From Coprinus comatus (Eukaryota > Basidiomycota > Agaricomycetes > Agaricales > Agaricaceae): a DNA stretch of 64,000 nucleotides. Shown piece after piece: positions 1 to 64,000 of this stretch. Positions within the stretch are counted from its first letter, which is position 1; each line of letters starts with the position of its first letter. The stretch is taken from positions 62,001 through 126,000 of the forward strand of contig JAWPGT010000025.1 in NCBI GenBank assembly GCA_034638255.1. Direction: 5' to 3'. Below the pieces are notes generated by a model. It saw only the letters and a program-made list of their open reading frames with translations. It searched no databases and was not told the DNA's origin. Both the position numbers and the translations under genes were made by a program.

Positions 1-14
1 CGATGCAAGTCTAA

Positions 15-1879
15 TCAAAAGCCGAAGTAGGGTTGGTGCGCATGAAGTACCCCTATTGCGGGACCATCATTACTGTCCGGTAATCCTTCAAAAGGTAGAC
101 ATATTGGTGATGCAGTAAAAGGTTGGTATTCAGGTGGATTTCTGAGTTCTACCAACATTCCTGTAGTCTCGCTTAGTTCTTTTATTGCTTCATAAACCCT
201 CTTGCGACCCTTTACCGAAGCAAACGTAATGGATGCTCGTCGCAGAGGCACCACTCTAGAGCCTGGATCTGGGGATGAACGAGCTTGTAAAAACTCCAGT
301 AAAGTAGATACTGTGAATTGTGCGCCTGTACAGTGGAATACTTCTAGTTTGGGACAAATTGGTGTTCTTTGAATAGATGTAGAAGTGCTGAATTCCTCCC
401 TGGTCTGGTAAACACCAAAGGGTACTGGTAGGATGTCATCAAAGTCAGACTCAATGGAAGTATCTGTCTCATATCCTTGGTCATGTCTCTTTCCCATCCC
501 TGCCAGTACATCAAAGTTCTTTGTGAATCTGGACAATTCTTCGTTGCCAAGAACGAAATGGTCATTGAAAGTCGGACCAAAATATATGGCTTGGGCATTG
601 ATCACCGGGCATGTTAAAGAGAGGCGTTTGAGCCCTGGAAATAGAGCCAAGATTTCCATCACATCGCTGTCCGTGAGTGACGCAGTATGTAACCGCAGTT
701 CTTCAAGTGGTTCGGCTATACGATTGCAGAAGGTAGCAAAGATTTCATTGAAGTAGATTCTTGATCTCCTAGAGTGTGAGACTCGACGCGAGTATCGCTC
801 ATATGATAGATGGTGCAGGTTGGGTGCACGAAGATTTCGAAAGAGGCTACAAGAGCTGAGCCGGTATGAGTCGACCACGGATAGGGATAGGAGTTTGTTG
901 AGAGAAATTTGTGGCAGCTCGTTTAAGGGGCTTAACGATGGGCGTGAGGGAAGCCTGATGCGTACATGCTGTAAACCGGAACATTTGGAAAGTGCCATCA
1001 TTAGAGTGTGGAGGGACCAAAATTGCTCATTTACTAAATCGAAGTGAGTCAGCTGAGACCAATTAACTGGTTGTTGCAGTACGCATGAACAACGCTGTGG
1101 AATAGATATCATGCGCAACCGTGGCGCCTTGAACAGCCCACTGGCACTTTTTGACAGAATACAACGATATTCGTCGTCACATCTCCCATCCAAGCCTGCG
1201 AAGCGGACCGATTCAAGTAGAGGTACATCCTTCGCTTGTATTTTCTCCAATAACTTTGGCCATTCACTGTAGCCGTACAGCTCTAAGCTTATCTTTCTCC
1301 ATCGTGGTGCAAAAGTGAGAAGAGTATTGATGTATTTTTCTGCCACGCCCGGAACACGTACTAAGGAGTTGTTGGCAAGCGTGGCGGACAAAGAGAGAGG
1401 GAGTATCCCAGAGCGTGAAATCCATTCTGCAACAGCTGCTCTCCGGGTTGCGTTGCTGCATACTGTACGGTAGTAGGAAGATGGGTTTTCGGGTATAACA
1501 ACGTGTATGGATGCCCAAAGGCTTGGAGTTGTGAGAGCAACCTCTCGCCAGTAACCACAAACTTGAATAAGTATCATTGGGCTTCAGCATTGCTCATCAC
1601 AGGATTGCGATCAAATGGTAGGCATTGATAGAATATCTCTCGAAGGATGTCGGGTGGAAGATGTCGAAATGGAGAAAGAAGGGCAGCATGGGCTTGAATG
1701 TCTTTGTCCAACCGTTCCTTCTTTTCCAAGAGTCGATCAAGAGCAGTTTCGAGCACTGTAATTTGTTCCTCGATGTCGCGAAGTTGCTGTCCAGGTTGTA
1801 CCAACGCCCTGTTAATTGCTGTAATTTGTTCAGCGTTTGGGATAGTGTTGGTGTTGATAAGGTCGGCCAGGGAGCGCAT
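15..1879 (-). CDS. F-box protein, reading frame broken by one base
   Basis: Probable substrate receptor of an SCF ubiquitin ligase. The N-terminal part (1879 down to about 1577) has a coiled-coil-like stretch (residues 30-65) followed by an F-box motif, LPPDILREIFYQCLP. The C-terminal part (about 520 residues, 1577 down to 15) is the leucine-rich, LRR-like region ending HAHQPYFGF. The two parts meet at an ATGA stop/start overlap at 1574-1577. The intact paralogue at 2739-4559 runs straight through the same point, so one base is missing here. With it the product would be about 621 residues against 606 for the paralogue. No intron is needed. Either an assembly indel or a young pseudogene. Confidence 0.75.
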
Positions 1880-2738
1880 GTGTGGAGAGAGGTGTGTTGA
1901 GTGTTAAGGTTGAGGCCGAATATGGGCGAGTCACTTACGACGGGTCGGAAGTTGAAACGTTGATCATTGATGCGGTGTAGGGGTTATTAATAGAATCTAC
2001 TTGCCTGATTTATTGTATGGAAGTTTCGAGTTCGGCGCATGGGTGAATTGAATGTTATCCACGTATTCTGGAGGTAATTAGTCCGAATCCTTGTCCTCCT
2101 TCCACCAAAGAGCTCTCCTGAGTCCTATCTCATCCGGGAACGAGTCAGCAGCATGACTCAAGCAACTTGAAAAGTCTCGCGTTACAGTCCTTGACCAGAC
2201 TTTTACTACCGGAAATACTTGTAGAGATAGTATCTAGATGGATCTGTAAGCTTCAGCTCTATTAAATACGTGCTAATTTATAGATAATTTCTGTCTTGAC
2301 TTCTCATAAGTAGAAGGTACTTTCAATGAACCCGTGTTTGTTGTGAAAGAAAATGTCGAGAAACCTATAGAAGGGTTGAATCTGGTTCATCTGCTCTCTC
2401 TCACTTAATTCCTTAACACATTACTGAGACGTCAAATTTAAAAATAACTATGACTTTGGACTTGATCAACTTATCCAAAAAATTCTTCTTTTTTTTTTTT
2501 TTTTTTTTTCAATCCTCTTATTTAGAACTATGAAAACGTCCGTCACGGGGATTACCCCCCTGGGAGGTAAAAATGATTCAAAAAAAAAAAAAACTATGAA
2601 GCCGAAGCCAAACCTTGCTTTTGAAATGCTGCTCCAACTTTAAATAAATCTTTCCATTCCGTTCACACTGTAACAAACGAGCGTCTATTACTCTCATCCA
2701 ACAAAGTACAAACTACAGGACAGTTACTAATCTAGTAA
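1880..2738. other. Spacer between tandem F-box genes
   Basis: No gene is seen. The stretch holds a long poly-T run near 2489-2509 and a poly-A run near 2580-2592 about 70 bases apart, each close to an 'aactatgaa' word. It must contain the promoter of the first F-box gene and the 3' end of the second. Confidence 0.5.
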
Positions 2739-4559
2739 TCAAAACCCAAAGTAGGACTGGTGAGCGTGAAACAATCTCATCCTGGCAATATCGACCTCTG
2801 GGAGTCCATAATAAGATAGACGCGTTATTGATTGAATAGGCAGTCCAACTGGAGGTTGTTTACTGAGCTCTACCACCATCTCTGTTTCATCATTCAACTT
2901 CCGTATTGCTTCATAAATATGTTTGTGATCTTCTACTTGAGAAAAGTTGACGATTACTCTCCGTAGTGGTTTCAGTCCGGAACTTGGAACTGGCGATGAA
3001 CGAGCTTGTAGAAACTCCAATAGGGCAGATAATGTGAACAGTGCGTTTATACAGTGGAACACCTCCAATTGGGGGCAAACTGGTGTTTTCGGGGAAGCCA
3101 TCATGGGTGTAGTGGTAGTAGTAGTGGTTTCATTATGTTCCGCAGGTATGTCTGTTTTACTTCCTTGATCCTCCATTACTTCATCAACCGATACATCCTT
3201 TGTGAATTTGGCCAGTAGTTCATCGCCAAAAACAAAATTTGGATGGTATGTGGCTAAATTTATCCTGTTCTTGGGACATATCAACGAGAGACGTTTGATA
3301 CTTGAAAACAAATACAGGAATCCCATTATGTCGCTGTCTGTCATTCTTCCAGTGTTTAGCTGTAACTCTTCAAGTGGCTCAACTAATTGATTGGAGAAAG
3401 CAACCAAAGCTCCATTGAAGTTGATTACTGATACTCCAGAGGAGGAGGCCCGACGTGGGCATAGTCGCTGATATGAAAGATGATGTAGATGAGGTGCGTG
3501 AAGTTTTCGGAAGAGGTGGGAAGAAAGGAGTTTGTATGAGTCGATGATAGATAGAAATATAAGTTTTGGAAGGAATAGTTGTGGTAACGCGCTTTCTGGA
3601 AACTCGACCATTGTCGTTGAAGAGCGCCATGGAAGCTTAATGCGCACATATTGCAATCCAACACATTGTGAAAGTGCCATCATTAGAGTTTGGACGGACC
3701 AGTGTTGCTCGTTTGCCAAATCGAAGTGAGTCAGCTGGGACCAATTAACTGGCATCCGCAGCCAGCAAGAGCATCGTTGTAGTACGGATATCATATGCAA
3801 CCGTGGTGCCATGAAAATCCCACTTCGCGATTTCGAAAAAATACAGCAATTTCCGTCATTACTGTAACCCGCAAAGCCTACGAGATGGATGGATTCGAGT
3901 AACGGAACATCCGCCACTTTAATTCTCTCCAAAAGCTTAGGCCATCCATCGTAGTCATACAATGCCAAGCTGATCTTTCTCCATCGCGAAGTAAATGGGA
4001 GAATCGTATCGACGTATTCGTCTGCCATGTCTTGAATACGTATACTATTGGCGAGACTGATGGATAAAGAGATTGGCAATATCCCTGAGCGCGAAAGCCA
4101 TGCTGTTACAGCCGCTATTCGAATCGAATGGTCGCATACTATGCGGTAGGTGTAGGAAGCAGGATTATCAGGTATAGCAACATGTAATGCCGCCCAAAGT
4201 TTTGGAGTTGTAAGCGCAACGTCTCTCCATTGACTACACACTTGAACAAGTACCATAGGTGCTTCGGCGTTGCTCATCACAGGGTTACGACCAAGTGGCA
4301 GGCAATGATAAAAGATCTCTCGAAGAATGTCGGGTGGAAGATGTCGAAATGGAGAGAGAAGAGCAGTATGAGCACTTATATACTTGCTTAACTGATCCTT
4401 CGCTTGTAAGAGTTGATTAAGAATGGTTTCTAGAGCTGTGATTTTTTCCTCGAGGATATGTGATCTTCGTGTAGGCTCTACTAATGCGTCGCCAATTGCT
4501 ACAATTTCTGCAGCATTTGGAATAGTATTGGTATCGATAAGTTCGGCTGGAGAGCGCAT
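2739..4559 (-). CDS. F-box protein, intact tandem paralogue
   Basis: Single-exon protein of 606 residues and a likely SCF substrate adaptor. The N-terminus (MRSPAELIDTNTIPNA) and C-terminus (HAHQSYFGF) match those of the neighbour at 15-1879, so the pair arose by tandem duplication. A predicted coiled coil (about 30-65) precedes the F-box motif LPPDILREIFYHCLP at about 78-92. The rest is leucine-rich with irregular repeats, as in mushroom F-box proteins that bind targets through LRR-like domains. A Thr run (TTTTTTTP) lies near residue 470 in a variable linker. The start chosen is the ATG aligned with the paralogue's start. Confidence 0.85.
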   Translation of the reverse strand: MRSPAELIDTNTIPNAAEIVAIGDALVEPTRRSHILEEKITALETILNQLLQAKDQLSKYISAHTALLSPFRHLPPDILREIFYHCLPLGRNPVMSNAEAPMVLVQVCSQWRDVALTTPKLWAALHVAIPDNPASYTYRIVCDHSIRIAAVTAWLSRSGILPISLSISLANSIRIQDMADEYVDTILPFTSRWRKISLALYDYDGWPKLLERIKVADVPLLESIHLVGFAGYSNDGNCCIFSKSRSGIFMAPRLHMISVLQRCSCWLRMPVNWSQLTHFDLANEQHWSVQTLMMALSQCVGLQYVRIKLPWRSSTTMVEFPESALPQLFLPKLIFLSIIDSYKLLSSHLFRKLHAPHLHHLSYQRLCPRRASSSGVSVINFNGALVAFSNQLVEPLEELQLNTGRMTDSDIMGFLYLFSSIKRLSLICPKNRINLATYHPNFVFGDELLAKFTKDVSVDEVMEDQGSKTDIPAEHNETTTTTTTPMMASPKTPVCPQLEVFHCINALFTLSALLEFLQARSSPVPSSGLKPLRRVIVNFSQVEDHKHIYEAIRKLNDETEMVVELSKQPPVGLPIQSITRLSYYGLPEVDIARMRLFHAHQSYFGF

Positions 4560-5035
4560 GCGTGAACCATTAACTTTGAAGTCGGGAAGGAGTCAGGGCG
4601 AAGATGTCAAACGGGCTCAACCGATGGATTTGATGAGGAGCTACAGCCTATCAATAGCCTAATATTAATGATCATGATGTTACAATGATTTTGTTAGGAA
4701 TATACTGCAAATTTTATTGGTCCAGTCTCACTGTATATTTAGTAGCATATTCGAAACTTACGTGGTTAACTCATGGTTAATACAGAAAGCGTACGACCCT
4801 AGCCCTGTACTCACCTTCAGTGCGTGACAACTTGGGAATGGGAGTCACTGTCTCACAGACTAATGTGACGCTCAACTTATTTATAGCGCCTCACCCAAAC
4901 CTTACCGAAACTATACTTACCTCGTGTTTATCGCGTGCTTACAAGTTACTTTGACATGTTAACACAGGACACAGGGTGTCGTTTACCATTTGTTGTGGGA
5001 TACAAGGGTAAAGATATGCTGAAGATATTACTAAT
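4560..5035. other. Spacer upstream of the F-box gene
   Basis: AT-rich, with no convincing open frame. It contains the promoter side of the minus-strand F-box gene and the left flank of the F-box relic that follows. No repeat or RNA gene is recognised. Confidence 0.4.
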
Positions 5036-6000
5036 ATCTTTAGCCAGGTCCAATCCATTATATAATAGGTAAATTCCGAGAAAATAAGGGAACTGAAAAT
5101 ATTTTCCTCGCACCTTCTGTTGATATCTACCATCACCAGGAAATGTGTCAATCTCGAGGGAACTTATAATATCAAAATCCGGACGCCATGATATCAACCT
5201 TGAAAACCAACTTCGCCTTCACACAACTCAGTTTGAATCTGAGTTGTTGTCTCCCTGATACAGATATTCTCCTTGCTTCTACCCCAAACATTACAACACT
5301 CAAACTGAAAGAGTTGACTGATCTTTCTCTCTTTGTATTGTTATACTTGCTCAATGAAAACACCCCCTTATCAAAATGTACCTCTCACTCGACAATGTTC
5401 ATGTTTATCAAGGCATGTCAGTAACAGTTGATCGTCTTCAGACAACTCCATCTGGAGGTAGGAGATATTTGACACTCTACCCATATCTATTCGACACTTG
5501 AAATTTTCTGCTCTCCAAAACTTGATACTGGACATACGTGTTGATGATCATCACACGCCCCCAAGCTTGGAGAGCATTCCTCGACTATTCCAATCCCTTC
5601 CATAAACCTCTGTCACTCTAGATCTCAGAAATCATAACTTTAATAATTTGGAATGTCGTTTTCGAGCACAGGAATTGGCTTTATTTTCTTGATTGCCTTT
5701 TCAAAAATTTAGATCAAAAAGTTACAACACTTCATATAATCTCAATGGATTCTAATCCTTTAAAAGAAATCTTCAAATTACTATGTGAAGTCAACAGATG
5801 TCTGGTTCGATTCTCTTTTGGATATGTTTGAAAACTAGAAAGCCTAGATTGGTAGAATCTTTCTGTTTGGAAATGTTCGGTGAATGTGGATAGTATAACT
5901 ACAGTATATAAAAAGATCTCAAAGATTTAGTAGCACAGTTACTAGTAGTTGATGAAGGGTGTAAATTGTTGTTTTCAATTTCTCAAAACATGTTACGCCA
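5036..6000 (+). pseudogene. Decayed, 5'-truncated F-box gene copy
   Basis: Reading the plus strand in shifting frames gives stretches collinear with the intact minus-strand F-box gene at 14852-16354. From about 5070, NSEKIRELKIF parallels its NSQKIGKLKIF. From 5188, LPDTDILLASTPNITTLKLK parallels LPGTHLLLPSTPSVTTLKLK. Near 5535, DIRVDDHHTP is identical. Near 5830-5990, ENRKPRLVESFCLEMFG and the C-terminal tail match. Several stops and frame changes interrupt it, and the N-terminal third with the F-box is missing. This is a dead duplicate, not a coding gene. Confidence 0.85.
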
Positions 6001-6385
6001 TTCCATCCTATAATAAATATACTTTATTATGGTCCTGTAGTACTATCCGATCATTATTAGCCAGTTATCAGTAGAATATATAACTCAGACAAATCCAGAG
6101 ATTATGAGAACGTTTCGAGTGTTTAATGATTTAATGACTCTTGGAGAGAAGTGTAGACCAGCGATATTGATATGTATTCTCCGAATTGTTCCTCACGCTC
6201 AAAACTACTGAGACTTCTTCGACAAGGTTGGTATCAGCAACCGATTCATTATAATGAAATGAAAAAAAAATAAGTTTCCGGTGTAGGGTATACAAGCAAA
6301 GCAAAGCAAGTGCGATAACAACAAAGTCCAACCCAGGTGTATGTGAAAAAAAAAAATCTAAGAGAGAAAAAAAAACGTAAAAGAC
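6001..6385. other. Spacer between F-box relic and Cys-motif gene
   Basis: AT-rich, with short A-runs (near 6260, 6350 and 6368). It serves as the 3' flank of the minus-strand gene that follows. Nothing else is recognised. Confidence 0.4.
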
Positions 6386-7438
6386 TCAGTCTTCAACGTC
6401 ACCATCACCATCACCCTCAACATCACCCTCAACATCAACTCCACTATCCTCAAATTCATCTTCCTCTTCCTCATCATCACTAAAACATAATTGTGCAAGA
6501 CCTAAATCATCGAGTCTTGTCATTTTCACCATCATTTCCAAACTACGACTGAGATCACTATGAGTTGTTCCATCTCCTGGTCCATTAAGAAGTGACCAAG
6601 AAGTTTCATCTATTTCTTCACATGTACGTCCCCATGCTGATTGAATTGCTCCTGGATAATTAAATGCAGAAAGGATAAAACAAACAGGTGAACCTAGAAC
6701 AAAAAAAAAAAATACATGTTATTCTCTATCGAATTGATGAGGAGAGACCGAAGAAGACTTACATAGTCCACTGATTTCCTGTTCACGATATAGTCGAGGA
6801 TCTGGTTTAGTCGGAGGAGTAGTAGTAGATTGATCAAGATCCAAAGCTAAATGTTCAGCCAGAGTATCTCCAAGACGATATAATCGTTGACAAGCAGGAC
6901 ATATACGACTTGTAGCTCGACTTTTATTGTACCAAAGAATCTTTAATTTAATTTAATATGAATAGGGGTTATGGATTAGAAGAGGTAATTAAAAAATACG
7001 TACAAGAGCGAGTTCTTCTGGGAGGACAGTTCGAATCATCTCCAAGACTTCGTCTTGTGCAAATTCTGCGCATAGGGGTATCTGTTTGTGATTTAGTATT
7101 TTTGGGATTAGTATCAGTGATTAATGACGTACATCTAGAGCTGGTGGTTGAGCAAAGAACTTTGATTCTAGAAAAGCCTTTGCGTCTCGTACACGAGGAC
7201 CATTTCCAGGATCATATATGAATGGTTTTTCTGGAATGACTACCTGTTCTACTGGAGTGATGTACTCTTTAATGACTGGACAATAGTCATCTGCACGAAT
7301 ATGAAATGGTGGAGTTAAGAGTGGGATGTCGGGTGTTGGTGAAGAAGAGGGTGGTGGAGTTGGAGGACGTTGTATACGCTGTTGTTGTTTCTTCTTATTA
7401 GCCTTTCGCTTCTTCTTATTGTTAGCAGGCCCAGGCAT
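6386..7438 (-). CDS. Small conserved-looking protein with one CxxC motif, unknown function
   Basis: Four exons (7133-7438, 7004-7081, 6763-6940, 6386-6693) splice in frame to 289 residues with GT-AG introns. The N-terminus is very basic (MPGPANNKKKRKANKKK), a likely nuclear or nucleolar signal, followed by a Pro/Ser-rich segment. The middle holds RICPACQRLYRLGD, a single Cys-x2-Cys that could be half of a metal site, and a compact block with Trp and Cys residues. The C-terminus is strongly acidic (DDEEEEDEFEDSG then a Val-Glu-Gly-Asp repeat). I do not recognise a family. It is transcribed divergently from the leucyl-tRNA synthetase gene. Confidence 0.8.
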
Positions 7439-7668
7439 AATGTTTGTGAAAGGAGGTGTGACGGCGGAAAGACGCGTCTGTCACTTTACACGTGATTCGT
7501 GGGCTTATCTTATCTTGATTACGCAGGATTAGTTTTTGTCAGCGTGACTCGGGATGAATCTCAGCCATTGGCCAAAACTGCAAACTGATTTACTCGATAC
7601 AGAAGTACGCATCTGCGCTTAGCCGCTCTCTTCCTCTCCACCGTCCACCGTCCTCCAGGGCCTACGCA
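7439..7668. promoter_or_regulatory. Shared divergent promoter region
   Basis: 230 bases separate the start codons of the minus-strand Cys-motif gene and the plus-strand leucyl-tRNA synthetase. The part nearest the synthetase is pyrimidine-rich (CTCTCTTCCTCTCCACC), as is common before housekeeping starts in fungi. No TATA box stands out. Confidence 0.5.
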
Positions 7669-10600
7669 ATGGCACAGACAATAGAGCTCGCCCAGGTACC
7701 TTCTCTCTACCTTTGTTTCCCTCTCGTCACTCACCTATAACAGACAGGGAAACGAGACTACCTCAAGTCTCTGGAAAAGACTTACCAAGATCGTTGGCAA
7801 TCAGAACATTTGTTCGATATCGATGCACCTACACAGGAGGAGACTGCTGGAATGTCAGTTGTGGATATGAAGCAAAAGTATCCAAAATGGTTTGGAAACT
7901 TTCCTTTCCCTTATATGAATGGAAGTCTTCATCTTGGTCATGCTTTTACCATTTCAAAAATCGAGTTTGCTACCGGTTATGAACGTATGCTTGGAAAGCG
8001 CGCTTTGTTCCCTCATGGTTTCCATGTCACTGGTATGCCTATCAAGGTACGTTTATAACTTATTCCTATAAATCATCCCTTTTGCTTACATTTTATATTT
8101 ATAGGCTTCTGCCGACAAAATCATTCGCGAAATCAAATTATTCGGTGAAAACTTTGAAAACTACGAAACAGTTCAGGCAGAACTCGATCGTGCAGCAGAG
8201 GCAGAGGAGGAGAAGGAAAATGCTGCAACTGGAGACAAGTCAAAGGCAAAGAAGGGTAAACTCGTCACAAAAGATGCTGGCCTTCAATATCAATTCCAAA
8301 TCATGGAATCCATCGGCGTACCTCGTAACGAAATCAAGAAATTCGTAGACCCTCAACATTGGCTCACATATTTCCCTCCCATTGCATTGCCGACAATAAC
8401 GCTTTTGGTTCTCGTATCGATTGGAGAAGAACTTTCCTTACCACAGAGGCTAATCCATACTTTGACTCTTTCGTTCGCTGGCAAATTAATAAACTCTACA
8501 AGCTTGGAAAAATCAAGTTTGGAGAGCGTTATACGATTTACAGTCCCAAGGATGGTCAACCATGTATGGACCATGATCGTGCAGATGGTGAAGGATTTGG
8601 ACCTCAGGAATATACTGGTATTAAGATGGAAGTTGCTCAATGGAGTCCTGCTGCCGAGCAGGAAATCGCATCCAAAGTTGGCAACCGAAAAGTCTTCTTG
8701 GTAGCTGCTACTCTCCGTCCCGAGACCATGTATGCGCCTTTTCTACTTCTAACTCGTACTGTATATGCTAATGAATTCTATAGGTATGGCCAAACGAACT
8801 GCTTCGTCGGTCCTGATCTCAAGTATGGTGTATTCGCTGCCAATGACAAAGAAGCATATGTATGCACACTCCGTGCTGCTCGTAATATGGCATTCCAAGG
8901 CATTATCACTCCCCGTGGTCACATTGAACAATTGGCTGAACTACGAGGTTCGGCTATCGTCGGATCCAGAATCAAAGCTCCTTTCGCTATTCATCCCGAA
9001 GTCTACGTTTTACCTATGGAGAGCGTTATTCCTACCAAGGGTACCGGTGTCGTTACATCCGTACCCTCGATTCTCCCGATGATTATGCTACTCTTATGGA
9101 CCTTCGTAAGAAGGCTGAGTATTACAAGATTAACCCTGAATGGGCCGCTATTGATCCTGTTCCGGTACTCACAACACCTACCTATGGCGAACTTACCGCA
9201 CCTGCTCTTGTCAAGAAACTCAAGATTCAATCCGCAAAGGATGCCAAGCAACTCGGTGAAGCAAAGGAAATCGCATATAAGGAGGGTTTCTTCAATGGTA
9301 CCATGATCGTTGGCGAATATAGTGGTTTACCTGTTCAGGAAGCTAAACCTAAAGTTCGAGAGAGTATGATTAAAGCTGATTTGGCATTCCCTTATGCTGA
9401 ACCTGAAGGATTGGTAATTTCACGTTCGAATGATGAATGTGTTGTTGCTTTGATGGATCAATGGTATTTGGATTATGGAGAGACGGAATGGAAGAAACAA
9501 ACTGAGGCTTTGTTGGCTAAGATGAATACTTATACTGATGAAACTAGGAATGGGTTTGAGAAAACTTTGGATTGGTTGAATCAGTGGGCTTGTGCTAGGA
9601 GTTATGGGTTAGGTTCGAAGTTGCCTTGGGATCAGGAATTTTTGGTTGAATCGTTGAGTGATTCGACGGTTTATATGAGTTATTATACTGTTGCGCATTT
9701 GTTGCATGGTGAGTGTTCTTGGATTTCTTTTGATATATATTGGTTTATAGAGAACTGATATATTTGTCGTGTTACTTATAGGTGGTGATCTTACTGGATC
9801 TAAACCTGGACCTCTAGGAATTACACCGGAACAAATGACAGATGAAGTTTGGGAATATATTTATTGTGATGGACCATGGCCATCATCGTCATCCTCAATA
9901 CTCGATAAATCAAAAGCAGACCAATTAAAACACGAATTCAACTACTTTTATCCATTCGACATACGATCCTCAGCAAAAGATTTAATTCCAAATCATTTAA
10001 CATTTGCACTTTATAATCATGCGGCGATATTTCCTGAAGAAAAATTTCCTTTGAGTATGAGAACTAATGGACATTTGATGTTGAATGGAAAGAAGATGAG
10101 TAAGAGTAAAGGGAATTTTTTGACACTGAGAGAGAGTATTGAAAAGTTTGGAGCGGATGCTACTAGATTGAGTTTGGCAGATGCTGGAGATGGAATGGAA
10201 GATGCGAATTTTGAGGAGAAGAGTGCTAATGCTAATATTTTGAGGGTTCATACGCTTTTGGGTTGGTGTGAGGTGTGTTTTTTTTTTTTTCTCGTTTTTG
10301 ATTGTTGATAATTTTGTCCGTTTATAGGAGATTGTTAAGGATACGGGATTGAGGAAGGGCCCTAGAAATTATCATGATAATCTGTTTGAGAATGAGATTA
10401 ATGAGTTAATTAATATTACTCAGAGTCATTACGAAGCGTATGTTTCCTTTCCTTTCTTTTTTCCCTTCCCTCCCCATTCCATCAATTAATTTACCTCTTC
10501 TCTTCATAACAGTACCAACTACAAAGACGCCTTAAAATATGGATTCTACGAACTTCAAATCCTACGAGATTGGTATCGGGAAGTAACATCAGACGTAGGA

Positions 10601-11443
10601 ATGCATGATGAATTGATAAAATATTGGATCAAAATCGCAGCATTGTTGATTACTCCTATTGCTCCTCATTTTGCTGAACATATTTGGAGTTCGATTCTTA
10701 AAGTTTCGGATAAATCGATTCAATTAGCTAGGTGGCCTACACCTGAAAAACCGGTTGATAGAGTTTTATTGGAGGTTTCGGAATATATGAGAGGGACTGT
10801 TAAGAGTATTAGAGATGCGGAGGTTACTTTACAAAAGATGCAAGCTAAGATGAAGGGTAAGAATGTGAAGAAAGGCGGAAGTGGTGCTGGTGCTGGTACT
10901 GGTGCTGGAGAAGTTAAGGAAGAAGTGGAATTGTTTGATCCGAAGAAGAAAAAGGCTGTTAGACTTTATGTTGCAACTGAATTCCCGGAATGGCAGAATG
11001 TTTGTGTTGAGATTGTTAAGGAAGCGTATAATGAGGAAAAGGAAAGGGTTGATGATGGTTTGGTTAGAGAGTTGTTGGTTAAGAAGGGTTGATTAAGGAT
11101 AAGAGGGCTATGCCTTTTATTCAAGCTTTCAAGGTTCGTTTTCATAACTTATCTTATATATATATATATGTTCATTTAATTCCTGACAACTTTCTTGTAG
11201 AAACGAATGACCCAGTATGGAGCACAAACAGCATTCAAGAGAACTTTACCATTTTCAGAAACGCAAGTTCTTGAAGAACTTGTTCCATATCTTAGGAAAT
11301 CAATTGGATTGGAAGAGTTTAAGGTGTTTAGTGTTGATCAAGCTTTACAAGGATTGGAACATGGGATGCATGGATTTACGAAATCGTTGATTGTGGCTGC
11401 TGAACCTGGAAGTCCAGGGATTGAGTATAGGAATGTTGTTTGA
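7669..11443 (+). CDS. CDC60: Cytosolic leucyl-tRNA synthetase, three frame breaks
   Basis: Charges tRNA-Leu with leucine in the cytosol (class Ia synthetase). Eight exons: 7669-7695, 7744-8046, 8105-8729, 8784-9708, 9782-10272, 10328-10437, 10513-11133, 11201-11443. The HIGH-type motif is in PYMNGSLHLGHAFT, the editing domain follows (VAATLRPETMYGQTN), and the KMSKS motif is in GKKMSKSKGNF. A Lys/Gly/Ala-rich linker and the fungal C-terminal domain end the protein. Exon phases close only if one base is added near 8381-8386, 9067-9071 and 11086-11090, giving about 1115 residues, close to yeast Cdc60. Each break lies inside family-conserved sequence with no stop codons around it. As the enzyme is essential, assembly error is likelier than inactivation. 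Confidence 0.9.
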
Positions 11444-12193
11444 GAGGAGTTTTTTTTTCTTTGTGTTATTGGATTTTTTTTGCTTTTTTTTTCTGGAATG
11501 AATTGAGTTTTTCTTATCTATACATATCTGAAAGCTTACCTCCTCCTCGGTTATCCCATTCATCGACGTCCTGTGTACGGAGCAATCTGGTCCGAATTTG
11601 GTTTTTAGCGGAAGGGACTGTTTGTCCCCTCCCAACGGACCAGCTTCTCCGGCCGGGCCTCCCGGAATAAATATAGCAAACATACCGGGCCGGTTAAATT
11701 GCCAAGTTCTATAACCGACCCCGCACCCGCGACCTTTCTCCACACCCCATGGTTCTGATTCTCTTACCCCATAATCACAAGTTGTAGATGGTTAAACGTG
11801 CTCATATCCCAGACCTATTAAAAACCGCAAACTTGAATATATGTGGATAAAATTCGGAGCAAAAGGACGGACGATCTCCTTGAATTTTCTAACTTCTTTG
11901 TAGTAATCGGAAAATAGGGAAAGGTTGTAAGGTATACCTACGGTACAAAATGTGAATATGTGTTCTCTAACCCCACTCCTTCTCCCCTTCTCCGCATGTG
12001 TGCAGGTTAAGGTATTGTTCAGCTGACCTATCTTTTTGGTCTTGGGAGAGAGCGGTTAATTTTCGGAGGTGGGAGATTTCAATATGAATTATGATTCAAG
12101 TGATGTGCTTTGGATCTTTTGGTGTATTTCAGTTTCAGGCTTGGGCTTCTCTTGTTCCGGAGGTGGGGTGTCCGGGTGTTGACGTTGAGATGA
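11444..12193. other. Spacer before the GH28 gene
   Basis: A T-rich 3' flank of the synthetase is followed by about 600 bases without a credible gene. Frames here lack homology or codon structure. The right end is the promoter of the GH28 gene. Confidence 0.4.
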
Positions 12194-12202
12194 TATATAA
12201 AG
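12194..12202 (+). promoter_or_regulatory. TATA box of the GH28 gene
   Basis: TATATAAAG lies 89 bases before the preferred GH28 start codon, so transcription would begin around 12225-12235. The position fits a regulated secreted-enzyme gene. Confidence 0.55.
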
Positions 12203-12290
12203 ATCATAGGATTGTGTTTTTGTTACCTCTCTTTCTCCCCTCAGCCCTCGAAAATCGAACCAAAGAAGACAAGAAGGTTCCTTTCATCCA

Positions 12291-14467
12291 ATGTCGCCCA
12301 CGTCCACATCTACATCCACTACTTCCGAAACTTTTTCTACTCATAACATCAACAATTATTCTTCATTCTGTATCTGTATATGCAGGAGAATGTATAGTTG
12401 AACATGCTGATGATTTGAATGTGGATGATTCGTTTGCTATTTTGAGAGCGTTTGCGAATTGTAGAGAGGATTCGGTTATTACTTTTGTTGAATCGAATTA
12501 TACGGCTTATACACCTGTTTCGTTGACTGGATTACGTATGTATTTTTCTTTTTTGTTCTTTCCTTGTGCTCTGGGGTTTACTAATAATGTTGTTTTTGGG
12601 AAACAGGAAATGTTACGGTTCGATTGAATGGGAATTTGCTTCTTCCTTCCAATGTGTCGAGGGTACAACATGAGATTAATAATACTAGTAATCAACCTTC
12701 CGTATGTTGTTCTTCGCATTTACCATTTATATATCTCACTTACTGAGACTGATGAATTTGGATGGAATAGACATATGCGACACCATGGTTTTACATTCAA
12801 GGAGAAGATGTTTCAATTACTGGTTCAGATGAAGCTCAATGGGGTGCATTCCATGGATTCGGTCAACAATGGTGGGATGTTGGAAATCGTGTATGTTCTT
12901 CTTTTTACTAAAAATCTTCCCACTATTTTTTTTCTCAAATTCTTCGACAAATTACTATTTACTAACTTGTTTTTTATTACTCTTAAAATTTGTATATAAT
13001 AGGTATTGAGACCACAATTGGCAACATTCAATGTAACCAATGGTTTACTACGAAAACTTAAGGTTATCAAACCTATTGCTTGGGGTTGGAATTTACCTGG
13101 AAAGAATATTAGAGTTGAAGATCATTTTGTTGATGCTGCTCCTAATAATGGAACAAGGGATGTTACTACTAGTTTCCCTTTTAACACGTACGTCCTTTTC
13201 TACGTCCTGTCTGACTGAATTTATAAATTTGATACTGACTTATTATCTTCGGGTTCTAACTGATAGTGATGGTACGTTCTACTCTTCACATTTTCCGTCC
13301 CGCTCCTAGGCCCTAAGTCATCACATTAACAAATGCATATTTATATTATTTTTCTATACAGGCTTCAACTTGTCAGGAGACAATATTACTGTAGATGGTT
13401 ATTATGGCCATAACGGTGATGATTGTATATCAGTCGTGAATGGTGGAAAGAATATTGTTGTTCAGAACGGTTATTGTGGTTTTTCTTCTCATGGTTTATC
13501 TATCGGTTCATTGGGAAGGAATGGAGCTCAACATACTGTTCAAAACGTTTTGTTTAAGAATTGGACTATGGATGGTGCTGTTTACGGTGCTAGGGTGAGT
13601 TCTTTGTCTTTTTCTTTTTCTTTTTCTGTTTTCTTGAATGGTGACTAATTTAAAATTGGTTGTGGTTCTTTTTTTTTAGTTTAAGAGTTGGACTGGTGGT
13701 CAAGGGTTTGCGGAGAATGTTACTTGGGAGGATATTACACTTATTAATGTATCTACCGGTATCTTCGTTACTCAAAAGTAAGTCTCGTTATCCCTCCTTA
13801 TCTCAATCTCTCTCTTTTTTTTTTTACTTGGTCATTGATCGTTTTCTTTTCTCATATAGCTACTACGATCAAGATAAGGGTGCTCGTCCAGAAAATACAA
13901 ACCAGACTAGTACCAGGATTTCGAATATCAAGTTTAAGAACTTTCAAGGCACTTTGGCTACAAACTGGAGTCAGTATCTCATTTAATTATCTATTGGAGA
14001 TTTGTATTATTTTTATTTATCTAACGAGCGTGATCCAATTCAATAGCCGATGGAACTTGTATCAGTAATCCATGCTGGAATTACGTAGAAGGAATTGACA
14101 GCACCAAAGCTATCGTATTTGATCTATTCCCTGGAACCTGTACGTTTTTGTTATTCTTCTTTCTTTCTCTCTGATTTAAATGCAAGTATGTTTGCTGATG
14201 CGTCAAACCTTTTGTTTAGCACATAACATATCAGTAGAAGACATTGACATCAAAACAGCTTCAGCTGGAGATGTTTCAGTGTTATGTGATCCTGCTGCTC
14301 TTGAACAAGGTGAACAAGATACACTTGGTTTCCAATGTCAAAATGGACCTTTGAGTATTCGAAATGTGAATGCTGGGAATGGTGCTACTGGGTTAACTGT
14401 TAGTACGATTGGAGGTATGAGTGTTATGGTTGGATTGGCGGTTGTGGGAGTCAGTTTATTGTTTTGA
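12291..14467 (+). CDS. Secreted GH28 polygalacturonase-like enzyme with membrane-anchor tail
   Basis: Hydrolyses pectin-type galacturonan outside the cell, by family GH28. Ten exons: 12291-12535, 12607-12701, 12771-12890, 13003-13187, 13267-13271, 13362-13594, 13680-13777, 13860-13969, 14047-14139, 14220-14467. The right-handed beta-helix motifs are all present: NTDGF (Asp about 216), GDDCIS (Asp 236-237), SSHGLSIGS (His about 260) and ARFKSW as the RIK motif. Many N-glycosylation sites are visible. The tail GLTVSTIGGMSVMVGLAVVG is hydrophobic and ends the protein, suggesting a GPI anchor or membrane span. The ATG at 12291 opens a good signal peptide only if one extra base in the first CCC run is removed; the product is then about 476 residues. 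Exact substrate is not resolved. Confidence 0.88.
13267..13271 (+). other. Five-base exon carrying the catalytic Asp codon
   Basis: The exon TGATG is flanked by AG (13265-13266) and GT (13272-13273). It joins AAC-AC upstream and GC-TTC downstream to give Asn-Thr-Asp-Gly-Phe, the NTD catalytic motif of GH28. Skipping it shifts the frame. Confidence 0.8.
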
Positions 14468-14851
14468 ATTTTGTTTTATTAGTTCGGATTAAATCTTAAG
14501 TGGTAGTAAAAAGTACTTCTGGTGGTTCCGGGTGTTTGGATGTTTGGACTTTGTACAAGAACGCTACGAGTGAATATTTATCTACCCTGTTGGAGTCACA
14601 TTAAAAACACGTTAAAAAACGATGCAAGTGAGCTTTTTGTTGCCTGAGTAGATGAATTTGTCCATTAATTCCTGCGCATTGTTGATTGAGATAGTAGATT
14701 TCATCAACGGAAGAAGGAAAAGCAGCGCAATTCTCCTACATATCGTTACTAAATCATTCTCATTTGTTACACGGAAATATGTAAAAGGCCTCCCAAGTTT
14801 GTGTGAGTTATATATGTTTCTGGTTATAAACGATCGAATTGGACATCCATT
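14468..14851. other. Convergent spacer between GH28 and F-box genes
   Basis: Holds the two facing 3' ends (GH28 on plus, F-box on minus). No gene is seen. Confidence 0.4.
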
Positions 14852-16354
14852 TTAGTATAGGATGTCCTGGTATGATGTATTGTCAGAAATTGAGAACAAT
14901 ATTTTACACCCTCCATCAACTAGCTTTGCTACTAAATCACGGAGTTCTGTTATATTTCGTCCTGAGTTGTATCCATACCTACCGTACATTTCCAAGCAGA
15001 AAGGTTCTATCAACCCAGGTTTTCTATTTTCCAACATTCCCAACAGAAAATCGAGCCATATATCTGTCTCGTTCCAGAACAAATTGTCGTCAAAAGTCCG
15101 GAGCGGAACACGCAATTGACACAGATGTGGAAGTACTTGGACTTCACGCAGTAATTTGAAGATTTCTTGTAAAGGTTCAGAATCGATTGAGAGTATATGA
15201 AGTGCTCTCGTTTGATCTGAATTTTTGAGAAGGCAATCAAGAAAATGATGCCAATTCCTGTGCTCGAAAGAAACGTTACAAATACTGATTCTGAGAGTGA
15301 CAGAAGTATCTGGAAGGGATTGGAATAGTCGAGGAATGCTCTCTGTGCTTGGGGGGGTGTGATGGTCATCAACACGTATGTCCAGTATCAATTTTTCGAG
15401 AGCAGGAAATTTCAAGTGTGAAATAGATATGGGTAGAGTGTCGAACATCTGAAGATGAAGTGTCTGAAGGCAATCAAGTGTGACTGACTTGTCTTGATAA
15501 ACAAAATCACTGTTGAGGGAGAGGTACAGGTTGATAAGGGTGTTTTTGCATTGAGCGAGTACACCAAGACAAAGAGAAATATTCTCGAAGTCTTTGAGTT
15601 TGAGTGTTGTGACGCTTGGGGTAGAAGGAAGGAGAAGATGTGTACCAGGGAGCCAAGCAGTCAAATTGAGTGTGTGAAGGCGAAGTTGATTTTCGAGGTT
15701 GATAACACCACATTCGGGTCTTGATATTGTAAGCTCCTCGATATTGACGCATTTCCTGGTGATAGTAGATACCAACGGAAGGTGTAGGTTAAATATTTTC
15801 AGTTTCCCTATTTTCTGGGAATTTGCCATAGTGAAAATGACTAGGAAAGGGTCCACGTCCACCGTTTCTGTGCTGTAGTGGTAGGTCCCATAATCACATA
15901 AGTCTAAGTTGAGAGCTCCCCGAGAATTCGTAAGCCAGAGTTGCAATAGGTTCGCTTTGTACTCTCGGTTGCTTTGGGAATGTATCATCAAACGCAACGT
16001 ATTCCATAAACAAGGAATAGATCGCGCCGTTTGAGACCAATAAAAACAGACATGCAATATGTTGAAGAGCGGCTGTACATCACTAACTTCATCTTTGTAG
16101 ATATTATGACAAGCATGTTGAAATATCTCTGAAAGCATTTCTGGTGGAAGAACTCTGATCGAGGGATGTAACTCGTTCAGCCTACGTCCGAAGGGAGCGC
16201 TTTGCACTTTAAGTAAACGAATTTGTTCGGCGATCCTTGCGCGTTCCTTGTTCAGATAGGTGATCTCATCGGTGGAGGAGGGGGGAGAATTCGATGGATT
16301 TAAGCATGGGGAACGTTGAAAACCACACTGGGGACAGATGTTTGTGTTATCCAT
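14852..16354 (-). CDS. F-box protein with N-terminal Cys motif
   Basis: Single exon, 500 residues. The N-terminus NTNICPQCGFQRSPC has three cysteines in a possible zinc knuckle. A coiled-coil-like helix (STDEITYLNKERARIAEQI, about 27-45) leads into the F-box, LPPEMLSEIFQHAC (about 69-82). The C-terminal 380 residues are leucine-rich and LRR-like. It is probably an SCF substrate receptor. It is the intact parent or sister of the relic at 5036-6000, which lies in the opposite orientation 9 kb away. It is not close in sequence to the tandem pair at 15-4559. Confidence 0.85.
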   Translation of the reverse strand: MDNTNICPQCGFQRSPCLNPSNSPPSSTDEITYLNKERARIAEQIRLLKVQSAPFGRRLNELHPSIRVLPPEMLSEIFQHACHNIYKDEVSDVQPLFNILHVCFYWSQTARSIPCLWNTLRLMIHSQSNREYKANLLQLWLTNSRGALNLDLCDYGTYHYSTETVDVDPFLVIFTMANSQKIGKLKIFNLHLPLVSTITRKCVNIEELTISRPECGVINLENQLRLHTLNLTAWLPGTHLLLPSTPSVTTLKLKDFENISLCLGVLAQCKNTLINLYLSLNSDFVYQDKSVTLDCLQTLHLQMFDTLPISISHLKFPALEKLILDIRVDDHHTPPSTESIPRLFQSLPDTSVTLRISICNVSFEHRNWHHFLDCLLKNSDQTRALHILSIDSEPLQEIFKLLREVQVLPHLCQLRVPLRTFDDNLFWNETDIWLDFLLGMLENRKPGLIEPFCLEMYGRYGYNSGRNITELRDLVAKLVDGGCKILFSISDNTSYQDILY

Positions 16355-18121
16355 AGCGATTTACCGTGACCATAGTAAATCTGAGGGTTGAGTTGGGCTT
16401 GGAGAGTGCCTAAACTGTTAGAGTACTCCGTGTTGAAGATCCCACTTCCGTCGATTCTCACACGGTGAAATCAAACGTTTTCATTCGTCCACAACTTTAG
16501 GGGTGTTCTTTCTATAATTATACTAAGTTTACAATTGTTATAAAACAACCAAACTCAATAATAATTCAACTACAATATATTCAAACTTTTAAATTCATTC
16601 GACTTTATGGATTTTGAATAAATGGGATTGAGTGATTTTTTGACATTATCGTGGGAATGTGTCACGTTCTGTTTGATATACAACTATCACCCAACACCCT
16701 TTCTTTAAAACAAAACATGGTCAATAAAGCTTACATCCCACACGACCGCTCTGTACATTGTCAATATGCTACTTTATGCAGAGGAAAATTTTCAGGTCCA
16801 TATGAGGTCATGCCATTCCTGAATAAGTTATTACCTTTACACCAGGAAAATGAAACATCACCAAAGGTCTCATTTCTTCCACTTGTCGCGCTGCAAGATG
16901 ACCCTCGTAGAATGGGGGAAGAGTTTGTGAGTGCAATGGCAGGCTTTACTTTTTTTTTCACACTTACCTTTATGGGAGATAAAAACCGCATCCAGCCTGA
17001 CCCCTAACCTTAAATAGGCTAACACATATACAAAGAGCAAGAAACGTTCTCACCTAACAGTCTCTACATACAAACAAGAATTACAGGTAGTGAATCAGAA
17101 GGAGCCCGACTGAACATCTATGGAACTTTGGGTCGATATCATCAAACTGCGAGAGGACTTGATACCCATAGAGAGTGACGAGGACGACCTATTCACGTTC
17201 TCAATTGTCATTATTGGACATCGTTCCAGGCTCGTATATTGGGATCATTGCCGTGCTGCTGTTACAAAGCTGTTTGACAATGGCCAGTCTCCAAGTTGGC
17301 CTCTTGCACAATTCCTTATTCGTTATTCTCAAGCCACGTCGTGTGAACGCAGCTGCGATTCTACTGTTGTCCCATGGAAAAAGCCAACTATTAATGAGGT
17401 TGAATATTACAGCTTGACAGAAAACGCGAGGAAGAACCTTCATCGTTTGCAAGAATTGGAGTCCGATAACGTTAAAAATGGTAGGCAACACAAGGAGTTC
17501 CGGAGAATGGCTATTCCCGACCGTGATGACCCCACAAGAATACACCAGGTCATCGTGTCATACCCACCTCCGCATAGCAACGAGTTACTTTTTGGAAGAA
17601 CAAGAGGGATGAAATGTTGGAACTTGGATAACGGGGAAATTTTGTATGCCAAAGATTGTTGGAGGCCAGATGATCCTTATGTCTAATGTGAAGGACAAAC
17701 ATACAAACGTTTAGAGGAAGCACACTCTTACTTCATATTGTTAGTGTTGCTCATACATATCTGATGTAGCTCATGACGACGCGTACTTTAAAGCTAATAT
17801 TTTACACCATGATATCAAGGATGGCAAGGGAATGTTGATTGACTGGGATCTAGCTGTCCTTAGAGATGATCTTAAACGCATCCTGCGAAATCCTGGTAGG
17901 ATGGTATGTATCTATCTGTTCAACACTAGTATCATCATAGTAATCCAACATGGCAATTCTTATCCTTACACAACATCAACGATCGGGAACAACATTCAGA
18001 TATTGAAGATGATTGTGAATCAGCTTTCTATGTCCCGTTATGGGTAGCGCTCAAGTATCATCATGATCAACTGTTAACATTAGACAATAAATGATATTGT
18101 TTGATGAAATCATTGTTGATT

Positions 18122-18898
18122 CCCAGTGAAAAAAAAATATGAGTGTTTATAACTATTTGTAAGTATTCATGAGTCCGAAAACAAAATATAAGTATTTATA
18201 AGAAAACTTGAGTCGAACATCTAAGTAAATCTGACATTATATCAGATTTCGTGAGTTTAGCGTCAGACTCATATAATCTCAGATATTGCCTGTGATGTCA
18301 TTGAGAGTAATTAGCGTGGGAACGTTTGAAAAGTTTTGATGGTATAGATATGTTCGCATGCAAGACGTATGCGAACGAGCAAGATGGTATATACAAATAT
18401 ATTACAATTTTATATTAATAATAGTACTAGTGCCGTAAAATTTGTGTAACTTTGTAGTGTAGCGGTATTATTGTAGACAAGATAGTCATTAGATACCAAG
18501 TTCAATTCCAGCTGGTAACAACAATAGCTTTAATTACTTTAAATTAATAATAATTAGAATTATAATATATATAAATATGACAATAAGTATAAATACATAT
18601 AAATACATATAAGATAATATATATTAAATGTGATAATAAGTATAATTTGTCAGATTCTCTCATGTAATAAAACCTGACTTTTCCCAACTTTACTCAGAAA
18701 TTCTCATATTTTGTTGAGGCGTATTAAGCGGAAATTCATCATATTAGTGTCATATTATCTGATGTTTTCTGATGTATTGTTAAATACCCATGCCTATCCG
18801 TATGGATAGAAAATGACTTCTCATAACTCTACCCGAGAAAATCTGAGTCATATTTTCTCAGGTATTGTTAGGAATACCGATATACTTTTTTCACTGGG
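18122..18898. mobile_element. Non-autonomous inverted-repeat element (MITE-like)
   Basis: Begins CCCAGTGAAAAAA and ends TTTTTTCACTGGG, perfect terminal inverted repeats of at least 13 bases. Both sides carry the same 7 bases, GTTGATT (18115-18121 and 18899-18905). Removing the element and one GTTGATT copy rejoins the kinase frame exactly. The 777-bp interior is AT-rich, has no transposase frame, and contains repeated 'tctga/tcaga' subterminal words and a tRNA-like block. Superfamily is uncertain: a 7-bp target duplication is between typical values. Confidence 0.85.
18445..18530 (+). repeat. tRNA-like block inside the first inverted-repeat element
   Basis: Contains an A-box-like word TAGTGTAGCGG (18455-18465) and a B-box-like word AGTTCAATTCC (18499-18509), spaced about as in a tRNA gene, followed by AT-rich sequence with TTAAATTAATAAT. 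Acceptor pairing is poor, so it is not an intact tRNA gene. It may be a degenerate SINE head or a captured tRNA. Confidence 0.45.
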
Positions 18899-19310
18899 GT
18901 TGATTGTTGTGGAAATGTTATAGGTGGAATACAAAAGGACTTATACTATCGTATACCAAAAATCTATCCCCCAACAAATTCCACTGGTAATAGTCCTCTT
19001 AATGATCTCATTCGTAACCTCCGTTCAACCCTTCAGTATCGATATGTCGAGACCGGTACGACAAAGGACTATTAAGAAGAATCGAAAAAGATATTAGATC
19101 AAATTAAAGCGGAATCATAGCTTGTAGATGTCTTTAGGAAGCATTGGAATCGTAAATCCTCTTGGCCACCAGCACATGCAGCCAAGTTGAACCCTTTCAC
19201 GACGGAAGAACTTGAAAAAAATAGAGTATGACGCCGGTTTAGTCAAGATTCGTGAAAAGATAAAAGCGGAGAAATCTCAAAAACGGAAAAGATAAAGACT
19301 TTCCTTATGA

Positions 19311-20020
19311 TATAATGTAATCCGCCCCTATTTACAAAAGATCAATATAAAGAGGCAAATCTTTACGTATGACGGTGAATCCTTGGTTACGTTTACAATT
19401 ACTTGTGGCCAGTTTCGTAAACTTCATTGTTTTCCTTTAGCACAAAATCACTTCCTTTTACAACATGTAAACCTACAGTGTGCTCCCAAAAAGAATTCAA
19501 TGTCCGACGTCCATAAGTGGAGTTCTTGAAGGCATATCCTTCCCGACTGAAGTTTTAACCTCATCTTCTATGTCTTTTCTCGTAAGAGAGGCACTATCAG
19601 AGACCATGGGAGACAAACTTTCCCTTTGGGCAGATTCCTCCAAATAAAAAATGGGCTGCACAATTTTAATAGGGAACCTGGCGGTGAACTTAAGTTTAGA
19701 AACACACGAATAAAGATAGAACCCCATGCTATATATGCAATATGTAAGGAGAGAAACAAATAGAAAAGACTCGTTATAAAAGTGTAAGCACAAACTTCGG
19801 AAAGGCACTAGAAATTTTCGAGCAAGAGTCCTTCCAGAAAATCAAACAATAATTTAAATTACAACACAAAAAGACAAAAAAAGAGAACAAAATGCTTCGC
19901 CTCAGGCTGCGCAAGTTTGAAGAAAGAGGACTCGGGACACTAATAACAATAAAAGGAAGGAGAGGTCATTACAACTTTAAAGAGATCTCATCGGATTAAA
20001 CTTTGGGAACTCGGAACCGC
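19311..20020. other. Spacer 3' of the Asn/Gly-repeat gene
   Basis: No supported gene. One minus-strand frame near 19500-19810 is open but has no recognisable features. The right end holds the 3' untranslated region of the minus-strand gene that follows. Confidence 0.4.
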
Positions 20021-22335
20021 TCATGAAAAGAAGGAAGCGAGGTACGATGTAAAACGTCTAGCTCTCGTACGACCACCGGCTGCTCCAGCGCCAGCTCCAG
20101 TTTCCGTTTCCGTTTCATTAGCATCACTGGCAGCCGTGTTTCCTTTGGCTTTGGTATCGGTAGCATCGGAAACATCAGCATCGGCATTGGCCTTGGTTCT
20201 GTCCGAACCAGCACCTCCTTTCTTGTTAGCTCCAGCATCGGTGGCAGCGCCGTCGTTCTTGGTGTTTGTTGTATCGGCTCCAGCGTTATCTGTGCTTGTG
20301 TTCTTGTCGGTATTGGCACCAGCCTTGGCTCCGTCCTTAGTAGCAGTCGCACCACCAGTCTTGGTATCCTCAGCAGCAGCAGCGCCTCCATTCTTGCCAT
20401 TGGCAGTTGCATCGGTTTCCGCAGCAGCATCCTGAGCTTTAGTTCCTTTTCCACCACGAGTACCGGTAGTAGTAGAGCTGGGTGAAGAAGCTGAACGAGA
20501 CGCAGAAGCAGCTCCAGTTGCAGAAGCAGAAGCGATGGAACTGCCAGCGGCTGCTGAACCAGTTGCAGATACAGATCCCGTAGCAGCTGCGGTGCCGGTG
20601 GCCGTTACTGAGGCAGAGGCGGATGCTGAAGCAGAGACAGAAGCTGATGCAGCTACGGAAGTGGACGAAGCATCGGCTGCGGTGCTCGATGTGACTGCAT
20701 TGCCTTGGCTACCTTTGCCGAAAGGAGCGTTAGCTGGTGGTTTACCGTCGTTAGTAACGAAGAACTGAAGAATAGAATGTAAGATAGTGCTCGATAAATA
20801 GATATATAATACTTACGTAGACGGCATCATCAAGAGAACCATGTTGAGCCACAGGGACAATGACCGGTTGATGATTGGCGGCAGCGTTGATAGAAGAAAG
20901 TTTGTAAGTACCAGCAGGGAGACCTTTCGTAACATCAGCAGTAAGCTTTCCTCCTTGTGCCGGTGCGTTGAGACCCTTAAAGAAAGCGAACTTCTTCGGA
21001 TCGGTGGCAGTTGTTTGGTCGAAGGAACTGAGCAATTCGACGACGACGTGCGAGTGACCTTGGATTTGGCCTTGACCATTCAACTGTTGAGGAGCGGCAA
21101 AGTAGTTCTCTTGAGCGTTGACGAAGAAACCAGTTTGCATGTTTTTGATTGCCATCTCAATAGTGAATGCTGTATCAGCCTTGACAGCACCGAAATTTGC
21201 AGGGAAAACGAATTTGGAGGATGGCATATTATCAGTTGAGGGAATGGCACCAATGGGAGCTGGGTTGCAAGATCCAGTTGTGATTTGCTTGCCATCGGTG
21301 ATGGGAAGATCTGGGACAGTCAAACAAAAGTTGATGAAGTTGTTGGTGGAAGTGAGAGAGGAAACTTGGCCTTCGGTAGGGACATCTTGGCCATCGTTGG
21401 CAAAGCCCTTGGCAATCACCCGAGGGTCGAGAGCTATACAATGAAGTCAGTGGATCGCATTGTGAGATACCAATAGCTTGAATCTTACTTAAGGATTGCT
21501 GAGCGTCCCCATTGTTGTTGTTGCCGCCAGTGTTTCCTCCGGTGTTTCCTCCGTTGTTTCCTCCGTTGTTTCCACCAGTGTTTCCACCAGTGTTCCCGCC
21601 GTTATTGCCTCCAGTATTCCCGCCATTGTTATTACCGCCGTTGCCACCGTTGTTGTTGCCGGTGTTCCCACCATTATTATTGCCAGTGTTCCCACCGTTG
21701 TTGTTACCAGTGTTCCCGCCATTGTTTCCGCCAGTGTTCCCGCCGTTGTTTCCGCCAGTGTTCCCGCCGTTGTTATTGCCAGTGTTCCCACCGTTGTTTC
21801 CACCAGTGTTCCCGCCAGTGTTCCCGCCGTTGTTTCCACCAGTGTTTCCACCGTTGTTTCCACCGTTGTTGCCGCCGGTGTTCCCGCCATTGTTATTGTT
21901 GTTCCCGCCGTTATTTCCACCATTGTTGTTGTTACCGTTGTTCACTGTGGAAGATGTGTGTTACTAAAATCCTTTCCATATACGTAACATGGAAATACGT
22001 ACCAGGGGCAGCACTAGCGGTTGGCTGGGCAGCTCCACCAGCAGTGACTGTTACTGTCGCAGTAACCGTTTTGACACCGCCATTCTAAGGATTTGCAATC
22101 ACAAGAATATTTAGCATTCCGAGCAAGATATAAATCAGGAAAAGTCCACTAATGGAGAAGATTTAATTAAAGAAAGTACCACATACATTGCCAACGTTAT
22201 TGCACAACTGGTCTTTCAATTGCTGTAATTGTGCAGACCCAAATCGACCATTGGCTTGAGGTGTTGGAGCAGCATCACTGTAAACGATGACAATGCAATT
22301 GTCAAAAAAGTGAGCAATAGTTTGCGGGAATACAT
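20021..22335 (-). CDS. Secreted Asn/Gly/Thr-repeat protein with Ala/Ser-rich tail
   Basis: Five exons (22187-22335, 22003-22084, 21489-21944, 20817-21433, 20021-20764) give about 682 residues. Start ATG 22335 opens a signal peptide (MYSRKLLLTFLTIALSS), but one base is missing near 22277-22288 before SDAAPTPQANG. Next come an Asn/Gly/Thr repeat of about 140 residues, then a folded core: LDPRVIAKGFANDGQD, NFINFC, PSSKFVFPANFGAVKADTAF, FVNAQENYFAAPQQL, HSHVVVELLSS, HQPVIVPVAQHGSLDD. I recall this core as widespread in mushroom genomes, sometimes mislabelled 'ribosomal protein S17'. The last 240 residues are Ala/Ser/Thr-rich and mucin-like, then Lys/Asp-rich. Likely extracellular or cell-wall protein; biochemical role unknown. 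Confidence 0.82.
21520..21940 (-). repeat. In-frame minisatellite coding Asn-Gly-Gly/Asn-Thr-Gly
   Basis: Tandem units of 12-15 bases of the form GGN-AAC-ACN-GGN-GGN-AAC-AAC (minus strand), with mixed unit order, make up almost all of one exon. Unit number probably varies between strains, and such tracts are prone to misassembly. Confidence 0.85.
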
Positions 22336-23782
22336 CTCTTGTGCTCAAAAAGTAAACAAAGTAAATAAATTCAAAAGAAAATCGCCGAAAATGAATGAAG
22401 TTGCTGTGAGGGCTTGTAATAAAATAACGAGGGGCTTTTCAAAAAAAGATGCGACACCAGTGCCGGGCGTTCGTTGGCTTTTGGGAGCGCACTAGGCGAT
22501 GACCTCGAGCAAAAAAAATAAAAATGAGCAAAGAAAGGGTGGGGGAGAGGAAGGGGGGAAAGGGGTTTATCATCAACGAGATGAATTGTCCTATTATAGT
22601 TGCATCATATGCAATGGCTGACAACCATCATCATCTTCTTGTCACTAACGTTGCGGCACCCCGGCCATTGCTAGGGCCATCATCCGAGTATTGGTGAGTT
22701 CTGGTCTGTTCTGACCAAAGATAGAAATCATTCTCAAACTCGTTATTTTTATCTATCCATCGGTTTTTTTCATTCGCTGCACCCAGGGTCCTTTTCGAGG
22801 ACAACAATTCTTTTGCGTGTACCAGCGTGTACCCCAATATCCGATTGACAGTCTGTCATCGACCATGCAAGTTGATCATATTACTTGGCATGTCTTGACA
22901 GATCGACTTGATTCAATGATATGTCATGGTGATGGGATTGACTGCCGGTTGTTGGCCAATTCACGTAGACAACTTCGTTCCATCGACATCACTGAGTACC
23001 ATCAGAGAGGGCTGAGATCGCCGACATTTGTTCAACAACCACTAACCAAATTTTGACAACTCCTCGCGAGAGTCCATTCGAAGCTAGTACAGGACACCAC
23101 TAGCCATGTATTCATAACTATTTTCAGTGAGTACCATGGCTATAAAACCAAGGCCACATTGATGCCTTTAAGTCTACACCCATTCTAACGCATCCCCGAA
23201 ATGTAGCAGTCTTAAGAATGTCATATTCGTGCCTTGCTACCACCGGTTTGAGTTTCCTGCCCACCGCTGCCGTCGCAAAAATTATATCAGAGCTGTGTTT
23301 GAATGGTAATGCGAAACTCGAGTTAAGTTGTCGTGCTGGACGGATATCTTGTTCACCAGTGATATACTGTTGCCCCTCTCCTCGTTGTGACGAATACCGG
23401 AAATACCACATAATAGTATATTTTGATTTCAACTGTATCAACTCTTATGCTAGTAGTACACTACAACAGGGTCAAGTCGAACAGTGCAGGTCGAATGGTA
23501 ATGATGATTTGCAAACTTCGGAGGAATTTTTTTCCATCCGAATTGGTTACTAATTCCACACTTTTAACGAACAAATGCTCTTACAAGACCACGCCCCTTG
23601 GTAACAATGACTGGTACGAGTTACTAGCAACGTCTGGCAACATCACGAATGTTCGGAACATTCATCCCTTAAAGAGATGAAACGAGGACACTCTATAATT
23701 AGAGGTATAACATCATATCCATGAGCACATTTTTGTATTGCCTTACCAAAGCCATGTAACATGTTGAATTATGTAACATATA
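22336..23782. other. Spacer with no supported gene
   Basis: The left end is the promoter of the Asn/Gly-repeat gene. Short open frames on both strands lack homology, splice structure or codon signal. The right boundary is the terminal repeat of an inverted-repeat element. Confidence 0.4.
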
Positions 23783-24744
23783 TGCGTCAGTAAAAATCCG
23801 AAAGAAAGGCCTATACAAGCCTGTAATACATACTATTTATTTTACATTTTTATGTATGCTAGCTTAAATCTATAGTAGGTATGTCATATACCTGTAGAAA
23901 ACTATTATTTTTTTGTATGTATTTACGGAATATACTAGATTTTAACATGCCTGGTAAGATCCGTGCTAGGTGGCTTTGATGCCTGCGGTATGGCTAGTAG
24001 CTGTGTACCATGCATGAACCACATGTAGTAGATTTTCTCATCCATAGTACTTATTTCTAATACCTACATCAATACCTAGTAGGTATGGTGTAGGTATGTG
24101 TAGATATGTGTATGTATTCATTGAATGTTATATGATTAGTTTAGTTTATTGCTAGGATCTTCTTTTTTAAAATGGGGGGATATTGGAGAAGCATATGAGG
24201 TATCATAATGTATCAATAGACTCAGGAGTCAGGAGTCGAATAGGGAGAATAGAGATGCAAGCATGGAGGTCAGAAAAGATGATATTGAATTAAAATGAAA
24301 TAAAAACGTTACTTATGTAGTTCAGTGGTATTAGCATCATTTACGTACTGTATGTAGACTTCCCAAGAGTGCAGGTTCAAACCTCACTTGTTGTAATATA
24401 TTAAATTAATAATTCGCACAATTTAAATACAAATAATATAGGTGTATAAATAATATCGTGGAAAAACTCACTAAACATCCAGAAGAAGTCAAAACTCAGG
24501 ATACCTTTTTATCATTGTTCAAGCCAAATCTCATGTATTATAATACATATATATATATGATAAAACATAGTAGTTATTGTAATATATGAGTTACCTAGTA
24601 GGTCTACCAGGCCTGAATTCAAAACTAGACATACATAGGCATTCCCAAACCTACTAGGCTGTCCAGACCTAGTAGGTATGGCTGTAGGTATTGGATTGTA
24701 TAGTATATATACACAGGCATTACATGAGAATTTTTACTGACGCA
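23783..24744. mobile_element. Second non-autonomous inverted-repeat element, TA target site
   Basis: Begins TGCGTCAGTAAAAAT and ends ATTTTTACTGACGCA, perfect 15-base terminal inverted repeats, flanked by TA on both sides (23781-23782, 24745-24746). That fits a Tc1/mariner-type insertion, although TIRs starting TGCG are not the classic form. The 962-bp interior has no transposase frame but has several 'cctagtaggta' words and a tRNA-like block with good A and B boxes. Confidence 0.75.
24306..24400 (+). repeat. tRNA-like block inside the second inverted-repeat element
   Basis: A box TAGTTCAGTGG (24318-24328) and B box GGTTCAAACC (24374-24383) match the pol III internal promoter consensus. GTTAC at the 5' side can pair with GTAAT after the T-arm. 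Downstream is AT-rich with TTAAATTAATAAT, also seen after the block in the first element. It could be a tRNA pseudogene or SINE head; a functional tRNA is not excluded but the anticodon arm is irregular. Confidence 0.5.
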
Positions 24745-24779
24745 TAGACTCAAGAGAGAGAAAAGTGGAAAAAATATTT

Positions 24780-25075
24780 ATTGTTTTCCTCTCACAACTC
24801 TCGTGCTGAAACTTGAGGCCTCCGCAGACATATGCTAACCATTGCTTGCAAGTCGTTCCTCAACACTTGAGGATTGTTATCTGAACTTTGTTAAAGAAGC
24901 TGAAGTAGGCCAACTTCACGGAAAGTCATCTATCACTTTCCCAATACTCAAGTGCCTTGCAGTCTTAGATTGGAGGGGTACATCATTTCCTGAGCCTCTT
25001 GTTCGAAATTCATACGACACTCGGGTCACTCGATCATCCAATTATTGGCGTTCCAAAGGATCATAAACTTCTTTC
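24780..25075 (+). pseudogene. Possible F-box/LRR 3' fragment
   Basis: An open stretch reads SSTLEDCYLNFVKEAEVGQ then ITFPILKCLAVLDWRGTSF, which has the spacing of the leucine-rich tail of mushroom F-box proteins. There is no F-box, no start context and no match to the other F-box genes here. Weak call. Confidence 0.2.
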
Positions 25076-25209
25076 AATCCCTCTCAACTACACTAAAACA
25101 TTCCTTGACTTTATTACATATCATTCTTGAATATACTTTATAAAAATATTATGTACAGTACTACTACTACTCATTCTTGACATACAAATATACACACATA
25201 TAACGAACC

Positions 25210-27339
25210 CTATGCCTTCCAGTCACTAGGAGTAGGGGTATAAAAATTAGATTCCACCAACGGATCTACGACATACGCAGTAACCTGCGCAAGATATGCA
25301 TATGATGCCAATTCAAGAATATGCACGTCATCATACGCGTGTGCACCATCCGTTCCTCCAATAACAATCACTCTTGTAGTATCTATCAATGTTGCAGTAT
25401 GATGTCCTCGTTCAGTTGGTGGGTGTCCGGTAATAGGGCGACGCTCGATCTGTAGAGAAACTATATATACAGCAGTGTAAAAACGGATGATACATTGATC
25501 GAGTTATAATTATTTCTCGACCACTACAAGCATTACAAGGGGAATAACTCACCTAAATTGAGCAACCACACATCAGAGTTGTAGTTCCAGTCCTGCCGAC
25601 CACCAAAGATTAACAGGTATGATCCAATTACCATTGAACTATGCCCAAATTTTCTTAAAGAAGGACCTTCGAGCCAATCAATCTTCTGCCAAGCGAAAGT
25701 AGCTTTTTTGACGATTTCCGTAATCATAGGATATAGAAAGAAGCACCGATCGGTGACGATCATCATCAGCATGGACCCACAAAGCGCTAAAATAAGGGAG
25801 ACCCTGATCGAATAAGGTACTTAAATAAAAGACTCACTTAAATTCAAAATCCAGACATCACTTAGCGTATCATTTCCATTTGCGCCTCCCACAATAATCA
25901 TCAATCCCTTGATGACATTGGCAGTGTGGTACTTTCGTGGACATGGTCTGGCAGCACTTGGAGATCTGATTTTCTTCCACTTGAGGACGACACCAAGAAT
26001 GGCTCCATGTTTCATCTCTGTAGCCTCGTCGACATGTAATTGAGACCCACGACCTGGACGACCTGAAGCCAGGATCGTGGCACGCATTACTGTATCAAGT
26101 CCCGTTACGTCGAGGCACCACAGGTCGTCCATCGTACGCACACCATTTCCACCCCCATAGATGAAGATTTTGTTGTTATGGAACACCGCAGAGTGACCAC
26201 GGCGGGTGAGTGGTAGTTGTCCATCCGCGGTATTTTGGGGCCTAAGTCCTTGTGCAGAGTCAGGTGTCCAAGCGGAAATGAATGGTCGTGTCCATACACG
26301 CGTGATGATATCAAAGAGGTAAACGGAAATAGGATCATTGAGAGAGGCGTCATCATTTCCTCCCATTACAACAATCTTTTGGTCAACAAGGGTTGCAGTG
26401 TGCCCTCTACTTGGAGGAGGAAGATCTCCTTTTGTGTCCGGGTGTGTCCAATGCATAGAATCTATCGTAATAGACTCGTAAGTATTTACTCTATAATTAA
26501 AGTGATCATGATGGTTTACCAGTGTTAAGACAATACATGTCTCTGTAATCCTGTGTTTCATCCGAGCCACCAAATACCCATATTTCATTCCGGCCTACTA
26601 GAGTCGCACTATGCGAAAACATCATCCTTCCTGGCATGGTTCCATGTACAGGGGCAAGATGCCAATACATACTGAACGTGGATGCCTCTTCCTCGTTTTT
26701 GAAATGCACAAGCCGAGCGGCTTTTCGGGGTATGGTATCGCTTATACCCGAGTGAAGAATTTCTACTGGTGTTGCAGGTTGTGAACGATGCCTAATGGAA
26801 GGTGGTAACCTTCCATCTCCACCATAATTTGGACCTTCAAACTGTGGGCTACCACGACTCTGTGTATGAGGAGAAGACTGTTGACTCCTTGGAGTGATGG
26901 GGGAAGTAGGAGACGAGTGGTTGAAAGAAGCTTGTCGAGAAATGCTCCTGTATTCCACCGAAATATTGGATCTTAGACTTGAATGGGAAGCTCTGTGGTC
27001 CACTCGCCCCCCTAATGTTCTTGAACTGGGTATACGTCGAGCTGTATGGTGGCTTTCCAATGACTGCGGTAGTATTGTTGTTGGCGGCAGTACATCATTT
27101 GAAGGTGTCAAACGGGCGCCGCTGGGTCTGGTTACTGAGGGTCCGGAACGAAAACTAATAGGACTGGTTTCGCCGTCTTCAAGAATTGGAGTAGAAGTAC
27201 TGTGAATTTGACCATCGTCTTCGTCGAGGTCACGGTTGATCAAAAAATTAGAAGTGATAGGAGAAGTGATTAGGATAGGAGGTGGAGCTGGTCGCGGAAG
27301 TGGTGGATTGACATTGATTGGAGTTGCTTTCCTTCGCAT
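25210..27339 (-). CDS. Kelch-repeat protein 1
   Basis: Four exons (26520-27339, 25838-26461, 25553-25702, 25210-25460), all introns phase 1, giving 614 residues. The first 210 residues are Ser/Pro/Arg-rich and disordered. From MYWHLAPVHGTMPGRMMFSH a beta-propeller of six or so Kelch repeats follows, each with a GG pair: LVGRNEIWVFGG, VDQKIVVMGG, NNKIFIYGGG, KGLMIIVGG, GSYLLIFGG, TRVIVIGG. Fungal proteins of this build often act as scaffolds in polarity or signalling (for example Tea1 or Kel1), but no coiled coil is seen, so the role is inferred only. The neighbour at 29503-31176 is a paralogue with the same intron places. Confidence 0.88.
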
Positions 27340-29502
27340 GGTGTTGTTTTCTGAAGGCCTGGTGGCGTTTGGTAATATAAAAAACCTGTCAAAAAGAGGT
27401 CGTTGATAAATACCTCTACGGGATGAATGACGTCGGATATAAAGGAAGAGATAATCAGAAAGCAGAACAATGGGAGAGAATGACCAGCTTACAATTGTGC
27501 ATGCGATGAACGTGTCAGCCTGGAGCCACCTACCCTGTGTATCCGATTCCGATTTACGGGAGCATGACCTCCACGCGGACAAATGCTAACTTGTATGTTC
27601 CCAAGTCAAGATATCGGATTAATCATCGATCACTTGTTCGAGAATTGACCGCCATGAAAACACAAGCAATGGAAGAGAATATTCTAGATATATATCGCTT
27701 GATCCACGAGGAAGTAAAGGGGACTAGTTGAGAAATGCGAAGTATGTACTTGTGTGATAATCAAACCATTACATCACCTTTTTTCAGTTCACAACACGAG
27801 CCTGGCGCAGATTCTAAAAGGAGTCCACAATAAGAAAAATAATTCTCTCGGCTATTAATATATATCCCGGAAACTTATCAGTGTTAATCAATATTTCCGC
27901 CTGTTTTAAAGAGCTGCTATTTGGAGCAAAGCTTCGACCGTATGGAGAGACCGAATTATTCGCCTCGTTGTTTCCTGCCGAGCAGTATGTGAGTCTTTCT
28001 TGTGTATGCACCATCTGCGTCAGATTCACCCCAGTCATTACGGGTAACAAGCTCATGACACCCTATTTCAATTTTATATTGTTATCGGTTATCTAAAGCA
28101 GGCACGCGACTTTAATATTTTTAATGGCTCGCTTTTCATTCGAGTTACCCTTAGTACCCACTCCAATGGTTCGAGTTTACTGCCAGCAAAGCATCTTTGG
28201 TTTGTATTGAATGACTGCGCGTTGGCAGAATCAGACCTATCTGGGTCCTATGCAACCACTGGCAGTTCATCAAATCCCTGGCTCAGTTCTAACCTCCGCG
28301 CTCGAGCTAGCAATCTGTCTCACGTTTGCACGAGCCTAAAGTTATAGGATGTTAAATTATTAATCCTTTAGTGTTGCATGATGTACGCTGGCAATCATAA
28401 AGTTTAAACCAGCGCCAGAGTTAACGCTGTATTTTTCCCTTTGCCTTGTTAGAAACCTAGTCTCCAAATAGAATTCTGGAGCTACCTGCTAGTCTCCGAC
28501 GTGCAGGGAAATTTTCTTCTTTTCGGTGGAAGCCGACCCAAAATAAACATACCTCCAAGCACTTCGATATCATGAAGTTTGTTATAATAAAGTGGTCCGA
28601 CTCGGACAGAATATATGAACCAGGTTGGTAAAATAGAAATACTCAAACTTGGTATAGTCAATAGTCGTTCGCAGGGCCTGCTAGGAAACAAAATATTTCA
28701 TTTCACAATCCCGGCCGTAGCCATAATATTCAGGACAGTGCGTAGTACGCTCCTACCTGCTTTGAGACTCCAGTCAGATTCTGATAAACAAACTAGACGC
28801 ACATATGTAGCTTACTGCTTGTATGTAACGGTTGCAATCATTATGGAACCATGTGAATTATATGGGATATTTTTGCGTGATTTGGCGCCAAAGTGGGACT
28901 TTTGAGGTAATAAAGCATTGCTTCGTTGAATAGACCATTCATTTGATATATGCCTCGTGGTATGAACAAGTGGAACATGGACGTAACCTAGAAGCTTACA
29001 AACTATAGGTTTAACGAAGTTGAGTCTTACGGTATGAGAATTTTTAGATTTCAAATGAACAAAACCGTGAGGTTATTTACTGGTCCTGCAGCTTCATGGG
29101 GCCAAGGTATATGTATAGCAAATTTCGTCCTAAGCCAAGGTGCTGAACCTGACTTCTCCTGCTGATCTCCGAGCCGTTAGATCTGAGATCTTAGTTGACA
29201 GGAGGATCCGCAAGGGTCGTTAATGATCACATCATCTCTGAGCAATTCGTGAACGTTTTGTTGACCTGGGGACTCCAGAATGCAATATTGCTGGTGTAAA
29301 TATATATAACAGAAGATTGTGTTTATGGGATATAAGAAATATTCTTGTAGGAAGAGTAAATTGTTCAGTAGAAAAAATTGACTAATATTACAAAACATAA
29401 TTTACTAGTATCATCTATTGCTCCCCCTCCATTCCAAACAACTCCAATCTTCTACAAGCTAGCCAGTCAGTCAGTGATAACCAAGTCATAACAATCAAGC
29501 TT
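27340..29502. other. Spacer between the two Kelch genes
   Basis: About 2.1 kb with no gene that can be supported. Two plus-strand frames (27537-27731; 27881-28096) are open and protein-like but unrecognised, and no splice model joins them. Nothing repetitive stands out. Confidence 0.4.
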
Positions 29503-31176
29503 TCATCCTAACGCCTCGATCTCAAAACTCGTAACTTGTGGTAAATAAGCACTTGACGCGAGCTCCAGAATATGTACGTCGTCAAACGATTGCATGCCAT
29601 TAAACCCTCCAATCACAAACAACCGACTGTCTGACAATACCACTGCATGATATCCTCGAGGGGTAGGTACTTTCCCATAAACCTTGCGTTCTTCATACTG
29701 TAAGGATACTGAGGACAAGTTGTGTCATTGAACTTCCGTGTAAAGCTGTAAGCACACATACCCAGATTTAAGAGAATAAGTTGAGATGTATATTCTGTAC
29801 TGTCATGTCCTCCAAATATGAACAGGTACGATCCAACGCACGTTGAGCTATGTGCGAGTCTCTTATATGGCATGTTCGTTTGTATCTGCGTCCACACCTT
29901 TGTATCTACCCAAAAGTGGAATTAGAACAACATCCGCAATGCTGCATTTCAGTGATTGACTCACCCAAATTTAGTGTCCATAGTTCGTCAAAGCTCTCTT
30001 TCCCGTCACTTCCTCCTATGACAACCATAACATTGGTCACCAGATTGGCTGTATGATAGCCTCTCGGACCAGGTTTTTTTACGCCCCAGGTTTCTACCAA
30101 TTCCCACTTTGTAATCATATCTCCTCCCGTTTTCTTTCCCCCTCTCCCAGAATAATTGAACGGCCCAAAATGTGGCATCAACGCGCTTACATCTAACGTC
30201 CACACATCTGCCAGAGCCATCATCCCATTTCCACCCCCAAAGACCCAGATTTTACTTCCGTACAATACCGCTGTATGTGCTCTTCTTTGTGGAGGTTTCG
30301 GTCCGGGAGGTATGACAGGTCGTGACCATTTCCTATTGCTAGTGTCGAGTATGTAAACAGAGTCGTAGTACACAGAGCCATGTCCTCCCCCTATGAATAC
30401 TATCTTTTGACCTACGAGCGTCGCAGAATGTGCACGAGAAGGGGGTGGTGCATCACCTTGGCATTCAGGATGTGTCCATTGCAGAGTTTCTATGGATATC
30501 ATCCCATCACTTTCAATCGTCGTACGACTCATGCAAAAGAGAGTAGACACTCACGAGTATCTAGACAATAGATATCCTTCCAACTCTCTTTCTCGTCGCA
30601 ACCTCCAAACAGCCAAACTACATCCCCAACAAGAGTCGCACTATGTGCTCTCATGGTTCGATTGGGGACAGCACCCCAAACTGGTGCGCGACTCCAATAC
30701 ATACCAGTGCTGGGAGCTGGTTGTGCCTCCTTTTCGTGCACTAACCGAGGCGTACTCCTCATTCGCGGGATATACGCACCCCTATGTCGTTGAGCGGCCG
30801 ATGGGCGGGTGGATGTAGATGGAGTACCACTAGCACCGACAATACTGTTTGCCGAAGATGTAGCTCGTTTGATAGAACTCTTGTCTATTGCTTGTGGTGC
30901 TGGCGTTTCTGGTATGGTAGGTGTTACGGGTGCAGAAGAAGCACCGGGGGTATCATTAGAAGCAACTAAGCTACGCAAGCTGGAAGATCTCCTTGCGGTT
31001 GCCGTGACGGTTGATGGTCTGCCATTCGAGTTTGGGTACAGGGTCGAGGAGGAAGAACTTGCAGATGGCATGGAGTAGACCGCGGAGAGCGACCCTGAGT
31101 TGGGTTTTCCAAACGCAATTGTGGTGTTCTCATCGTCCTCCTCAGGAACATCGGCAAGACTGCGAGTACTGGCCAT
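29503..31176 (-). CDS. Kelch-repeat protein 2
   Basis: Four exons (30555-31176, 29965-30489, 29762-29905, 29503-29708), all introns phase 1, giving 498 residues. A disordered Ser/Thr/Pro-rich N-terminus (about 150 residues) precedes MYWSRAPVWGAVPNRTMRAH and six Kelch blades: VGDVVWLFGG, VGQKIVFIGGG, YGSKIWVFGGG, TNVMVVIGG, VGSYLFIFGG, SDSRLFVIGG. The intron after 'NL' in blades 4 and 5 and the shared exon start VSLQ.E.R show common descent with Kelch protein 1 on the same strand. Function probably protein-protein scaffolding in the cytoplasm; not proven. Confidence 0.88.
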
Positions 31177-32496
31177 GGCGAGCTAAGGCAAAGATTGTTT
31201 TGCAACACGTGATCAATAAACCATCTAATCTATTTAAGCCCCCTTTGTTCTTGCCGTATATCAGAACCATTAATGCGACTATATGCGCCATCAACGTACT
31301 GGTTTTCACCTACATCGCTCATATTGCGAATCTGACCAGAAGTGTTTTTTGCCTAATTGATGAACCTGACAGTGGTTACCAATGTTGTCGCATATATCTA
31401 GCCCCTCTGTATATTTTAAAACACAAAAGTCACATTTGCACGTCACATACATACCAATATGGGAGATGGCCTGTTAATAAGCTTAAATACCTATGGTGAA
31501 TTATAGTTGGAAGAGGGGACGATGAAGTAGAACGTAGATGTAAGGTTTATATAGTCGACAGAAGATGTGAGTTACATACGTCATTCGTCTCAGTTATATA
31601 TATATACTTTATACTCCCCATGCACCTATCAATAAAATGGTTATTATAATATCACGAATATCACAATTTCCTACTACCATGTCAAAACCGTATCTAGAGC
31701 CTCTGACATTGGAATCACTCCTTTCAGATTTAATTCGCTCAAACAATCCCATATCCTATGGCAAGCTCAAAGTCATCCCCAAGGTGATAAAATAGCAAAG
31801 GGAACTCGGCTCGGACACACTCAATGATATCGGTGGCAACCCCCCACCACCTCTCCTGCTAATACATCACCTCCAAGTTCTGTATTCTCTTGCACTAGAC
31901 CAGCCGCATCCTCTCAGAGTTACTGTTTCATATATTTGTGCTCTACGTCAAGGATGTCTACCAAAACCTCAAACATTCACCAAATAGTTAAACACTGGCA
32001 TTTCCAAAAAAAAAAAAAATCTTCATAGATTTGTGCTACTCAATAACCGTGATATCTCTGCCTAAAAATCAATCAGACATTTGCCATAGATTTCAGGACC
32101 AGTGGTCTACCTTAAGATGAGCTATAAGACCTTCTTTACTCGCCCGACACCAGCTTTTTCTTCCTCATCAATTCACATACCAAATATCTGCTTTACTGCA
32201 ATATCAACACACACCTCCGCTATTCGGACGTTGAATCCCTCCTCTACTATTCTATCTATACTTATTTGTTTGTTTTTGACATTATCTCCAACTTTAACTA
32301 GGTTGGTGTCGATCTTGGTGTTGAGGCTAATTGAATTGGAGGATTCTCAAAGTAAGTGCTTCTATTATATTGTTACGGTGGTTTGATATATGAATATTAT
32401 TTGTGTATAGTCGGAACTAGCTCGAGAGTGTTTCCAATCTCGGGCTAACCACCATCTCAAGACTGTTCTCATTAAACCCAGCGTACGAAAGTTCTC
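31177..32496. other. Spacer with a possible gene scrap
   Basis: Mostly featureless. From 31680 a short plus-strand frame (MSKPYLEPLTLESLLSDLIR...) ends at TAG after 38 codons. Another frame then reads RELGSDTLNDIGGNPPPPLL and LPKPQTFTK to about 31985. This looks like an eroded gene of unknown family. The rest holds AT microsatellites (31599-31612). Confidence 0.3.
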
Positions 32497-33000
32497 CTAG
32501 AATGGTCTAGTCTCGCCCTTGTTGGTCAAGTAATGTGAGTAACATATATTTGCTTTCAGAGCGTTTCCGAAAGAACCAGGAACATCATTGTTGGGGATTG
32601 GAACCTTGCGCAATTGCTTGATGTAGCCACGAATTGTCCACAATATAGATAACCGTTTCCACCATGACAAATTTCGCCACACGGATTGAAAAGGGGTGTT
32701 ACCGCCCTTGATATACTCCATTATGACCCATTGTTTTTCAGGATCGTCCCATGGATCGCGAATAGGAAGGATGCGGAGGATTTTGGGAATGGGGATGGTT
32801 GTATGTGAAGAGACGTGATTTATCATGTATACTTCTATGCCATCCTTGGGAACCATTTTTGCGACAGCGTCATCAGTTATTTCCCAAATTTTCTCTCCCG
32901 AGTTGACTCCGTTCCAGAAAGTCCCTCAGAAAGATCGTTGCTCAAATATGTCATAGACCTCATCGTCGCGAATCTTAGTAGGAGATGAGTGACTATGATG
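32497..33000 (-). pseudogene. Aminoglycoside-phosphotransferase-like kinase fragment
   Basis: The frame reads DDAVAKMVPKDGIEVYMINH then IPIPKILRI, QWVIMEYIKGG and LRKVPIPNNDVPGSFG. This is the N-lobe and hinge of the APH/choline-kinase-like fold common in fungi. It stops at 32497, before the catalytic HGDL and Asp motifs, and an in-frame TGA lies upstream near 32932. Small-molecule kinase relic; the C-terminal half is lost or unrecognisable. Confidence 0.65.
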
Positions 33001-33319
33001 GAAAGGTAAGTTGAAAACATGTCTGAGGATTTGGAAAAGCTCACGTCTCAGCTAAATCAGTTGAATCCATGGCAGGGAGAAGTACAATGTTGACGTTGGG
33101 GCGCTGAGCATGCAAGGTTGAACATTTCTTGTTTACCATCAATAGCCTAGCGGATAAAGCCGTATAGCAACCCTCCAATTCGCAAGATCTTTCAATGTAG
33201 TAATCTTTGCAAGAAAGTACTTAGCCTAAATTGTGATCCAATGCATTCAGATATTGAACACTTGTTAACACCACGCGTATCGATTATAATATTTTTCTTA
33301 ATCATGAAAATAAAGGGTG

Positions 33320-34912
33320 CTAATAACCCAAAAGTGTACGTAGTTGAACAACGAGAGATTTTGCATTGTGGTAAGAACAGAGCCAATACAAAATTCGGGT
33401 GGTCACAGGAGCTGACGGTTCTTTGTAGATTGACCATTTCTGTACGAACTCCGCTGGTAGATGACTCCAATGTGGATGGCCACCACGCTTAAAAGGAGCG
33501 TGGCAGGGAGAGAATGGCAGAACAAGGTTTGTGGGTGACATCTTCGACAACTCTGCATTAAAAAATTGGAGGGCTTCTGCAGCCGTGAAACGTCGGCTAA
33601 TATTCCTTGTAGTCATCGCATCGAACAGTGGAACAAGGAAAGGAAGATGTGCACAAACTGACCGGGATAGATGAGTGAGCGAATACAGCAGGTCTTTTAA
33701 GGATCCTGTTTACCTGATAATAGTAGGAAAAGGCAATTCCCAATGTCCCAACATCATAGGCGAATGGATTATAGTCTGGCTCACCGTGTGCGGTGTCCCG
33801 CATACTCAGTGTTCCCACCCAAGAGTACTGGTAAGGCAATCGGAACTGGGATGGTTCAATGCCTGCAGGTGCGGGCATGGACATTTCAAAATCAAATATT
33901 CCATAAAGGATTTCGCCGTTGCGACACAGCGAAGCTTTTTGTAGACTCGCGCTTTGATCCATATCAGAAGAGAAATGATTACCAAGGACATTATAGAATG
34001 AGATATCCTGTTACATTGTTAGCATATTCCAGGTGCAGGGGATGGTGTGTTGCACTCGATGAAGTATATGGTTCCGATGGAGGAAAGACAGTGCCTAAGT
34101 AAAATATGTGAACCACGGGTAGGGAAAAAGAGCATGAATTACAACACCTTCAATAGCGACTGAACAACGTTCACCACTTCAAGTAAGGGCTCAGGCTCAG
34201 GTCGAATAGTACTTGTACCCCATCTGGTAGTCCGTGAAGTCATTTAGCTTGAACTCTCTAAACATATGGGAATGACACCTACCGTGGCATAACAACGAGA
34301 CAGTGGGACTTTGTGTGAAGTATCTCAAGGATAGGAAGAATGCAATTTTCTCTTAGTGTATCGATACCTTGATCAAGAAGGAATTGGTAGATTTTGAGTG
34401 CGTCCGTATCTTTTGCGATTAGTTTGATTGCAACATGATGACCTTGGGTCTTGAGCGAAAATCACTCCTCCCTGAATCCAACAAGTTGAGATTTCTTGAC
34501 AGTAACAATAAAAAGAGTGTGGGTACTAACAGTGTTTTCAAGAACAGCCCTCTTTGCATCCTCAGAATTATATACGTAATGGCTTGGCCACGGGTAGTCT
34601 GCGTCTACAGAGTCTGGTCCCTTTATTCTTGGGCATGTTATTGGTTGCGTCTCGCCAGGATCTGTGTCATGTCTATGGTATAATGTGTAGCCTCTTCTTA
34701 AAAACCATTCAACTGTTGTTTGGGAGTCCCAAAATTTGCATCGTTCCGTGAGCCTTGCATGTCGCGCCGCATAATCGTAAGCATAGTCACGGTGCTTTTC
34801 TTTTGGGTCTGGAAACAGAAATGGTATTTCAAGATCAGCCTAGCAAAGATGAGTGTTCAACGTGTCCGAGTTATGTTACCAAATTATAAACACGTACGTC
34901 TGTGTCAACCAT
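33320..34912 (-). CDS. Fungal protein-kinase-like gene, two frame breaks
   Basis: Likely Ser/Thr-type kinase fold. Exons by splice reading: 34898-34912, 34531-34839, 34283-34471, 34148-34223, 34056-34094, 33320-34007. The ATP-binding lysine is in HHVAIKLIAKD, the hinge in CLVVMPRWG, and the catalytic loop is rebuilt across an intron as LHRDISFYNV (HRD and Asn present). DFE stands where DFG is usual (GIFDFEMSM). RFTAAEALQFF is the C-lobe end. The frame closes at about 437 residues only if one base is removed near 34441-34448 and one near 33705-33712. It is not FunK1; it resembles another mushroom kinase-like family. Whether it is active is unclear. Confidence 0.7.
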
Positions 34913-35237
34913 AACACGACAAGTTTAGAGAGACTTCCAAGGATTGAATTGTCCTGGAATTGTCATTGGTCGCTGATCATGTGATGATGATTCCAGTTCT
35001 ATTTATAATCGCTGGCAATTGTATACGAGTTATAACTTATGTATCTACTCAAACCCGAACTTGATGCAAACATCACCACAAGTAAACCTTTTTTTCAGTG
35101 TTCTTGTTGTAGGAAGATGGGGTTTTCTTAAAAGAGTGTTTTGATTTTAAAATACTCAGGTCAAATGTTCAATTACTTACATAATTACCTATTTCTCTTC
35201 TTACCTCTATGGTGTGCCTGCTACAATTCATCGTTCT
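34913..35237. other. Divergent spacer between kinase-like and F-box genes
   Basis: AT-rich and under 330 bases. It serves as the promoter for both neighbours. Nothing else is seen. Confidence 0.4.
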
Positions 35238-37454
35238 ATGGTGAAAACTAAAACATATACCACTTTGTTAGCGCCGAGCACAAGGAAAACATCTGCGCAA
35301 CTTACTTAAACCACCACTCCCCCATCTGCTACATAACAACTCAAGGATTTCCGACGAAGAATATGGGATTATCGTTGATATCATCTCTCGTGTACAAGAT
35401 GAAATCGATCAACTAATCGAGCTTGAAAAGAGAGACGGAGCTTCAGATGGCGCATATCGTGATATACTTGCTTGCAAAGAATTCATTGCTAAACATCGCA
35501 CTCTTATTCATTGGACGCGCCGTTTACCTTCCGAGCTACTTGTCGATATCTTCATCGCTTGTACACAAGACAATATGTGTATTCCATGGAATGTATCCCA
35601 GGTGTGTCAAAGGTGGAGATCTTTAGCTCTACAGACTCCACAGCTCTGGCAGAAATTACCATTCCCCAAGGTCGTTGATCCAGCTTCGGAAACACGGCGC
35701 CTGAATTTCCTGGAAGATGATTACTTGAAAAGGTCAAAGAATGAAACGCTGGTGTTCTCATGGCATCCTTCAACGAGAACTTCAACGAAACTCTTAAAAT
35801 TAATGTCGCGCCATTCGGAAAGGTGGGGTAACGTACAGTTGATAATGGAGCAGGTACCAGACTCGTCTATCACCCACTCTTTGAAGTGTCTCACAGATCA
35901 CTTGGGGTCACTATATGCACTCAAAATCATAATCGTAGGACCTTATGGTTTTCCTCTCGTCCCATTTGATCTATCGTGTTTCAAAACAGCTCCCAAACTC
36001 AAAACCTTGGAGCTAATTGACTATCGTGATGAGCATTATTCAGATGTCCTTCCTACATCTTGGCCATGGAATCAAGTCACACATCTCTCAGCGTGGTGCC
36101 AATACTCTAGTTCCATCCAATTTGGTTCTTTTGCCGCTTTTCAGAACCTGACATACGTCAGACTCGATTGGTCTCACTGCCACATAGTTACAACCCCCTT
36201 TCCCGACACCATATTTCCTGCATGTAGATTTCTACACTTACGAACAGATCGGAAATTAGATGGTAATACCTTCACACATATTCATTTCCCTGTTCTTGAA
36301 GGCCTCTTTATCGATTGCAATCCGCGCTATCAACAAGGGACACTCATGGAGGATCTTGTAGAGTTCATAGAAGTGAACGGGACAGGCCGCCTAAAAAGTC
36401 TAAATTGGCGTTATGAATATGATACGGGACATTTCTACCACGATCCATTTTACAGGAGGGGTATCCCACGTTTATTCCATAACCTTCAACACATCCACGT
36501 ATTGAAATTCTTACTTTTAAAGATGGACGTGGCAGAGTATGTCATGAAGCAACTCTCGGGGAAGCAAGACTTTATGCCCAATCTCCGAAAATTGGATCTA
36601 GAAATCTCATCGCTACTAGAAATTAGATCTGAACGCTGGAATGAACCTTATGTCGGGAGGCTCGTTCATTTAATTCAAACTGTTGTCACATCATCTTCTT
36701 GTCGTCTACACGAGATTTCATTGCAATTTCCTGAAGAACCACATTTCGGTATATCCATCGCCTCACCTTGGGAAAAAGTGATGAAATTGGATAATTTGGA
36801 TTCCAAATTGCAGTTAGATTGGGAAGAGAATAAGAAATTCCCGGGGAAAAGTCGAATCATAACTTCTTTTCGAATAGAGAGTGATGCTACAACTACGAGT
36901 AGTGTGACCAGTACCGGTATTATGGCCCTAGCCTTGCAGGTTCGTCAATTTTCCAAGTGGTTTTGTTTTCTTATATCTTTTTAAAGGCAACAGGTTTACG
37001 AAGGGTTCTCATCGATTTTCTACACTCCGAAACACTGGATCCAAGTAGCGTTTCTCGATTATCTCGTAATAAGAAAGAAGAGATCATCCAACGATGGCTC
37101 ATGTTATTCTTGAACCTCACAAACGAACGGAGATGGACAATAGCCGCAACAAATAAAATAATATTCGTTCATCCTCAATCTCGTGAGTCCCTCACACAAC
37201 ATTTCCCATCAAAAAAAATATTTCTAATTAGTACCCTCTTCCATTCTCGTTGATATTAACTAGCATTACGCAAATATCCATCTCGTTGGGTATTTGGAAT
37301 AGATGATTACAATGATCATGATCCAGGATATATTGATGATAAATGGATTCCGGGATCAGATCCTCTTTGGAAAAGTTGTTCTCAAGATCCAAGACGTACT
37401 TATTTCGAAACGTCAATGGGTATAATCCCTGGTCTAGATTTTAACCTACCTTGA
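35238..37454 (+). CDS. F-box protein, start uncertain
   Basis: Exons end at 36939, then 36987-37182 and 37264-37454, all in phase. The coding frame is open from at least 35268. It begins with a helix (DIISRVQDEIDQLIELEKRD), then the F-box RLPSELLVDIFIACTQDN and the hallmark VSQVCQRWRSLALQTPQLW, followed by a leucine-rich region and a C-terminus rich in Asp and Trp. No in-frame ATG precedes the F-box. An ATG at 35238 would supply one if one base is lost near 35268, or an upstream exon may join at the TTAG before 35272. A substrate receptor for an SCF ligase is likely. It is not close to the other F-box genes here. Confidence 0.75.
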
Positions 37455-37800
37455 TGGTGATTGATATACCAAGGGGCGAAAAGATATTGTTAACTTGTTC
37501 AAATTTATATGCTCTCTATATATAAGAAAAGGTTATTTAAAATACTCTTAATGTTCTATATTGTGATTGCGGTTGTAGTTCCGGTGGGGAGGATTTATGT
37601 CATTTCCTAGCCCCTTTGGAACTTTGGGGGTCGTTCTGGGTAAGACCCTTTTGCTTGTTAGGAGATATAGTAAAACTGACGACATACATAGAGTCAAACG
37701 ATCGAGGTTCCTTTCTTCCTCTACTATCGTATCATCCCCATAATTCCCTCATAAAAACCAACGACTCTAACTTTACTTTATCTACTTGCAAGAAACGACG
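37455..37800. other. Spacer between F-box and Gln/Asn/Gly-rich genes
   Basis: Contains the 3' flank of the F-box gene and a pyrimidine-rich promoter side (TTTCTTCCTCTACTATCG). No gene is seen. Confidence 0.4.
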
Positions 37801-38870
37801 ATGAATGACAATAATAACAATAACTTTGGGCGAGGAAGAGATTATCAAGGTGATAATAACTCTACGTTCTCATGAATCACTCGTTGATGATACGATTTAT
37901 TTGTTATACTAGATGTTTTTGATCAAAAAAATAATTATGGAGGAGGCGGTGGTGTTGGTATTGGTGATTTTGATTACGAGTATGGTACAGGACAAAAGAA
38001 TCAAGGAGGATGTAGGTCACTCTTTCTCTTTCTCTTTCTCTTTCTCCTGTCAATGTTCCACCCACTATTCCCCCTATTCGGATTATTTTCCCCTCGTCAC
38101 TTAACTTATATCTTTCCCATCCCTTATTCACATCGACACGAAATCTAAATCTAATGGGTTTTTAATAGTTACGTCCAATCAAACCGGTCGTAACCAAAGT
38201 TCTAACCAATACGGTAAGTCCACAAATCTCAAAATGCCCTTATCTCCATTTCCCTTCTCTAAACCTAAAGTAATCGAAAATCGAAATCAACAGGTGGAGA
38301 TCCATTCGACAACAGCCCAACCTTCGATTCTAATCCCAATCCTGGATATGGATACGGATATGGATATGGTGAAATTGAAGATCAAGATCAAGGTGGTTTT
38401 AGATCTCCTAATCCAACTCGTCTTCAATCCCAATCGCCATATCAACCTCAATCTCAATCTCAATTCCAAAATCAAGGAAACTTCGGCAATGGTTCAGGCC
38501 CAGGTTTCGGTAGCTATGATGGTGATTTTGGTTTCGGAAATCAAGGTGGCGGCGGTACTGGTGGTGGTGGTGGTTTCAATAATGATCAAGGACTTGGTGG
38601 GTATGGTCGGGGTTATAGTAGTAGTGGGAACGATTCCAATGCTGGATCCAATAGTAAGAGTTTCCTTCTTCTTTATAAGAAACAATCCCGAATTTTGGAT
38701 CTCATGCTGTTTTCTTTTCTACAGGATCCCAATCTCAGCAAAAGGGTAGTATCACACAAGAAGCTAAAGGTATTTATCAAGGAGTAGAAGAAATTGAAGG
38801 TTCATTGAAAGGTAAATCCAATGTTGGAAGACAAAGTCAACAACAAGGTGGAAGTGCAAGTTTTTTCTGA
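37801..38870 (+). CDS. Gln/Asn/Gly-rich low-complexity protein
   Basis: Five exons (37801-37849, 37913-38011, 38169-38213, 38294-38653, 38725-38870), all introns phase 1, giving 232 residues. The composition is dominated by Gly, Asn, Gln, Ser and Tyr: GYGYGYGYGEIEDQDQGGF, a Gln/Ser/Pro stretch and a Gly-rich block with a run of five Gly. The C-terminus is more ordered (GSITQEAKGIYQGVEEIEGSLKGKSNVG). Such prion-like sequence often drives condensate formation or RNA granule entry, but no RNA-binding motif is present. No family recognised. Intron 2 carries a TTTCTC repeat near 38022-38047. Confidence 0.75.
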
Positions 38871-39104
38871 TTCAAATCATCGTCATATAAAATCATTTGG
38901 TATGATTATTTGTTCGACAAAAGAGAATTATGGATTAATCATTAATGTACATGAAAGCAGTATGTATGGTCAAATGGAAATGAGTAGGGGGTGTAAAGAA
39001 ATGGCTTTTTATGTAAATTAATGCTATAGTAAGTAACCCGAACGCCCGTGACAATGTACTTTTGAAAGATGGTATATACGACTTTGTTTCTAAAGAAAAC
39101 GGGG

Positions 39105-39895
39105 AAACTACGGTAGAGTATGTTTAGTCCACCCATACCTCCCATTCTACCAATAGCAGGTCCAGGTGCCTTGTCCTCAGATACACCAACAATGCGGGTC
39201 TCGATTGTAACACCGCTGGCATCAACGAGGGCAGGACGGAGATCCTTGAAAGGATCGACGATACCAGCATTAATCATGTCAACAACATCATATCTGAAGG
39301 AGGACGTGTCTTTCGAGTTATATTTAGCAAGAGTATTAACGATGACACTAGATTCCTTATCAGCATGGTTATGGATCGAGCAGGCAGGGTTAGTGATGGA
39401 GCGACGAGTGATAGCAATGATCGAAGTTAACAGTGGGAATGGGCTTGGGCATCTAGGGAAATAGGGGGTAGCGAGTTGGAGAGAAGCCTTGAGAATGACG
39501 CCACCGCTGGGAAAGATACCTCTCTCGACAGCAGCATGGGTAGCGTGTTCAAAATATCGTCATACCTGTCCTTCTTCTCGCCGGCTTCGACTTCAGATAC
39601 ACCTCCGACTTTGACGACAGCGACACTGCCAGAAAGCTTAGCAAGATCCTAGAGTTTGAAACGATCATACTCGGAAATGATGGGGTCTGTGACGAGAGAG
39701 CAGGTTTGTTCGCCTGGATAGCGTCCTTGGAGCCCGAGCCTTTTAGGATGATAGTGTCCTCCTTGGTGGAACCAGTAGAACCAACTCGAGAAGGTCAGCA
39801 GTACCGCGCTCGAACTTGGTGTCAATCAGTGAAGACGGTACCAAGGTCACCAAGGATAGATTTTGCGGTTGTCACCAAAGCTAGGAGCCATCGTC
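39105..39895 (-). pseudogene. hsp60: HSP60 chaperonin C-terminal relic
   Basis: Reading down the minus strand in changing frames gives mitochondrial HSP60 blocks in order: APSFGDNRK (about 39890), KFERGTADLL, then a region of stops, [20 protein letters not shown] (near 39520), [50 protein letters not shown] and the Gly-Met tail RMGGMGGLN. The N-terminal half is absent. Apparent introns are absent where they would be expected, which hints at a retrocopy, but this is not proven. The functional gene must be elsewhere. Confidence 0.85.
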
Positions 39896-40783
39896 AGGAT
39901 TCAGGAAGTTAGAATTTGCTTTCTAAATGTATTTAAGGGTACCAGGGTACTACCCAGTCTTCGCGTGTGCACTTTTGAAGAAGAGACACAAACAGAGCCT
40001 ATCAAAACGAGTAACGATGGATAAGGAGAAAAATTCGGTGATGAACTTGGTGACGAGGCGGGTTGTCGTGAATGTTAATGAAGTGCTGGGCGATGTTGAA
40101 ACTTGACAGCAAGGACCATGATGGAGTCGATAGGTAAGTGGTTGCGACGGCATCAGAAGGATCCGTCATGGACCTAATAGCCAGTGATTCTGAATTCCAA
40201 TGAATTGAAGGTGCTCGAAGTGTTGACAATTTGACATGAGCAGCACTAAGCAGCGGCACAGGTTGAGTCAGCAAGAGGTAAGGACGATGTCGAGGGAAAC
40301 ATAGATGGTTTTCTATTGAAATGCAAAGTGATTTAAATTGGGCAGTACACTCATATAAGTGCGACTTTCAAAAGTGTTTTAGCATAGTAGGCAGTGAGTT
40401 CTAACATCACTTTTCTCGAATCTCGAGGCTCTGAAAACTACAACTTACAGGAGCATGAAATATTTCTGCACCTGGACTAACTTACCTCCTTCAGAGTGTT
40501 GACCTTGATTGGCACAAAAACGCACAACATTTATTCTTCATTTATCTCCTTCAATCATGCAAAACTCGAACCTCCTCTCTGAATGCACCAACGGAACTCC
40601 TATGCAGTAATATTTACAACCCGACCACTCCTAGAATCACAATCTCAAGCCCAAGTTGGAATGCCCGCCTGTCATATCGTTTCTGACCAAACTCTACGAA
40701 AAGGAGGCAGTCATGTCTACAATCTCCTCTCGATTGAACACTGTTAGCCACTCTCTCAAAATGAGATAAAAGAACCCTCATGG
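39896..40783. other. Spacer with no supported gene
   Basis: Upstream of the HSP60 relic no further HSP60 sequence is seen. Open frames on the minus strand at 39950-40274 are unrecognised. The right end is the promoter of the next plus-strand gene. Confidence 0.35.
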
Positions 40784-42467
40784 ATGTTCAGCCTCCCAGA
40801 CCCAACCCAATCATCCCCGATATCCGCATTCAAAACAATGTCTTCTCTATTCCAATTCTTGTTCACCGTCTCCACGGTCCTGTGGAACACCGCATCGTCT
40901 CCGTTTTCTGCTGTCTACTCCTGGTGGTATGGTGTATCTCCCCGCGATGTTGATGATGCGGTTATCGACATAGAGGCTGGAAATGCACAATGTATGTTAT
41001 TCTCTTGAAATGGTATTGCCAGTGGCTGACACGGACTATTATTATTATAGTGGCGACTCCAGTGGCTAACAATTCACCTCTTGTTAGGTATGGTGAGGAC
41101 GGTTTAACAACTCATCTAGTCTTTCAAGAGGACCTGAATGATTTCGTCCCAATTTCCCCTAGTAAGTTCAACGTTCTCTTATACCATTGAATGTTTTATT
41201 GATTATTTTGTGAAGCTCTTGTAAGGGAAACTTGGGAATATTATAGCGTACCTTTACCTAAGAAGCAAGCTGATATTCTTGCTGAGGCGTTGGAGCGTTA
41301 TGGACCGGCTGTTAGGGCAGAGTTCGATAGGAATTCGATCCTATCAGTTACAGAGCGAGGTTCCTCAGAGGATGGAATCTTTAGTGGAGAGGGGGATACT
41401 GCAACGTCTGCTTCTTCGTATACATCGCATTCATGTGAACTTCAAAAGGGAGTTGAACATGGGGTTGAGGGGGTTTCAGAGGGAGTTGAGGAAGGGAAAT
41501 TGATGAAGGGGAAGGAACGGGAGATTTATGAAGATGGGGACTTGCAGCCAGGCGAGTCCATCGACAACTGTAGGTGTCATGTCTGTTTTTAAAAGCCCTC
41601 CAACTCACAACAAATTTTTCAGTTATGGACGTATACTATACTTGTGATGAAGGTGATGAGGAAGCAATTGGTGCTGGGAGCAAGGAGAAAGTCAAGTCCC
41701 AAGTTCGTCCAGGTCCAGTGGAGGTGGAATACGACTTTGATGAGCTCTTCGAGAAGCTTGATCGTTTCGCTCCACATGTTGTGGAAAAGAAGTTGAGGGG
41801 ACTCTCTGATACTCGTAAGTGGTTGTGGCACTCTTCTACCAGTTTTATCGTTGATGATTTCAATGTGTTTCTTATTATATTTAACCTAGCCACCGCCGGA
41901 AGCTCTTCTGTGCATGAGGTCACTGCTTCCGAACCCATTCGTCCTACTCGATCACAGTTCGAGGACATGACTGAAGTCCTTGGTTTCATGGAGGAACACC
42001 AATTTCAACCACCCGCCATTCCCAGTCACCCCTTGAACCTCCCCGTTACGAGTCCATTCGACGATTTTTTCAAGCAGAACGACGAATGGGGTCTAGTTTT
42101 TGATATCGTCGACAACTACGGGATTCCTCTAGACATGGGCCAGCAATTCTTCTTACGAGCATCCGCACGTATGGAAGAAGGAAGTGTTAAGGAGTTGGGG
42201 GAATCCACAAAGAAAACAAGGGTTTCAAATCAACTTGCACCCGGCATCAAGATCACCGAGTACGAGTTGGAGACGGATCATTGCGCTTCAGGGTCTGAGG
42301 TCCAGGATCAAGCCCCTCCTCAGACCCAAACCAACACCCTCAACACTCGAGTGGATCCCAGGGATTATCTCCAAGGTGAGTGTTTTATAAACTGTAGTTG
42401 GTTGATTTGTAGCTGATTTTGGTTTCGTTTACTTGTAGTTCCAAAGTATGTCTGGAGGAGGGCATAA
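40784..42467 (+). CDS. Protein of unknown function with N-terminal hydrophobic segment
   Basis: Six exons (40784-40991, 41051-41161, 41216-41569, 41623-41814, 41890-42375, 42439-42467), all five introns phase 1, giving 459 residues. Near the N-terminus, SSLFQFLFTVSTVLWNTA could be a membrane anchor or late signal, followed by an aromatic patch (VYSWWYGV). The middle is acidic and Gly/Glu-rich. The C-terminal half has conserved-looking blocks: YDFDELFEKLDRFAPHVVEKK, FEDMTEVLGFMEEHQFQPP, NDEWGLVFDIVDNYGIPLDM. No catalytic motif or known family is recognised. The final exon codes only VPKYVWRRA. Confidence 0.75.
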
Positions 42468-43220
42468 GTTTCTTTTCTTTCCCTTTTCTTTTTTCCCTTC
42501 TTATTTTTCTTTCACTATTTTTTTTTTTACGATTATAATGATTTAATGACCACTTTTATTTTATTTTTCTTTCACTGGGTTTTATGGAACTTATAATCTT
42601 CACGTCACGGTAGTATTATATATGTATAATATCAGTATCTATTTTTTCTCGTCATACCTCATAATAATATCAACAGTTTTGTAAATATGTAAATAGAAAC
42701 TGGCACAAGGTTGGGTACATGCAATATTACCATATAATCAAAAAGCTAATGATGACGCCATTACCATGACCTTGAAGTTTTGAAACTTACTCTGGTGCCA
42801 CCTGATACAACACACTGGTTTCTCCTACACTATAATTTATTTGCAACGCAGAATCAACAGGGGTTTCCCGGCACTTATCCAAACACTTACTACCACCATT
42901 CACAGTTACTACCACCAAGCTGCGCAGCAGGACCAAGACATTTCCTCCTCCTTGTGTACATTGTACCTATTTATAGTGCCATCCAAAGTAAACGATAAAA
43001 CTGATAAAACCGGTTGTCAAGAAGGTTTAGCTTGAGACTACAATTTATTTATTTCCTTAATGAAGTGGTATACTAACAACAACCGTATTGTTACCAACTT
43101 CAACTTTGTTGATAAATTATAGCTACTCGATGTGATGGTATCAGGTATCATACATCTATCTTATATCTATCTCCGGGACAGTGAGTATGAAGGGGTACGA
43201 AGGTAAATTGGTCTTTAGGT
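42468..43220. other. Spacer before the small secreted protein gene
   Basis: A T-rich 3' flank (42480-42580) is followed by AT-rich sequence without a credible gene. Confidence 0.4.
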
Positions 43221-43229
43221 TATATAAAG
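43221..43229 (+). promoter_or_regulatory. TATA box of the small secreted protein gene
   Basis: TATATAAAG lies 232 bases before the start codon, leaving a long leader of about 200 bases that contains a CCAT microsatellite. Confidence 0.5.
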
Positions 43230-43400
43230 GGAGACGATGCTACGATGGATTCTTCTTCAGAACTCAGCTGGTCTGGCTCTCCAACAACTAACACACATCG
43301 TCTGGTACGACTAAACGACCCCTTCACTTCAATCCTCAAATTTACAATCCTCCCCCCCTCCAAATTCCCAACAAAAACAAAACCACTTTAACGAACCAAT

Positions 43401-43448
43401 CCATCCATCCATCCATCCATCCATCCATCCATCCATCCATCCATCCAT
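43401..43448 (+). repeat. CCAT microsatellite in a 5' leader
   Basis: Twelve uninterrupted CCAT units end 12 bases before the start codon of the small secreted protein. Length is likely polymorphic and could affect translation start. Confidence 0.95.
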
Positions 43449-43460
43449 TCATTCAACACC

Positions 43461-44286
43461 ATGAAACTTTCTGTATCCATGATTACTTTTATCCTAGCCT
43501 TTGGTAGTAGTATCTCTTTCAAAAGTACTACTACTATGGCAATGCCACTTGATTTAACAGATTCTTCTAACCTCATAGAACGTGATTCCTATATGTCAAA
43601 TTACGATCTTGAATCACGTTCTTTTGGAGATAGAGGAAATGATTTATATGAACGTGATATTTTTGATTCTGAAGATATTGAAGCACGTTCATTTGAAGAA
43701 TCGGATCTATATGAACGAGATACTAGTATTGTTGATATTGAAGCTCGTCAAGGTGCTGTAACATATCGTCCAAATAGTTCAAGTAGAGGTGGTGGTGAAG
43801 TAGGATGGGCAATTTCAAATGTTATTCAAGCAGCTGAAGCAGAACCTGGTGTAAGTCTATTACATTTATCATCCCCCTCCACAGTATTATTAGACTATCA
43901 GAACTAACGAAAACTATAGAAACGTGGTGATTTCGTTAAAGCGATCCTTGATGAACAAGGAAAAGCACATCCCGGTGCCCAAGTTATAACTTGTCATACA
44001 AAACATGACTATAAATTCAATGGAAACAGAGGAAAGGATTGGGATCATTCACATAAAGAATTTCGAAAGGATGCTACTCCTGGTACTATCGGTTTTGAAA
44101 TTTATTGGTTTAAGAAGGGTGGTTGGTTTGAGAACCAAGGAGATGGTGGCTGGCAAAATGCAAGTTCTTTTTCGTCTTTTCATCTTTTCAGTTCGTCTAC
44201 CAGATTGCTAACGAAACGACTCCCTTGTATAGTGGGGATATACTGGCTCACCAAAGAAGCAGGGTGATAAGAAGCTTATCTACTAA
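43461..44286 (+). CDS. Small secreted protein with acidic pro-region
   Basis: Three exons (43461-43850, 43920-44159, 44233-44286), all phase 0, giving 227 residues. [20 protein letters not shown] is a signal peptide. Residues about 30-98 repeat an acidic motif with Glu-Arg/Ala-Arg steps ([32 protein letters not shown]), resembling a pro-region cut after Arg. The mature part holds [38 protein letters not shown] and GDGGWQNWGYTG. It is rich in His, Trp and Lys with a single Cys. No family recognised. The His and Lys pattern could suit a small nuclease fold, but that is only a guess. Confidence 0.78.
44160..44232 (+). other. GC-AG intron
   Basis: The donor reads AAT|GCAAGT and the acceptor TATAG|TGG. 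Using GC keeps phase 0 and joins GGWQN to WGYTG. No GT in reach gives an open frame. Confidence 0.75.
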
Positions 44287-45081
44287 TTAATGACATCGTA
44301 ATACAACAAAGTAGTTGCGTAGACTTATGAGTCTTGTCGATAATCATCAATTATCCTGCATTCCCAGTGAAGCTGTACAACAAAAGAATCAGTTTTTCAG
44401 CACTAACATCAGTATCAGCTGCGTGTCCCAAAACACTTGGTCGGGTCTTACTTATCCCAGGATTACAGTAACGTGTACACAAGTTCGCCAAGTTGTTCAC
44501 CAAAACATCATATGGTAACGACCTTACCATGACATATCGGACATATGGCACAATATGATCTATATCATCCGGTTTCTGGATATCCCAGAACGTTCATTCT
44601 ATAGGCTTGGAATAAGTAAGTCAAAAGAACACCAGTGGTATTACATGTGCATAAATCTGCTACGTATGACACGATACCATCAACTTCCGAGTAGTGTCAA
44701 TAATAAATGTCATAGGCAAAGGGGAAGGTCGGTGATGAGATGACAACCAAACGTAATCATAGCCACATTGTTGTATTGTTATTCTCCACACTATTCGGTA
44801 CCTGGTTATTTGAAGAACCCGTTACACCTCCGGCTGAACGTTTACGTTCTCCACAAAAACCAATTCTTGCTTCTTGAACCTTCAACTTCTAGCTCAATAG
44901 AAGATCATCGAAAAACGTGGAGGAGTCAGAAGCAAAAAGTGACCATGGCGTCATAACGTTAACGTGGAACTTCGGCAACCCACTGCATCAGATCGGATGC
45001 ATGTATATTAGAAGATAGTGTTCTGGAATCTCCTTTTCTTTTTGGCGATTTGGCAGTACTAAATATGCCCATTCACTATTT
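44287..45081. other. Spacer with no supported gene
   Basis: Convergent 3' ends of the secreted-protein and otubain genes. Open frames here are short and unrecognised. Confidence 0.4.
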
Positions 45082-45970
45082 CTATTTTATCAAAATATCA
45101 TAGTGTCCAGGGCTAGAGCGACCCAAAACCAGTCAGTTGCCAATCGGCAAATTGCAAGACGCATATAGAACAATAAAAATGCTCACCGATAAAGTAACAC
45201 TATAGGTTGTGATCCAACATATGGCGTATCCGGTATCTTTACAAAGTTGACTTCGTCCTTACTATGTCCACCCAGGTAAGCCACTTCAACATTCAAGCAA
45301 AGGGCATCACATAAGGCTTGGATTTCTGCGTGATCTGTAGATATGAAGTTGTTATCAGTTGGTTGTCTCTGAGGTCCGCAACATCCATATAACTACCGGC
45401 TTCTTTTCCTAGACCCATGACTCGGTTACAATAATCCGGGACCGTCATTAACTCCTTGGTCTCTGGGTGAAACAGGAAGTTCTCGTAGGCATCAACGTTC
45501 GCCTGGATCTGCGAAGCCTTTTCTGATATAAGTTTCTCATGCACTCGTGTAGTACATATCATTTTATCTCCGCAAGGTGTCCAATGCTTACCGTGACAAG
45601 TCTGAAATACATCACAATTGTGTTGGAGTCTGTTAGCAACAGTCAGTGTGAAACACACTAGAACCACGGTGGAAAGAATTGGTTGGACGACGTACTTTCC
45701 GGATTCCTGAAGAACTCTAATAATCGATTTAAAGTTAGAACCTGTCCATCCTGATCAGGTTTGACCACATTTTCAAGTAGTGAAACCGTTTGATCATAAA
45801 AGTCTTCATAAACCAATTCTTGCACTCCAGTTTCGTTCAACAACTGCCTTGTAGAACTCAAAATTGAAAGACCCATAGCCACCGACATCTCAACTTCAGG
45901 TGCTTCCAATATCTGTTTCACAAACGAGAACACGAAAGCTAGTATTCATTTCCGTTTTTTTTTTTTTTTT

Positions 45971-46001
<31 letters not shown>

Positions 46002-46325
46002 TCTCTCAGTTCATATGTGCAAACGGAGACAAGTACTAAACAGACATATCTCACCTCTGTAGAAGCAATCCCCATCACCTAGTAAGATAAATACAGATTT
46101 GATGGTTAATACTTGAGCCAACATAACGCCGAAAAAAATAAAATAAGATTTGTTGTAAGATATATGCGCACCCTTTACTCTCCTAAATCCATTAAACCCA
46201 TTCGCTATCAACCAGTCGATCTCTCTTACAAAAACGTTGTTGTCATTAGCTTCGTATTCAGCACGGAGCACGGAAAGAGGTGCAACATCTTCGATCAAAG
46301 GCCCCTCGGAAAGGGTGCTGTCCAA
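45082..46325 (-). CDS. Otubain-type ubiquitin thioesterase (OTU deubiquitinase)
   Basis: Removes ubiquitin from substrates with an OTU Cys protease fold. Seven exons: 46172-46325, 46055-46078, 45696-45938, 45592-45629, 45397-45517, 45187-45334, 45082-45112, giving 252 residues. The catalytic Cys (about 56) is in KGDGDCFYRAF. Further otubain marks are SNTIVMYFRLVTASQIQAN, FLFHPETKELMTVPDYCNR, VMGLGKEADHAEIQALCDAL, and the catalytic His (about 246) in RPGHYDIL. The N-terminus (PLSVLRAEYEAND) matches the otubain start. The length is near human OTUB1. The Cys lies in a 24-base exon. The second intron holds a 16-T run followed by 13 A. Confidence 0.92.
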
Positions 46326-46743
46326 TGCTTGCTAAAACCCCCCAAGTTAAGCTACCTCGACAACGAGCCAAACATTCTATCAACGTACTTGGTTCAACTC
46401 ATACAGCACAGATGGTTGAAGTTGATCAAGTTGCGAGTATTCTGTCACTATGTTAATCGATAAGAGAGATGTATCAAAAGGTTGCAAGAAAGGGGTTGTA
46501 TTTCACCCGTCCGAGGTTGATCAGGAGCACTGGGTATGGAAGCATCGCCTTCTGGATTGTTAAGCTCTACGACAACAGCTTTATCAGAATTGCGTCGTCA
46601 TCGCAAAGAGTTCGAGGGGGGAACTGACGGGACATTGATGTGTTTGTGAGAAAGCAACCCCTTACTTCCACAATCGGATGTGGACACAGATATAGCAATT
46701 ACCAATAAATAGAACTCAATTCAATTTTAAGTAGACATCAGTA
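46326..46743. other. Spacer between otubain and SNF2 genes
   Basis: Promoter of the otubain gene and 3' flank of the next minus-strand gene. No gene is seen. Confidence 0.4.
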
Positions 46744-49700
46744 TCAGTCCGATCCTTCTTCCTGGATCCTTGCCCATTTATCCAGTTCTGCTATTATATC
46801 TCTCTGAGCTTCAATAGGTTGCCTTGCACTGCGGAACAAAGTATATCAGAAATGAATACGCCTCAGGAAAAAACAAATCCCGAATGATCACTTACAACTC
46901 CCGAGCAAAAGCAGGAACTTCATCTGGAGTATTTACCATACCGAGTTGAACAAGAGCATTATGACGTGATGCCAACCTATTTTGAAATCCTCAGCCTCTC
47001 AGGTTTCACTTGAATTTGGACGAGGTGGGAGTAGGAATCCCCGGAACTTACTGTTCTTCGGGAGAAAGGCGTGGCCGTGGTTTGTGGTGTTTCCTGATCG
47101 GTGGCCATTGTTCCTTAGGTTCTTCCTGTTTCGCCGTTGGTTGACCCTTTAATTTTCGTCTATTCCGCGCTTTCTGTTTTAAGATCAGTAATCCTTTATC
47201 TTTATAAGATGGTGGCTTTCTATTATATAACCGTACCATCAATGATTTCCGAGTTCTTTCCTCCTCTATACGGCTCGGAACCAGGATTTCGTCGTTGCGA
47301 TGACTATACTGTACACCAATCGTATTTAGAACCTTCTGGATCGAGTCTTCAACACTCCGAGTTGCAGCAGGGGCTAGATTACAATGGAAGAGAAGGTAAT
47401 AAGAAATCCCAATAGTCAAAAAAGCCGTACACAGCGCATATACCTTCATCATCAAACAGTAATGCACCAAGACCTTTAAGGGTGCCCTAAAGAAGTTATC
47501 GATGGGTCGGAAAAACCAGTCAGCTCCACCGTTCCCGAGAAAGATTGTGAAACTATCTCCTTCCTTACATCTTCCTTGCTTACACCAGCATCAGCTTCGA
47601 TCATTTCAGCTGCTACTTTGTTAGGTTTGTGTGACCTGCCACCTCCCATGTTAGCCAACGCCCAATCAAGTTCTGCAAGATTAGCTCTCTCGATCTGGCC
47701 TATCATTTGAGTGGGGGGTCACGAGTTTCCGCAATTTTTTTTTGAATCTTACCACCATTTTTGTCGCTAATTTGTCCTCATGTAGCCTGAATATATTTTC
47801 TATCCCAAACAACTCTCCCTTTTTGGAATTGTCACCTTGTATACCTTCGAAGTACCTGCGTTAAATTAATTAAATACACGAGCAGAAAGCCAATGATTCA
47901 TTTAACAGCAAATGCAAACCTTACCTAGTCTGGATACTAGCATTATAACCAATCTCCATCTGCTGTTGTTTATAAATTTGACGAGCGTATATCAGTTCCT
48001 CGACGGAACCAGCTCCCAGAAGTCTATACACCGAGACATCCCGTGTCTGGCCGAATCGGAACGCCCTATATACCCGAGAGATGAAACCAAGCATAACAAA
48101 TAAATCCGGGGTTTTTGACAAAAAAGAGAAAAAGGGGAACCATACCTATCCATCGCCTGTAGGTCATGCGCAGGATCTTTATGGGAGAAAGCACATGCCA
48201 TGTATTCAAATCCGTTCGTTCTCGATTAGTTCTAAAGGAAGATCACTCACTCCAATTTGGATCTGTCAACCCCCTTCATGAGTCCCGAAACGAGTAGTTA
48301 CCCATCAAACAAATCCCGTTACCCTTCTACTTACCAAAGATCACAACCTTATTGGCACCTTTGAAGGAAGCATAGTTTTTTTTGAGTTCAACTTTGGTTT
48401 AGGGTCCATAAGAATGGAGAGGGTAGGTTTACCTGTTAGATTAAGACCGGTTCCTCCTGCCAAAGTCGAAATAAGGAATATAAAAATCTTGGGGTCCGAA
48501 TGGAATTTGTCTATGAGCGGCATCCCTGAACGTGGAGCGATCGAGTTATGAGAGAAATGTCACAAAACATTCCTGACATACTGTCCGATTGTTTCGTACT
48601 CCCTTCCAGTTTTATGAAACCGTATCCTTTGTTCAGATAAGTTAGCAAAATACCAAACGAGCATGCATGTATGTGCTTAGTACGTACCTCGAGTTTTCAG
48701 ATGAAAGTCCAACATATCGAGTAGTTTGACAGATTTCGTAAATATCAAGACTTTGTTCGACACATCCTTGTGCCACTCTCGTAATAATACTTCCAATGTC
48801 TATAACACATCACAATGGTATAAGGAATCCAAGAAACTCGTAAAACACTAGGCTATACACACCGCCCATTTGCCGCAATACTGCGGTTGCATCAAGGCAG
48901 TTCCATACTTTGGGGCATCACCATTGGGAAAGGCTATTGATGCGAGTGCGCGATTTCTAGCCGTCTAAAGTACGCAAGAACACTGAGCTAAAGAGTCATG
49001 GGTGATAGATCAAATACATACTTGCTCAGATGAATCGTTCGGGCCTAACACCATACGTCAGAGATTAATACAACAAACAACGGATAAGAGGGATAAACAC
49101 CTGGTAAAATTAGAGCGAGGTGATTTGACAGTTTAATCAATACTGATGCATATCGAAAGACATCTCCTGGAACGAACGGATGGCAACATGACTTCCGACT
49201 ATACTTCGATCAACCCTGACTGCTCGGGTTTGGTAATATAAATGAAATATACCTCACCTTAGAGGCGAACCACATGGGCACGGGTGATCTCTGTAAATCA
49301 TATTTTGTACTTCATTCATGTTGAGGAGACGCTTATATGCTGTGAGTTGTTTCTCGCTTAGTGGGCAGAATACAACTTGGTCCGTTTTGTTTGGAAGCTA
49401 TTACCATTAGACCAAAGTTAAATCAGCGCTAGAAAAACAGCATCCTCTTACTTGGTTTTTGATTATGTCCTTGGTTCTAAAACCAGTGTGTTAAGGTTTA
49501 CATCAACATTGTAGATCAAGAAGCGCACCTTCGTAAAAAGAATTCTGGTAAAAGCTTGTTCTTGAGAACCAATGCAACCACCTGATTTCCCGGGCTAAGA
49601 TATGGTCTATCCAAAGTAGTACTAGTGACCCACCTGTGCATGAGCACGTTCTTCTTCGGTTGAAGCAGCAGACTGCCCGGCCGTTAGAGGTTTAACAACA

Positions 49701-51828
49701 AAATTATGCCACTGCCGAGAAGTTCCCACACGACCGGGGTTGGTCCAATCCAGAATTGTCCACATTTCTTGATAAGAGTTCTGTATTGTCGTTCCTGTCA
49801 AACCAAAGCGTCGAAGACAGGAAAATTGATGGAAAGCCAATGTAAGCTTTGAAGACACGTTTTTGACACGATGAACTTCGTCTATGAAGATACAACTCCA
49901 AGGGAGATCATCAATCAAATCTATGTCTTTGCGAGCTAGTTCAAAGCTAGTTACAACTAAACACTCATTTAGCAAATACCACAACACAAGAAAAGACGCA
50001 TACATACCAACATCCAATCTCCCCATTCTAAAATCATTCAGAACAGTTTCACGTTCCTTCCGATTACCATTATACAGACCGACTTCAAAATATCCCCACT
50101 AAGAGAAACTAAGGAAATACGAGTTCCTGGTGCATGTAACCTACTTACCGTTTCAAGTTCTCTCTCCCAGTTGTGCACGACAGAACTAGGTGCTATTATC
50201 AGGCATGTAGGCCATTTATCATTGGCAGGAGGTAGCTGTCGTCGTTGACGCCAGGCTTGCCGATCCTGCATCTTCGAAATATGTTTGTGCCTTCGATTGC
50301 GGTCGCTTATCACCCCGTTTTTTCTCATAATGGCCGATAAGAAAGCGATGACTTGAATAGTTTTTCCTAAAAGAGTGGGAATTAATGCTATTTTTAATAC
50401 AACGCGTCAAATTGCTCTCACCCTACATAACCGCGGAATTTGAAATGGAAAGAAAGGGTCACGAGTTTGTAATAGACTAAGTATTGTTTAGGGACGAACT
50501 CACAAGACCCATATCATCTCCAAGTAAGCCACCTCTCCCTTCTGTATACTGGTTCCAGAAGAACTTGACGCCTTCTCTTTGATAATCACGTAGATAAGTA
50601 TTAATTGGATCTGGTATTTTAATGTCGAGCTTCTCATCCAACACGAGGGGGCCTTGTGGCTCTTGGCCAGGTGCCAGAGGAAATCCCGGACGTGGTCTGG
50701 GATCCTGGAAGCGGCTGGGCGTTCGCAAAAGTACAGATAGAACTTAGTGTGATAGCTTACGAGTATATCGGACCCATCTGCTTCGTCGTCGTTGTCGTCG
50801 TCTGTGCCCGACTCGGTGATAGACCCTTGATCCGTAGGTCCAACTCTTGAGGAAGGCTTCGGAGCTGTAGTGTGGTGAGGTATTTTCACACTTGCAAAGC
50901 TTAAGGGACATTACCTGAGACTTGTAATTCGTCTCCAGAATCAGATTCTGTTAGAGAGTCACTTTCAGCGGCTTTCCATGCCGTCGCTAGAAACATGATT
51001 CCATAAGAACAACCCAAATCTCACATGCATCAATGAAGGACTTGATGCTTACACGCTTTCTTTGTAATATCGAGTGGCTCATCTTCCGTCTCGGATTCTA
51101 GCATTAAGTCAAGCACACATGGTAACATTTTGTTTTCAGATGTTCATTACCAGTAAGAGAATCATCAGCATTCTCATCACATTTGCTTGTGGAGACTGGA
51201 CTTGTTGGTCGATTTCTTGAAGATTGTGCAAGGGCTGCAAAACTTTTGAGGATAATTGGAGAGCTACTCTCACTTTCAAATTCGCGGTCAGAACTTAGGG
51301 GATTTTGTTTATCTGGTTCATCAGACTCTTCTGCGTCAGATTCGTCTTCCAAAGCATCTGCCGCTGTACGCAGGACTCGAACTTGTATTTTTTGTTCTGT
51401 ATATTCAAAATTACGTACCGAAATATTTGAGAAGTTGGTTCGGCCCCTGTATGGATCTGACTGGCAGTTCTATTTGATTGAGAACGATAGTGTGGTAGAT
51501 GTTGACAGATAAGTCTTACTTCGCTTGCGTTTAGGTAGCTGCTGGGCTTCACCAAGGACTTCAGAGCGGCGCTTCCTCTTGGCGGATATTTTTGGAGCTT
51601 CTTTTACTTCATCGGGAATGTATGCACCAGGGGTGAAATCGGAATCGGAATCGGACTCTGTACACAGTGCGGCATGAGGAAATGTACAGTACATCCTGTT
51701 GAGATTCATACCCAACGGAGCCGGTACAGATTTGAGTGTACCTGGTTGAGGTCAGTAAAGGTTAGATTATCGCCTTGTTAGTGAGTGAAAATGAAATGAG
51801 TACGCTTGAACTGGAAACTTTCTGACAT
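46744..51828 (-). CDS. ERCC6L2: ERCC6L2-like SNF2 ATPase
   Basis: DNA translocase of the Rad26/ERCC6 branch, nuclear, linked in animals to break repair. Many short introns. MSESFQFK starts at 51828. An acidic, Ser-rich N-terminus with a basic signal (KRKRRSE, PKRKRSK) is followed by [20 protein letters not shown], the Walker A GDDMGLGKT split by an intron at 50503, [13 protein letters not shown] box II ([10 protein letters not shown]), [72 protein letters not shown] and [18 protein letters not shown]. The last pieces and the DD in Walker A are ERCC6L2 traits. The C-terminus ends RIQEEGSD. One base seems missing at the 50503 donor, and one seems extra at 47484-47487. Confidence 0.88.
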
Positions 51829-52010
51829 GAAGGTAGTAAACAAGTATGTGACACCGACGCGCTACGTCACAGATTAATTAAGGGTGGCACGTGGCGTCGG
51901 AGAATTAATTAATTCAGGCGTGTCTCCTCCGGACTAAGCAGTTACATTGATTGGATAAAGATGCAAGTGTAAGTGATGAAATACAACCCAGCAAATCACA
52001 GACCCAGATA

Positions 52011-52897
52011 TTAATCGAAAGCCTCCTCAGCACTTCTGCGCACCAACCGACGAACCTTCTTCTTGTATCCTGCAGTGTGGTCAGTCCCGCGCTGTGAGAA
52101 TCCTGGAGCGAAACTCACCTTCGGGGTCCGTACGAACTTGTTTTGCGGCATCGACGTTCGCGGGGCTGTCAATATTGGGTGTGTCGGAGGATAACAGAGA
52201 TAACACGCTCAGGAGCTAATCTAGGATGAGTATTATAATAATAGATAGCGCAGAACACTTGCAATGGATTCGATGGTATGAACTGGCATCCAGCGCTCTC
52301 CGGCGTCTTCATAGCCGTACTGATCGTCGCCAGGAGGATGCTAGAAAAACTCAGCAAAACATAGTGTGGAATATTGGAGAGCAAAGTACCAAGATAGAGA
52401 TACAGACGACACCATCTTCGTAAACTACGGTTGTGAGATCAGGATTATATCGAACTCGGGTAAGGGGCAAAAGACTTGCTGTTGGGATGCCACATAGGCG
52501 TAATGAACCGTAACTTGGGTGGGTTCAGCGGAAAGTCTTCCGGGAATGATAGTCGTGCCTTGAAGAAACCTCCTTCACTGTGACCAAAGTCAGAGGCTGA
52601 CAGTCAAATCAAAGTAGCAATATACTTACTAAAGGGTATCTGCGGGACTGAAAGTGTATAAGTACGCACTGCGCCTATGAACACATTGCAATGTACTCAC
52701 CCAATCATCATGATTTCCCATTCCAAAAAGTTATTATCGTCAACAAGGCCTGACAAAAAATATCAACACCAATAAACGGTGACCATGCTATTGAACGTAC
52801 CAGCAGAGAAGCCTTCAACCGGGTGCTTTGTGAGTTCCTGAAGCTGTCGACGGAGAAGTAGAGTATTCGAAGGCTGCGGTGTCGATGGCTTAGACAT
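52011..52897 (-). CDS. Ubiquitin-conjugating enzyme E2, UBE2G1 type
   Basis: Carries ubiquitin on a Cys for E3 ligases. Eight exons: 52801-52897, 52701-52749, 52630-52647, 52480-52577, 52390-52424, 52263-52340, 52119-52215, 52011-52069, giving 176 residues. The start is MSKPSTPQPSNTLLLRRQL. The core has ADTLYEGGFFKARLSFPEDF, WHPNIYEDGVVCISIL with active Cys about 95, and the G-type acidic insert HPPGDDQYGYEDAGERWMP. SPANVDAAKQVRTDPEGYKKK groups it with UBE2G1 and S. pombe Ubc15 rather than Ubc7. Exon 3 is 18 bases. Two introns (52425-52479, 52216-52262) start with GC. Divergent from the pol III subunit gene. Confidence 0.92.
52216..52262 (-). other. GC-AG intron 6 of the UBE2G1-type gene
   Basis: ATT|GCAAGTG to TTAG|CTCCTG, phase 0, joins HTIESI to LLSVLSLL as in the family. 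Length is 47 bases. Confidence 0.8.
52425..52479 (-). other. GC-AG intron 4 of the UBE2G1-type gene
   Basis: AACA|GCAAGT to CGTAG|TTTACG, phase 1, joins WHPN to IYEDG, a highly conserved E2 segment. Length is 55 bases. Confidence 0.82.
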
Positions 52898-53277
52898 GGT
52901 TTGCGACTCGATCGTGTACGATGAGGGAAGAAAGTGGTATTGCGGCTCGGATGCAGAGTCAGCGGGTATATAACATCCACGTGATGTTACTTCACACCCA
53001 CCCCGGACTACCATTACACCTACACATTAAAATACGTATAAAATCAGATTAAAAACATGTAGCTAGCGAGTTGACCTACATAATACTCTATAACCTATTT
53101 GTACGTCTTGATAAAACATTGAAATGAATATCCAACAACTAACCACTGATCACGTGCCAACTTTGTAAATTCCTGCTCATCTTTCAACCCTGCATCTATC
53201 TGTCGACTCTTAACGACACACCCATCATAGGGCTCAATAGTTCCTATTGAACGATCCAGCTGTGCAGGAGCATAAAA
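52898..53277. promoter_or_regulatory. Divergent promoter of the E2 and RPC2 genes
   Basis: 380 bases lie between the start codons of the minus-strand E2 gene and the plus-strand pol III subunit gene. No TATA box or other site stands out. Confidence 0.5.
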
Positions 53278-56200
53278 ATGTACGGCGAGGAAGAGTCAGA
53301 ATGGGACCAGCTCAACCGGACGACATGGCGAGGTGTTGGGCTTACAGATCCCATAAAGAACGTTGAGGTGCGCATATACGAACTCAATTCCATATCTTCG
53401 CTAATATATGCGCATATACAGGACAAGTGGCTGCTTCTACCAGCCTTTCTCAAGGTCAAAGGCCTTGTGAAGCAACATATCGACTCCTTCAATTATTTTG
53501 TAGATGTTGACATCAAAAACATCGTAAAGGCTAATAACAAAATCACATCTGACGTTGACCCTCGTTTCTGGCTCAAATACACCGATATCAACGTTGGCTT
53601 CCCCGACAGAAATGAAATGGTGGCTGTCGACAAAAAAGTGACTCCACACGAATGCCGGCTGCGCGATACCACCTATAGTGCCCCCATTATCGTCACAATT
53701 CAATACACCAGAGGAAAAAATATTGTTCAGAGAAATGTCAACATTGGGCGTCTGCCTATCATGCTGCGGAGTAACAAATGCGTATTGACGGGACGGACTG
53801 AAGCACAGCTCGCAAGGATGTCCGAATGTCCTTTGGATCCTGGGGGATATTTTGTGGTCAAAGGGACGGAAAAGGTCATCCTGGTTCAAGAACAGTTGAG
53901 CAAAAATCGAATCATTGTTGAGACCGACAATGTAAAAGGCGTGGTTCAGGCCTCATGTACATCGTGCGTCTTGAATATACATTCTCGAGCTAATCACTGA
54001 TATGTCTCTAGATCCACCCACGGAGGCTTGAAATCGAAAACATACGTAGCTACAAAGAAAGGAAAGATCTATCTCCGACACAACTCCATCCACGAGGATG
54101 TTCCTATAGTTATAGCGCTCAAGGCTCTCGGTGTACAGTCAGACAAGGAAATCCTACTTCTTACAGCTGGCAACACAGAAACATACAAATCAGCTTTTGC
54201 TGCAAACTTGGAGGATGCTGCAAAGCTCGGCGTGTTCACAAGACAACAAGCACTTGAATGGATTGGTTCACGGGTGAAAATTAACAGAAGAGTAATGGGT
54301 CCACGTCGGCCTACATGGGAAGAAGCGTTGGAGGCACTCGCGACAATTGTCTTGGCGCACGTCCCAGTCAACGGTCTTGACCTCAGTTCAAAGGCTATTT
54401 TTGTAGCGACAATGACTCGTCGCGTGTTGATGGCAATGGATGACGAAAACATGGTGGACGACCGTGACTACGTTGGAAACAAACGACTTGAGCTGTGAGT
54501 TGTGTATCTCAATATATCTACTCTATGCTAACGAGGATAGTGCTGGACAGCTCTTGGCTCTCCTTTTCGAGGACCTGTTCAAGACGTACAATTCCAATTT
54601 GAAGAGCGCTATAGACAAAGTGTTGAAGAAACCTTCTCGCACCACTGAATTTGACGCCTATAACACCATGCAGTTCCAAGGCGATCATTTAACATCTGGA
54701 TTTGTCCGCGCTATCTCAACCGGAAACTGGTCCTTGAAGCGTTTCAAGATGGAACGAGCCGGTGTCACGCATGTTCTGAGTCGCCTGAGTTTCATTTCGG
54801 CTCTTGGAATGATGACTCGTATATCGTCGCAGTTCGAGAAGACAAGGAAAGTGAGTGGTCCACGAGCCCTTCAACCCAGTCAATGGGGTGTATTATGCCC
54901 TAGTGATACGCCAGAAGGAGAGGCATGCGGTCTCGTCAAGAATTTAGCACTGATGACCCACATTACCACTGACGTGGATGAAGAGCCAATCATAAAATTG
55001 GCTTTTATGTTAGGAGTAGAAGGTGTGTACCGCGACTACGGGTGGTTATTTTGCACTATTCTAACTTCATCCCCTCAGATATCAGACTGGGGACCGGTAC
55101 CGAAATATATGGTCCGAACACCTTCGTCGTCAACGTCAACGGAACTATCATTGGCCTCACACGCAACCCGACCCGCTTCGTCTCTCAATTCCGAAAACTT
55201 CGCAGAGCACGAAGATTTAGTGAATTCATCAGTATCTATGTAAATCATCATCACCGCGCAGTACATATCGCCAGTGATGGTGGGCGCATCTGTCGACCGA
55301 TCATAATAGTGGAAAACTGTATTCCTAAAGTCCATTCAGAACACATAATGGTAAGCTCTTAATACGGGTGTTTTGTGTTTCTGTTCCTTCCAATCCATTG
55401 GCTATTCCCGATCAAGTTACACCTCCTGCGATGCTTCTTTTGAATACACTCCTATCAAATTCTCCGGAAACCTAACTAATTGTTTCTTAGCATCTCAAAA
55501 AAGGCAATGTGACATTTGACGACTTCTTATCAAAGGGTCTCGTTGAATATCTTGACGTTAACGAGGAAAATGATACCTACATAGCACTTTACGAAAAGGA
55601 TATCATACCCCAAACGACTCATCTGGAAATTGAACCGTTCACTCTACTTGGAGCTGTCGCTGGTCTTATTCCTTATCCCCATCATAACCAATCCCCCCGA
55701 AATACCTACCAATGTGCTATGGGTAAACAAGCCATCGGAGCAATTGGATATAACCAGTTTAACAGGATTGATACGTTGTTATACCTGAGTGTGTATCCTC
55801 AACAGCCAATGGTGAAAACAAAAACCATTGAGCTTATTGGCTATGACAAACTACCGGCTGGAAACAATGCAACGGTGGCGGTTATGAGTTATTCAGGTTA
55901 CGATATCGAGGATGCCCTGATTCTTAACAAGGTGTGAAAACTCGTCTTCATCCTATAACATCCCCGAACTGATAAAGCATCTCTAGGCCAGCTTGGACCG
56001 TGGGTATGGACGTTGTCAAGTCCTCCGTAAAAACACGACCCTGATAAGGAAGTATCCCAATGGGACGTAGGTTATTTTCGTCTCGACTAGAAGTGAAAGA
56101 TTCTAAATTAAGCCGTTACGAATAGATTCGACCGCCTTGCTGACGCTCCTGTGGATGAAAACGGTGGAGTACAAAAACGATACGATATTATCCAGTCCGA

Positions 56201-57723
56201 TGGTCTGGCCGGTGTTGGGGAGCGAGTTGACCCAGGGGATATCTATGTTAACAAACAATCACCGACAAACGCCACAGACAACGGGTTCACAGGACAGGCT
56301 GCTTCTGTACCTTACAAGAACACACCTTTGACATACAAGAGTCCTGTTGCGGGACACATCGATAAGGTTATGATTACGGACACGGAAAATGACCAGACTT
56401 TAATAAAAGTCCTCATTCGACAAACTCGAAGGCCGGAGCTAGGAGACAAGTTCAGTTCAAGACACGGTCAGAAAGGTGTTTGCGGTTTGATTGTTAACCA
56501 AGAAGATATGCCATTCAGTGATCAAGGGATCAATCCTGGTATGCATCTATTACCCTCTTTAATGGGCGGCTAAAGGAGAATGTGTGGGGGTGCTAAATTT
56601 GACATGTAGACACGATCATGAATCCTCATGGTTTCCCATCCCGTATGACTGTAGGAAAAATGATTGAATTGTTGGCTGGGAAAGTGGGTTTATCTTCTTT
56701 TCCCTGTGTGGCTGAGACAAAAAGGATGAGGTACTACTCATTTAACCTTTAACAGGCTGGTGTTCTTAGCGGCAAACTCCAATATGGTACTGCATTTGGA
56801 GGTTCAAAGGTATGTAGACCCTTGATTAATGCCTTGGTCCCTGAACATGAAACTATTGTTATCCAGGTAGAAGACATGAGTAGAATTCTTGTCGAACATG
56901 GATTCAGTTACGCGGGGAAAGATATGTTAACTAGTGGAATTACAGGCGAGTCCTTGGAAGCCTACGTATACTTCGGGCCTATCTATTATCAGGTAAGCTA
57001 CTATAACTCGTGACTTATTCTTCTTTGTAATTGATCAGCTCCCTGTCCCCAGAAATTGAGTGAGTGTCATGGATTCCATACTCTCTGTCTCTCCAAAGAC
57101 TGACCAGGGTTCATCCAATTTGCTAGAGCACATGGTCATGGATAAAATGCATGCCCGGGCACGGTGAGTATTTATAGAATTAGACATTTGCTTTATAATC
57201 TCCCCCATCCATCGTGCCTGATATTTCTCAACCTTGACAACTCGCTTCTTTCAATTTTCCTGGCTGTCTGTTTTCTCGTTAATACTGATCGTGTTATTCA
57301 TCAATCAATTCAATTAGAGGACCACGTGCGACCCTGACCAGACAGCCTACTGAAGGTAGATCTAGAGAAGGTGGCTTACGCTTGGGAGAAATGGAACGCG
57401 ACTGTCTGATTGGTTACGGCGCTACGCAGCTCTTGCTTGAGCGGCTGATGATCTCTTCGGATATCTTCGAGGTCAATGCCTGTCAAGGTTGTGGCTTGAT
57501 GGGGTATAACGGATGGTGTACATATTGCAAGAGCTCCAAAAAGATGGCTTCGTTGACAATTCCTTATGCGGCCAAACTATTATTCCAGGAGGTAAGTTTT
57601 TCTTTTTTTTTTTCCCCGTTCCCTTTGACACTACAAATTGTCCTCGCGATTTTGACGTTTGGAATTCTTTCATAGTTGATGGCGATGAATGTAGTTCCCC
57701 GGCTAATACTAGATGATGCATGA
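53278..57723 (+). CDS. RPC2: RNA polymerase III second-largest subunit
   Basis: Forms half of the pol III active centre that makes tRNA and 5S rRNA. Fifteen exons (first 53278-53367, 53422-53963, 54012-54494, 54541-55022, 55079-55350, 55491-55931; last 57318-57591, 57676-57723) close in phase to 1140 residues with no frame break, close to yeast Ret1 (1149). Pol III rather than pol II identity rests on [75 protein letters not shown] text and [20 protein letters not shown]. Active-site pieces include [28 protein letters not shown] and [19 protein letters not shown]. The C-terminal zinc site is CQGCG...CTYC. Exon 12 is only 7 bases. Confidence 0.95.
57053..57059 (+). other. Seven-base exon in the pol III subunit gene
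   Basis: AAATTGA is bounded by CCCAG upstream and GTGAGT downstream. It bridges YYQ and AG-CAC-ATG to give YYQKLKHMVMDKM, which is the conserved family sequence. Confidence 0.85.
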
Positions 57724-58663
57724 CATTATGATATGTGATATATCTCCTTTCTGGTGCTTCTCCCTTTTGCTTAGTCGATTTTTGATTTTGATTTTTTATC
57801 ACAACATACACACATATATATGTACTAGTACTGAAAATGTCCTATATTTTCTTCCAATTTTACGTTGTGAGATGAACCTTTTAACTCGGATCATGTTTAT
57901 TTTGGTCTGGCTATGCATGTGAAAGGTGAAGGTGAAACGGGGTTGGAAATGTTAAAATTTTTGGTTGCTAAAGCTCTACCGAAATTACTCAGGACTTGGT
58001 GTAAATAAAATAAAAAATTCCCACTCTAGTCTTTGGTCTCTAGTAGTGTTTTCCTGGAAACGGCTACGGACCCTACGGATATGGGAAACACATGCAGCCG
58101 TAGTTCCATATAGTGTAGTGTTGGTGTTAGTGAAAAGTTAGTGGTTTTTTTCTTTCTCTGAAACTGAAAAGATTTGGAGCGCAGTAACTAGTTAGGTAAT
58201 GGGCTGTAAGGTTGTGTCATTACTGTATGTATGTCATCTATGGACCGCAACTTCTAGGGTTTCTTGAAGAAGAATCTCAAGAGGCACACAATAGAACTTG
58301 GGTTTTGATAAATGACTACTTGTTAAAGTATGTTGAGAGAGAAAAATATATTCTGCAGTAATCCTCCCAGGTCCTGGACCTGAATAACGTACTACCGCAT
58401 GATATGTATGTATAACTCAGAGCCCAAGGTTTCAAGAAAATGATTTTCGGAACCGAGGGGTTGTGTGTCATTCATTGTCAGAAGTGTGGTCGCTTTGCTT
58501 ACTATGCAAATTATATATTTAAAGCAAAAATGACATCATTGAACTACTTGTTAACGGGTTCATGTACCAATTTGAGAAATCGAGACTTTGAGAGTCGGAG
58601 AATCGGAGAGTGTGTATGACTCGAGGGCACAAGTGACAAGTGACACAGTGTATTCTATGTATA
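57724..58663. other. Convergent spacer after RPC2
   Basis: Two facing 3' ends; AT-rich with short T runs. No gene, repeat or RNA is recognised. Confidence 0.4.
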
Positions 58664-59994
58664 TTATAGTCCAAGTTGTTCTTTAATAGATTCCCGTACG
58701 ATCCTTTCGTATTCTGGTTTGTTTTCGCGATATAATTTGCAACAATCGATGTTCGCACCACTTTCGAGATTAGGTTCTGTGCGTTTCGGAAGTTTTTTTT
58801 TCCGGTTAGTAAAGAGTAGCGGAAAATTTTAGGAATGAAGGAAATGTAGTGTGGTTGTTGACAACGTCATCAAGGTAGAAAGAATAAGGAATGATGAGAA
58901 AAAGTGAATGTAGGATTGTTGTGTAGTCATTTAATTGCGAAGTGATCGGTTTTTTTTTGTCTTTTGAAATAATATAGCCCAATAAGAAAGCAAGAGAGCG
59001 GGTACACAACATATGGCCGGTTACGAATATTTGAATTGAAACGACCGGGAATTATGCAAGTGGAAATGGAAATAACGGAAATGAAAAGATGGAAGGTGGA
59101 GGTGGGTGAACACTTACCAGCAAGCATTGAGATAACACTTAATATAACTTTTTCAACACTTTGTACGGGACTCCATCGTTCTGAAGCCGATTCATACATC
59201 GTTGGATCATCTCCCGGTGTGTGTAAAATCGAGATGCAAACGTTCCCATCAGGGTAGACTATAAATAAAGATGATAAAAATAAGGAACTGCGGATTAGCA
59301 CGGTTCAACGGCTTATTGCAATCCTGATAGATGGATAGAAAGGGGTGTTCAAATGAATGTGTGTTAACTTACTGTTTGGGTGAAAGAGCGGAGGGTCGAA
59401 CTGCATTTTAAAAGGGGATAGAGGGTAATCAGGAGGCTAGATTCGGGTTGTAATAGTTGCAACAATTAGGTGGGTTAATCAAAGATGTTTATACGTGGGG
59501 GAGAGAACGAATAAACATACGAAAGTAAGCTTGGCTGCGAACACACCGCCTTCCTGGATAAAATGATGTTGATCATTCAGTATTCTCCATGATAGACGGT
59601 AATTAAACTTCTCTTGAGAGAAAACATACAAAGGGCGTGTCCATTGGTCCGACAATAAGTGCTTCCCATGTGAAGAAATCTGACTCGGAGATTGGACCTT
59701 GAAAATGGTAGGTAGGAATGTGAATGTGAATAGATTTTGTGCGTCGTATTAAGTCAAGGTGGGTCATGATACTCTGAGAAATCGCAACATCCTACCAGCC
59801 GTAAACATTCCATCTGGAGCACCTGTAAAACATAAAGAATTCAAATCAATTCAAAAGAGGGGGAGACTAAAGTTTAAATCCTCATGATTGTAAGTTTGTT
59901 ATGACGAAGAGGGCTTACCTCCGGAAGTAAGTTGCTTGTATTCAGTCATCAGTCGGCGAATTGCAGTAGCATTGTTGGAAGAACGTCCAGCCAT
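58664..59994 (-). CDS. UBC7: Ubiquitin-conjugating enzyme E2, Ubc7/UBE2G2 type
   Basis: The E2 for ER-associated degradation. Seven exons: 59919-59994, 59796-59822, 59630-59697, 59522-59554, 59373-59436, 59118-59258, 58664-58776, giving 173 residues. The start is [20 protein letters not shown]. The core has [40 protein letters not shown] with active Cys about 97, then the acidic insert [40 protein letters not shown] and [13 protein letters not shown] are Ubc7 signatures. Two exons are very short (27 and 33 bases). It works at the ER membrane with RING E3 ligases; membrane anchoring would come from a partner. Confidence 0.93.
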
Positions 59995-60870
59995 TGTGTT
60001 GGTACTATTCTAACATATCAAGTTGCGGTGTAGTCCTATGGGTTGTCTCGTGGCTATTACGTAAGCGCTTTAAACGCCCATAAAAGCCCCATCAAATAAG
60101 TTGTAATAGGTTGTGCTACACAATTAATACAAAGTATGTATATTTATATTTTTCATCAGCTCCGGTAACTACGTAGAAGAGGGCTGAAGAGCTGTGCTGA
60201 CTTTTGATAAAGAGGAGAAAGAAGCTCACATCTACTTGTCTACATTGGCCTTTAAAAACATTCATTCTCACTGCAAACGCATCTTGGCATCTGACACTTG
60301 ACAACGAAAACCAAACTTGTCAAAGAAGTTTTGTCATTCTATTTTTTGGAGATGAAGGTGTGAAAGCCGACAATGGCGGTGAAAGACATTCGTATGATGA
60401 CATAGAACGCAGAGCTCGGCATGAGTGTTCCCAGTATTCCCTTCCTTAGTTAGACACTTCCATTCGGCCTTTACGGAAAAATTGCGCTATTTCTCCATCA
60501 CATAGTGCATCAGATCGTATTCTGTTTTTAATTTCTCCACAGAGATCCAATTGAAGATACCAAACCTATGTTATATTCGTTCATAGCAGATATTAAAAAA
60601 GAGTAGAAGAGTATACAGATATATCAAAGCGTGTTATACTATATTGCAGGACTTCGCTGTGCCATCTAATATAAAACAGTAATGCAAGGTGGAGTACGAT
60701 ATGAAGACGGGATATGTAAAATACTAGAACGATTCAACCTTTGTAAGATAGATAGATAGATAGATAGGAGAAAAGATGAGAGAGATGAGAGATGAGAAGA
60801 GAAAAGAGTAGCGAAAGAATAACTCCATATTGAGAGGTGAGGAAGGTTCAAAGTTAAAACGGTGCTTTTA
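59995..60870. other. Spacer with a GATA microsatellite
   Basis: Promoter of the Ubc7 gene on the left, 3' flank of the lactone oxidase on the right. Five GATA units occur at 60747-60766. Open frames here are short and unrecognised. Confidence 0.45.
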
Positions 60871-62778
60871 TTACGCCCGCAACTTGAATATCCTAGGATC
60901 AAATGGCAAACCATAAATATGTCTTTTCACATATTCATTTCGAAACAGTCCAGATGGGTCAACATTCTCCAGAACCTGTCGGAAATCGTCGAAACGGGGG
61001 TACAATTTCCTAAGATCGTCAGGTCTCATTTTGTGAGTTTTAGCCCAATGAGGTCGTCCCTGATGTCGAACAAGTATAGTTTCAAAGTTATCAAAAAGCG
61101 CGCGATAAGGAACATTAAGTCCGTAAGGCCTGTTCACAAGTGTCACAAAATGAGTCACTTCATTTTTAGTGTCGGATTTGAGAATGACTTACTTATACTG
61201 GACAATGCCTATCCAGCACGTCAACTGTCCGTTACTAGGACTAAGCCAAATATCGTCACCAGCAGAGAACCTAATCTCGATTGGGAAATGCGGCCTTAAT
61301 CCCCTATTTTCCGATAACTCTTGTTGTAGCCAAGATCGTAGTTCACGGATACATGCTTGGGCATTAGAATAAGGAATAGCCCATTCTATCGTCTCTTGGG
61401 GGTACTAAAATGACAAAATTAGTCATCCATTTTTTGTAAAAAGCGGCAACAGAGTTAAGATATAACCTACCCGACAGTCAACGTTGAATATCCGGTGCCC
61501 ATCGTCGGTAACCTCCGACTTCCTACCCGAAACCCAAAACGCATAATATTGGGTCCATATGTTCAAAGAAGAAATATATCTTCCAGAAAACAACAAGAAT
61601 TGAAGAAAATGGAAGTTGAAAGTTTCCCAGAACCAATTTCCACTCCTATTTGGGGGCTACAAAAAAAGAAGAAAGAACAGAACGCCACGACAGGGTCAAT
61701 GTTATAATCAAGCCGACGGCAAAAAAAAGAGGCCACAAGCCACTCACGTCATAAGTCCGGTCTGCTATACTGCAAATAGCTTTATCTGTAGCAGGGAACC
61801 ACCAAAACCTAACATGTTGCGCCGATTTTGTTAATTGATCCAAATCTTTCACAACATCTTCAATAAACATAGGTTCCACTTTTTCTCTCAACCTAAAAGC
61901 CGGTTCAACCTCCAATAATACTTCCAATACAAATCCAGTAGCACCAAGACCACAAAGAGTAGCAATAAAAATATCGTTTTCTTCATTTCTTGAACATGTT
62001 ATAACCCGACCGTCAGCCAATAATACTTTGAGTGCCCGTACATTTGTCGACATGACACCGTAATCGATTCCCGACCCATGAGTAGCTGTGGTGACAATCC
62101 CTCCTAATGTTTGATCAGAAATGGACCCAACGTTAATCATCGCCAAGTTATATTTGGCAAGTTCCGCGTGTAAGTCATGTAACGTGATTCCACCTTCCAC
62201 CAATACGCATCTCTTTTCAAAATCGACCTATGAGAAAGAACGAACAAAAAAAAAAGAAGAAATCATTGATGAGATTTGAGCACACCATCCAATGATAACA
62301 TGTCATAATGAAAAATGATATGATACAGATAGAGAAATGAGAATGATTGGGGGAAAGGGGTGGGTGAGGTACTGATTTTAAGAAACTGGAACCGGCTGAA
62401 TCAACAACCGAAGAAGATCGGTTGAGACAGTCGGCATTGATACCAGGAACAAAGCTTCGAAAGGATACTACCCACCTGTATTATTCGATTCATTTTAGTC
62501 AACCGTACCATGAATCCACTCGTACAAGCAAGATCACTAGGGCTATGACCGACCCCGACTACTCGAACAGTCTTGCCTTCTCGCCGCGCAAGCTCAAGGA
62601 TGAGCTTACATTGATATTCGGACTCAGGCTCAAAGATAGCGAGGGGTGAGCAATAGAATGATTGGCCCCAGTTATTGAAGTGTGAGCTGGAAGATGGAAG
62701 TGTAATGGGGTTTAAAAGATCATATAGAGAAGTCAAGGGTATATCTGAGAGCTTGGTTTCAAGCTGGGAGGAGGGCAT
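60871..62778 (-). CDS. ALO1: D-arabinono-1,4-lactone oxidase
   Basis: Last step of erythroascorbate synthesis: oxidises D-arabinono-1,4-lactone with O2, giving H2O2; mitochondrial outer membrane in yeast. Five exons (62476-62778, 61748-62227, 61471-61656, 61193-61404, 60871-61129), all phases close, giving 479 residues (yeast 526). The N-terminus has the FAD-PCMH fold: VRVVGVGHSPSDLACTSG, whose His binds FAD covalently, then LVEGGITLHDLHAELAKYN, NVGSISDQTLGG and TATHGSGIDYG. The C-terminal ALO domain ends with the family HWAK motif (QGRPHWAKTHKM) and YPRFDDFRQVLENVDPSGLF. Met at 62778 is chosen over an in-frame Met 30 codons upstream because the family begins near here. Confidence 0.93.
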
Positions 62779-64000
62779 GGTTGATAGAATTTGCAAGACA
62801 TTTTTTGCGAACGGCTTTATAAGAGGCTGGCTTTGGGTTTGTGGCTGATGGGGGGCCTCAACCAACACACCGATCGCTTCCTAGTCCGGAATCTTTGCCA
62901 ATGAGCGGCTAAATCCGATTTAAAAATCTCGCAGATCTCCGGATTTCCCTCCCCTGCGTGGCAAGTACCAAAAAGATTTGTCGGTCCGACAACAGGTACG
63001 GAGAGCCTGCGTCCGATAAAACCATTAGGGAATATGATGTGACGATCCGATATTTCTGGGTGTACATTGGGTTTGTGGGAGAAGGCTAGAGATTCCGTCA
63101 TAGTTAGGAGTCAAGCGCCAACAGTCTGTTTTTTGTCTGTTGAGAACCGAGCTGTATTCAATTAAAGGGATCAGATCTTGGATCATACAAAAAAAAAAAA
63201 CAATACAAACGCGTCACCGCTATGTTTCCAATATCTCACCGATCGGTTTGTACCATCAGAGTAACTGTCGACACCGAGAAATACAAAGGCACATCATTCA
63301 ATCTCTTGTACATATTCAAACAGTCGATTTCGTCAAACAATGTATCGTGTCCTCAATCGCGATAATGGTCATATGGAACCTGGATATCCAAAAAGGTCAT
63401 TTTCGCCTGTATGTCGATGCGATGGTGACGGAGGAGTTAGCTGGTCCTAAGATCATATGATTGGCATGGCATTATCATTCGTTGCTGTCGAGGCCTCGTT
63501 GGATACCCTGAATGAACAATCTCTCCTCCATATATCATCACCTGCGTCATTGGCGTATTGAATAGAACAAACAATATGTTCAAAGTTGACCATAAATAGT
63601 ATTAGCAAAAGGGGAAAAATTACACATCAAAAATTCAAGTCAGGAAATCAAATGTAACCCTTCAAGCAAAAAAGAGCAAGCAGTCAGTAATTTCGAACCA
63701 GTTGATAGCATGTCTAATTACCTTCCCCACTCTTGACTGTTGTAAAGTAGAATGCCACGGACCTCGACGCTATCTATTTCTAGTCCCAATTCGAACTCTG
63801 TTTTGCCATAGTGAGTCTCAAACTACTTTCATTCACACTCATCCGAACTGGTCTCACCCGTATAAAAGCCTCCAGGTTGCGACGCTGCATTATTCCGGAA
63901 AGAAGGAAGGGATGACAGATCCACTGTCCAGTGGCATAGTTCCGTAGTTTCTCCTTCATCTGTATACCTCATTATCTTCTCAACCTCGCTCGTGTACAAC
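62779..64000. other. Window edge, no supported gene
   Basis: An open minus-strand frame (62817-63101, 94 codons) overlaps the likely promoter of the lactone oxidase and is unrecognised. The rest has poly-A near 63188-63200 and short frames only. A gene may begin beyond the window. Confidence 0.35.

Follow-up and report, generated by a model that had tools for sequence, protein, structure and literature searches.

A probable five-base exon with the putative catalytic aspartate in a GH28 gene of Coprinus comatus

Is the five-base segment that lies between two introns of a GH28 gene of the mushroom Coprinus comatus a real exon, and if so, is it always spliced into the mRNA, or does its inclusion turn a pectinase on and off? 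The question arose from a preliminary description of the window, by which we mean the whole stretch of 64,000 nucleotides analyzed here (positions 62,001 to 126,000 of contig JAWPGT010000025.1, assembly GCA_034638255.1).

The gene and its five-base exon

The GH28 gene, which occupies approximately 12.4-14.5 kb of the window on the + strand, was modeled by hand. Ten exons were recognized, with an open frame of 445 codons, counted from the inferred mature N-terminus, that ends in a TGA. The features of the model are the following (slashes mark splice sites here and below).

12385..12535, + strand: GH28 exon in which the inferred mature protein starts (GECIVEH...), from frame, splice sites and homology
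12607..12701, + strand: GH28 exon, from conceptual splicing
12771..12890, + strand: GH28 exon, from conceptual splicing
13003..13187, + strand: GH28 exon 5' of the microexon, ending with FNT in phase 2 (AAC AC/)
13188..13266, + strand: intron of 79 nt, GTACGT...CTAACTGATAG, with a CTAAC that starts 11 nt before the microexon
13267..13271, + strand: microexon TGATG of 5 nt, the fifth exon of the model, from sequence and frame, with a counterpart in a paralog at L006:1857-1861
13272..13361, + strand: intron of 90 nt, GTACGT...TATACAG, in which no match to the CTRAY branch point was found
13362..13594, + strand: GH28 exon with the active-site motifs GDDC and SHGLSIGSLG, from conceptual splicing
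13680..13777, + strand: GH28 exon, the RFKSWTGG motif spanning the junction before it
13860..13969, + strand: GH28 exon, from conceptual splicing
14047..14139, + strand: GH28 exon, from conceptual splicing
14220..14467, + strand: final GH28 exon with the TGA stop, from conceptual splicing

The assignment to GH28 made in the preliminary description is borne out by the match to the PF00295 profile (131.7 bits with a cut-off of 22.9, E 4e-38); a paralog on contig C9 of the same genome scores 152.8 bits with the same cut-off. The spliced protein carries NTDGF, GDDC, HGLSIGS and RFK, that is, all the motifs that we take to make up the GH28 active site (NTD, GDD, HGxSxGS and RxK), and NTD comes solely from the microexon. 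Going by the names of its relatives alone, the product is exopolygalacturonase-like: these names include “Probable exopolygalacturonase C” and “galacturonan 1,4-alpha-galacturonidase”, and also “putative endopolygalacturonase”. The closest named relative among the matches listed (best 120 of 401) is a protein of Macrolepiota fuliginosa, presumably a member of Agaricales, with 75% identity.

The exon at 12385..12535 is a candidate for the first one of the gene. In the region 12090-12390, an in-frame ATG is missing close to where a signal peptide would be expected; the frame is open up to the ATGs at 12190, 12103 and 12091, and the ATG at 12291 sits one frame off. The seven relatives inspected have N-termini that look like leaders and span some 20 to 30 residues. 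A 5' intron, an indel or an assembly slip might account for the missing nearby start.

The coordinates proposed for the five-base exon hold to the base, both in the sequence and in conceptual splicing: the upstream donor is at 13187/13188 (AACAC/GTACGT), the exon occupies 13267-13271 (CTGATAG/TGATG/GTACGT) and the downstream acceptor is at 13361/13362 (ATACAG/GCTTCAAC). With TGATG included, the spliced product is ...SFPFNTDGFNLSGDN..., reading NTDGFN, whereas skipping of TGATG yields ...FNTLQLVRRQYYCRWLLWP and a stop 17 codons past the Thr, confirming the claim that the frame is lost without this exon. Retention of both introns also ends in an early stop (...NTYVLFYVLSD, then stop). In the numbering of the inferred mature protein, TGATG supplies the last base of the Thr184 codon, the whole Asp185 codon and the first base of the Gly186 codon. 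If internal exons of up to roughly 30 nt are counted as microexons, TGATG and its counterpart in the paralog qualify by sequence, each being a very short in-frame exon between a consensus acceptor and a consensus donor.

In alignments with two polygalacturonases of solved structure, the Asp encoded by the microexon falls on the Asp of their NTD motif, and Asp185 is thus predicted, by homology, to be catalytic. To this extent the earlier claim of a catalytic role stands. Asp185 would correspond to Asp180 of structure 1CZF. Asp180 of 1CZF is described as required for catalysis on the strength of mutation, in the excerpt of a systematic GH28 study available to us (PMC8952511).

Chance expectation and the counterpart in a paralog

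Within the 174-nt gap between the exons flanking the microexon, there are five AG..GT pairs, and the TGATG exon is the only one that preserves the frame throughout the following exon. Nine single-intron alternatives stay in frame in the range searched, and NTDG is kept in none of the nine. When the gap was shuffled with dinucleotide composition preserved, AG/NGAYG/GT appeared in 11 of 20,000 shuffles and the strict pattern YAG/NGAYG/GTRNGT in 0 of 20,000. In the genome examined (35.7 Mb, 134 contigs), the strict motif by itself is not special because its 26 occurrences do not exceed the 30 of the reversed control. Its placement is: simple arithmetic from the genome-wide count gives an expectation of approximately 6e-5 per gap of this size, and the motif is found at exactly the required place in both microexon-bearing GH28 genes. 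The donor-side pattern CCNTTYAAYAC/GTRNG occurs twice in the genome, in these same two genes, with the reversed control also giving 2.

A genome search with both proteins gave matches on contigs C25, C9 and C17 only. In the C9 paralog, the counterpart of TGATG is GGATG at L006:1857-1861, in the context TGATAG/GGATG/GTAAGT, flanked by introns of 67 and 58 nt. Identity between the two proteins is 40% (132 of 327 aligned columns), and the introns around the microexon have phases 2 and 1 in both genes. The Thr codon ends with T in the window gene and with G in the paralog, with GATG unchanged, as constraint on the coding sequence would have it.

The hand-made partial model of the C9 paralog (L006, 1000-4200) comprises 16 introns of 42-67 nt and 17 exons; apart from the 5-nt exon, five of these measure 16 or 17 nt. 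In the third GH28 gene, on contig C17, N-T-D-G is unbroken in genomic DNA, as read by eye. When the flanking introns of the window gene and the C9 paralog were aligned pairwise, the scores (-6 and -16) were above those of all 300 mononucleotide shuffles for each; this likeness was set aside as evidence, given that common ends and composition may account for the scores.

Probable traces of the microexon in public gene models

Relatives were taken as the best 120 of 401 matches to the window protein and the best 120 of 441 to the C9 protein, 223 distinct proteins in total. Split by search rank, these are 99 window-type and 124 C9-type proteins, and BLAST scores against each gene give the identical split. 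Annotated records provided 201 of the 223; the other 22 are found in raw contigs only (sources lgn or jgi) and are probably transcripts because their frame is unbroken. Pairwise-alignment contiguity is a weak test, with a value of 0.77 at the microexon site and, at some others, of 0.72 to 0.79, and we therefore relied on motifs and scar residues.

Among the 201 annotated relatives listed, N[TS]DG is present in 145 (61 of 91 window-type and 84 of 110 C9-type proteins) and absent in 56, of which 46 are without the Asp at the site and 10 still show it in damaged surroundings. Proteins in which a single active-site motif is missing typically lack this one: N[TS]DG is the sole motif missing in 47 of the 201, RxK in 5, and GDD and HGxSxGS in none. 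All 22 raw-contig relatives carry N[TS]DG, compared with 145/201 of the annotated ones (Fisher p 0.0015); the raw-contig sample is biased because skipped transcripts would break into two short open reading frames and mostly be missed. In the window-type relative P0255, located on a 247-kb contig, NTDG is uninterrupted; some lineages seem to be without both introns, and the intron pair is therefore not universal in the family. To find DNA of relatives, a pattern was sought in genome_contigs and viral_contigs; it occurred in 101 and 77 stretches, respectively, none of which encodes a relative.

The broken proteins carry recognizable scars. Because AGN codes for Arg or Ser, a model that reads through the upstream intron must place R or S in front of D, and among the proteins at this site that keep D-G without N[TS], 8 of 9 do, the exception being P0062, with T (a tenth regular-expression match, P0015, is located elsewhere in its protein and was left out). 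On the other side, an in-frame GT[AG]NG donor allows K, E, T, M or a few other residues after NTDG, and one of these four clearly follows in 6 of 9 odd proteins; of the exceptions, P0251 has K but resembles an exon skip, and neither P0006 nor P0285 agrees with the prediction. The scar in P0038 was seen in alignments and missed by the regular expression. In-frame read-through of a GTR donor predicts Y or C after FNT, and of the 28 proteins with FNT (in one case, FNI) without a following DG, 8 continue with Y or C, 6 with sequence of a later exon and 14 otherwise, with D retained in three of these 14. Decoded by hand, P0095 (Leucocoprinus) and P0219 (Pleurotus pulmonarius) look as if the two flanking exons had been joined directly, with the frame shifted upstream. 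Three models from three species, P0014, P0121 and P0125, contain FNTYG, with Tyr in place of Asp and the frame kept, as though five donor bases (GTAYG) had been counted as the exon.

Many of these scars fit putative splice sites on either side of NGATG, and we read the missing motif in annotated relatives mostly as the scars of annotation. Judging by the names of the organisms, the broken models are mainly those of Agaricales; among the C9-type ones, Polyporales are represented too, for example by Ganoderma and Trametes. Most likely, the microexon is older than the split of the Agaricales and Polyporales lineages, its conservation beyond this genome being suggested by the protein scars.

Splicing of the microexon and competing readings

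The five-base segment is very probably a real, required and conserved microexon that is constitutively included through sequential, intron-defined splicing, and not a regulatory switch. Its unique capacity to keep the frame, the copy in the paralog and the protein scars support the microexon. Since skipping and double retention both give early stops, we regard the exon as essential and as constitutively spliced in. Under this reading, two spliceosomal introns with five bases between them, within the active-site codons, would leave a microexon of the form N GAT G that carries the catalytic Asp. The short introns (79 and 90 nt here, 67 and 58 nt in the C9 gene) would each be recognized across the intron, and the microexon itself need not be recognized as an exon. 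The closeness of the first intron's acceptor to the second intron's donor would prevent both from being bound simultaneously, and the introns would therefore likely be removed in sequence; with either intron gone, the microexon would become part of a normal exon. The intron pair, common to two GH28 types of Agaricomycetes, would be old, and the microexon would have been retained since its loss kills the enzyme. For APC11, with its 1-nt exon, intron definition and successive intron removal have been proposed (PMC4674806), and among plant microexons, more had reads in which the downstream intron was removed first (PMC8831610); these and the following statements refer to excerpts of the papers cited.

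The preliminary description placed the exon far below the normal minimum size, which is overstated, given that exons of 1, 3 and 6 nt (PMC4674806) and of 4 nt (PMC9929638) are on record. The closest parallel comes from plant GH32 genes (acid invertases and fructan exohydrolases), whose 9-nt mini-exon encodes DPN of the NDPNG motif and likewise places an active-site Asp (one of three active-site residues) in a microexon. Annotation often misses this mini-exon, and a chicory allele that has lost it is described as putatively non-functional (PMC8831610, PMC4477480). The plant exon is frame-neutral, whereas the 5-nt mushroom exon breaks the frame, and the two probably have no common origin. The Arabidopsis APC11 exon is constitutive and mis-annotated in the record, as is probably the case here, although in another gene and kingdom and with in vivo tests, whereas the GH28 microexon is known from sequence (PMC4674806). 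Among basidiomycetes, P450 genes of Phanerochaete chrysosporium contain microexons of which the shortest is 6 bp, compared with 5 here, with no tie to a catalytic residue in the text examined (PMC1184071), and codon-sized microexons have been described in Tuber (PMC4986451). As for detection, a read-mapping option has been called microexon search (PMC4014442), and in Ganoderma lingzhi, very short exons were recognized worse by long reads than by short ones (PMC11590231). The systematic GH28 study refers to the removal of sequences with incorrect intron predictions and, in the text examined, makes no mention of a five-base exon (PMC8952511). We found no report of such an exon in a fungal GH28 gene in the titles and abstract starts of the open-license PMC literature. 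The kind of case is thus already known; what is new is an exon of 5 nt, in a fungal GH28 gene, with the catalytic Asp and frequent mis-annotation.

The preliminary description suggested an on/off switch. Inclusion of the exon might then be controlled, for example, by carbon source, and the pectinase would be shut off through the frameshift and decay of the skipped mRNA. The early stops produced by skipping or double retention would serve such a purpose, and there is a published fungal precedent, Xlr2 of Trichoderma virens, in which regulated inclusion of a microexon in a transcription factor is linked to the control of wall-degrading enzymes, whereas here the enzyme gene itself is split (PMC11121469). 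Also, the raw-contig protein P0225, which begins with MVLS-DGFNFSG, could derive from a transcript with the upstream intron retained and the downstream one removed; alternatively, it might come from a lineage that carries just one of the two introns. We nevertheless consider the switch improbable. The skipped product is dead, not an alternative protein, and exclusion shifts the frame, although frame-preserving exclusion is usual (not universal) for switches. RNA folding around the exon is no better than in shuffles (z -0.26). A scan of 286 proteins for the skip signature gave six regular-expression matches, of which P0095 and P0219, both annotated models, fit a direct join; no raw-contig protein does, which is weak evidence because skipped products would mostly escape such searches. 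The remaining four matches were rejected as skip forms: P0158 has a different junction, and in P0252, P0268 and P0280, the match lies elsewhere in the protein. A search with the part downstream of the exon (72 proteins) returned no raw proteins with the skip signature. Thus, the switch proposed earlier is unsupported, no evidence of regulated skipping having been found in these searches.

Just as doubtful is a variant in which slow two-step splicing of the 5-nt exon would gate pectinase production post-transcriptionally across Agaricomycetes, in two GH28 types. Transcripts with one intron left would then be held or destroyed until need, and the exon pair would be kept for this reason and not through inertia, a proposal to which we attach the same low probability.

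A decaying pseudogene, in which the five-base exon would be a chance match, is highly unlikely: the absence of an in-frame ATG near the expected signal peptide (12291 being in another frame and the in-frame ATGs at 12190 and upstream) would suit it, but the 445-codon frame over ten exons with intact active-site motifs, the counterpart in a 40%-identical paralog and the absence of the strict pattern from 20,000 shuffles all argue against it. Equally hard to credit is a one-intron junction that joins the donor at 13171 to 13362 in frame (...TRDVTT-SFNLSGDN...) and yields a protein without the Asp, similar to some public models, such as P0015, given that it deletes FPFNTDG, which is invariant in 21 alignment rows (picked from 120, with broken ones excluded), and that N[TS]DG is found in all 22 raw-contig relatives, a biased sample.

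A constitutive five-base exon would provide a clean case in which splicing close to the smallest known exon sizes can be tested in fungi, at a place where any error would inactivate the enzyme, and the presence of such an exon in two paralogs allows comparison. The exon is also a likely cause of the frequent mis-annotation, and entries in CAZyme catalogs, expression constructs and claims of “inactive” pectinases that derive from scarred models would be wrong. If inclusion were regulated after all, this would be a new route for the control of wall-degrading enzymes.
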